Of a DNA stretch of 41,366 bases, positions 1 to 41,366 are shown one piece after another. A model generated the notes under the pieces. It searched no databases. It was not told the DNA's origin and saw nothing but the letters and a program-made list of their open reading frames with translations. Where the stretch lies: positions 1 through 41,366 of the forward strand of contig NZ_JAUCGJ010000039.1 of the NCBI RefSeq assembly GCF_030378065.1. Direction: 5' to 3'. How positions within the stretch are numbered: the stretch's first letter is position 1; the number at the start of each line of letters is the position of its first letter. The position numbers and the translations under genes are program-made. This stretch comes from Candidatus Venteria ishoeyi. GTDB taxonomy: Bacteria > Pseudomonadota > Gammaproteobacteria > Beggiatoales > Beggiatoaceae.

Positions 1-49
1 TGAAATCAGTGTCAATAAGCAAGGTGAGTAGATAAAAAGGAAACAAAAG

Positions 50-592
50 ATGCCGGAACTTATTTTATTCAATAAACCATTTAGGGTGTTAAGCCAGTTT
101 CGCAGTGATGGCGACAAGGAAACCCTGGCAAGCTATATAAAAATACCCGAGGTGTACCCCGCAGGGCGGCTGGATTACGACAGCGAAGGTTTAATGATTT
201 TAACTGCTGACGGTGCTTGGCAGCATAAAATCAGCCATCCGCGTAAAAAGCTGGGGAAAACCTACTGGGTGCAGGTGGAGGGTCAGGTTGATGATAAGGC
301 GCTGCAAGCACTGCGCAAGGGTGTGTTACTGAAAGATGGTAAAACCCGTCCGGCACAAGCGCGCGTCATAGCGCAGCCGCCAGATTTATGGTCACGCACG
401 CCACCGATACGCTACCGTGCTGAGATTCCTGACAGTTGGCTGGAATTAACCATTTTTGAAGGCCGTAATCGTCAGGTGCGGCGCATGACTGCGGCTGTGG
501 GTTTTCCCACCTTGCGTTTAATTCGCTACGCTGTCGGGCAGTGGAGCGTACAGGGACTGGCACCGGGCGAGTCTCGTCGGGTGCAGGTTTAA
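50..592 (+). CDS. rluE: 23S rRNA pseudouridine synthase, RluE-like (RsuA family)
   Basis: This 180-residue protein is a small RsuA/RluB/E/F-family pseudouridine synthase, which isomerises a uridine in 23S rRNA (U2457 for RluE of E. coli). The family core motif GRLDYDSEGL is at residues 39-48, with the catalytic Asp at residue 42. The FEGRNRQVRRM segment and the C-terminal LRLIRYAVG motif are also present. There is no N-terminal S4 domain, which fits RluE rather than RluB, RluF or RsuA. The ATG at 50 follows an AAGGAAAC stretch about 9 nt upstream. The gene stands alone in front of a gene-free stretch of about 350 bp. RluE is the best match by length and domain content, but the exact target uridine is inferred. 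Confidence 0.9.
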   Translation: MPELILFNKPFRVLSQFRSDGDKETLASYIKIPEVYPAGRLDYDSEGLMILTADGAWQHKISHPRKKLGKTYWVQVEGQVDDKALQALRKGVLLKDGKTRPAQARVIAQPPDLWSRTPPIRYRAEIPDSWLELTIFEGRNRQVRRMTAAVGFPTLRLIRYAVGQWSVQGLAPGESRRVQV

Positions 593-751
593 GCCGGATG
601 CATTACAATAAGCTGACATAATTATTAATGTTACGCACTCTGCTTGTTTTTGGCTTGACCCCATGTTCTTTAGGATCTGACAAAATCAGCGTGGAGTAAA
701 AAGCGGCTTTTTTGCGCCTTAAAGCACCAAAAATGAAGCTTTTGCGTAGCT
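593..751. other. non-coding stretch between rluE and the MITE
   Basis: I see no gene here. The stretch has short low-complexity runs (a TTTTTT run after AAGCGGC near 700) but no convincing stem-loop terminator for rluE and no clear promoter hexamers. Confidence 0.4.
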
Positions 752-918
752 CTAGGAGGCTGTCCGAGAACAGAGGCCGTAGCGAGGGAAAGCTGGTTTG
801 AGGCAGATTTTTTCATTATTTGAGGCGAATATTGGGTATATTTAACGAAAATAAGGGAGAAATTTGACCAAATCCAGCTTTTCCGCAGTAGGTCTTGTGT
901 TCTCAGACAGCTTCCTAG
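752..918. mobile_element. MITE-like 167-bp imperfect palindrome with CTAG ends
   Basis: The left end reads CTAGGAGGCTGTCCGAGAAC. The right end, reverse-complemented, reads CTAGGAAGCTGTCTGAGAAC. The similarity continues inward for about 60 bp, with both arms carrying GGAAAGCTGG / GGAAAAGCTGG, so the element is close to a full-length palindrome. There is no open reading frame inside. CTAG at both outer ends could be a 4-bp target duplication, which some IS families leave. A non-autonomous element mobilised by an IS elsewhere in the genome is the likely identity. It ends only 27 bp before the RNase start codon, so it must shape that gene's leader or promoter. Confidence 0.65.
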
Positions 919-945
919 TTACTATACTGACAACAAGGATAAAGC

Positions 946-2970
946 GTGAGCGAATGGGACGGTCGGGTCTGGGTAATACAAAATAATGATGATTTGGCAC
1001 TGATTTGCCAGGTTAAAACCATTAAAAAGAAAATCCAATGCTTAAATGAAAAGTTTCGGGAGCACAGCCTGCCTGAGAATAAATTATTCTGGCTGCTGGG
1101 GGCTAAAGTTCGCAATGCCACCGAATGGCCGGAAGTGTTGTCAGGCATACAAGGCCGTCTGGCGGGTTTACGCGATGAAATTGATGTGCCTTTATTGTGG
1201 GAAACTGCGCAGGAACTGGAAACCAGCGACCTGGATGAGCTTGCCGAATTGTATTTTGGCGAAGACACTGGCGTGGAGCATAAAATTGCCATCTGGCAGG
1301 CATTGGCGGTTGATGCCTTACATTTCAAGCGCAAGGGCAAAGAATGGGAAATCCGCAATCAACAACAAATTGAAGAACTGCGCACCCAGCGTGAACGTGA
1401 GCAGGAACGCATCAGAACCGCAACGATTGCGCGGGAATGCCTGACCCGCGCCAGCAAAGCCAAAGCCAGCGTAGACATCAGCGAAGATGAGCACCCTTTT
1501 ATTGAGCGCCTGGAAAACTGGATGCGAGGGGATCGGGATAAGGATATTGAAACCCTGATTACGGAAATCGCTTCCAGTGTGCGTTTACCACCGCGTGAAC
1601 TGATTTTTGAGGTACTGCAAAAAGTCGGGCGCATTCCTGCTGATGCTGATCGGGATGTGATTATTGCCGGTTTGCGCGCAGATTTCTCTGAACCCGTACA
1701 GGAAGCAGCTTTGGCGGTAGCACCCTGGGTGCCAGCGCCAGCGCAGGAAATTCAGGCACTGGCCTTTAGTATTGATGATGAAGACACCCGCGAAGTCGAT
1801 GATGCACTGAATATCGTTGCTCATGCTCAAGGCTGGACAGTGACCATAGGCATTGCTGATCCGGCAGCCATCATTGCCAAAGGCGATACACTGGACAAAG
1901 AAGCCATGCGCCGTGGCACTACGGTTTATCTGCCAACCCAAACTATATTAATGATTCCGCCACGGGTTTCCACGGATTTATCCAGTCTGACTGCGCAAAC
2001 ACCGCGTTCTTCCGTGTTGATTCAGGTTGAGCTGGATTTACAGTATCAGGTGCAGGATTTTTCGATTCGCCGCGCTGCGGTACTGCTGGAGCAACGCCTG
2101 AGCTATGCCCAGGCGGATGCCCTGTTAGCAGATGGCAGTGATGAAATGGCTGAAAAACTTCAAGCCTTGCAGCAAGTCACAGATGCACTGCGTCAGCAAC
2201 GTATGGACAATGGTGCGTTAAGCTTTAATCGCCCGGAATACAAAATGCAGGTGACAGATGGGCAGGTTGCAGTCAAAATGATTGAACGCAACTCACCCAG
2301 CCGCGATCTGGTGGCGGAGTTGATGATTCTGGCAAATCACTTGGCGGGTAAATATGCCCAGCAACATGAAGTGCCCTTAATTTTCCGTACTCAGGATGCG
2401 CCGGTAGAGCCTATAGATCGCAGCTTGTTACAAGATCCCATGGCGTTTTTGAAACTGCGCAAGCTGCTCAAGCCTTCTGCGCTATCGCTGCAACCCGGCG
2501 CGCACAGTGGCTTGGGTTTATCAGTGTATACGCAATTTAGCTCGCCGCTGCGGCGTTTTGCCGATTTAGTGATGCAACGCCAGTTAGATGCCCATCTCAA
2601 TGGCGAAACCCTGCCTTATGATCAGGAAGAATTATTTAAGGTCTTAGCCACCGCAGACAGTACCGCACGCGAAGCCAAGTTTCTGGAAATGGACAGCAAA
2701 AAACGCTGGTTTGTGATGTATCTGAAACAGCAATGGTCTGATAAAAATCTGATTGTACGGGTGCTGGAACCGCTGAAAGCAGGTTATAAGGTTGAATTGT
2801 TGCCCTGGGGCGTGGAAGCCCTGCTCAGCAGTCGCGGTATCAGTGGTGATGCGTTGGAACCCGGCAAGCTGATTATGACCAAAATTGAAAAACTGCGCCA
2901 GAAAGCCGGGCAGATACGCCTGCAATTTGTCAGTCAGGAAGCGGATTTGAGTTTGCTGGAGGGCTTATGA
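946..2970 (+). CDS. RNase II/R-type 3'-5' exoribonuclease (RNB domain)
   Basis: This 674-residue hydrolytic exoribonuclease degrades RNA 3' to 5' in the cytoplasm. The RNB catalytic motif IDDEDTREVDDA is at residues 276-287. Its acidic residues D277, E283, D285 and D286 occupy the positions of the metal-binding Asp cluster of RNase II, with Glu in place of one Asp. The downstream SSPLRRFADL segment carries the conserved arginines of the active site. The first 170 residues do not look like the usual cold-shock pair: they are charged and helical, with a coiled-coil-like stretch rich in Glu, Arg and Gln around 140-165. This resembles the cyanobacterial/organellar type of RNB enzyme. The GTG start has an AAGGAT Shine-Dalgarno site 5 nt upstream. 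The gene overlaps kdsB by 4 bp (ATGA), so the two are co-translated. Confidence 0.88.
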   Translation: MSEWDGRVWVIQNNDDLALICQVKTIKKKIQCLNEKFREHSLPENKLFWLLGAKVRNATEWPEVLSGIQGRLAGLRDEIDVPLLWETAQELETSDLDELAELYFGEDTGVEHKIAIWQALAVDALHFKRKGKEWEIRNQQQIEELRTQREREQERIRTATIARECLTRASKAKASVDISEDEHPFIERLENWMRGDRDKDIETLITEIASSVRLPPRELIFEVLQKVGRIPADADRDVIIAGLRADFSEPVQEAALAVAPWVPAPAQEIQALAFSIDDEDTREVDDALNIVAHAQGWTVTIGIADPAAIIAKGDTLDKEAMRRGTTVYLPTQTILMIPPRVSTDLSSLTAQTPRSSVLIQVELDLQYQVQDFSIRRAAVLLEQRLSYAQADALLADGSDEMAEKLQALQQVTDALRQQRMDNGALSFNRPEYKMQVTDGQVAVKMIERNSPSRDLVAELMILANHLAGKYAQQHEVPLIFRTQDAPVEPIDRSLLQDPMAFLKLRKLLKPSALSLQPGAHSGLGLSVYTQFSSPLRRFADLVMQRQLDAHLNGETLPYDQEELFKVLATADSTAREAKFLEMDSKKRWFVMYLKQQWSDKNLIVRVLEPLKAGYKVELLPWGVEALLSSRGISGDALEPGKLIMTKIEKLRQKAGQIRLQFVSQEADLSLLEGL

Positions 2971-3749
2971 GTTTCTGGGTCATTATTCCTGCGCGTTATG
3001 GCTCCAGCCGCCTGCCCGGTAAACCTTTACTGGAAATCCAGGGTAAACCCATGTTGGAGCATGTGTATCGCTGCGCGCAAGACAGCGGCGCGGCGCGGGT
3101 GATGATCGCCACTGATGATCAGCGTATTGAAGACTGCGCCAAGGGTTTTGGCGCGGAAGTCTTTATGACCGATATCAACCATGCCTCCGGCACTGATCGC
3201 GTGGCGGAAGTGGCGCGTCTCACGGGCGCGGATACTGATACCATTATCGTTAATTTGCAGGGCGATGAACCGGGTATGCCCGCCAGTTTGATTCAGCAGG
3301 TGGCACAGGGGCTGGAACAACAGCAGCAGGCGGACATGGCAACCCTGGCGGAAGCCATCAGTGATGAGCGTCTGCTATGGAATCCCAATGTGGTTAAACT
3401 GGTGCGTGATAAAGCGGGTTTTGCCTTATATTTCAGCCGTGCGCCGATTCCCTGGGTGCGGGATATATTCAGCCACGCCCCGGAAAACAGCAACAAGGAT
3501 CAACAAATTGCCCTGGCAGGCCAGGTCAAACCGTTGCGCCATATCGGTTTATACGCTTATCGCAACCACTATCTGCAAGAGCTTACCCGCCTGCCTGCTT
3601 GTGATTTAGAGCAAGATGAAGCCCTGGAGCAGTTGCGCTTGCTGTATCACGGCGGTAAAATTTTTGTGGATCTTGCTACAGAAGAGCCGCAGGCCGGGGT
3701 GGATACGGCGGAGGATTTGCAGCGCTGGAATGAAAACGTAGAGACGTAG
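2967..3749 (+). CDS. kdsB: 3-deoxy-manno-octulosonate cytidylyltransferase
   Basis: KdsB activates Kdo to CMP-Kdo using CTP, a committed step in the inner core of LPS, so the host has a Gram-negative outer membrane. At 260 residues it is slightly longer than the usual ~250. The nucleotide-binding start IIPARYGSSRLPGKPL lies at residues 6-21, the NLQGDEP motif is near residue 94, and the family segments HIGLYAYR and LEQLRLL are present. The ATG overlaps the stop of the upstream RNase gene (ATGA). The last codons and the TAG stop lie inside a 27-bp palindrome that is found again near 5943, so a repeat insertion appears to have supplied the C-terminal residues. Confidence 0.95.
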   Translation: MSFWVIIPARYGSSRLPGKPLLEIQGKPMLEHVYRCAQDSGAARVMIATDDQRIEDCAKGFGAEVFMTDINHASGTDRVAEVARLTGADTDTIIVNLQGDEPGMPASLIQQVAQGLEQQQQADMATLAEAISDERLLWNPNVVKLVRDKAGFALYFSRAPIPWVRDIFSHAPENSNKDQQIALAGQVKPLRHIGLYAYRNHYLQELTRLPACDLEQDEALEQLRLLYHGGKIFVDLATEEPQAGVDTAEDLQRWNENVET

Positions 3750-3765
3750 CAGTGCTACGTCTCTA
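3739..3765. repeat. 27-bp palindrome (REP-like), copy 1, overlapping the kdsB stop
   Basis: The arms TAGAGACGTAGC and GCTACGTCTCTA pair perfectly around a 3-nt centre. The kdsB stop codon at 3747-3749 lies in the left arm. The hairpin could act as a transcript end-stabiliser for the RNase-kdsB mRNA. There is no T-run, so a classical intrinsic terminator is unlikely. Confidence 0.8.
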
Positions 3766-3871
3766 TCGGGTACAAACAAAATCATGCCCTTAATGCGCGG
3801 CGGACAGTAACCTTTGATTTTTGTTTTTTACCAAACAGAAACACAAATATTATGACTTATTTCAGGACACA

Positions 3872-4135
3872 ATGATGCACACCATTTACCGAATTAACGC
3901 TGATGAATTAAACGCAGATTTTGTTGACGCTTTAAAAACCTTGTTTCGGCATAAGCATATCGAAATTATGGTACATGAAACGCCTGTAACTGATACAAAA
4001 GAATTGGAAGAACGCCGCAATTTATTGGCTGCTGAAACGCAAGAGGCTTTGGCTTTGTTTCGGCAAGGTGATTTGCCAGCACAAAGCAGTAATGAAGTTA
4101 TTAAGGCATTACAGGCAGACTTGACGGAGTCTTGA
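3872..4135 (+). CDS. putative antitoxin of a RelE/YafQ-type toxin-antitoxin pair
   Basis: This small acidic protein has 87 residues if started at the ATG at 3872, which follows CAGGA by 4-5 nt; a second ATG follows immediately. An upstream in-frame start at 3821 exists, but it would add a T-rich leader and lacks a ribosome site. The N-terminal part (TIYRINADELNADFVDAL) looks like a short DNA-binding or dimerisation segment, and the Glu-rich C-terminal half looks like a toxin-wrapping helix. It ends 1 nt before the ATG of a RelE/YafQ-like toxin gene, the usual antitoxin-first arrangement. The family assignment rests mostly on this context. Because the toxin is broken, the antitoxin may now be an orphan. 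Confidence 0.6.
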   Translation: MMHTIYRINADELNADFVDALKTLFRHKHIEIMVHETPVTDTKELEERRNLLAAETQEALALFRQGDLPAQSSNEVIKALQADLTES

Positions 4136-4136
4136 T

Positions 4137-4428
4137 ATGCGAAAACTGGTGTTAACACCATACTTTAAGCGAGCTTTTCGCCGCTTCGTGCGCCGTAATT
4201 CAGTATTACAAATGAAGATTGAACAAACGCTACAGGATATGGCGCAAAACCTGGATATGCCTCACCTTGCCATCCATCATCTGACTGGTAAACTGCACGG
4301 TGTGCGCGCATGTTCCTGCGGCTATGATTGCAGGATTCTTTTTTCCTTGGAAAAGCATCCAAATGACAAATGATGATAAAGAAGTCATTGTTTTGCTTAA
4401 TATTGGTGCGCATGATGAAGTGTACTAA
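4137..4428 (+). pseudogene. RelE/YafQ-like mRNA interferase toxin, frameshifted by a 7-bp duplication
   Basis: The readable frame from the ATG at 4137 stops at 4373 after 78 residues. It carries the YafQ-like core HHLTGKLHGVRACSCGYDCR and then ILFSLEKHP. Directly at the stop lies an exact tandem duplication, CAAATGA at 4360-4366 and again at 4367-4373. Removing one copy restores a 94-residue protein ending VIVLLNIGAHDEVY, the normal length and C-terminus of the family. The lost tail contains the His (GAH) aligned with the catalytic C-terminal His of YafQ-type toxins. The current product is therefore probably inactive. The repair was worked out base by base: the in-frame stop of the restored frame is the TAA at 4426-4428. 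Confidence 0.8.
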
Positions 4429-4432
4429 ATGA

Positions 4433-4570
4433 GCCGAATATGCTGTCAAACTTAATAGTTTGACACTCATTAATTTTATTAACCACCTTGGTAATCTTGG
4501 CATAGAAATCGTCAGCAATGATGAAACGGTACAGCAAGAAACCAAGGATATTGATGTGTGGCTCAAATAG
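4433..4570 (+). pseudogene. 45-codon open remnant without a start codon
   Basis: This frame is open from the stop at 4430-4432 to the TAG at 4568-4570. It reads like the tail of a small protein: [17 protein letters not shown], then an acidic segment ending DIDVWLK. No ATG, GTG or TTG with a ribosome site begins it. It follows the broken toxin and may be the remains of another small antitoxin-like gene. I do not recognise a family. The call rests only on the protein-like composition. Confidence 0.3.
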
Positions 4571-4613
4571 TCATCGCATAAATAAAACAACTTCGCTAAA
4601 TACAGGATTTATC

Positions 4614-5720
4614 ATGTCAGGCAACAGTTTTGGAAAGCTTTTCACCGTCACCGGTTTTGGAGAAAGTCACGGCCCTGCATTGGGCTGTATTGTTGATGGT
4701 TGTCCGCCAGGGCTGGAAATCTCTGAGGCTGATTTACAGGCCGATCTGGATTTGCGCAAACCCGGTACTTCGCGTCATACCACGCAGCGCCGTGAAGCGG
4801 ATCAGGTGAAAATTTTATCCGGGGTATTTGAAGGTAAAACCACTGGTACGCCGATTGGTTTATTAATAGAAAATACTGACCAGCGTTCTAAAGATTACGG
4901 CAAAATCATGGACAGATTTCGTCCCGGTCATGCCGATTACACCTACCAGCAAAAATATGGCTTCCGTGATTATCGCGGCGGGGGGCGTTCCTCAGCGCGG
5001 GAAACCGCAATGCGCGTGGCGGCAGCCGGTATTGCTAAAAAATATCTGCGGGAATTTTACGGCATAGAAATCCGGGGTTATCTGGCGCAACTGGGCAGTA
5101 TTTGCACGGAAACGGCGAGTTTCGACTGGGATGTGGTGCATCAGAATCCATTTTTTTGCCCGGATATGGCACTGATACCGGAACTGGAAACTTATATGGA
5201 TGCCCTGCGCAAAGAAGGCAATGCCGTTGGCGCGCGGGTGAATGTAGTCGCTACTGGCGTAGCGCCGGGATTGGGTGAACCGATTTTTGATCGCCTGGAT
5301 GCCGATATTGCCCATGCCATGATGAGTATTAATGCAGTAAAAGGCGTGGAAATTGGTGATGGTTTTGATGTGATCAACCAGAAAGCCACGCAGCACCGTG
5401 ATGAAATCACCCCGCAAGGTTTTTTAAGCAACCATGCCGGTGGCGTGTTAGGCGGCATTTCCTCGGGTCAGGATGTGCTGGTCAGCATCGCCTTAAAACC
5501 CACATCCAGTATCCGCCTGCCGGGGCGCAGTGTTGATATTCACGGTAATGCCGTGGAAGTGGTCACAGAAGGCCGCCATGATCCTTGCGTGGGCATCCGC
5601 GCCACACCGATTGCTGAAGCCATGCTGGCTTTGGTGCTGATGGATCATTTATTACGCCAGCGCGCGCAAAATCCACAGCCGCAAACAACAACGCCGATTA
5701 TTCCTAACAAGTGCGTATGA
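4614..5720 (+). CDS. aroC: chorismate synthase
   Basis: AroC makes chorismate from EPSP by 1,4-trans-elimination using reduced FMN, the last shared step of aromatic biosynthesis. From the ATG at 4614 the product has 368 residues, close to E. coli AroC (361). The N-terminus [20 protein letters not shown] is the family signature. Further motifs are [15 protein letters not shown]-like near residues 125-140, the [15 protein letters not shown] stretch near 265-280 and RHDPCVG near 322. A longer in-frame start at 4518 would add 32 unrelated residues that overlap the upstream remnant. The 4614 start has an ACAGGA ribosome site 7 nt upstream and matches the family, so it is preferred. A bidirectional terminator follows about 175 bp downstream. 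Confidence 0.96.
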
Positions 5721-5895
5721 TCTTCCTGCAAGGCGTTCAGGCCATCACCATCAATATTATTCTTATCCTGCTTAAACTGATGTGATATTCGTCTACATTC
5801 AGCATAAAAGATGAAGGTAGCAACAAAAATATCTGATTGGTCAGGCCAGTAGCACTGGAGTGCTGGACTCTTATTTCTTAATTGCTACTTGCAAT

Positions 5896-5932
5896 AAAAA
5901 ACCCGCAAGGTCAAAGACCTTGCGGGTTTTTA
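5896..5932. terminator. bidirectional intrinsic terminator
   Basis: A 12-bp perfect stem ACCCGCAAGGTC / GACCTTGCGGGT (5901-5912 and 5916-5927) with a 3-nt loop is flanked by an A-run on the left and a T-run on the right. It can end both the rightward aroC transcript and the leftward transcript of the giant surface-protein gene that stops at 5981. Confidence 0.93.
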
Positions 5933-5942
5933 TTATTACTCG

Positions 5943-5971
5943 GTAGAAACGCAGCATTGCTACGTCTCTAC
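5943..5971. repeat. REP-like palindrome, copy 2, at the 3' end of the giant gene
   Basis: The left arm GTAGAAACGCAGCA and right arm TGCTACGTCTCTAC pair with two mismatches. The right arm is the same sequence as the palindrome at the end of kdsB. It sits 10 bp beyond the stop codon of the leftward giant gene, so both copies mark gene 3' ends. Confidence 0.8.
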
Positions 5972-5980
5972 AGTACCTCC

Positions 5981-8900
5981 CTATTTCCGGATAAAGCTTA
6001 CAGGATTGTTGGCACCGTACAACAACTCACCGTTGCCTAACAGATAACCGGCGTATATGTAATAAGCCCCTGGTGTCGCAAAATGCGCATCCAGTGCAAA
6101 TTGCTCAAAGCGATATTCACCCAAAGCTTCTTCACGATAACCACGCAATCCGGCAATGCTGCCATCCCATGTCTGCCAGCCTGTTGCATCGTGCAATAAC
6201 GTCCCTTGCGGGGTTTGTGCAACCAGCAGCAGTTTGGCATCCTGCTTGTAATGGGTATCACTGTTGATGCGTAAATGCAGCGCCAGTGTTTCACCTGATT
6301 CAATGGTTTTATCAGCATTTTGCATATGTTCAAGGCCATTTACCAGAGACAGGCTGAAACAGTTATTGCCTGCTGGTACAAAACCCTTGCCATCGTGAAT
6401 ATTAAGGCCGGCACTGTTATTATTCCGGCAGGCTTGTGCCAGAACATTCACTTCGAGCGGCTGCGCCTTATCATCCGATTTACCACCATTAAATATCAAG
6501 CGTCCATCACTGAGCAGATAGCCAGTATAGAGCCAATAACGACTGGCTTGAGAAATATCCAGTCGCGTCGATTCGTCGTGTATCAGGCTCAGTTTCTGCG
6601 GCAAACCACCATCAGTCAGGCTGTAATGCTTATAGAAATGCCATTGCGGATGTTGATCACCATGATAGCCATTACTGTGATACTCATGCCATTGCTGACC
6701 ATCGTGCATCCAGGTATGTCCCAGTGAATCTATGGAGACCAGTATCACTGATGCTTCCATACCGACATCGCTGCCAGTGTCCATCCAGGTGTGCAGGGCG
6801 ACCTGATCACCAACAAGCCAATTTGCGGGACGTGGCATACCTGCGCCTTCAAGCATCAATTGTGAACTGATACAGGCAGTTGTGTTGCTGCCTTCCGGTG
6901 TTGGCTGATTGCTCTCTATGGCAGTTGCTGGCAGACACTGATCATCATCGACAATAGTCAACTGTAATAGCGCAGCTGTTGTAAACAAGGCATTACCTTT
7001 TTTAATCGTTAAATCAAAATTCAAGGTTTTGTCCGCTTCGGGAATCGCATTGTCGATGAGTTGAATACGAATTAGTTTTTCTCCTAATTCAGTATTTCCC
7101 CATTCCAACAAATGCTCTCCCCATTCCACAGAGTTACCCGGATTCAGGATTTTATAGTCACGACCTTCAATGGCAGTATTATCTGCACTGGGGCTGAACT
7201 GCATGCTCACAAGACCTTTATCGTTTTCACTGCGTGTGACGGCAAGTTCTATGTGTCTGCCATTTTCTGCAATGCTTAATGATGACTGCGGTGTTAACTG
7301 TGAACTGATACAGGTGGTTGTGTTGCTGCCTTTTGGCAGACACTGATCATCATTGACAATAGTCAACTGTAATAACGCAGTTGTTGTAAACCGGGCATTG
7401 CCTTTTTTAATCGTTAAATCAAAATTCAAGGTTTTGTCCGCTTCAGGAATCGCATTGTCGATGAGTTGAATACGAATTAGTTTTTGTCCTAATTCAGTAT
7501 TTCCCCATTCCAACAAATGCTCTCCCCATTTCACAGAGTTACCCGGATTCAGGATTTTATAGTCACGACCTTCAATGGCAGTATTATCTGCACTGGGGCT
7601 GAACTGCATGCTCACAAGACCTTCATCGTTTTCACTGCGTGTAACGGCAAGTTCCACGTATTTGCCATTTTCAGCAATGCTTGATGATGTCTGCGGCGTT
7701 AATAATGCCAGGTTAATGCCAGTACCACCAGTTCCACCAGTTCCACCAGTTCCACCAGTTCCACCAGTTCCACCAGTTCCACCAGTTCCACCAGTTCCAC
7801 CAGTTCCACCAGTTCCACCAGTTCCACCAGTTCCACCAGTTCCACCAGTTCCACCAGTATTTGCACAAGCAGCAGTAGTGACCTGGGTCGTTACGTCCTG
7901 CGACTCCTGACCATTATAACCAGCTCGCAGGCGGTAGCTGTAAGTTGTACCACAAGTCAAACCCGTATCATTATAACTGGAAGAACCCGCAGCAGGATTG
8001 GTAATCAAATTCCAATCACTGCCACCACTGTCTAAACGTTCCAGTATATAAGTATCAGCATTGGCTACAGCGGTCCAACTCAAGTCCACAGAGGTTTCTC
8101 CAGTTGGTTTTGCAACAAAACCAGTCGGCGCTGTCAGACAAGCTTCAGTGCTCACTTTAATGATGACATTATCAGATTCTCCTCTGCTGTTTTTAGCATG
8201 CAGACGATATTGATAGATCATGCCACAGCTTAAATTGCTGTCAGTGTACTCAGCCGTATTTGCTGGCAGAGGTGAATTAGCCACTGCTGTCCAGTTATTA
8301 CTACCATTGTCAGAACGCTCCAGAATGTAGTTGGCTTCACCTGACACATCTTCCCAGGTGAGACGCAATTCCTGCATACCATTAGGCAGTTTTGGCTGAC
8401 CGACAAAATCACCCGGTGTCGCCGGGGCAGGGCGTGGCGGTGAAACAACCACCGGACAAGCCCCTGCTTCTGTTGTTGTCAGCTTAGCACCCGGCATGGA
8501 TTCCAGCACATTACCAAAGGTGTCAGTGCGATAAGCACGGACTTCAATGGTTGTTGGACTTGGGCAGGCAATATCAATGCTTGTATCAGCACTGTCACCA
8601 CCGGATATAGTGGATATTAAACTGCCGCCTGCATAGACCTTATAACCTTCAGCTACAGGGCTGCCTATGGAGGCAGTCCAGGTTAAGCTTGCCGGGTAGG
8701 TATTAGCTGGAGCAGTAGTAACATCAACTTCCACGGCTAAACCCGTAGGAGGTGCGGGGGACAGAGTGGCTTCAAATGCACCAATATCACAAGCACTACC
8801 TTCGGGGCGGGCTACGCCGCGTTGGTCATCAGCTAAGCAAGCCTCCGTATCAGATGAACCTTCTGCTGAGCTGCCTGCACTGATTGCCATCGTTGGGGTA

Positions 8901-11900
8901 TCACCACCATTGTCCGCTAAGGCTGACAAGCCTGGATCAGTGGTCACTGCTGGTATACCGCAACTGGTGTGAGCACCAAAAATAAGGTTGCTTTCTTCAA
9001 ACACATTATTACCCATCATCGTGCATTGATCGGTACCACCATTATAGGCTAATAACACGTTGATGAGGACTAGTTGTGACTCTGTTTCATCACCACTATC
9101 ACCATTCTCTGGTGTTGGATCATAATCGCCTGCATAAACCCCGCTAGTAATATTAGTATCTTCTGTTGTATTACCTGCAATGGTGCTATAGCTGATATTT
9201 AATTCTGCCCCGGCACCTGAAACAGAACCCGTTCCCGCAGTAGTGGTGTTGCCGCTTACAGTACTGTTACTCATATTTAAGCTTGAGTCTTTCTGTACAT
9301 AAATGGCTGCCCCGGTATTGGCGTTGTTACCGGTTAAGGTACATCCTTCCACATTCGCAGTAGCAGTATCGCCACCAAATGTACCTACCAGGATACCACC
9401 ACCGAAAGCTCCTTCGTTAGATGCACTCGTTGGACTGCCGCCCTGGATTGTCAGGTTTTTGAAGGTCACGGTATTCTTATTGCCATTGACGTGAAAAACC
9501 CGCTCACCAGTTTTTGCAGTAATGGTAACTTTTTTACCCGTACCATCAATAGTGAGGTTTTTGGATAAATCCAAAGGACCATTGGTTAAGGTAATGTTGG
9601 TGGGGTTGGTGGGGAAGGTAATTGTACCACCGTCTTCTACCGAATTAATCGCAGTACGGATGTCACAAGTCGTGCTGTCTGAAGAGCAATCGCCGTTACC
9701 TGAATCACCAGAGCCGGTTATAATTGCCGAAACCAGAGTTGCACTGAGGTCTTCACCAGCAGTGAAATCACCTGCACTACTCAAAGAACCGCTGACACTG
9801 TTACCCGCTGCTGCATTGCCCACTTCCCAGGGATTGGCTTTATAGAATAGGCCTAACATCTTGTCTTCAGCGCCTTGGACGTCATTACTTACATAAGTTG
9901 CCGTTGCATCGGCTGCAAAATCGGTCATATCGGTACTGACAGACCAATAACGCTCAATAAAGTTTGTAGTGCTTAAGTTTTGTGGTTGTTTGGATGTTGT
10001 TACTCTTACACCAACATAGCTACCACCAGTACCGCCTGTGATATCAATATCAATCGGAGTGTATTTTTGACCATCACCTACAGGGAAGGTTTTGCTACCA
10101 CTGCTGTAGGTTTGACGAAGCTCACCTGTGCCTGTGGCAACTACATGTCCAGAACTACCATTAAGGTCAAGGCTTATCATCGTTGCAGTTAGAGTATGGT
10201 CACCTAAAGAGAGCATTGCACCAGCCGATCCTAGAGCTACTTTATCAATACTTCTGTCCCCAATTAAGCTGGCTGAACTAGTACCATTGAGTACTAATCT
10301 TGAGGGGCCATTAATAGCTGGAAATTCATCACCAAAATCACCAGAAACTGTACCCCCTCTGATTAAATCCGTATCACTGCCTGAATAGCTAAAAGTATAA
10401 CCATTGGCATCTACAGTAGCTGGGAATACTCGAGTAAAATAAGCACCTGAACCACTGATACTTAAATTACCTGCCAGCTTCATAGGTTGATAGGGATCGG
10501 TTTGGGATAAACCTTTGGCAAAAGTACCAGAAACATAATGAGTTTGGCTGCCATTTTTAAGAATAATGGGTTTAGTCCCTGCACTTTGACCTGCATTAAC
10601 TGCAAAGACATTCCCCTGCACCTTTAACTCAAGCCCTACTCCTGTAGAATCAATAACGAGGTGGTTAATACTTGGTGCCAATAATTCACTTGGTATATTA
10701 CCCACATCAGCTAAATGTACATTAGTCGCTGTAGTGGGTTTGAGATGTAAACCACTGGCATCGGTATCTGTCCAGTTAGCAATGTTAGTCCAATTTGAGT
10801 CGCCACCTGTACCTGTCCAAATGCTATAGGCTGATGAGTCTAAATAGTTGGAGCTAGAACCAGTTAAAGCAAAGTTAGCCAAGGTACCATTATGCCCGTT
10901 CAAGGAAGAATCCAGGGCTTCGGTCATATCAGTATTGGTTCCACCGGGCTGACCATAGTCAAACTGGTAGTAAGCGACTAGATTAGTTTCGCCAGTTGGA
11001 TTGGGAATGTCGCGGTTCATATATGCGCGGATTTGATCGGTGGTGCGCACGGTGTTCCAGATGCGAACCTCATCAAGATCCCCGTCAAAGAACTCTACAT
11101 AAGTCGACCCACCATTATAGGCCGCACCTAAATTCGTTGGACAGCCAGTTTGAGCGGTATTAATTGCTACATCAATTGAGCCGATAGAGACACCGTCTAC
11201 CAGCACTTCCGTCGCGGTAGCGCCAGGCAGCAATGCAAGGTGATACCAGGTACTCGTATCGAAAGCATGGCTGATGGAACCACTCTTGGATCCATTCCAC
11301 AAGGCTAATTTATCTGAGCTAAGGTGGAAGCTATACCGAGTATTGGGGCCAGTGCAACGATTGGTCAATAATGCGCCATTCTTAAGAAAAGTGTCTGCTT
11401 TGAAACGTAGCTCGATGGTGGAAGAGCCAGCAGCCACGTCTAATGCTGAGTTTGCCGCAATATCAACATGGTCATCCGTGCCATCAAAATTCAACCCATT
11501 CCCCGGCTGGAAGCTGTGTTGTGCTTCGGATTTAATGAAATTATTACTGTCATAATTACCATCGACACCACTAAATGCAAAACGAGTTGCTGCACCATTA
11601 TGTCCATATTGGCTACTGTCAATAATAGTGGTAATGCCAGTATTATCACCATTCGCAGTACCTTGATCGTATTTATGATATAAAGATAAATCAGCTACTG
11701 AATCAGGGTTAGGGATAGGGCCATTCATATAAGCTCTGATTTGAGCCTGTGTCCGTGCAACTTTCCAGATTCGCAGTTCATCCATTGTACCTGGGATGCT
11801 TTCTGGATTAGTAACATCAGCACCGACTTGTAAGTATGCGAAATTGGTGCAAGTACTGGTATCACCCGTAAATGCACCTGCCTCTTCACCATCAATATAA

Positions 11901-13975
11901 AATTGTCCACTACCTGAGCCATCAACTGTGGCAGCAAAATGGAACCAGCGATTGGTAGGTAAGCCACCATCCGGTATACCACCGCCTTTACCAGGACCGA
12001 ACCAGAAAGCGCCACTGGTACTGTATCCCATATTCAAGCAACCACCTGGACCTTGGAAATATTTTGAATATGTTACCCCGCGCTTATAGTTAAGCCAGAA
12101 TTCAACTGTCATAGGAGAATTATCACCAGGCATATCGGCATGTGTTGTATTAACATGATAATAACCACCATAAACAAGCGCACCTGTTGAACGTGGATTT
12201 GTATCAAAATCTAAGGCATTGCCGGGATAAGCTACTTCAGGAATATCTTTAGCAAAAGTAAAACATTGTCCATTAGTATGGTCTTTAGTAATAACCATAT
12301 CACTATTACTACCTGTGAGGGCTTGAACAACAGGTGTGCCGGTGCTGAAATTACAATCAGTATCACTATCGGTGATTATATATTTAGCACCTGTACTAGC
12401 AGGAATGCTATATGGCATTGCAGCAAATTTATCATCATTATCTTGTACCTTCCAGATACGATTCATGGGTAGTTTGCCTAAAACGGATGTACTACTGTAA
12501 TCAGTATCCAGGCCATTATGACCCCAAACAAAAGCGAGGTTATCAGCGGTTACATCGGTAGGTGTTGTTAATGAACCATGTGCAATGGTTAAGATTGCAC
12601 CAACAGTTTCACTGCGGGATTTTGATTGCATTAAATCAGCGTCATCATCATGAGCAATTGCGGCAATACCGTTTAAGAAACCTGCGTTGGTGGTTGCGTC
12701 CCAAACAACGGTTGATCCATCAGAGAAAATGTAATCTTTGTTGAGGGTTGCACCGTATTTAATTGCTAAAGTGGTTTCAGCTTTGTTGATGTCGGCTGTT
12801 GACATGGCTTGGCGATAAAATAGGAATTCGCCTAGTTTGCCTGCGTAAAAACGACCTGTTGATACATTTGCTTTAGATTGGCGACCGATAGACATTGGAC
12901 CTGCATCGGTTGTATGTACAGCAGATTCATTAATTTGAGCTGTGGTGATGGATGTCAAACCACTGACATCTGCACTTCCCAATGTTTCACCATTTACAAA
13001 GACATCACCATTTCCACTAAAATCAAGTTTATAGGTTAAAATGGCAGCATCAGAACCGCTATTATGTGTACCACCAAGTCCTGTACTAAATACCACACCA
13101 TATGACGCTGATTTAGTATATCGAAGACTATAACTGTTTCCTACATGTTTACCATAATCAAAAATAAAATTATCTCCAGCAATAGAACTATGCGTCCGTG
13201 CTGCAAAAATCATGGTTAAACCTGATTTTGTACTATCCACGTCAATATAATCACTACCTAAATTCAAACTTGTATTAACACCATTAAAATCCAAAGCAGG
13301 GCGAAAGTTAAGTCCGTTGTCTGTATCTAAATAGTTTGGTCCAGCAGTACCACTCGCAGTATGAGTGCCAGCTTGACTAACCCAATCGGTGACAGCAGTA
13401 TTATTGGTAGTGGGTGTTGTACCCGCATCAGCTTTAAGCCAAAGTTCTAATTCACCGGAAACATTGCCTGGTGCAGGTGAAATACTATAAGTTACAGGCG
13501 AAGCCCAAACTCCAGATGCATCCCAGGTACAATGATAATAGTTATTATCACCGCTGGTATTTTTAAAATAATAGGTGGTACCACTAACCAAATTATTGGG
13601 TTGTCCCTGAGAACAGGTACTGTCAGAACCATCAATGCAAAAACCAACACTATACTCTTCAGCATTACCAATAGTACGTGTTGCACCATCATCTTTAGTA
13701 ATGACACCACCGGTATCATAGGAATTGCTTTGCGAGGTCATCCAACCTGTTCCACCTTTACAACCACAGACTGAAGCTGGAGCATGACTATTATTTCCTG
13801 CTGTAGTAGAACCTGGGTTGTTAGCAGCATTATTAAGCCAACCATCATTGTCAGTTCTGGCACTACAATTAGTTGGCGCCCCTGCCTGCGCATTCAAGCC
13901 CAGCCCCATCAACAAAAACAAACTCAATAAAGCCAACCAAACCGTTTTGTGTACGGAAAATTTTAGAATATTCAT
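5981..13975 (-). CDS. giant secreted mosaic surface protein (LamG / beta-helix / FN3 / Calx-beta)
   Basis: This 2664-residue exported protein has a signal peptide at residues 1-31 (hydrophobic core LALLSLFLLMGLGL, cleavage after AQA). The domains, in order, are: a Cys-containing N-terminal region; a concanavalin/LamG-like unit (~163-420); two further LamG-like units (~584-755 and ~824-995), each ending in an LDE(V/L)RIW-type strand; a WTGTGG..NW unit (~1049); a CSLREA-like start and right-handed beta-helix (~1425-1640) closed by DPGLSALADNGG...CDIGAFE (~1682-1735); three fibronectin III units (~1745-2035); a Gly-Gly-Thr linker (~2040-2084); two near-identical Calx-beta units (~2092-2208 and ~2228-2347); and a C-terminal region with two copies of a Y(W/Y)(L/I)Y(T/A)GYLL motif. 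There is no autotransporter barrel, LPXTG or PEP-CTERM tail. An adhesin or matrix protein is likely. The ATG is preceded by GAGGAG. The gene is divergent from the exoprotein at 14444. Confidence 0.9.
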   Translation of the reverse strand: MNILKFSVHKTVWLALLSLFLLMGLGLNAQAGAPTNCSARTDNDGWLNNAANNPGSTTAGNNSHAPASVCGCKGGTGWMTSQSNSYDTGGVITKDDGATRTIGNAEEYSVGFCIDGSDSTCSQGQPNNLVSGTTYYFKNTSGDNNYYHCTWDASGVWASPVTYSISPAPGNVSGELELWLKADAGTTPTTNNTAVTDWVSQAGTHTASGTAGPNYLDTDNGLNFRPALDFNGVNTSLNLGSDYIDVDSTKSGLTMIFAARTHSSIAGDNFIFDYGKHVGNSYSLRYTKSASYGVVFSTGLGGTHNSGSDAAILTYKLDFSGNGDVFVNGETLGSADVSGLTSITTAQINESAVHTTDAGPMSIGRQSKANVSTGRFYAGKLGEFLFYRQAMSTADINKAETTLAIKYGATLNKDYIFSDGSTVVWDATTNAGFLNGIAAIAHDDDADLMQSKSRSETVGAILTIAHGSLTTPTDVTADNLAFVWGHNGLDTDYSSTSVLGKLPMNRIWKVQDNDDKFAAMPYSIPASTGAKYIITDSDTDCNFSTGTPVVQALTGSNSDMVITKDHTNGQCFTFAKDIPEVAYPGNALDFDTNPRSTGALVYGGYYHVNTTHADMPGDNSPMTVEFWLNYKRGVTYSKYFQGPGGCLNMGYSTSGAFWFGPGKGGGIPDGGLPTNRWFHFAATVDGSGSGQFYIDGEEAGAFTGDTSTCTNFAYLQVGADVTNPESIPGTMDELRIWKVARTQAQIRAYMNGPIPNPDSVADLSLYHKYDQGTANGDNTGITTIIDSSQYGHNGAATRFAFSGVDGNYDSNNFIKSEAQHSFQPGNGLNFDGTDDHVDIAANSALDVAAGSSTIELRFKADTFLKNGALLTNRCTGPNTRYSFHLSSDKLALWNGSKSGSISHAFDTSTWYHLALLPGATATEVLVDGVSIGSIDVAINTAQTGCPTNLGAAYNGGSTYVEFFDGDLDEVRIWNTVRTTDQIRAYMNRDIPNPTGETNLVAYYQFDYGQPGGTNTDMTEALDSSLNGHNGTLANFALTGSSSNYLDSSAYSIWTGTGGDSNWTNIANWTDTDASGLHLKPTTATNVHLADVGNIPSELLAPSINHLVIDSTGVGLELKVQGNVFAVNAGQSAGTKPIILKNGSQTHYVSGTFAKGLSQTDPYQPMKLAGNLSISGSGAYFTRVFPATVDANGYTFSYSGSDTDLIRGGTVSGDFGDEFPAINGPSRLVLNGTSSASLIGDRSIDKVALGSAGAMLSLGDHTLTATMISLDLNGSSGHVVATGTGELRQTYSSGSKTFPVGDGQKYTPIDIDITGGTGGSYVGVRVTTSKQPQNLSTTNFIERYWSVSTDMTDFAADATATYVSNDVQGAEDKMLGLFYKANPWEVGNAAAGNSVSGSLSSAGDFTAGEDLSATLVSAIITGSGDSGNGDCSSDSTTCDIRTAINSVEDGGTITFPTNPTNITLTNGPLDLSKNLTIDGTGKKVTITAKTGERVFHVNGNKNTVTFKNLTIQGGSPTSASNEGAFGGGILVGTFGGDTATANVEGCTLTGNNANTGAAIYVQKDSSLNMSNSTVSGNTTTAGTGSVSGAGAELNISYSTIAGNTTEDTNITSGVYAGDYDPTPENGDSGDETESQLVLINVLLAYNGGTDQCTMMGNNVFEESNLIFGAHTSCGIPAVTTDPGLSALADNGGDTPTMAISAGSSAEGSSDTEACLADDQRGVARPEGSACDIGAFEATLSPAPPTGLAVEVDVTTAPANTYPASLTWTASIGSPVAEGYKVYAGGSLISTISGGDSADTSIDIACPSPTTIEVRAYRTDTFGNVLESMPGAKLTTTEAGACPVVVSPPRPAPATPGDFVGQPKLPNGMQELRLTWEDVSGEANYILERSDNGSNNWTAVANSPLPANTAEYTDSNLSCGMIYQYRLHAKNSRGESDNVIIKVSTEACLTAPTGFVAKPTGETSVDLSWTAVANADTYILERLDSGGSDWNLITNPAAGSSSYNDTGLTCGTTYSYRLRAGYNGQESQDVTTQVTTAACANTGGTGGTGGTGGTGGTGGTGGTGGTGGTGGTGGTGGTGGTGGTGGTGINLALLTPQTSSSIAENGKYVELAVTRSENDEGLVSMQFSPSADNTAIEGRDYKILNPGNSVKWGEHLLEWGNTELGQKLIRIQLIDNAIPEADKTLNFDLTIKKGNARFTTTALLQLTIVNDDQCLPKGSNTTTCISSQLTPQSSLSIAENGRHIELAVTRSENDKGLVSMQFSPSADNTAIEGRDYKILNPGNSVEWGEHLLEWGNTELGEKLIRIQLIDNAIPEADKTLNFDLTIKKGNALFTTAALLQLTIVDDDQCLPATAIESNQPTPEGSNTTACISSQLMLEGAGMPRPANWLVGDQVALHTWMDTGSDVGMEASVILVSIDSLGHTWMHDGQQWHEYHSNGYHGDQHPQWHFYKHYSLTDGGLPQKLSLIHDESTRLDISQASRYWLYTGYLLSDGRLIFNGGKSDDKAQPLEVNVLAQACRNNNSAGLNIHDGKGFVPAGNNCFSLSLVNGLEHMQNADKTIESGETLALHLRINSDTHYKQDAKLLLVAQTPQGTLLHDATGWQTWDGSIAGLRGYREEALGEYRFEQFALDAHFATPGAYYIYAGYLLGNGELLYGANNPVSFIRK
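6861..7702 (-). repeat. tandem duplication of the Calx-beta coding unit (405-438 bp)
   Basis: The segment 6930-7297 is repeated at 7335-7702 with about 95% identity by eye. The adjoining Cys-containing linker is repeated too (TGTGAACTGATACAGG at 6861 and 7299). The offset changes from 405 to 438 bp because of a 33-bp in-frame indel. Both copies keep the reading frame, so the duplication adds one extra Calx-beta domain. Confidence 0.9.
7725..7859 (-). repeat. 15-copy 9-bp minisatellite coding for Gly-Gly-Thr repeats
   Basis: The unit CCACCAGTT (plus strand) runs uninterrupted for 15 copies; only the last base of the last copy differs. On the coding strand it gives alternating Gly-Gly-Thr triplets, a flexible linker between the third fibronectin III unit and the first Calx-beta unit. 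Because the unit is 9 bp, slippage changes the linker length without breaking the frame. Confidence 0.95.
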
Positions 13976-14443
13976 ATATTATTCTCCTCGAAAGGCCTGT
14001 CTTTATAGCCTGTCAACCTGGGGTTAACAGCATATTGGGTCAAGCCCTGCCTGCCTGAACAGGACTCGTGGAATATTGGTACGTTCATTACGTATGACTC
14101 CGTGAAAATTGGGTTACGGATATTATTCATCCAAGTTAAAAGCGTTAAAACGCTTATGCCAAGAGATTTTAGGGAAACAGCCTGTTAAATTTCAATTAAC
14201 AAAATCCATCTTTTTACCCAAACCATGCCTGTTAATTTGTAACATTATTTTTAACACCATTTATTTAATCTATTGATTTTATTAGCTTAATGTGATTATG
14301 CTTTTATTTCAATATTGTAATTATTTTGATAAATTTTTGGTTTTAGTCGGTCATTGATTGGGGGAATGAGTGATAAAATGACGTATAATGAATTTTAAGT
14401 ATTTTTTCTTCTGAGGTGTTTTTTTGACTAACTGGAAAATTCA
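13976..14443. promoter_or_regulatory. 468-bp divergent intergenic region with no gene
   Basis: This region separates the leftward giant gene from the rightward exoprotein operon and must hold both promoters. The right half (about 14240-14440) is strongly AT-rich. A TATAAT at 14384-14389 is the best -10 candidate for the rightward operon, but I see no good -35 at standard spacing. On the left side, TATAAA on the minus strand (near 14005) lies within 35 nt of the giant gene's start, and TTGAC-like hexamers are nearby at non-standard spacing. Short inverted repeats such as CCTG...CAGG occur near 14050. No riboswitch was recognised. Confidence 0.5.
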
Positions 14444-16822
14444 GTGAATGGTATTGTTGTTTTTTTTGTAAAACAAAATTGTTTTTTGGTTGGTTTTATT
14501 TTATGTTCCGGGCTTCATGCCGAAGTCATCATTGATGCCAGTTTTTCCAACCAAATAAAAGCCTTGCAGCCTTACCAGGGTGAATATGCGATTAGCCAGG
14601 ATTTAGGTAAAACCGTAGGTACAAACCTGTTTCATTCTTTTCAGCAGTTTAATCTTGGCAACACTGAGACAGCGACTTTTTCCGGCAATGCCAACATTCA
14701 AAACGTAATTAGCCGAGTGACCGGCGGTTTTCCCTCTGATATTCGCGGCACAATTCGTAATGAGATTGCCGGGGCAAATACCTATTTATTAAATCCTGCC
14801 GGGGTGATGTTTTCAGGTAATGCCAAGTGGGATGTACAGGGCAGTTTTCATGTCAGTACCGCAGATTATCTGAAGTTTGCCGATGATAAGCGTTTATATA
14901 CATCTACTGAGCAAGGCAGCCAGTTCAGTAGCGCGGCAGTCAGTGCTTTCGGTTTTATTGACGCACAGATTGCACCTGTCAGTATTCAGGGTCATGGCTT
15001 AATCTCCACAGACCTGAGCCGTTTATTTTTTGATTATCCACAGATTGCATGGCAAACCGGCTTAGGTGTGCCTGAAGGGTATGATATATCTTTGCTTGCG
15101 GGGGATATTCGTATGTGGCAGGGCAACCAGACATTATTCGGTTTGGTTCCATTAGTTTCAATGGCTGCGGAACGGGGGCATTTGTATTTGGGGGCGTTTG
15201 CCGCAAAAGGTGAAGTGAGTTTAACGCCTACAGGCTTGAACACAACCGGGTTCAGCGCATTAGGCCGCGTGGATTTACTGGATAAAACAAGTTTATCCGC
15301 CAGTGGGCAGAATAGTGATATTTTTATTCATGCCGGGGATGTCAATATTGATAATAGCTTTTTAAATGCGGGTCAGATTAATTTTCATTCAATACTGGGA
15401 TTAAATAATAGTGTTCTATCAGAGCACTCGCCTCTGGTTACTCAACTGCCCGGTCTGAATATCTCGCATGGACAGGCAGGTGGTAATGTTAATATCCAGG
15501 CAAATAATATGTATTTAACTAACGGTGCGGCAATTTATACGGGCGTGAGCGAAGCCGGACAAGGTGGAGATATTCACCTGCAAGTCAAAGACAATATAGT
15601 TATACAAGGCGCGGAGTCACTAATTTCTTTCAGTGGCTTATATTCCCTGGCGGTGGGAGAGAATGCCGATGCGGGGGATGCCGGAGATATTAAAATAAGT
15701 GCTGATCAATTATTGATGGATAATTTTGGCTGGATTATATCATCGTCGCTAGGAGGGGGCGATGCGGGGGATATTGATATTCAGGTGCGTGAACTTGAGA
15801 TGCTTAATTTTTCCAGCATCAATAGCTCCACTGACTTACGTGCTGAAAAAAACCTATCATCTCAACCAGGAAATATTATTATTAAAGCTGAAAACATAAG
15901 ACTTGGTAATAGTAGTATTGTAAATTTTGTGACTAGCGATAATAAAAAAAGTAACGTGATTAACATCCATGCAGATTATTTAAACCTGGACAATCAATCC
16001 CACATTAATAGCTCCTTAGCCGCTGAAGCGCACGGGTTTGGCGGTAATTTGATTTTAGATATTAAACAACATTTATCATTGGACAATGAATCAAATATCA
16101 TATCGCTTGCAGAGCAATCAACCTGTGGTCAAAGTGGGCAAATTCAAATCAATGCAGGACAGTTATCTATTAAACATGACAGTTTTATTAGCACAGAAAC
16201 CATGGGACAGGCGCATGCTGGGCAAATAAATATTATGGTAGATGGTGAACTGATGATGGATCAGGCTATTATTAATAATAATTCAGAACTTGCTTTAGCT
16301 GGAGCAGGCACTGCCGGAAACATTCAGATTCAGACCCAAAACCTGTCCTTATTAAATGGTGCGCATATTGATAGCAGTGCCAACCAGGCACAAGGCGGTA
16401 ATATCAACATTGAATCCAAACAGCAGCTTTATTTGCACAATGGGCATATTGTTACTGATGTTCGGGGCGGTAATGACAACAGTGGCAATATTGAGATTAG
16501 CAACACGGAGTCGGTGATATTAAATCGAGGTCAAATCACGGCGCAGGCCGATGCAGGGCGCGGCGGTAATATCAACATCGGCAGCCAGCAGTTTATGCGC
16601 TCAACAGACAGTGTTATCAGCGCCTCATCACGCATGGGCATTGATGGCAAAATACATATTAAATCACCAGACACGACATTAAACCCGATGGAAGCACTGG
16701 ATTTGGCTGATTTTACCGAGGCCCGATTGTTAGCTTCAGATTGCCAGGCACAGAGCAGCAGCCGTTTTGTGTCGGGTTCATTAGATGGCAGCCCTTTGTC
16801 TCCAGAGGACTTTTTTGACTAA
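14444..16822 (+). CDS. filamentous-haemagglutinin-type exoprotein (TpsA-like)
   Basis: This 792-residue protein is exported by the two-partner secretion type of route. A signal peptide (core CFLVGFILCSGLHA) is followed by the TPS/haemagglutination-activity domain at about residues 28-150, with hallmark segments NLFHSFQQFNL, VISRVTGG and ANTYLLNPAGVMF. The rest is a beta-helix of repeats of the form GGN(I/V)NI, covering about residues 290-760. It ends with a Cys-containing segment and SPLSPEDFFD. The GTG start at 14444 has GGA about 8 nt upstream; the ATG at 14448 is out of frame. No TpsB/FhaC-type outer-membrane transporter is encoded in the window, so a partner must be elsewhere. The C-terminal motif is shared with the truncated copy at 17154-17695. 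Confidence 0.88.
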   Translation: MNGIVVFFVKQNCFLVGFILCSGLHAEVIIDASFSNQIKALQPYQGEYAISQDLGKTVGTNLFHSFQQFNLGNTETATFSGNANIQNVISRVTGGFPSDIRGTIRNEIAGANTYLLNPAGVMFSGNAKWDVQGSFHVSTADYLKFADDKRLYTSTEQGSQFSSAAVSAFGFIDAQIAPVSIQGHGLISTDLSRLFFDYPQIAWQTGLGVPEGYDISLLAGDIRMWQGNQTLFGLVPLVSMAAERGHLYLGAFAAKGEVSLTPTGLNTTGFSALGRVDLLDKTSLSASGQNSDIFIHAGDVNIDNSFLNAGQINFHSILGLNNSVLSEHSPLVTQLPGLNISHGQAGGNVNIQANNMYLTNGAAIYTGVSEAGQGGDIHLQVKDNIVIQGAESLISFSGLYSLAVGENADAGDAGDIKISADQLLMDNFGWIISSSLGGGDAGDIDIQVRELEMLNFSSINSSTDLRAEKNLSSQPGNIIIKAENIRLGNSSIVNFVTSDNKKSNVINIHADYLNLDNQSHINSSLAAEAHGFGGNLILDIKQHLSLDNESNIISLAEQSTCGQSGQIQINAGQLSIKHDSFISTETMGQAHAGQINIMVDGELMMDQAIINNNSELALAGAGTAGNIQIQTQNLSLLNGAHIDSSANQAQGGNINIESKQQLYLHNGHIVTDVRGGNDNSGNIEISNTESVILNRGQITAQADAGRGGNINIGSQQFMRSTDSVISASSRMGIDGKIHIKSPDTTLNPMEALDLADFTEARLLASDCQAQSSSRFVSGSLDGSPLSPEDFFD

Positions 16823-17173
16823 GGAATGAGTTAAAAAAAGCATTTGCAGTGATTAATGAAGCAAATCTCAGCGAAGAAGAACTGGAATTACAGCATAAAA
16901 AACGGGACTGGATTTATATTCAGAAAAACGCCATGCTCAAAGCAGAGAAATTAGGTGTAAAACAAGGGATTACACAGGGTATTGAGTATTGAGAAGGGTC
17001 TTAAACAGAGCATAGAGCAGGGTATAGAACAAGGTGTTGAGCAAACGACTTTAAATATCGTCCGTAATGCCCATCAAATAGGTTTACCCTTATCCACCAT
17101 CGAAGAAATCAGTGGTTTGCCAGAAAAGCAAATCACCGGACTATTAAAAGCTGATGCTGATAAACAAAAATAA
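16819..17173 (+). pseudogene. 3' remnant of an Rpn-like PD-(D/E)XK nuclease/transposase gene, frameshifted
   Basis: Two frames together encode the C-terminal ~115 residues of a protein resembling the Rpn (recombination-promoting nuclease) family. The first (16819-16992) contains NEANLSEEELELQHKKRDW and a Lys/Gly/Gln-rich helix. The second (16982-17173) contains IEQGIEQGVEQTTLNIVRNA and the typical tail LPLSTIEEISGLPEKQI. The catalytic N-terminal part is absent. The break between frames is an exact 7-bp tandem duplication, TATTGAG at 16980-16986 and 16987-16993. Removing one copy joins the frames as QGIEKGLKQSIEQG. The second frame overlaps the start of the next gene by 20 bp. It lies between two copies of the same exoprotein gene family. 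Confidence 0.7.
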
Positions 17174-17695
17174 TACAGGAAAAATTTGGTTCTTTGGAGG
17201 ACTGTATTTATTCTTTTCTCCCGTTGCCGCTGAAATTACTGTCGATAGCAGTTTTTTTCAGCAACCACAGTTGCTGACACCAAATCAGGGTGAATACGCT
17301 ATCACCCAGAATTTAGGGAAAGTCATTGGCAATAACCTGTTTCATTCTTTTCAGGACTTTAATCTCAAGCAAGGGGAAACGGCACGTTTTTCCGGCGCTG
17401 CCCATATCAACAATGTAATTTCCCGCGTGACTGGCGGCAGTCCTTCTCATATCAACGGCACCATCAGCAACACGATTCCCGGCGCGAATACCTATTTACT
17501 CAACCCGGCGGGTATTTTTTTTGCTGAACATGCCAGACTGGATGTCTCCGGTGGTTTTTACGCTACCACGGCGGACTATCTGAATTTATAAAACCTGAAT
17601 TGCTCACTGCCCGTTGCGGGCCACAGGAAAATAGCCGTTTTGTACTTGTGCCAGTCAATGGCAGTTTTCTATCCCCGGAGGATTTTTTTGACTAA
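17154..17695 (+). pseudogene. second TpsA-like exoprotein, internally deleted (N- and C-terminal ends only)
   Basis: The frame from the ATG at 17154 gives 145 residues: a signal peptide (LYLFFSPVAA) and a TPS domain with NLFHSFQDFNL, VISRVTGG and ANTYLLNPAGIFF, roughly 60% identical by eye to the exoprotein at 14444. It stops at 17591, just after TADYLN, where the intact copy continues into its beta-helix. From 17591 to 17695, in another frame, lie 34 codons with LLTARCGPQENSRFV and the end SFLSPEDFFD, matching the C-terminus of the intact copy. The whole beta-helix (about 600 codons) is missing and the junction shifts the frame. A short secreted TPS domain could still be made. Confidence 0.8.
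17677..17690 (+). promoter_or_regulatory. Shine-Dalgarno site and TTG start embedded in the exoprotein C-terminal codons
   Basis: GGAGG at 17677-17681 is followed after 6 nt by TTG at 17688-17690. The same bases encode the PEDFFD end of the exoprotein remnant, whose TAA stop is at 17693-17695. The NTPase start therefore overlaps the upstream stop (TTGACTAA), implying translational coupling. Confidence 0.65.
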
Positions 17696-18719
17696 AGCCA
17701 ATACCCAAGGTTTTGCTGAATTGCTAATTCAGGCAATGTCACAGGCCGATATTAATGTCTCTGAAATGGCCAGACGTATCGATCTGAGTCGACATACCTT
17801 ATTGCATTGGCGCAGTGGTAAAACCAAGCGTCCTAATTGCGAAAAAGTATTATTGTGCGCCCAGCAGTTAAACTTGCCCACTTATGAAGCACGCCAATTA
17901 TTGGCAGCAGCAGGCTGTGATTTCACTCAGGCATCTGAAAAGCTCAGTGTTAGCACGCAAAATGCCGATCCCTTTGATCTGCCACCTGAAAAGCTCAGTC
18001 CTTTTGTTATTGGACAACCGGTAGTGCATCCCAGGCAGTTTTATGGTCGCAAAGCACTGGTTTCACGCATTATCCGCATCTGGCAGCGCCACCCATTGCA
18101 AAATATCGCGATTACCGGGGAGCGCCGGATTGGTAAAAGTTCTTTATTGCATTACTTAAAAGCCATTGCCGTGCAGCGTGTTTCGGTGGATTTTAAGGTG
18201 GTGTTAATTGATTTCAAAGAAACCCGGATGCGCTCTCAAACCAGTTTATTACAATTTTTATTACAAGCTTTAGGCTTGCCTGTACTGAGTAATTGCAGCT
18301 TGATCAACTTTGAAGAGCTGCTCAGCCATCATGTCTTGTGCCATCCTACCGTGGTATTGCTAGATGATATTGAATATGGCCTGGCCTCGGATAGCTTATC
18401 GCAGGAATTCTGGTGGGCCATGCGCTCGGTACAGCATAATTATTGTCAGGGACGTCTGGGTTTTTTGATGACCTCCAGACAGAAACCCGCCCAATTGGCG
18501 CAGGAAGTGGGAAAACCCTCACCTTTTTTTAATGTGTTTGGTTATCAGGTCAAACTTGAAGGTTTTACTGAAGAAGAAGCTCTGGCACTGATAAGCAATG
18601 TGCCAACGGCATTTAGCAATGAGGTGATAAAGGAGATATTGGAACAAAGCCAGGGGAAGCCGGATTTATTGCAACAATGCTGTGCTAATCATTTAAGTAA
18701 TCTGGAGCTTGATTATTAG
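17688..18719 (+). CDS. HTH-XRE / P-loop NTPase (STAND-like)
   Basis: This 343-residue cytoplasmic protein, numbered from the TTG at 17688, has an XRE/Cro-type helix-turn-helix at about residues 8-75 (MARRIDLSRHTLLHWRSGK). A linker follows, with the family lead-in QFYGRKALVSRI (117-128), and then a P-loop NTPase. Walker A is GERRIGKSS (144-152) and Walker B VVLLDDIE (222-229). The C-terminal part, with a GKPDLLQQCC-like helix, resembles the end of the AAA/STAND nucleotide-binding module. A longer frame opens at 17640, but the TTG has an ideal GGAGG site and the longer form would overlap the exoprotein tail. It is followed 1 nt later by the membrane NTPase gene. A DNA-binding or scaffold sensor is plausible; its target is unknown. 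Confidence 0.75.
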   Translation: MTKANTQGFAELLIQAMSQADINVSEMARRIDLSRHTLLHWRSGKTKRPNCEKVLLCAQQLNLPTYEARQLLAAAGCDFTQASEKLSVSTQNADPFDLPPEKLSPFVIGQPVVHPRQFYGRKALVSRIIRIWQRHPLQNIAITGERRIGKSSLLHYLKAIAVQRVSVDFKVVLIDFKETRMRSQTSLLQFLLQALGLPVLSNCSLINFEELLSHHVLCHPTVVLLDDIEYGLASDSLSQEFWWAMRSVQHNYCQGRLGFLMTSRQKPAQLAQEVGKPSPFFNVFGYQVKLEGFTEEEALALISNVPTAFSNEVIKEILEQSQGKPDLLQQCCANHLSNLELDY

Positions 18720-18720
18720 T

Positions 18721-21306
18721 ATGCGTTTAAACCAGTTGCATTGGCGAGATTGGCAATCCTTGCTGCTCTATCGTCAGTTCAGCTTGTATCTGTGTCTGCT
18801 GCCGCTGCTTTGTAGTTTGACTACGGGGCTTGTTTTATTACTCTCGGGTTATGCCTGGAAATATATTCAGTTAGGCATGGTTTGCGCGGGTAGCTGGAAT
18901 TTCATTACCTCTCTTTTATTGGGTATCAGTATTGATTTAGCTAAGGCTGCGATTGCAGGTTTTTGGGGCGGTTTGCTGGTGGGGCTGTTGTTGTGTGGTT
19001 TAAACACGGGTCTGATGACAGTTTTATGGGCTGCCTTGTTTATGTTGGGGGTATTTGTCAGCCTGTTATTATCCCGCCGCCAGTTTGTATGCATGCTATT
19101 TAGTTGGAAGCTGGGGATTGGTTTTGTTATCGCTTTGAGCGTATTTAGCCTTATTTATATCCTGGTTAATGCGGGGCTTGGACAATTTAGCTGGGATGGC
19201 ATTAATCTGCGCTTATGGTTGATTGCACTGCTTATCAGTTTTGGAGCAGGCGCTTATCGCAGTAAGTATTTTTGGTTTTGGGCAAGTATCAGCGCTGTTT
19301 TGCCGGGTTTAATTCTGGCACTGTTTTTTTTACAAGCCTATTGGATTAAACCCAGCCTGCCGCTTGCTGTGCAGTGGTTTTTTACCGATGCCATCCTTAG
19401 CGCCAGCCTTGTGATATTGGTTGGCAGCGTGTTTTTAGCCGCTTATTTACCCGCATATTATTTTGTTAATCAACAACTGGGCTTGATAGCCGGTGGTTTG
19501 AGTCTTTACAGCCTGTACTGTTTTATTTACTGGGAACAACCCGTCTGGATGCTATTACTGGGTTTGCTGGCCTGGGGTTTGGGGTTGGCTCAAGCCTGGT
19601 GGCGACCGGTGTTGTCTTATCCATTGCAAGGCTTATGGCATCTGGTTTTATTACATATTGAGCATTATCGCTATCGGCAGGGTCTCGCGCCCGCCTATTT
19701 GTATTGGCACAGTGCCTTTTGGGATAAACGCCAATTTTTACCCTGGTTGGACTTGGTTCAACATTTGCGCTTATTAAAACAATATGCGCCTATGCAATTA
19801 CCACTTTATTTAGAAAAATTAGCATGTACACAACAAGCCTGGATTGTGGGACGTTTAAGCCTGTTGGAGGATATGGCAAATCTGGAAGCAGTAAGCGATA
19901 TGAGGCAGCTCAGTCAAGTTCATCAACAATTATCTTATACCGAGGGTATTGCGATAGAAGCCAGTATTATACGTCGTTTTAAGCTTATCAGTCAGGATGT
20001 GGCTGCGGCGCTTGAGCAAAACAGTCTCTATAACCAGCGCTTGATGCTTACAGATATTGAAGAACGTTTAGACCATTTGATTCTGGAAATCAGTCAACAC
20101 CCCAAGCGTGTTGCCAAGCCATTTCAAATCATTTTAGCCCAGTGGCACGATAAAATATTTAAAGAAAATAAAGAAATTTCAATCCAGAGTTATCAACAGC
20201 AGGAAATTTATAACCCTTATGTAGTGGGTGTGCCTTTAACCACCAAACAGGAAATTTTTATCGGGCGTGATGACATCATGCACCGGATTGAGCATGTATT
20301 ACTTGCCAGACAAGCTCCACCGATATTATTGTATGGACAGCGGCGCATGGGTAAAACTTCTTTATTAAATAATTTAAGACGTTTATTATCCAGCCACTTT
20401 TGTTTTGTTTATGTGGATTTTCAAAGTCCACGTTTATTGACCAATCAGGCGGAACAAATCCTTTCCGGTCTGGTGCAGGTGATTAATCGTTCACTTGATC
20501 TGCAATACCCGGAAAAAGTTTGTCCCAGCTTGGATAGTGACACCTCTCAAGACACGCTGGTTACATTTGATAACTGGCTGGATCAAATGGCTGACTATCT
20601 TGGGGATCAGGTTTTATTGCTTGCCCTGGATGAGTTTGTCACCCTGGAGGAACGTGTGCAGTCAGGACACTTGGCAGCTCATGAATTAAACACTGTACTG
20701 GGTATTTTTCGCCATATTGTGCAACATCGTCCCTGTTTTCGTTTATTACTGTCCGGTTCACATCAGTTAGATGAACTACATGGTTGGGCGGGATATTTTA
20801 TTAATGTGCAGGTCATTACGGTTGCCTACCTGGACAAAGCGGAAGCTCTGAAACTTATTACAGCGCCGGTGTCCGGTTACAAGCTGCGTTATACAGACGA
20901 TGCCCTGGTTTATATACTGAAACTCACGCATTGTCATCCTGCCTTGGTGCAATTACTATGTAATGAACTGGTGGAATTAAAAAATACCCAGCCTGCCAAG
21001 GTGCGTCACCTTGTTTGTTTTGAGGATGTCGAAGCAACAGTTCCTCTGGCACTGAGTGCGGGCAGTTTTTATTTTAATGATATGATTTATAATCAAATTG
21101 ATAAACATGATTTGTTATTATTAAACGCAATTGCCGCTGTGGGGGAAAGTGCCTGGCAACAAGTGGACATGCAACAGCATCAAACCAGATTACAACATTT
21201 ATTACAGCGGGATTTAATTCAAGCCTCACCCAGGCAGGCAGGATATTATCAGGTACATATAGAATTACTGCGCCAAGCAGTCTGCATGAGTCAAACATTA
21301 GCATAG
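18721..21306 (+). CDS. polytopic membrane protein with a cytoplasmic STAND-like NTPase domain
   Basis: This protein has 861 residues from the ATG at 18721, 1 nt after the upstream stop; an upstream TTG at 18709 is possible but badly placed. Residues ~15-320 hold about ten hydrophobic segments (for example LLPLLCSLTTGLVLLLSG and VWMLLLGLLAWGLGLA). A soluble helical region follows, and then a P-loop NTPase: lead-in IFIGRDDIMHRIEHVL, Walker A GQRRMGKTS near 540-548, Walker B LLLALDEF near 632-639, and a sensor-like LLLSGSHQL segment near 680. The C-terminal ~150 residues look winged-helix-like. The NTPase resembles that of the preceding gene, so the pair may form one complex at the inner membrane. 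I know no named family with this architecture. A function in envelope signalling is inferred from the neighbours. Confidence 0.75.
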   Translation: MRLNQLHWRDWQSLLLYRQFSLYLCLLPLLCSLTTGLVLLLSGYAWKYIQLGMVCAGSWNFITSLLLGISIDLAKAAIAGFWGGLLVGLLLCGLNTGLMTVLWAALFMLGVFVSLLLSRRQFVCMLFSWKLGIGFVIALSVFSLIYILVNAGLGQFSWDGINLRLWLIALLISFGAGAYRSKYFWFWASISAVLPGLILALFFLQAYWIKPSLPLAVQWFFTDAILSASLVILVGSVFLAAYLPAYYFVNQQLGLIAGGLSLYSLYCFIYWEQPVWMLLLGLLAWGLGLAQAWWRPVLSYPLQGLWHLVLLHIEHYRYRQGLAPAYLYWHSAFWDKRQFLPWLDLVQHLRLLKQYAPMQLPLYLEKLACTQQAWIVGRLSLLEDMANLEAVSDMRQLSQVHQQLSYTEGIAIEASIIRRFKLISQDVAAALEQNSLYNQRLMLTDIEERLDHLILEISQHPKRVAKPFQIILAQWHDKIFKENKEISIQSYQQQEIYNPYVVGVPLTTKQEIFIGRDDIMHRIEHVLLARQAPPILLYGQRRMGKTSLLNNLRRLLSSHFCFVYVDFQSPRLLTNQAEQILSGLVQVINRSLDLQYPEKVCPSLDSDTSQDTLVTFDNWLDQMADYLGDQVLLLALDEFVTLEERVQSGHLAAHELNTVLGIFRHIVQHRPCFRLLLSGSHQLDELHGWAGYFINVQVITVAYLDKAEALKLITAPVSGYKLRYTDDALVYILKLTHCHPALVQLLCNELVELKNTQPAKVRHLVCFEDVEATVPLALSAGSFYFNDMIYNQIDKHDLLLLNAIAAVGESAWQQVDMQQHQTRLQHLLQRDLIQASPRQAGYYQVHIELLRQAVCMSQTLA

Positions 21307-21314
21307 GTATTAAA

Positions 21315-22046
21315 ATGAATCACTTTAGTTTCCAGTATTTAATTTTGATTGTTTTACGGGTATTACGCAAAAGCGCCTTTATTTTATTTGGATTTAGTCT
21401 CGGTCTAAGCCCTGTGTATGCAGCGGTTGAATATGAAGTTGTACTTAGCACTTCAGAAAATTATAGGATAAAACAAAAGCTTGACGAGCATCAGGATATT
21501 CATTTAAGACATGGGGAAAAACTGCGTCTCAAAAAACTGGGTGTTGCTGAATATTGTACGCTTAAAGGCATCTATCAAGGCAAAGCCACCTGTCCGACTT
21601 TGGCATCACACTTGAAAACCTGGGTGCCAAGCCAGCGCAGCACCGCGCAAGGCCCTACAGAATTATGGGCGATCAATATGGAGCAAGATGGTGATGTCTG
21701 CGTGCGTAATACTGAAAAAGTATTGTTATGGCGCAGGGATGATAGCCAGGCACAGCGACTTTCAATCCGCCCTAAAAGTTCATTAACAACAGCGACACCG
21801 GCTCCTTTAGTGTGGCGATATGGACAACAACGTTTATATTGGCAAGCCCAATATCTGCCCATTCAGGATAAACAAAGTTATTTATTGCAAATGGATAGCA
21901 AACGTTATGTGGCAGTTACCCTGCATGTTTTACCTGAAGATTTGAAAAGTGGCAGTGATATTGTCTCCTGGATGGTAAAACAAGGCTGTAAAAGCCAAAT
22001 TGATTTGTTGTTTAGCAGCAAAGAGCCGTTAAAGTGGCTGGAGTGA
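21315..22046 (+). CDS. exported protein of unknown function
   Basis: This 243-residue protein has an N-terminal export signal: a basic start, then SAFILFGFSLGLSPVYA, with cleavage likely after VYA near residue 36. The mature part is beta-rich, with four Cys (for example YCTLKGIYQGKATC and GDVCVR) that could form disulfides in the periplasm. No domain is recognised. It starts 8 nt after the membrane NTPase gene and its end overlaps the start of the CHAT gene, so it belongs to the same transcript. A role as periplasmic partner or substrate of the CHAT protease would fit its position but is a guess. Confidence 0.7.
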   Translation: MNHFSFQYLILIVLRVLRKSAFILFGFSLGLSPVYAAVEYEVVLSTSENYRIKQKLDEHQDIHLRHGEKLRLKKLGVAEYCTLKGIYQGKATCPTLASHLKTWVPSQRSTAQGPTELWAINMEQDGDVCVRNTEKVLLWRRDDSQAQRLSIRPKSSLTTATPAPLVWRYGQQRLYWQAQYLPIQDKQSYLLQMDSKRYVAVTLHVLPEDLKSGSDIVSWMVKQGCKSQIDLLFSSKEPLKWLE

Positions 22047-24481
22047 TTTTGCTTATTTTGAGAAAATTGTTATCTGACATCACTTATATTGTTGGCTTGC
22101 TTGCGCTGGTCTGTAGCATTTTGGTGCAGGCGGATGAGCTGGAAACCCTGCAACAGCAGGGTGAATATCAAAAACTGGTGTCTTTGTTACAACAAGCCGT
22201 TAAGAAAACTGGCGCGGCTGAACATCATTTAAGCCTTGCGCAAACCTATCATGCCCTGGGTCATTACCAGCGCGCAATTCAGCAACTGGAGGCATTAAAA
22301 CCCGAAGGCTTAAATGCAGTTGAACAAACCCGCTATTGGCTTGTTTATAACAAGATAGCAATGAGTCAGGCGCGGCTTCAGTTTGATGTATTATTTGATG
22401 TTAATGCCAAAGCACTCGCTGCGGCGAGCCTGTTGAAAAACCATAAGGTGAGAAATCATAAGGCGCAGCATCATCAATGGCTTGCCAAAGTCTGGAATCA
22501 ACACGGGCATATCCAAAGCATTGCCTTAAATTATCCAGAGGCGCTGCTTGCCTACGATAAAGCGCTTGAGATTGTGCCTGCAATAGATTTACTGCACGCT
22601 AAAATCCAGCTCAATCGCTTGGTCGTTTTGCTGGAACAACAACCATCAGTTAGCCCTGTCGAATTAAACACTGTCTGGCAACAAACCTGGAGCAGTTTGG
22701 AAAAACAAGCAAGCAGCTATACCCAGGTTTTAGCCCTGATTCGTCTGGCTCAACAGGGAGAACGTTTGCCAAAACCTGAGCATCATAGGCTTCTAACAGT
22801 TTGGAAGCAGGCTTATCAACAAGCCCTGGAATTAAATAACAATAATGCAAAAGCCTATGCTGCTGGTGGTTTTGGTGGCTATCTGGCAGCACGGGGAGAT
22901 TTGGATAATGCCTTAAAACTCACCCGCCAGGCCTTGTTTTACGCACAATACCAGCCGGAAAATGCGCGTATTTATCGTTGGTATCATCAACTGGGGCGCT
23001 TAAGTGCTAAACAGCAAAACTCATCAGAGGCTATCAGTGCTTACCAGGCAGCAATTAAAATCCTGGAAAAACATTGGCGCAATGAATCTTACCAGGGTTA
23101 TCGTGATCATTACCAACGCTTTGAGCAAAATGTTCAGCCCGTATATGCTGAATTTTTCCAATTGCTGGCAAATCAAATTCAAAGCCAGAAACAGCAGGAT
23201 CAGGCGCTGTTACAAACGCTATTACAAGTGATTGAAGCCTTTAATCAGGTGGAACTGGAAAACTATTTTAAAAGTCCTTGTAAACTCAATGCAGATAATA
23301 GAGGTAGTGCTTGTAGCAGATTAAGTGCTCCGCTACCTGCAAAACAAGCGGTGTTATACCCGCTGTTATTAGAAAAGGAATTATTATTACTACTGAAAAT
23401 TGGTGATCGCCTGACACTGCGCAGCATCCCGGTGAGTGCAGGGCAATTAAGCTATCAAGTCACTGATTTTGTCAGTCAGTTGCGTCGCCCCCCCGCTTAT
23501 ACCAGGGGATTAACAAAAAAAAATAAAAATGGCGGTGTTGAATCCTGTCAGGTTTTAACCAGTCGTTCACGTTATTTATCCATGCAAACATCGGCTGCTG
23601 ATGACCAGAAAGCGTATCTAAAATCTGCGCAAATTCTGTATCAATGGTTGATAAGCCCCATAGAATCTGCCTTGCAAACTGCGCAAATCGATACCCTGAT
23701 GGTTATCCCCAATAAAATACTTTATACCTTGCCATTTGCCGCGCTGCACGATGGGGAAAAGTATCTCATCCAAAACCTGAGTCTCGCCATTGCGCCGGGG
23801 CAATGCTTGATTCTCAGCCCAAATCCAAATCTTCAGCAGGAGCAACAGGCAATATTACTGGCGGGTTTAAGTGAATCAGTACAGGCATACCCAGCCTTGC
23901 CTTGCGTACAACACGAACTTAGTAAGATACAAAATTTATATCAAAATCAGTCGGTTGATTTATTGTTCAATCAATCATTTGTCCTGCCACTGATGAAAAC
24001 AAACCTCAGTCAGCGCACTTATCGTAACCTGCATATTGCTTCGCACGGAGAGTTTAATGGGGATGTCGAGCAAAGTTTCATTCTGACCTATGATCAAAAA
24101 ATTAATTTTAATACTTTGGAAAGCCTGCTGCGTTTACAAACAAACTCAGCAGCACTGGATTTGCTCGTTCTTAGCGCCTGTGAAACTGCCGCAGGTAATG
24201 ATAAAGCAGCTTTAGGGCTTGCAGGAATTGCCATTAAAGCCGGGGTGAGCAGTGTTTTAGCCAGCTTATGGCGTATTGACGATCAACTGACATCTGTATT
24301 GGTTGCTAACTTTTATCAGCAATGGCAGCAGGCTTTACAGGAAAACAGTTTTGCAGCCGGTAATCTGGGAAAAGCCCATGCCCTGAGCAGCGCTCAGCGC
24401 TTATTATTGGAAGATGAATCTTATATCGCTTACCGACACCCTTATTACTGGGCTGCATTTTTGTTGATTGGTAATCCCTGA
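22034..24481 (+). CDS. exported TPR-CHAT protein (caspase-like peptidase)
   Basis: This protein has about 815 residues. The start is uncertain: GTG at 22034, GTG at 22043, or TTG at 22049, which has GGAG 5 nt upstream; all overlap or touch the previous gene. The N-terminus is a signal peptide or anchor (YIVGLLALVCSILVQA). Residues ~30-400 are TPR-like helical repeats (YQKLVSLLQQA, YHALGHYQRAIQQLEAL, SSEAISAYQAAIKILE). The C-terminal ~380 residues are a CHAT domain, a clan CD peptidase fold related to caspases and separase. The catalytic pair is visible as His671 in LHIASHGEFN and Cys716 in LVLSACETA. The later motif GVSSVLASLWRIDD is also typical. The export signal implies a periplasmic or surface site. 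The partner is likely one of the exported proteins of the cassette. Confidence 0.88.
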   Translation: MAGVILLILRKLLSDITYIVGLLALVCSILVQADELETLQQQGEYQKLVSLLQQAVKKTGAAEHHLSLAQTYHALGHYQRAIQQLEALKPEGLNAVEQTRYWLVYNKIAMSQARLQFDVLFDVNAKALAAASLLKNHKVRNHKAQHHQWLAKVWNQHGHIQSIALNYPEALLAYDKALEIVPAIDLLHAKIQLNRLVVLLEQQPSVSPVELNTVWQQTWSSLEKQASSYTQVLALIRLAQQGERLPKPEHHRLLTVWKQAYQQALELNNNNAKAYAAGGFGGYLAARGDLDNALKLTRQALFYAQYQPENARIYRWYHQLGRLSAKQQNSSEAISAYQAAIKILEKHWRNESYQGYRDHYQRFEQNVQPVYAEFFQLLANQIQSQKQQDQALLQTLLQVIEAFNQVELENYFKSPCKLNADNRGSACSRLSAPLPAKQAVLYPLLLEKELLLLLKIGDRLTLRSIPVSAGQLSYQVTDFVSQLRRPPAYTRGLTKKNKNGGVESCQVLTSRSRYLSMQTSAADDQKAYLKSAQILYQWLISPIESALQTAQIDTLMVIPNKILYTLPFAALHDGEKYLIQNLSLAIAPGQCLILSPNPNLQQEQQAILLAGLSESVQAYPALPCVQHELSKIQNLYQNQSVDLLFNQSFVLPLMKTNLSQRTYRNLHIASHGEFNGDVEQSFILTYDQKINFNTLESLLRLQTNSAALDLLVLSACETAAGNDKAALGLAGIAIKAGVSSVLASLWRIDDQLTSVLVANFYQQWQQALQENSFAAGNLGKAHALSSAQRLLLEDESYIAYRHPYYWAAFLLIGNP

Positions 24482-24491
24482 TTCTGAAAAT

Positions 24492-24701
24492 CTATAGATC
24501 CATCATTTCAGTAATCACCAGCTTAAAAATAAACCCGGCCATGCCCAGGCCCAGTACCAGAAATAGGGCGATATAACCATATTTCCCGGCATTGGACTGC
24601 TTGGCGAGATCATAAATAATAAAGAACATATAAAACATCAGGCCGCCAAGCCCTAAGGTCAGTGACCAGCTTTCAAATTCTGCTAAGGTCATGTTAAGCA
24701 T
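24492..24701 (-). CDS. DUF2788 small inner-membrane protein
   Basis: This 69-residue protein has two predicted transmembrane helices (LGGLMFYMFFIIYDLA and IALFLVLGLGMAGFIFKLVI) joined by a short polar loop, matching the size and pattern of the DUF2788 family of gammaproteobacteria. Its function is unknown. The ATG at 24701 has a purine-rich AGAGAAG stretch upstream; a second ATG three codons in is possible. It is convergent with the CHAT gene across a 10-bp gap that has no visible terminator. It lies 14 bp downstream of gnd and is probably on the gnd transcript. Confidence 0.75.
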   Translation of the reverse strand: MLNMTLAEFESWSLTLGLGGLMFYMFFIIYDLAKQSNAGKYGYIALFLVLGLGMAGFIFKLVITEMMDL

Positions 24702-24715
24702 CTTTATTTCTTCTC

Positions 24716-26167
24716 TTAAACCTGATAAGTGCTGGAGGCGGCATTACCGCCGCGCCCAGTCCAGTCGGTATGAAAAAACTCACCACGCGCCCGGTCTATG
24801 CGTTCATATTGATGCGCGCCAAAATAATCGCGCTGTGCCTGTAATAAACTGGCAGGCAGGCGTTCACTGCGATAGCCGTCAAAAAAAGCCAGCGCGGCGT
24901 TGAAGGCCGGGGTTGGAATACCACGCTCTATTCCAAAAATCACTGCTTTGCGCCAGTTGTTTTCCGTTTTTTGAATAGCCTGTGCAAAAAAATCATCCAA
25001 TAACAGGTTTTCCAGTTGTGGTTTTTTTTCAAATGCCTGTTTGATTTCACCCAGAAACTGACTGCGAATAATACAGCCACCACGCCACATCAAAGCAATA
25101 TTGCCATATTCCAGCGACCAGCCGTATTCCTTGGCGGCTTCGCGCATTAACATAAAACCCTGTGCGTAAGAAATGATTTTGGAGGCATACAAGGCATCAT
25201 GAATTTGCTGGATAATGGTTTCTTGTTCTATGCTGATGGTGTCATTAACGCTCTTTTGAAAAATACTGGCAGCGCGTTGGCGCTCGGCTTTGCGGGCGGA
25301 CAGGCAACGGGCAAATACTGCTTCTGTCACCAACGTCAACGGAATGCCGGTATCCAGTGCGCTGATACCGGTCCATTTGCCAGTGCCTTTTTGTCCTGCG
25401 CTATCGAGAATTTTATCCACCAGCAACGAGCCATCTTCAGCTTTGGTGGCAAGAATCTCTGCGGTGATTTCAATCAGGTAAGAATCCAGCACGCCTTGAT
25501 TCCATTGCTTGAAAATATCAGCAACCGTATCATCATCCAGTTTTAAGCCTTCACGCAGCAACTGCCAGGCTTCGGCAATCAATTGCATATCACCGTATTC
25601 GATGCCGTTATGCACCATTTTGACATAATGCCCGGAGCCGCCATTGCCCACCCATTGGCAGCAGGCTTGCCCCTCGGCTTTAGCAGCAATTGCTTGTAAA
25701 ATTGGTTTCACCGCAGGCCAGGCGCTGGTTTCGCCACCGGGCATAATGGAAGGGCCGTTACGCGCCCCTGCTTCACCACCGGAAACGCCGCTACCGATAT
25801 AACGAATGCCCTGCGCTTTTAATTCGGTAACGCGGCGGTTGGTATCAATATAACGTGAATTGCCGCCATCAATAATGATGTCACCCGGTGTCAGGTGAGA
25901 CAGCAATTGTTGTATAAAGTGATCCACGACCTCCCCGGCTTTGACCATTAACATCACGATTCTGGGGGATTTGAGTTGCCCAACCAATTCCTCAATCGAA
26001 TAAGTGGCCTGGATTTGAGTATCTTTTGCAGCGCCATTGATAAAATCTTTGGTTTTCTGGTGGGTGCGGTTATAAACGGCAACCTGAAAACCGTGATCAT
26101 TCATATTCAGCACCAGATTCTGCCCCATAACGGCAAGACCGATTAAACCAATGTCTGCTTGTGCCAT
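24716..26167 (-). CDS. gnd: 6-phosphogluconate dehydrogenase, decarboxylating
   Basis: Gnd converts 6-phosphogluconate to ribulose 5-phosphate and CO2 with reduction of NADP+, in the oxidative pentose phosphate pathway. At 483 residues it is the long form. The N-terminal Rossmann motif GLAVMGQNLVLNM is followed by VYNRT, the signature of the NADP-type enzyme. DGGNSRYIDTNRR and GSGVSGGEAGARNGPSIMPG bind substrate, the catalytic Lys lies in GHYVKMVHNGIEYGDMQ, and QAQRDYFGAHQYER is near the C-terminus. The gene lies 11 bp downstream of a lipoprotein gene, and the DUF2788 gene follows. Confidence 0.97.
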   Translation of the reverse strand: MAQADIGLIGLAVMGQNLVLNMNDHGFQVAVYNRTHQKTKDFINGAAKDTQIQATYSIEELVGQLKSPRIVMLMVKAGEVVDHFIQQLLSHLTPGDIIIDGGNSRYIDTNRRVTELKAQGIRYIGSGVSGGEAGARNGPSIMPGGETSAWPAVKPILQAIAAKAEGQACCQWVGNGGSGHYVKMVHNGIEYGDMQLIAEAWQLLREGLKLDDDTVADIFKQWNQGVLDSYLIEITAEILATKAEDGSLLVDKILDSAGQKGTGKWTGISALDTGIPLTLVTEAVFARCLSARKAERQRAASIFQKSVNDTISIEQETIIQQIHDALYASKIISYAQGFMLMREAAKEYGWSLEYGNIALMWRGGCIIRSQFLGEIKQAFEKKPQLENLLLDDFFAQAIQKTENNWRKAVIFGIERGIPTPAFNAALAFFDGYRSERLPASLLQAQRDYFGAHQYERIDRARGEFFHTDWTGRGGNAASSTYQV

Positions 26168-26178
26168 GCTTATATCCC

Positions 26179-26715
26179 TTATGGGCAGTTAGAAAACGCG
26201 GTGGTTAAGGTTTTTGCGTAGTTATTCTGTTCTGTACCGTCACTGAGGCGGACATGGGAAACCGGGGTGAGCGATACCAAGCCTTTGCTGATACCGGATT
26301 TCGGGGTGATTTGCAGCGCCACCCATTCACAGCCACCGGTACGACTGGCATTGCCCAGGCGCGAGCAGCCCTGTTGCACGATACGCCTTGCATAATGACT
26401 GCAACCATTACCGCCCCAATGAATCCGATCCTGGTTAAACACCTGACCATTACCGGAAATGCCATCCTGATTATTATCCAGCGGTTGCCGGGTATCTTTG
26501 TTAAAACCCGCGATAGGCACGTAATCAAAATATTGCTGCATTTCGGTGATGTCCAACTGGGTATAACAGACATCCAGAAACGGCTCTTCCGGTTTTGGCC
26601 CTATAGCCCAGAACAATAAGCGCGGGCCGCAGCCTTCATAATCAATTTTAGGTGCAGAACAACTGGTGATGGCAAGCAAGCTGATTGAGAGGGATAATAA
26701 AAGCAGAGGGCGCAT
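26179..26715 (-). CDS. putative lipoprotein of unknown function
   Basis: This 178-residue protein has a lipoprotein signal: MRPLLLLSLSISLLAITSC with the lipobox ITSC, the acylated Cys being at about residue 19. The mature part contains six further Cys and segments such as DNNQDGISGNGQ (resembling a calcium loop) and DRIHWGGNGCSHYARR. I do not recognise a family. Residues after the Cys are Ser-Ala, which does not suggest retention in the inner membrane, so outer-membrane anchoring is likely. It lies between yggX and gnd. A perfect 13-bp stem-loop stands 13 nt upstream of its start codon. Confidence 0.65.
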   Translation of the reverse strand: MRPLLLLSLSISLLAITSCSAPKIDYEGCGPRLLFWAIGPKPEEPFLDVCYTQLDITEMQQYFDYVPIAGFNKDTRQPLDNNQDGISGNGQVFNQDRIHWGGNGCSHYARRIVQQGCSRLGNASRTGGCEWVALQITPKSGISKGLVSLTPVSHVRLSDGTEQNNYAKTLTTAFSNCP

Positions 26716-26727
26716 AATGATTACCTG

Positions 26728-26756
26728 TTAGAAATGTTGCAAGGCAACATTTCTAA
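26728..26756. promoter_or_regulatory. perfect 13-bp stem-loop in the leader of the lipoprotein gene
   Basis: The arms TTAGAAATGTTGC (26728-26740) and GCAACATTTCTAA (26744-26756) flank a 3-nt loop. It lies between the yggX stop and the lipoprotein start, just upstream of an AGG ribosome site. It could protect or process the mRNA or reduce read-through. There is no U-run directly after it on the minus strand. Confidence 0.5.
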
Positions 26757-26770
26757 ATTAAAAAGTTAAT

Positions 26771-26795
26771 AAAACATTTGAGTAACAAATGTTTT
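26771..26795 (-). terminator. stem-loop at the yggX stop codon
   Basis: The arms AAAACATTTG (26771-26780) and CAAATGTTTT (26786-26795) pair perfectly around 5 nt. The yggX stop codon is in the arm. Downstream on the minus strand is a T-rich stretch (TTAACTTTTTAATTT). A weak or partial terminator is plausible. Confidence 0.5.
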
Positions 26796-27063
26796 ATGCT
26801 GGCGGCGTAAAGCCCTCAGGCGCGGCAGCACCTTCGCCAAACAGAAATTTTTCCATTTCCCCTTCAATCATTTTGCGCGCTTTTGGATCAACGGGTGATA
26901 AACGGTATTCATTAATCAGCATGGTCTGATGGCGCACCCACTGCTGCCAAGCTTCATTAGAAATATTTTCGTAAATTTTTTTACCCAGATCGCCGGGGTA
27001 AGGGGGAAATTTCAGACCTTCTGCTTCTTTGCCAAGTTTGGCACACTGTACCATGCGACTCAT
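26794..27063 (-). CDS. yggX: Fe(II)-trafficking / oxidative-stress protein YggX
   Basis: This 89-residue protein matches the YggX family in length and sequence: [14 protein letters not shown] near the start with the conserved Cys, then [34 protein letters not shown] and a C-terminal [12 protein letters not shown]. In enterobacteria YggX protects Fe-S clusters and takes part in labile iron handling. It lies 12 bp downstream of mutY, the same order as in E. coli, and MutY is itself an Fe-S enzyme. The ATG has AGGAGA upstream. Confidence 0.93.
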
Positions 27064-27075
27064 GGAGTTCTCCTG

Positions 27076-28194
27076 TTATTTCAATTGCTGAATTAATTTT
27101 GCCACCGGGGCGGCTAAACCAAAATGTGCTTCCTGCTGAGGATGATACCAGAGACTGTTGCCTTGTGTGACAAGTAAGTCGGTAATTTTCTGGCTTTCTG
27201 TTGCATCCAGCAGAATATGCACAGGCTCAATATTGAGCCGAAAATGGGTAAAACAATGCTGGCGCACGGGCCAATAGTGTTTTTTATCCGGTTTATTGAT
27301 TGTTATCCCTAAATGTTGCGCGCACCAATGTTCCGCTGTCTGCTCTGCCGGACACTCCGGGAAGCTCCACAAGCCGCCCCAAATACCCTGTTGCTCACGT
27401 TGCGATAAGAGAATATCGCCACTTCCCAGGGTTTGCAACATCAACATGCGGGTTTGACGCTCAGGCAGCGGTTTTCGGGGTTTAGGTGCGGGACAATTTT
27501 TAATAATATCTTGCGCTAATGCCTGACAGCCTGTTGCCAATGGGCATAAATCACAATGTGGACGGCTGCGGCTACACACGGTTGCCCCCATATCCATCAT
27601 CGCCTGGGTATAAGCTGCGACTTGCTGCATGGGGGTATGTTTATCGGCAAGTTCCCACAGTTGCTTGGTCACGGCACTCTGTCCCGACCATTGCGAGATA
27701 GCATAATAACGGCATAATACACGTTTGACGTTGCCATCAAGAATACTTTGCTGCTGCTCGAAAGCCAGGGCCAGAATAGCCCCCGCAGTTGAGCGCCCGA
27801 TACCCGGCAGGGCGCACAGAGCCTCCAGGTTTTGTGGCAACTGCCCCTCATGCTGCTCACAAAGCACTTGCGCGGCACGATGCAGGTTGCGCGCGCGGGC
27901 ATAATAGCCTAAGCCGCTCCAATGCTGTAAAACACTGTCTAATGGTGCGTTGGCTAAGCTATTAACATCAGGAAACTGCTGCATAAAACGCCGGAAATAC
28001 GGAATAACCGTATCCACCTGGGTTTGTTGCAGCATGATTTCTGAAATCCAGATTGAATAAGCACTGGTTTTTTGTTGCCAGGGTAAATCCTTGCGCCCAT
28101 TAACGGCAAACCAGTTTAAGACAGCCTGACTAAAGTTATCGGTATTACTCACTGATGTTACCGCACTCTGCTTGTTTTTATGCCAGCGACTCAT
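27076..28194 (-). CDS. mutY: A/G-specific adenine DNA glycosylase
   Basis: MutY removes adenine mispaired with 8-oxoguanine in DNA. It has 372 residues. The catalytic Glu lies in SEIMLQQTQV (about residue 52) and the helix-hairpin-helix is LPGIGRSTAGA (129-139). The second catalytic residue is Asp153 in ILDGNVKRVL. The 4Fe-4S cluster ligands are Cys207, 214, 217 and 223 (CSRSRPHCDLCPLATGC). The C-terminal third is the NUDIX-like domain that reads 8-oxoG. The start overlaps the stop of the upstream SPOR gene by 4 bp (ATGA). Confidence 0.97.
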   Translation of the reverse strand: MSRWHKNKQSAVTSVSNTDNFSQAVLNWFAVNGRKDLPWQQKTSAYSIWISEIMLQQTQVDTVIPYFRRFMQQFPDVNSLANAPLDSVLQHWSGLGYYARARNLHRAAQVLCEQHEGQLPQNLEALCALPGIGRSTAGAILALAFEQQQSILDGNVKRVLCRYYAISQWSGQSAVTKQLWELADKHTPMQQVAAYTQAMMDMGATVCSRSRPHCDLCPLATGCQALAQDIIKNCPAPKPRKPLPERQTRMLMLQTLGSGDILLSQREQQGIWGGLWSFPECPAEQTAEHWCAQHLGITINKPDKKHYWPVRQHCFTHFRLNIEPVHILLDATESQKITDLLVTQGNSLWYHPQQEAHFGLAAPVAKLIQQLK

Positions 28195-28898
28195 TGCTGG
28201 CGCACAATCGCCTGATAACCCTGTTGTTTAAGTTGTCGCTGCGCCTGATTAGCCTGAGTGCGTGAGCTATAAGCGCCAATCTGTACCCGATACCAGGTTT
28301 TTCCACTCACCTGCGCCTGTGCAATGGCAGCAGCATAGCCCTGAGTTTGCAGCTCATTTTGCAATTCATTTGCTGCGCGGCGGTCACGAAAAGAGGCTAC
28401 TTGCAGGATAAATTGCCCTGTAGCTGGCGTGACACCTGCCACGGGAAAATCTTCCGGGCGCATGGGTGTCTGTATTGGTGGTGTAACAGGTAGTGCCAAA
28501 GTGCTGGCAGGGGCAACTGGCGCAACCATAGCCGCTGCCTGTGCCTGCGCGAGTTCTACTTCCGGGCTGGGTCGCGTCGTGGGTTTTGGCGTACTTTTGG
28601 GCAGCATATCGTAAAACTCAAAATGTGGTGCTGCTGGTTTTTCAGATGCTTCCGCTGTTTTTTGTTCACTTATTTTTTCTGCACTTTTATTTATTTTCGG
28701 TTCCGCCTGAATCGGTAAAGCCGGTGGTGGTGCTTGTACCAGTGGTTGTGGTGGCGGTACTGGCGCGCTAGGTAGCCAACCCTTAAGATAGATTAAGAAA
28801 GCGAGGAATAAACCGATCAAAATGCCGGTTAATAACCATAACCAGGAGGCTGGGCAAGCCGTAGTTAAAGGGTCTTTGGTTCTTCTGCGTGATTTCAT
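28191..28898 (-). CDS. SPOR-domain, single-pass membrane protein (FtsN-like)
   Basis: This 235-residue protein has a basic cytoplasmic start (MKSRRRTKD) and one transmembrane helix at about residues 18-40 (LWLLTGILIGLFLAFLIYL). A Pro/Ala-rich periplasmic linker leads to a C-terminal SPOR domain at about 160-235 (FILQVASFRDRRAANELQ, then YRVQIGAYSSRTQANQAQ). SPOR domains bind denuded septal peptidoglycan. The layout is like that of FtsN, but SPOR proteins are diverse, so the FtsN name is not assigned. The ATG at 28898 has CAGGACA upstream. It is translationally coupled to mutY. Confidence 0.85.
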   Translation of the reverse strand: MKSRRRTKDPLTTACPASWLWLLTGILIGLFLAFLIYLKGWLPSAPVPPPQPLVQAPPPALPIQAEPKINKSAEKISEQKTAEASEKPAAPHFEFYDMLPKSTPKPTTRPSPEVELAQAQAAAMVAPVAPASTLALPVTPPIQTPMRPEDFPVAGVTPATGQFILQVASFRDRRAANELQNELQTQGYAAAIAQAQVSGKTWYRVQIGAYSSRTQANQAQRQLKQQGYQAIVRQQ

Positions 28899-29007
28899 GA
28901 TAGTGTCCTGAAATGTTTTTGTTGTTTGAAAAGTATAGGTTCACTCGCATAAAGTCTAGTGCAAAAACAGTAAATTTTGACGTGAGGTGAAAAATTTGGT
29001 TTTAAAG

Positions 29008-29120
29008 ATAGGGGAGGGAAGACTTTCATCTCCCCTCCCGCCGAACCGTGCATACGGCTCTCCAGTTGAGGATTTCTTCATCAGGATTGACACGCCGTTG
29101 CATGGGCTTCAGTTATGGTG
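29008..29120 (-). mobile_element. 3'-end remnant of a group II intron (domain V/VI-like)
   Basis: Read on the minus strand, GAGCCGTATG is followed at once by CACGGTTC, the two sides of a group II domain V stem with its apical part missing. Next comes a long stem GGGAGGGGAG...CTTCCCTCCCC ending in CCCTAT, like domain VI and an intron 3' end. A further hairpin, GCATGGG...CCCATGC, lies upstream (about 29098-29131). There is no reverse-transcriptase gene. The remnant directly follows rhlE. The family call is from motif memory, so it is moderate. Confidence 0.45.
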
Positions 29121-29147
29121 AAAGACCCATGCACAGTGAAGTAAGCG

Positions 29148-30476
29148 CTAGCGAACTCTGTTACGACCTCTGCCCTGCCCCCCAGCTTGACTTCCGCGCC
29201 CCCGATTTCCTGATTTATTACCTGCTGGCTTATGGCCTTGGGCACTCTCTCCAGAGCGTTGTCCATCCCGGTGTCCCGACCTTGGTTTCTTTGGCTTTTT
29301 GGTGTGTACAGGACGTTGTGCCAAACGCGACTCTGGCAGCTCATGAACTGGCTCAAAACCATCAATCAATTTACGGGGTAATAACTGTTTAATCAGACGC
29401 TCAATATCCGTAAGCTGTTTAAATTCATCTGCGCTGACCAGAGAAATAGCTTCACCTTTAGCCCCCGCCCGACCGGTGCGTCCAATGCGATGCACATAAT
29501 CTTCCGGCACATTAGGCAAATCAAAATTGACCACATGAGGCAACTGATCAATATCCAACCCTCTGGCGGCAATATCGGTTGCTACCAGAATCCGCACTGC
29601 CCCTTTCTTAAAATCAGCCAGCGCTTTGGTGCGCGCGCCCTGACTTTTGTTACCATGAATTGCAGCTGCTTTAATACCGGCATTTTCCAACTGACGGGTC
29701 AGACGATTAGCGCCATGTTTGGTGCGGCTGAAAACCAGCACCTGTTCCCACTGGTTATCATGAATCAATTGCGTGAGCAAAGCAGATTTTTGTTTTTTAT
29801 CAACCGGACAAATCCAATGGGTGACTGTTTTCACTGCGGTATTACGCGGTGTGACTGAAATCTCCACCGGATTATGCACCAAGCCTTTAGCCAGCTTACG
29901 AATATCATCAGAAAAAGTCGCGGAAAACATTAAGGTCTGGCGCTGTTTGGGTAAAACCGCGAGAATTTTACGAATATCATGAATAAAACCCATGTCCAGC
30001 ATACGGTCTGCTTCATCCAGTACCAGAACCTCCAAATGCTTGAACCTTACGGCATTCTGGTTGTAGAGATCCAGTAGTCGTCCCGGCGTTGCCACCAATA
30101 TATCAACCCCCTTGCGCAAGCGCATCATCTGCGGGTTGATTTTCACCCCACCAAAAACCACCGTAGAGCGTAACGGCAAATGTTGACCATAGGTCAGTAC
30201 GCTCTCACCAATTTGTGCGGCTAATTCACGGGTTGGCGTTAATATCAGCGTGCGTGCCTGATTGGGATGCGCCCGTTCCCCTTGTGATAAACGTTCTAAA
30301 ATAGGCAGGGTAAAACCTGCGGTCTTACCGGTACCGGTCTGTGCTGCGGCCATCACATCTTTGCCTTGCAATACGGCGGGAATCGCCTGGGCCTGAATTG
30401 GTGATGGCGTTTCATAACCCTGCTCGGCAACAGCGCTAAGGATAGGGGCGGATAGCCCCAGGGAGGAAAAACTCAT
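29148..30476 (-). CDS. rhlE: DEAD-box ATP-dependent RNA helicase, RhlE-like
   Basis: This 442-residue DEAD-box helicase remodels RNA in ribosome assembly or decay. The motifs appear in order: Q motif near SPIQAQAIP, motif [20 protein letters not shown], motif [15 protein letters not shown], then in the second domain [24 protein letters not shown] and motif [12 protein letters not shown]. The C-terminal ~60 residues are a basic Arg/Gly-rich tail typical of RhlE. The tail ends close to a group II intron remnant, so its last residues could have been changed by that insertion, although the tail composition looks normal. RhlE is favoured over SrmB and DbpA by the N-terminus and tail. Confidence 0.9.
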
Positions 30477-30555
30477 AAAATTGTCTCTTGTAGGAATTGT
30501 TTAAATCTGGTGTTACGCAAAAGCTTCTTTTTCGCAGGTTTTGAAAATCAGCTAT

Positions 30556-31203
30556 TTAAGTAATTTTAAGCAGTGTGTGAGCGTGTTCAAAAACCTGCCG
30601 GAACATGTCCGGGGTCAAACGTCGGGTTTGGGTGTTATAACGACTGCAATGATAAGCATTGAGCAAACGCAGGCCGTTATCTAATTCGTGTAGGGTGTTA
30701 TGTGCAAACTTACGGCTGCTCAACGGCTGATTACAGGCGCGTAATACCGCTTGATGGGCAATGCCACCCAAGGCCAACACCAGATGATTATCGGGTTTGG
30801 CGGATAATAGTTGATTCAGTTCAGCTTGCAGGTAATGATTACAGGTTTTAATTTCTGCCGTAGTGGGTTTGTTTTCCGGCGGCAGGCATTTAACCGCGTT
30901 GCTAATGCGGCAATGGTAAAGTTCCAGCCCATCATCGGCATTTTCTCCTGTTGCCTGATTACTAAAACCGGCATCAAACAGGGTTTGGTAGAGCAAAATC
31001 CCGGCATAGTCCCCGGTAAAAGGCCGTCCACTGGCATTGGCTCCGTGCTTTCCCGGTGCCAGTCCGACAATTAATAAGCTGGGGTCTTCCACACCAAAAG
31101 GCAATACCGGCTGGTTGTGATAGCCTGGAAATTCCTGGCGCAACACTGCCAGATGTTCAGCCAGACGGGGACAGTCGGTGCATTGTAAGAGTGTTTTACG
31201 CAT
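30556..31203 (-). CDS. uracil-DNA glycosylase, family 5 (UdgB-like)
   Basis: This 215-residue Fe-S uracil-DNA glycosylase excises uracil and other deaminated bases from DNA. Motif A, GLAPGKHGANASGRPFTGD (residues 47-65), is the family-5 form; family 4 has GEAPG followed by acidic residues. Motif B is YHCSRYNTQTRR at about 184-195. The Cys at 8, 11, 106 and 121 are in place for a 4Fe-4S cluster. The ATG at 31203 lies 21 bp from a 7-bp tandem array that occupies its upstream region. It is downstream of tpm with no overlap. Confidence 0.85.
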   Translation of the reverse strand: MRKTLLQCTDCPRLAEHLAVLRQEFPGYHNQPVLPFGVEDPSLLIVGLAPGKHGANASGRPFTGDYAGILLYQTLFDAGFSNQATGENADDGLELYHCRISNAVKCLPPENKPTTAEIKTCNHYLQAELNQLLSAKPDNHLVLALGGIAHQAVLRACNQPLSSRKFAHNTLHELDNGLRLLNAYHCSRYNTQTRRLTPDMFRQVFEHAHTLLKIT

Positions 31204-31223
31204 TAATTGAATTTCCAGCAGAT

Positions 31224-31327
31224 GGTTTACGGTTTACGGTTTACGGTTTACGGTTTACGGTTTACGGTTTACGGTTTACGGTTTACGGTTTACGGTTTAC
31301 GGTTTACGGTTTACGGTTTACGGTTTA
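31224..31327. repeat. heptanucleotide tandem array, about 15 copies of GGTTTAC
   Basis: An uninterrupted run of the 7-bp unit GGTTTAC (GTAAACC on the other strand), about 14.9 copies with no mismatches, fills the space between tpm and the UDG gene. It resembles the STRR class of heptamer repeats known from cyanobacteria. It has no strong stem-loop potential. It separates the UDG start codon from any promoter further upstream. Confidence 0.95.
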
Positions 31328-31376
31328 GTAAAAAAAAGAAGCCGATAAGTGTCAAGCAATAATGTGTAACTATCAT

Positions 31377-32033
31377 TTACAAACGTGTTAAACGATAAAT
31401 AACTTCATCCATTTGCGCTAAACCACGCTGCTGAAAACGCGGATTATCGGCTAAAATATCCACCCGATCCAGACATTCAACCGAAAAATTCTGTGCATAT
31501 AATTGTTTGATTTCGCTTTCCGTCACAGAAAATGGTGGGCCATCCATCTGTGTTTGCGGGTATTCCATGCTGATTAATAAAATCGGTGTATCCGGTGGCA
31601 ACAGTTGCGCCATCTTTTCTGCGTATTGCTGACGCATCGCCGGGGGCAGTGCTACCAGTGAAGCCCGATCATAAACCGCATTAAAACCCTGCAAGTCATC
31701 GGTTTCCAGAGCAAAAAAATCCCCCTGCAACAAGCATAACTGATCCTGCTGCCAGCACTGGAAAGCCCCTTGGCTTTGTATCGTGGGGGTTAAGCCATTT
31801 TCCGAAAAAAAATCTTCAATGGCTGTTTCACTGGTTTCAATACCAATAACTTCCAGTCCCTGCTCTAACAGCCATAGCATATCCAGGGTTTTACCACATA
31901 AAGGCACAAACACCTGGCTTTGTACGGGCAAGTCCAGTTGATGCCAGTATTTTTGCAAATAAACATTTATATCCGCCTGATGAAAGCCGATTTTCCCAGC
32001 TTCCCAGCGTTGATGCCAGAATTCAAGTTTCAT
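31377..32033 (-). CDS. tpm: thiopurine S-methyltransferase
   Basis: This 218-residue SAM-dependent methyltransferase belongs to the TPMT family, which in bacteria methylates thiols and selenium or tellurium compounds. The N-terminal signature FWHQRWEAGKIGFHQADIN and VFVPLCGKTLDMLWLLEQG (SAM binding, ~42-60) are diagnostic. The VIGIETSETAI segment and YDRASLVALPP follow. Length agrees with the bacterial family (about 215-218). It begins 18 bp downstream of the nuclease-like gene and is probably the last-but-one gene of the leftward run. Confidence 0.93.
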   Translation of the reverse strand: MKLEFWHQRWEAGKIGFHQADINVYLQKYWHQLDLPVQSQVFVPLCGKTLDMLWLLEQGLEVIGIETSETAIEDFFSENGLTPTIQSQGAFQCWQQDQLCLLQGDFFALETDDLQGFNAVYDRASLVALPPAMRQQYAEKMAQLLPPDTPILLISMEYPQTQMDGPPFSVTESEIKQLYAQNFSVECLDRVDILADNPRFQQRGLAQMDEVIYRLTRL

Positions 32034-32051
32034 ATGCTGTCTTGTTATTGC

Positions 32052-32678
32052 CTAAGTTTTCGTTAAAATGCCCATTAATATTGAAAATACCTTTTCAATA
32101 TCGGCAGGGATGGTATAGCTGTTAATGTCTTTGCTAATCTGCTTTTCTTGTCTTTTCAGAATACCAAATTTCCATACATCACCAATACTGATCGCGCCAT
32201 ATAATACATTACTGGTATTATCATCCTCATACTTATCCAAGGCGATTAATTCAGCGGATAATTGATTAAAACCTTTATCCAAATCCCCTTTTTTGGCTTC
32301 AATGACAATGATTTCCTGTTTTAACTGGATTAAATAATCCAAAGAACCACTTAATCTGTCATCGACTTCAAGCGCGTATTCAACATTAATTTTAGAGGCT
32401 GTATTTTTAGCAATCTCCACTAAAATAGGCGCAATCAGAAATTCCCGCTTGGCAATTTCTGAATTAATAATAATTTTTGGCAGAATGGTGTATAAGGTTT
32501 GTTGAAGCTTGTTGATTTCATCAATACTGTAATCATTTGATCTTGGAAGATGAATGACTTCGTAAGAAAAAGCATAACCCAGTTCCGCAACAATCTCTTC
32601 TGTGGGACTGTTTAGCTCAAAGTAGTCACTGAAGGTATATTTTTTACCGGCTTTAAAAATAGATTTTTTCATATCCAA
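32052..32678 (-). CDS. PD-(D/E)XK nuclease-fold protein, possible restriction partner
   Basis: This 208-residue protein has a plausible PD-(D/E)XK active site: Asp114 in GSLDYLI, and Glu127 with Lys129 in IIVIEAKKGD, followed by a conserved Gln in FNQLSAEL. The C-terminal segment YGAISIGDVWKFGIL resembles that of stand-alone nuclease-like proteins and HsdR N-terminal domains. It starts directly at the end of the DNA methyltransferase gene (stop and start abut), so the two are co-translated. It could be the restriction enzyme of a type II system or an accessory nuclease. The active-site call is from the motif only. Confidence 0.65.
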   Translation of the reverse strand: MDMKKSIFKAGKKYTFSDYFELNSPTEEIVAELGYAFSYEVIHLPRSNDYSIDEINKLQQTLYTILPKIIINSEIAKREFLIAPILVEIAKNTASKINVEYALEVDDRLSGSLDYLIQLKQEIIVIEAKKGDLDKGFNQLSAELIALDKYEDDNTSNVLYGAISIGDVWKFGILKRQEKQISKDINSYTIPADIEKVFSILMGILTKT

Positions 32679-33659
32679 TTACCGGGATTTAATTTGTGCA
32701 GCTTGCGTATTACGTTCCCAAAAACAGCCATCCACATAACCTTGTATGCTTTGCACTTGCTCAGCCATTGCCAAACGCTTTTCTGTCAGACAGCAATAAT
32801 CCTGATCGATTTCAATGCCAAAATATTGGCGTTTTAATTTTTTAGCAACCACGGCGCTGGTACCACTACCAAGAAAAGGATCAAACACCACATCGCCAGG
32901 ATTTGATGAAGCCAGAACCAATTTGGCAATCAGTTTTTCCGGTTTCTGGGTAGGGTGGTCGGTATTTTCTGGCATAGACCAAAAAGGGATGGAAATATCA
33001 GTCCATAAATTAGAAGGGTGGGTGATTCTAAACTTCCCTTCATCAGTTTCTTGCCAGTCTTTGGGTTTACCTTGTTTATCGGTATAAGGCGCAATCACTT
33101 TACGCCTCATTTTTACCGCATCAACATTAAACGTATAATCATTGGATACGGTACAAAACCAGATATCTTCAGCACAATTTTTCCAGTTGGTTTTTGCGCC
33201 CCGGCCTTTTTCCCGCTCCCAGGTGATACGGTTTCGGATATGAAAATATTGCTGAGCCACGCGATGTATGGCGCTGGAAGATTGCCAGTCACCACAGATA
33301 TACAATGAAGCAGTTTTCTTTAAGGTTGGTAACAAGGCTTTAATCCAGGAATCCAGCCATATTTCATAGTCATCCAGGTTTTTTTTAGTAAACTGGCGAC
33401 CATTAAACGCCTTATTCATATTATAAGGCGGATCAACAATCAGTAAATCAACGCAGTGCGCAGGAAGCAAAGGCAAGGCATCGTGCAAGTCCTGATGAAT
33501 TACCTTACCAAAAACCTGCTCAGGTTCTGCTTTTGCGCTTAACGACAGCAGATGCCGAGAAAAAGACTTTTTATCGGCTTCAGTTAAAACTGTCGTGCGA
33601 TTTCTGGGTGCTTTTTTTGTTGCGCTTTTTTTTCTCTGGGTGCTTGTTTTACTCAACAT
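32679..33659 (-). CDS. site-specific DNA methyltransferase, beta class (N6-adenine or N4-cytosine)
   Basis: This 326-residue amino-methyltransferase has its catalytic motif IV, DPPYNMNK, at residues 76-83, ahead of the SAM motif I VFDPFLGSGTS (258-268). This order marks the beta class. The region between (about 140-230, with RNRITWEREKGRG and LWTDISIPFW) would hold target recognition. HPTQKPEKLI at 235-244 is the usual lead-in to motif I. A basic N-terminal tail (RKKSATKKAPRNR) precedes the core. The start overlaps the merR stop (TGATG). With the abutting nuclease-like gene it may be a type II restriction-modification unit at the tail of the pheST-ihfA operon. Confidence 0.88.
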   Translation of the reverse strand: MLSKTSTQRKKSATKKAPRNRTTVLTEADKKSFSRHLLSLSAKAEPEQVFGKVIHQDLHDALPLLPAHCVDLLIVDPPYNMNKAFNGRQFTKKNLDDYEIWLDSWIKALLPTLKKTASLYICGDWQSSSAIHRVAQQYFHIRNRITWEREKGRGAKTNWKNCAEDIWFCTVSNDYTFNVDAVKMRRKVIAPYTDKQGKPKDWQETDEGKFRITHPSNLWTDISIPFWSMPENTDHPTQKPEKLIAKLVLASSNPGDVVFDPFLGSGTSAVVAKKLKRQYFGIEIDQDYCCLTEKRLAMAEQVQSIQGYVDGCFWERNTQAAQIKSR

Positions 33660-34042
33660 CAGAATGATGGTTTAACCGCTATCGGCTCATTGAGTAGGGC
33701 TAATAAGTCTTCCAGTTCCGTGCGCAACTGCCGAATCATGGCAACATCCGCGCAAGGCGTTTCTTCCTGTTTCTGCTCATCGGTCAGTTGCTGTCTGGCA
33801 CCGCCAATGGTAAAACCATTTTCATACAGCAAACTGCGAATCTGACGAATCAGCAACACATCATGGCGCTGATAATAACGGCGGTTGCCCCGCCGTTTAA
33901 TGGGTTTTAATTGTGGGAACTCCTGTTCCCAGTAGCGCAACACATGGGGCTTAACGGCGCATAACTCGCCGACCTCTCCAATAGTGAAATAGCGCTTGGT
34001 GGGAATTTCCGGGAGTTCGTTATGAGTCGTTATTTCCAGCAT
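33659..34042 (-). CDS. MerR-family transcriptional regulator
   Basis: This 127-residue protein has an N-terminal MerR-type winged helix at about residues 16-85: [23 protein letters not shown], then [17 protein letters not shown] short coiled-coil-like tail follows. There is no Cys-based metal site, so it is not a classical metal sensor. A MerR gene directly after ihfA is a conserved arrangement in gammaproteobacteria. It overlaps the end of ihfA by 23 bp and the methyltransferase start by 1 bp. Its ligand is unknown. Confidence 0.88.
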
Positions 34043-34322
34043 ATTCTTCTACCCGTGCTCTGAGTTTTTGACCTGGACGAAAAGTCACAACCCGGCGTGC
34101 TGTAATAGGGATTTCTTCCCCGGTTTTTGGGTTTCTACCGGGGCGCTCACTTTTATTACGTAGATCAAAATTTCCAAAACCCGATAATTTGACCTGATCA
34201 CCTTTTTCCAGTGCCTGACGGACTTCTTCAAAAAATTGATCCACCATTTCTTTGGCTTCACGTTTGTTTAAGCCCAATTCTGCAAATAATCGTTCTGCCA
34301 TTGCAGCTTTTGTTAATGCCAT
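34020..34322 (-). CDS. ihfA: integration host factor, alpha subunit
   Basis: This 100-residue protein is the alpha subunit of IHF, which binds and sharply bends DNA as a heterodimer with IhfB. The start [13 protein letters not shown] at 34322 matches the family; an upstream in-frame start at 34391 would overlap pheT and add unrelated residues. [20 protein letters not shown] and [14 protein letters not shown] are the arm and flank motifs, with the intercalating Pro in the RNPKTGE turn. The order pheS-pheT-ihfA is that of E. coli. The gene lies 13 bp after pheT. Confidence 0.96.
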
Positions 34323-34335
34323 TTTTTTTACCTTA

Positions 34336-36711
34336 TTAGAAACGCAAACTTGCGTCAAAATCCTGTTGTAAATGCTGTAAAACCTGCTCAATCACGGGTT
34401 CAACTTCAGCTTCCGTTAGATTGCGCGAAGATGCTCTAAAGGTCAAGCCCAAAGCAAGACTTTTTTTCTGTGAATCAATGCCTTCGCCCTGATAAATGTC
34501 AAATAACTCTAACTTACTGAGTAATTCTCCGGCATTTTGCTTGATGCAGTTGATAATATCCGCTGCGACCTGATCTTTATCCACCAGCAGCGCAAGGTCA
34601 CGGCGAATCGAAGGAAACTTGGACAAAGCCTGGAATACCGGTAGTTTATTTGCCAGTAAAGGCTCCAGTGCCAGTTCAAATACATACACCGGCACGTCAA
34701 TATCCAGTTGTTTGGCTAATTGCGGATGTAAAGCACCGATTTCACCTAAGCTTTCGCCTTCAAACATCAGCTTTGCAGCTTGTCCCGGATGCAGCGCGGG
34801 ATGGGTACTGGGTACAAATTCTGCCGTGATACCCGCCGTGTGCAGCAGGTTTTCCACATCCCCTTTCAGATCAAAAAAATCGACCGCTTGGGAAGGTGCG
34901 CCCCATTGTTCCGGCCAGACCGATCCGCTGATAACAGCAGCCAGCATAGGTTGTTGCTGTAATTTCTGCTCATTATCATAAATAAAACGCAGGCCGGTTT
35001 CAAACAAGCGTACATCCGCCTGCTGGCGTTTTTGATTGCGCAAAAAGGCCTGTATCAATCCCGGCCATAAGCTGGTACGCATCACCGATAAATCACTGGC
35101 TAAGGGATTTGCCAATGCGATGGGGGAATGCTGCGGGGTAAACTGTGCCTGCAATTTGGGATCAATGAAGCTGTAGGTAATCGCTTCCTGATAACCGCGT
35201 TGCACCAGCACTTGTTGCAGTTGCTGTAAATTCAGATTGCTCGGCGGCGGCTCTATTTCCGCATGGATGTTAATCATCTCGCTGGGCAGTTGGTTATAGC
35301 CATAAATACGCGCAATTTCTTCAATTAAATCGGCTTCCAGGCGAATATCAAAGCGGAAACTGGTTGGCGTAACCTGCCATTGTTGTCCATTTTCTTCTGC
35401 TACCACCGCAAGCCCTAAACGGGTTAAAGCCTGTTCAATATCTTCTGCGGAAATCTCTGCGCCTAATACCCGTTTGATGCGACTGGCGCGTAAGCTAATC
35501 GGCTTTAATTCAGGTAATGCCTCTGCCTGTGTTGCCTCAATTAAAGGCCCGGCTTCACCGCCAACAATTTTTAATAACAGCGCCGTTGCGCGTTCAATCG
35601 CAGTTGCCTGTAACTCAGGGTCCACGCCACGCTCAAAACGGTGCGAGGAATCGGTATGCAAGCCATAAGCGCGCGCGCAACCCGCCAGTTGTTCCGGGGT
35701 GAAAAATGCGCTTTCCAGGAAAATATCCGTGGTCTCATCAGCAACGCCACTGCCTTCACCGCCCATGACCCCAGCCAGGGCCAGCACTTTGTTATTATCA
35801 GCAATCACCAGCGTGTCTGCATTGAGCTTCAATTCCTGACCATCTAATAAGGTCAGTTTTTCATTGGCGTTTGCGTTTCTAACCTGAATGCCGCCGCTGA
35901 GTTTTGCCAAATCAAAGGCGTGCATGGGTTGGCCCAGCTCCAACATCACGTAATTGGTGACATCCACGACCGGACTGAGACTGCGCAGCCCACTGCGCCG
36001 CAAGCGTTCCTGCATCCATAACGGCGTAACTGCTTGCGCCTGAATGCCGGAAATCACCCGCCCCACATAATGCGGACACGCCTGCGGCTGCTGAATATCC
36101 AAAGGAAAAGTTTTATCTGTGGTCGCCGGTATTGGCATAATATCCGGGATATTCAAACCACAACGGTTTAAGGCATCGACTTCCCGCGCAATACCCAACA
36201 GACTCAGACAATCGCTGCGATTGGGGGTTAAATCCACTTCAATCGCCACATCATCCAGTTGCAGATATTCCCGGATATCCTGTCCAATAGGCGCATCTGC
36301 TGGCAGTGCTAATAAACCGGAAGACTGTTCTTCCAGCCCCAACTCGCTGGCAGAACACAACATGCCAAACGATTCCACACCGCGCAGTTTCGCTTGTTTA
36401 ATGTTAAAGCCGGGTAACTGCGCGCCAACAACCGCAGTCGGAGCGCGCATACCCACATGTACATTTGCCGCGCCACAGACAATTTGCAAGGCTTCATCAG
36501 CATTGACATTAACCTTGCAGATTTGCAGTTTTTTAGCATCAGGATGGGGATTAATCTCCAGCACTTCGCCCACTAAAATCTGGCTAAAATCACTGGCAAC
36601 AGGTTCTACCCCGTCCACTTCCAAACCTGCCATGGTCAACTGCTCGACCAGTGCTGCGGTATCAATTGCTGGATTAACCCAGGTGCGCAGCCATTGTTCA
36701 CTAAATTTCAT
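34336..36711 (-). CDS. pheT: phenylalanine-tRNA ligase, beta subunit
   Basis: PheT pairs with PheS in the (alpha-beta)2 enzyme that charges tRNA-Phe. It has 791 residues from the ATG at 36711; a GTG one codon earlier is possible. In order: a tRNA-binding EMAP-like domain (residues ~40-150, [21 protein letters not shown]), the B3/B4 editing region (~210-400, YVGRVISGI and FDLAKLSGG), the B5 domain (~405-475), the catalytic-like core, and a C-terminal ferredoxin-fold anticodon-binding domain (~695-791, [17 protein letters not shown]). The gene lies 13 bp from pheS and upstream of ihfA. Confidence 0.97.
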
Positions 36712-36724
36712 CACAAACCCCGGA

Positions 36725-37864
<1,140 letters not shown>

Positions 37865-37880
37865 TTAAAAACTCAGGTTA

Positions 37881-37886
37881 ATTATA
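37881..37886 (-). promoter_or_regulatory. candidate -10 element of the pheS operon
   Basis: TATAAT on the minus strand lies about 92 nt upstream of the chosen pheS start and just before the cytochrome gene's stop codon. No good -35 was found at 16-18 nt spacing. I see no pheM-like leader peptide with a run of Phe codons and no attenuator stem in the ~85-nt leader. Confidence 0.3.
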
Positions 37887-37892
37887 CCGCAA

Positions 37893-38327
37893 TCAATCAA
37901 CTTTAAACATGGCGTGGCAATTCATGCACTGCTGCATTAACTTACCGGAAAATGCCGCCAGCATATCCATATCATCGGTTTCAGCGTATATGGCTAATTC
38001 TTCAAATAGCATGTGTGTAGGGCCGCCAAGCGCTTTAAACGCAGGCGGTAGTTTTTGTTTGATTGACTCAGGGGTTGCGCGCGCCATTTTGTTACCGGAA
38101 GCGCGTGCCGAGTTCATGATTTTTTGCCGATCATCCTCACCCATACCGATGAGAATCCCCTGTATGCTCGCCAACATTTGCTGCATTTCAGTCAGAAATG
38201 CAACTTTTTCAGTGGCATTTAAGCCAAGGCTGATACGCTTGTCAGGGTTGTTATCCTCTGCTGCAAATGCTGATACACTGGAAATCAGGTATATCACCGT
38301 CAAAAATTTGTAGATTATTTGTTTCAT
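37893..38327 (-). CDS. cytochrome c'-like periplasmic protein
   Basis: This 144-residue protein has a signal peptide (YKFLTVIYLISSVSAFA, cleavage near residue 22). A single haem-binding motif, CMNCH, is at residues 134-138, close to the C-terminus. A C-terminal CxxCH on an otherwise helical ~120-residue chain is the pattern of the cytochrome c' four-helix bundle, whose members bind NO and other gases or carry electrons. It stands between the aldo/keto reductase and pheS genes and is probably transcribed alone or with pheS. Confidence 0.8.
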   Translation of the reverse strand: MKQIIYKFLTVIYLISSVSAFAAEDNNPDKRISLGLNATEKVAFLTEMQQMLASIQGILIGMGEDDRQKIMNSARASGNKMARATPESIKQKLPPAFKALGGPTHMLFEELAIYAETDDMDMLAAFSGKLMQQCMNCHAMFKVD

Positions 38328-38349
38328 AATTCCTCTGCCAAAGCTAAAT

Positions 38350-39402
38350 TTAAAATGGAACGGGATATTGACGCATCACAGAATCAATATCACTTAATAG
38401 TTCTTCTGATAAAGACTTATCAAAAGCGCTTATATTTTCCTCTAATTGTACAAGGCTGGTCGCGCCAATAATGCTAGAAGCAACGCCATCCACTTGATTG
38501 CACCAGGCCAAGGCTAATTGTGCCATTGACAAATCATGTTTTTGCGCAATTTCCATATACGCGCTGACGGCTTGATTAACCGTTGTATTGTCACGAAACA
38601 AACCATTGCGCTGTGCCTTGTTCCAACGGCTGCCTTCAGGACGTGCGCCATTTAAGTATTTACCGCTTAACACGCCACCCGCCAAAGGTGACCAGGGCAA
38701 ATAGCTGACATTCGCATGTACGCAATTTTCTATCAGATAGGGCCAATCTTTAGTATGTAATAAATTAAACTCATTTTGTATGGACACGATACGCGGGAGT
38801 TGATGCTGCTCGCTTAAGCGAATAAACTCATTAATGCCCCAGGTCGTGTCATCCGACAAACCACAATAGCGTATTTTCCCAGCTTTCACGCAACTATCCA
38901 AAGCTTGCAGAATTTCCAGCATTTGTGCTGAATGCTGCTTGGCATCAACCTCTGTAAACTTAAGCATACCCGGCCAATGTTTGGAAAAGTGCGGGGAAGT
39001 CCGGTTAGGCCAATGCAGTTGATACAAATCAATATAATCGGTTTGCAGGCGCGCCAGTGAAGCATCAACAGATTGGATAATGGCTTCACCCGTAATATCC
39101 CCACCATTGCGTACCCACGGCAGACCGTTACCCGCAATCTTTGAAGTTAAAATAAGCTCTGAACGACGTTGTTTGTTATTGGCTAACCAATGACCAATGA
39201 TTTTTTCCGTTTTGCCATAGGTTTCAGGAGACGGTGGCGCAGCATACATTTCTGCCGTATCAATAAAGTTAATGCCTGCGGCTAAGGCATATTCAATTTG
39301 CTGATTGGCATCATCCTGATTATTCTGGGTTCCCCAGGTCATGCTGCCAAGACAGATGTTGGAAACCTTTAAATTGCTTTGTCCGAGTGTTATATATTTC
39401 AT
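38350..39402 (-). CDS. NADP(H)-dependent aldo/keto reductase, Tas-like
   Basis: This 350-residue TIM-barrel aldo/keto reductase has its catalytic Asp and Tyr in FIDTAEMY (residues 46-53), the Lys in ILTSKIAG near 88, and the His in YQLHWPNR near 131. The cofactor end is near VASSIIGATSLVQLEENI (~310). The insertion AAPPSPETYGKTEKIIG after the Tyr is typical of the E. coli Tas group. The substrate is unknown. A degenerate copy of the first 40 codons and the upstream region lies 1.2 kb away at 40473-40601. Confidence 0.92.
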   Translation of the reverse strand: MKYITLGQSNLKVSNICLGSMTWGTQNNQDDANQQIEYALAAGINFIDTAEMYAAPPSPETYGKTEKIIGHWLANNKQRRSELILTSKIAGNGLPWVRNGGDITGEAIIQSVDASLARLQTDYIDLYQLHWPNRTSPHFSKHWPGMLKFTEVDAKQHSAQMLEILQALDSCVKAGKIRYCGLSDDTTWGINEFIRLSEQHQLPRIVSIQNEFNLLHTKDWPYLIENCVHANVSYLPWSPLAGGVLSGKYLNGARPEGSRWNKAQRNGLFRDNTTVNQAVSAYMEIAQKHDLSMAQLALAWCNQVDGVASSIIGATSLVQLEENISAFDKSLSEELLSDIDSVMRQYPVPF

Positions 39403-39423
39403 CGTTATTTTTTTATTTTTACA

Positions 39424-39455
39424 GTAGGGCGGATAAGCATCGCGTCATCCGCCAT
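39424..39455. repeat. GTAGGGCGGATAAGC-type palindromic repeat, copy 1
   Basis: GGCGGAT (39428-39434) pairs with ATCCGCC (39447-39453) around 12 nt. It lies between the reductase start and the hicB stop. Related copies are at about 40134 and 40628. All begin GTAGG(G/A)CGGATAAG. Confidence 0.75.
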
Positions 39456-39499
39456 TGTCCATACCTTTGAATCAGTGATTTTTTGTATAAAAAAATACA

Positions 39500-39835
39500 T
39501 TAAATATGAGCAGCTTGATCCAATGTATCAACAACCCATTGATTCAGGCTTTTTCCCTCAGCAGTCGCAGCACTGGCTATATCAGCATGAAGACTGGAAG
39601 GAACACGTACATTAAACTTTCCAGAATATTCTTTTCTGGGTTCAACGCCTTCTTCCTGACACATTTCCAGAAATACCTTCAGAGAAATTTCTCCTTCTTT
39701 TTTCAGCCCCTCAATATTGCTGGCATAAAAATCTGCGCTGCCATTGAGGCCAACAAACTCACCCCGAAACATCTCAATTTCAGGATCGTATTGAATCGCT
39801 GCACGAAAGTCATTAATTTCCATCATATTCATCAT
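39500..39835 (-). CDS. hicB: HicB-family antitoxin
   Basis: This 111-residue antitoxin has a degenerate RNase-H-like HicB fold at the N-terminus (AAIQYDPEIEMFRGEFVGLNG, then FYASNIEGLKKEGEISLKVFL). A C-terminal ribbon-helix-helix DNA-binding domain follows (KFNVRVPSSLHADIASAATAEGKSLNQWVV, residues ~72-106 region). It would bind HicA and repress its own operon. The start overlaps the hicA stop by 4 bp (ATGA). The toxin-first order is usual for hicAB. Several ATG codons at the start leave a few residues uncertain. Confidence 0.9.
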   Translation of the reverse strand: MMNMMEINDFRAAIQYDPEIEMFRGEFVGLNGSADFYASNIEGLKKEGEISLKVFLEMCQEEGVEPRKEYSGKFNVRVPSSLHADIASAATAEGKSLNQWVVDTLDQAAHI

Positions 39836-40086
39836 GGTGTCACCTCATTTGCTCTCAACCATTCTCTGATCGCCGCTACAGCACCTTTATCTGTATTAGG
39901 TGAGGGATGTGGTCGATGAAATACCCGACGATCACCAAACAAACGCACACCAATACGGGAGCCTTCCCGTTCAGTAATTTCAGCACCCAACTCAATAAAC
40001 AATACCTCAATATCACGCCACTTGATATTACCACTCACTGGGCGGGAAAAAATGAGTTCAAGAGTCTTTTGATGTTTGCGTTTCAT
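39832..40086 (-). CDS. hicA: HicA-family mRNA interferase toxin
   Basis: This 84-residue dsRBD-like toxin cleaves mRNA. The N-terminal KHQKTLELIFSRPVSGNIKWRD and the later FHRPHPSPNTDKGAVAAIREWL fit the HicA variant whose active His lies in the HRPHP segment. The gene appears intact and is coupled to hicB. A perfect inverted repeat 6-30 bp upstream of the start is the probable operator. This is the one apparently intact toxin-antitoxin module of the window. Confidence 0.88.
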   Translation of the reverse strand: MKRKHQKTLELIFSRPVSGNIKWRDIEVLFIELGAEITEREGSRIGVRLFGDRRVFHRPHPSPNTDKGAVAAIREWLRANEVTP

Positions 40087-40091
40087 AATTA

Positions 40092-40116
40092 AATAGTACC
40101 AATATACAGTACTATT
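40092..40116 (-). promoter_or_regulatory. probable hicAB operator/promoter
   Basis: AATAGTAC (40092-40099) and GTACTATT (40109-40116) form a perfect 8-bp inverted repeat with 9 bp between. On the minus strand the spacer holds TATATT, a good -10 candidate. A ribbon-helix-helix repressor such as HicB bound here would cover it. Confidence 0.65.
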
Positions 40117-40133
40117 TTAAAGGTTAAAATACG

Positions 40134-40185
40134 GTAGGACGGATAAGCATCACGTCACCCATTATTTTCCATACGGTGCCTGGGG
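40134..40185. repeat. degenerate GTAGGACGGATAAGC repeat, copy 2
   Basis: It shares GTAGG(A)CGGATAAGCATC, then TTTTCCATACGGTGCCTGGG, with the copy at 40628 (TTTTCCATGCGGTGCATGGG). The hairpin arms are eroded here. Confidence 0.6.
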
Positions 40186-40341
40186 CTATCGCTTATGCAC
40201 CTTACGAGTTTTTTTGAAATGCAGTGAAGAATGGCGAGGGTTCTGGCGTAATAACTCATAACCCTTATCCGCACATCTTTGAATATCTTCCGGCAGATGC
40301 CTGTAGCAATACCAGAAGTCCGGGTTGGTATAATGAATCAA
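40186..40341 (-). pseudogene. truncated RelE/ParE-like toxin
   Basis: A 51-codon frame from a TTG at 40341 encodes IHYTNPDFWYCYRHLPEDI, then DKGYELLRQNPRHSSLHFKK. This is the N-terminal half of a RelE/ParE-type toxin. It ends in an unrelated basic tail (TRKVHKR) at a TAG, so the C-terminal strands with catalytic residues are gone. The TTG overlaps the stop of the antitoxin remnant (TTGA). A repeat copy lies directly downstream and may have caused the truncation. Confidence 0.6.
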
Positions 40342-40442
40342 AGCGATTTTGTCCAACTGGCAGCATGATCAGCCAGTGCTTTTTCAGCTAAGGCTTTGAG
40401 CTTTCCAGTGGGCAAAATTCCGTGATAATTAAACGCCAACAT
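40338..40442 (-). pseudogene. antitoxin remnant paired with the truncated RelE-like toxin
   Basis: This 34-codon frame begins in a palindromic repeat (ATG at 40442). Its second half, KLKALAEKALADHAASW, is an amphipathic helix of the kind that ends small antitoxins. The N-terminal DNA-binding part is missing, replaced by the repeat at 40408-40471. It is coupled to the toxin fragment by TTGA. Confidence 0.5.
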
Positions 40443-40471
40443 CAAAATTCATTGGACGGAATTTTGCCCAC
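40408..40471. repeat. GTGGGCAAAATTCCGT palindrome with 16-bp arms
   Basis: The arms GTGGGCAAAATTCCGT (40408-40423) and ACGGAATTTTGCCCAC (40456-40471) are perfectly complementary and enclose 32 bp. Its right end abuts the duplicated reductase fragment and its left end lies inside the antitoxin remnant, so it marks both rearrangement junctions. Confidence 0.85.
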
Positions 40472-40472
40472 C

Positions 40473-40601
40473 CTACCTGACTAAGGCATATTCAATTTGC
40501 TGATTGGCATCGTCCTGATTATTTTGGGTGCCCCAGGTCATGCTGCCAAGACAGATGTTGGAAACCTTTAAATCGCTTTGTCCGAGTGTTATATATTTCA
40601 T
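40473..40601 (-). pseudogene. duplicated 5' fragment of the aldo/keto reductase gene
   Basis: The frame from the ATG at 40601 gives MKYITLGQSDLKVSNICLGS and on to QQIEYAL, identical to the reductase at 38350-39402 except Asp for Asn at residue 10. It then reads VR and stops at a TAG supplied by the adjoining palindrome. The upstream region is duplicated as well (39403-39462 matches 40602-40668), so this is a direct segmental duplication of about 190 bp with a 1199-bp offset. Confidence 0.9.
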
Positions 40602-40627
40602 TGTTCTTTTCTTTGTTTTTCATCAGG

Positions 40628-40722
40628 GTAGGGCGGATAAGTATCGCGTCATCCACCATTTTCCATGCGGTGCATGGGAAGCAGAGCTTCCAAGATAGGC
40701 ATTCTCAAGTAGAACTTGGGAA
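40628..40722. repeat. GTAGGGCGGATAAG repeat copy 3 plus an AAGTAGAACTTGGGAACG-type repeat
   Basis: GTAGGGCGGATAAGTATCGC at 40628 is the third copy of the family. It is followed by a second short repeat type, CTCAAGTAGAACTTGGGAAC (about 40703-40722), a small hairpin of a kind dispersed in many genomes. No gene is seen here. Confidence 0.55.
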
Positions 40723-40739
40723 CGAGGAAACAAAATACA

Positions 40740-40931
40740 TTACAAATGCTCACGTTCAACATCTTGCTCCTGCTGAGAGCGAATATCTTCAATATCAGGA
40801 AAATCTTCCCAGGTTCCAACCATATCGATAATCGACTGTGGCCACTCATGCACAAGCTTTTCCTGAGTCAACTTTGCTGCCCACTGAGTTTTTGATAAAA
40901 GTACAGTTTTTTCTGGTATTAGTTTTTTCAT
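40740..40931 (-). CDS. small acidic protein, possible antitoxin
   Basis: This protein has 63 residues from the ATG at 40931 (MKKLIPEKTVLLSKTQWAAK). A longer frame to 41027 exists but overlaps the DUF2442-like gene and is unlikely. The C-terminal half (HEWPQSIIDMVGTWEDFPDI, then DVEREHL) resembles the acidic tail of VapB- or MazE-like antitoxins. No toxin gene follows, since repeat sequence occupies that place. It starts 13 bp after the DUF2442-like frame. The assignment is tentative. Confidence 0.45.
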   Translation of the reverse strand: MKKLIPEKTVLLSKTQWAAKLTQEKLVHEWPQSIIDMVGTWEDFPDIEDIRSQQEQDVEREHL

Positions 40932-40944
40932 TTTCACAATATTT

Positions 40945-41154
40945 CTATTGTGCAGCATTTTTCTTTGAATCCAGATACAAGGTGTCTGGGCATATATCCT
41001 GTTCATGAGGCCAAACCACTGTACCATCCCATGCTTTTGCCTTGTTAAAGTAATTTTTATTTTTCAATTCCTTGAATACGCCAAATTCCAGCAGGTGGGA
41101 ACAGTCATACAGACCTTCTTCACCATTGTTAAATTGTATTTTTAACTCAGGGAT
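40945..41154 (-). pseudogene. DUF2442-like protein lacking a start codon
   Basis: This open frame of 69 codons reads PELKIQFNNGEEGLYDCSHL, then VFKELKNKNYFNKAKAWDG and TVVWPHEQDICPDTLYLDS. That is the pattern of DUF2442 proteins, small partners in toxin-antitoxin-like loci. The frame is bounded upstream by a TGA at 41155-41157, and no ATG, GTG or TTG occurs at the proper end. It is therefore probably missing its first ~10 residues through an indel. Confidence 0.65.
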
Positions 41155-41366
41155 TCATCCTCATCACCTTAAAAGGCTTGATATTGTATGGCTGTTATTC
41201 AACACGGTAGTCAGCTATAGAAAAGACAATACTTTTAGGGGGTGCTGATTTTTTTCGATGTAAAATTGTATTTTATACCGTATGAAGTAGCCAAAAATAG
41301 CTACTGAATGCTCAAATTTATAACTTGAAATGGCATGTTTTTAATATTAAGCACTAAAATTCATGT
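41155..41366. other. AT-rich window end without a recognised gene
   Basis: Stop codons are frequent in all frames and nothing protein-like was found. The promoter or missing 5' end of the DUF2442-like gene would lie here. Confidence 0.35.

What the first reader, a model, noticed from the sequence alone, without database searches (positions are those of the whole stretch)
31224..31327. Perfect heptanucleotide array at the 5' side of a DNA-repair gene
About 15 identical copies of GGTTTAC stand 21 bp before the start codon of a family-5 uracil-DNA glycosylase. Heptamer STRR arrays are known from cyanobacteria but are unusual in gammaproteobacteria. Copy number could change UDG expression and so mutation rate. 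The unit also resembles telomere-type repeats (TTTAGGG with one change), which is likely coincidental.
Basis: partly seen in the sequence, partly recalled or inferred. Interest (0 to 1): 0.65.

Follow-up and report, generated by a model that had tools for sequence, protein, structure and literature searches.

The report
Genome-wide seven-base repeats at gene ends
The perfect 15-fold repeat of a seven-base word in front of a DNA-repair gene is real, but it is one of eleven such arrays scattered at the ends of unrelated genes in this bacterium, a known kind of repeat with a striking fixed orientation whose purpose is unproven.

Summary
The array is real: 14.9 perfect copies of GGTTTAC at 31224-31327, 20 nt before the start of a minus-strand uracil-DNA glycosylase. 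It is not special to that gene. The same unit forms 11 arrays (3.4-14.9 copies) in the 4.41-Mb genome and none in 24 same-family genomes. The neighbouring genes show no common theme.

Heptamer arrays are already described in Gammaproteobacteria, including TAACTGA in Beggiatoaceae, which is probably this family. So this is a new member of a known kind.

Two features stand out. (1) Ten of 11 arrays abut a gene end within 20 nt, with the G-rich strand pointing away from that gene. The rule also holds in TAACTGA-bearing relatives and Desulfobacterales HSG2, and matches one published for GGGNATC repeats. (2) A promoter-like TTGACA-17-TTTACT ends on the first base of the array, so the array is probably the UDG mRNA leader. 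That is the layout of the Haemophilus hmw1A P2 promoter, where extra heptamers lower expression.

Copy-number control of UDG is plausible but untested; an effect on mutation rate is speculation.

The parts
31224..31327 (-). Heptanucleotide array, 14.9 perfect copies; GGTTTAC on the plus strand, GTAAACC (AACCGTA) in the sense of the UDG gene
30556..31203 (-). Uracil-DNA glycosylase gene (215 aa, family-5-like), 20 nt downstream of the array
   Evidence: start codon consistent with the N-termini of 4 of 5 orthologues
31377..32033 (-). Thiopurine S-methyltransferase gene; its stop codon lies 49 nt upstream of the array
31327..31355 (-). Promoter-like element TTGACA - 17 nt - TTTACT, whose last base is the first base of the array; 10 of 12 consensus matches (inferred, not proven)
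   Evidence: not listed by the stricter scan
31214..31216 (-). GGA, possible ribosome-binding site, 10 nt before the ATG (inferred)
   Evidence: read from the sequence

Best explanation
The array is one copy of a lineage-specific family of dispersed heptanucleotide tandem arrays of the STRR/TAACTGA kind that sit at gene ends in a fixed orientation. Shown: 11 arrays of one unit and varying length, 10 of them within 20 nt of a gene end with the G-rich strand pointing away from that gene. Inferred: they grow and shrink by strand slippage in 7-nt steps, and copies that disturb genes are lost. Inferred: at this locus the array is the transcribed leader of udg. RNA polymerase would start at its upstream edge, so the mRNA would begin with about 14 copies of unfolded AACCGUA, then a GGA site and the AUG. 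Copy number would then set leader length. As at the Haemophilus hmw1A P2 promoter it may tune transcript level modestly, but udg is not a dedicated phase-variable gene. The cause of the fixed orientation is not established.
For: One unit at 11 loci of unrelated genes, absent from 24 same-family genomes. Placement within 20 nt of the 5'-side gene has P about 5e-9 under uniform placement for the 9 of 11 arrays that could be scored. Stop-codon-only test, gap <=25 nt on the 5' versus 3' side of the G strand: G000 6/8 vs 1/8, P 0.02; relatives G002+G005+G017 10/13 vs 3/15, P 0.004; HSG2 26/27 vs 4/20, P 5e-8; other named loci 25/42 vs 8/40, P 3e-4. Same rule in print for GGGNATC; 7-nt indels between two Cyanothece strains for TAACTGA. 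Promoter-like element ending on the array: P 0.01 at udg; 3 of 5 start-proximal arrays with P < 0.05, sum over five P 0.0005. The hmw1A P2 precedent. Leader strand less folded than all 200 shuffles.
Against: No strain or read data, so copy-number change is not shown for this genome. The promoter is consensus only; the scan tool did not list it, the position window was chosen after seeing the udg site, and 18 start-proximal arms in relatives show no enrichment (P 0.56). Two arrays of the same unit in G080 do not follow the rule; L153 in G000 does not either. Non-AACYG heptamers in the same loci show no clear preference (10/34 vs 7/30). Start-side counts in G000 alone are not significant (4/7 vs 0/5, P 0.07) and in 'other named' loci neither (15/34 vs 7/24, P 0.19).
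Confidence: 0.6

Rival explanations
1. Dedicated contingency locus: slippage of the array switches or tunes UDG, and so uracil repair and mutation rate, as heptamers tune the HMW1 adhesin in Haemophilus influenzae.
For: The UDG array is the longest of the 11; -10-like hexamer overlaps the first repeat as in hmw1A P2, where more repeats lower expression.
Against: Ten sister arrays at genes without a common theme, half of them after stop codons; ribosome-site opening energy 10.1 to 9.6 kcal/mol for 0 to 30 copies; no strain data.
Confidence: 0.12
2. RNA-structure element: leaders carry the strand that does not fold, trailers carry the strand that folds through G-U pairs (3' hairpin against exonucleases), and this sets the orientation.
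For: AACCGUA strand z +2.5 and +3.6, GGUUUAC strand z -2.6 with 0 of 200 shuffles folding as well; similar asymmetry for most units tried, and the G-rich strand is the more structured in 992 of 1176 skewed heptamers sampled.
Against: TAACTGA folds on neither strand yet follows the rule in relatives; inverting the udg array in silico does not close the ribosome site (opening energy 6.6-9.6 against 9.6-10.1 kcal/mol).
Confidence: 0.13
3. Orientation rule is an artefact of ORF calling and sampling: arrays are plain slippage products kept in any spare intergenic DNA.
For: AACCGTA carries stops in all three frames, so called starts are drawn toward the array; no clear preference for other heptamers (10/34 vs 7/30 at stops); G080 does not follow it.
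Against: The rule holds for stop codons alone in four independent sets; paired arms in HSG2 are G-first in 25 of 26 opposite-strand pairs; independent report for GGGNATC.
Confidence: 0.1

Closest known systems
TAACTGA direct repeats of marine Beggiatoaceae (MacGregor 2015, PMC4679880; abstract and sections read)
   Same: Dispersed tandem heptamers, mostly intergenic, close before start codons in one orientation, downstream genes without a theme; rotated to AACTGAT the unit shares the frame AACYGNN with AACCGTA; same family by inference.
   Different: Unit AACCGTA instead of AACTGAT; no run of three TAACTGA in this genome, though one AACTGAT-rich site exists; 2-6 copies there, 3.4-14.9 here; about half of the arrays here follow stop codons.
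GGGNATC repeats of Xanthomonas and Nostoc (Rehm 2015, PMC4692102; abstract and two sections read)
   Same: Heptamers spread over the genome; G-rich strand antisense before ORFs and sense after stops; nearer to the 5' neighbouring ORF.
   Different: GGG runs that form G-quadruplexes in vitro and a preference for four units; here only GG, with longer arrays.
ATCTTTC array of Haemophilus influenzae hmw1A P2 (PMC8262952; passages read)
   Same: Heptamer array in the 5' UTR; the -10 box shares bases with the first repeat.
   Different: Dedicated to an adhesin, with measured effect of copy number and a second promoter beyond the array; here the gene is a repair enzyme, the promoter is inferred and no effect is measured.
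Cyanobacterial STRR heptamers (recalled; the original papers were not read)
   Same: Dispersed tandem heptamers in intergenic DNA.
   Different: Different units and phylum.

Membership tests
Dispersed intergenic heptanucleotide arrays (STRR/TAACTGA kind) | Tandem 7-bp unit, several copies | tested here: met
   14.9 perfect copies
Dispersed intergenic heptanucleotide arrays (STRR/TAACTGA kind) | Same unit at many loci of one genome | tested here: met
   11 arrays on 11 contigs
Dispersed intergenic heptanucleotide arrays (STRR/TAACTGA kind) | Intergenic position | tested here: met
   10 of 11 wholly between the called genes; at L150 an ORF ends 22 nt inside the array
Dispersed intergenic heptanucleotide arrays (STRR/TAACTGA kind) | Copy number varies between strains | not testable with these tools
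   no second genome of the genus was found among the relatives drawn; copy number varies between loci, 3.4-14.9
TAACTGA repeats of Beggiatoaceae | The unit TAACTGA | tested here: not met
   0 hits for three copies in G000
TAACTGA repeats of Beggiatoaceae | Just before start codons, forward orientation | tested here: met
   5 of 11 arrays, all five with AACCGTA in gene sense
GGGNATC G-quadruplex repeats | GGG runs and G4 formation | tested here: not met
   unit has only GG; G4 formation itself was not assayed
GGGNATC G-quadruplex repeats | Nearer to the ORF on the 5' side of the G-rich strand | tested here: met
   10 of 11 arrays within 20 nt of the 5'-side gene; stop-only test 6/8 vs 1/8
hmwA-type phase-variable promoter array | -10 box shares bases with the first repeat, array in the 5' UTR | tested here: inconclusive
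   TTGACA-17-TTTACT ends on the array, P 0.01; no transcript data; not listed
hmwA-type phase-variable promoter array | Expression depends on copy number | not testable with these tools
   needs strains or reporters
Eukaryote-type telomere repeats | Position at molecule ends | tested here: not met
   all 11 arrays internal, at least 6.9 kb from a contig end

The most novel reading that the evidence does not exclude
Period-7 arrays with the core AACYG (AACCGTA here, AACTGAT in relatives, mixtures in Desulfobacterales HSG2) are one cross-phylum class, laid down or kept by a common process that points the G/T-rich strand outward from the nearest gene end and builds G-first palindromes across intergenic regions (25 of 26 opposite-strand neighbour pairs in HSG2). 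The process could be copying of repeats onto 3' ends, or pairing between trailer and leader RNAs that share one unit genome-wide. The udg leader is one such site.
Probability: 0.15. Interest if true: 0.75.

Novelty: new member of a known kind. Interest (0 to 1): 0.42.

Why it matters
The array adds a unit that I did not find in print to the bacterial heptamer arrays (searched six 13- or 14-base forms of it in the held library; the single match is in a telomerase-RNA paper, seen as a listing only). It suggests that the orientation rule reported for GGGNATC also holds for quite different units in other lineages. That makes an open question testable: what gives such arrays a fixed polarity relative to gene ends? 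The udg locus is a convenient reporter target because promoter-like site, array, ribosome site and start codon follow one another within about 155 bp.

Tried and rejected
Other units in G000 are known only from the stretches taken and from the AACYG pattern. The window and the 20 stretches held, besides the 11 GGTTTAC arrays, 9-bp arrays in the window and in L155 and one AAAAAAT run of three copies in L157. The three stretches were scanned for AACYG arms and for period 7.

Orthologous site in relatives: TPMT lies beside UDG in 0 of 5 loci with a close UDG orthologue (L165-L169), so the insertion cannot be dated there.

RNA folding as the cause of the orientation: attractive but not carried by TAACTGA nor by the udg ribosome site; kept as a rival. 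Promoter at the array edge as a general rule: 3 of 5 start-proximal arrays in G000, no enrichment in 18 arms of relatives. Extending the rule to any G-skewed heptamer: not supported (10/34 vs 7/30). G-quadruplex (only GG) and telomere (arrays internal) rejected. The degenerate AACYG pattern is not free of background: its backward control had 7, 3 and 1 hits in G002, G032 and G033, and 0 in G000.

Caveats on counts. My ORF caller is crude. The 120-aa floor dropped the 117-aa DUF3301 gene beside the L150 array, which then counts against the rule although the gap is 2 nt. Start-side counts are biased by the stops in AACCGTA. L114 and L130 are the two ends of one HSG2 contig with the same two arms, so two arms are counted twice. 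One search left out arms lying inside called ORFs and did not print how many for G000, HSG2 and the other named loci, with a lower ORF floor, had put 16 (HSG2) and 11 (others) inside ORFs, a number of them apparently spurious ORFs running through arrays. L150 and L153 were left out of the placement test.

Full report
What is there. The window is a whole contig (C52) of a 4.41-Mb draft genome (contig length). At 31224-31327 stand 14.9 perfect copies of GGTTTAC. Both flanking genes are on the minus strand. The upstream gene is a thiopurine methyltransferase whose stop lies 49 nt from the array; the downstream gene is a uracil-DNA glycosylase whose ATG is 20 nt from it. The UDG start is credible because 4 of 5 orthologues have N-termini of similar length and sequence (L165, L167-L169).

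A genome-wide family. A three-copy pattern has 54 overlapping hits in G000 and 0 for the pattern read backwards. They form 11 arrays on 11 contigs with 3.4 to 14.9 copies; the one before UDG is the longest. None of the 39 other genomes searched (24 same family, 15 same class) has one. In a sample of 369 genomes of the class, the four-copy pattern hits 2, G000 and G080. A degenerate pattern AACYGNNAACYGNNAACYG adds three places in G000 (C17, C53, C64; one AACTGAT-rich, one AACTGAC-rich) and a second, opposite arm beside the C78 array. By my reading of the titles, 31 are from Desulfobacterales bacterium HSG2, 12 from Wenzhouxiangella and 24 from Bacteroidota; the rest include Chloroflexi, Paenibacillus, other Proteobacteria and a cyanobacterium. 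The unit thus recurs across phyla but is patchy.

Which organism. G002 is one contig of 4,810,005 bp with 10 hits for three TAACTGA copies. A finished 4.8-Mbp genome is reported for Thioploca ingrica (passages), which MacGregor says has very few TAACTGA direct repeats. G010 (4.3 Mb, 3 contigs, no TAACTGA arrays) would fit a freshwater Beggiatoa. The family is therefore probably Beggiatoaceae; this is inference.

Position and orientation. With the annotation, 10 of 11 arrays lie within 20 nt of a gene end. Five are before start codons (UDG gap 20, L145 gap 3, threonine dehydratase L147 gap 5, glycosyltransferase L149 gap 9, L152 gap 2, or 14 if a later ATG is the start), all with GTAAACC in mRNA sense. 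Five are after stop codons (L144 gap 1, L146 gap 1, QueC L148 gap 0, DUF3301 L150 gap 2, L151 gap 16), all with GGTTTAC in mRNA sense. At L150 a second, facing ORF ends inside the array, and at L151 the facing gene ends 28 nt away; these are in the opposite sense. Read outward from the nearest gene, the ten arrays read GGTTTAC. L153 is the exception (218 nt), and it has a degenerate opposite arm toward the next gene. Uniform placement would give gaps of at most 20 nt for the nine arrays scored with P about 5e-9.

Fair test. AACCGTA contains stops in all frames, so called start codons can be drawn to the array. Stop codons alone give, for gaps of at most 25 nt on the 5' versus the 3' side of the G strand: G000 6/8 vs 1/8 (P 0.02); G002, G005 and G017 together 10/13 vs 3/15 (P 0.004); HSG2 26/27 vs 4/20 (P 5e-8); other named loci 25/42 vs 8/40 (P 3e-4). 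Start codons give 4/7 vs 0/5 (P 0.07), 17/31 vs 0/14 (P 2e-4), 28/33 vs 0/3 (P 0.008) and 15/34 vs 7/24 (P 0.19) in the same order. Against the rule: the two arrays of G080 lie nearer the 3'-side gene, and non-AACYG heptamer arrays in the same loci show no clear preference (10/34 vs 7/30 at stops). In HSG2, neighbouring arms on opposite strands stand G-first in 25 cases and C-first in 1. Two HSG2 arms are counted twice (L114/L130).

Comparison with print. MacGregor 2015 (abstract and the sections shown) describes 169 TAACTGA sets in one Beggiatoaceae genome, mostly forward and close before start codons, and, mostly, 7-nt indels at matching sites of two Cyanothece strains. Rehm 2015 (abstract and two sections) reports for GGGNATC in Xanthomonas and Nostoc that intergenic repeats lie nearer the 5' neighbouring ORF whatever its orientation, which is the same rule. 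They generally saw no association with mobile elements and think phase variation unlikely. Of six 13- or 14-base forms of the present unit, one occurs in one paper of the library, on telomerase RNA (listing only).

Mechanism. On the minus strand a TTGACA-17-TTTACT element ends on the first base of the array. A score of 10 of 12 at that position is reached by 1% of shuffles; summed over the five start-proximal arrays, P is 0.0005. The position window was chosen after seeing the udg site, the tool's scan did not list the element, and 18 start-proximal arms of relatives show no enrichment (P 0.56). If the element is used, the array is the leader of the UDG mRNA. That is the architecture of Haemophilus hmw1A P2, whose -10 box includes bases of the first heptamer and whose transcript carries the repeats in its 5' UTR; there, more repeats mean less transcript (passages). 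The leader strand is less folded than all 200 shuffles while the opposite strand folds better than all 200. Yet the predicted opening energy of the udg ribosome site stays at 10.1 to 9.6 kcal/mol for 0 to 30 copies and is not raised by inverting the array. If copy number matters, transcription is thus the more likely route than blocked ribosome binding.

Shown: sequence anatomy, the array family and its orientation. Inferred: promoter, leader, slippage. Not shown: any effect on UDG or mutation rate.

Verdict. A real, non-random array and a new member of a known kind of dispersed heptamer repeat. It is interesting for the polarity rule and the hmw1A-like layout, less for the idea of a tunable mutation rate.

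Noticed in passing
HSG2 loci, e.g. L031:4860-5117, L034:5277-5681, L126:2461-2888: Large G-first palindromes of mixed AACYG heptamers fill intergenic regions: left arm (CGGTTNN)n, spacer of 3-50 bp, right arm (AACYGNN)n; 25 of 26 opposite-strand neighbour pairs have this polarity.
   Followed up: partly
window 6929-7858: A 405-bp unit repeated 1.9 times, followed by 15.6 copies of a 9-bp unit, both inside a 2664-aa minus-strand ORF (5981-13975), perhaps a repetitive surface protein.
   Followed up: no
L145:5116 and L149:5009; also window 40718 and L217:570-592: A short palindromic element (CTCGTTCCC...GGGAACGAG) stands directly beside two of the 11 arrays, on the side away from the gene.
   Followed up: no
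window 32052-33659: An N6/N4 DNA methyltransferase gene next to a 208-aa ORF without a Pfam or NCBIfam hit; possibly a restriction-modification pair.
   Followed up: no
L144:6146-6388 and L152:6109-6324: Nearly the same short ORF translation (…LPFQGVNGTDTIPGVLPLAILM…) occurs 0.3-1 kb from two arrays, which points to another dispersed repeat.
   Followed up: no
L114 and L130 (both ends of JAUCGI010000002.1): The two ends of one HSG2 contig carry the same arrays and flanks in opposite orientation: an assembly artefact or a terminal inverted duplication.
   Followed up: no
L041, L049, L084, L092, L113 (Wenzhouxiangella and CSSed contigs): GGTTTAC arrays lie at contig ends, so short-read assemblies break in them and copy numbers there are lower bounds.
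   Followed up: no
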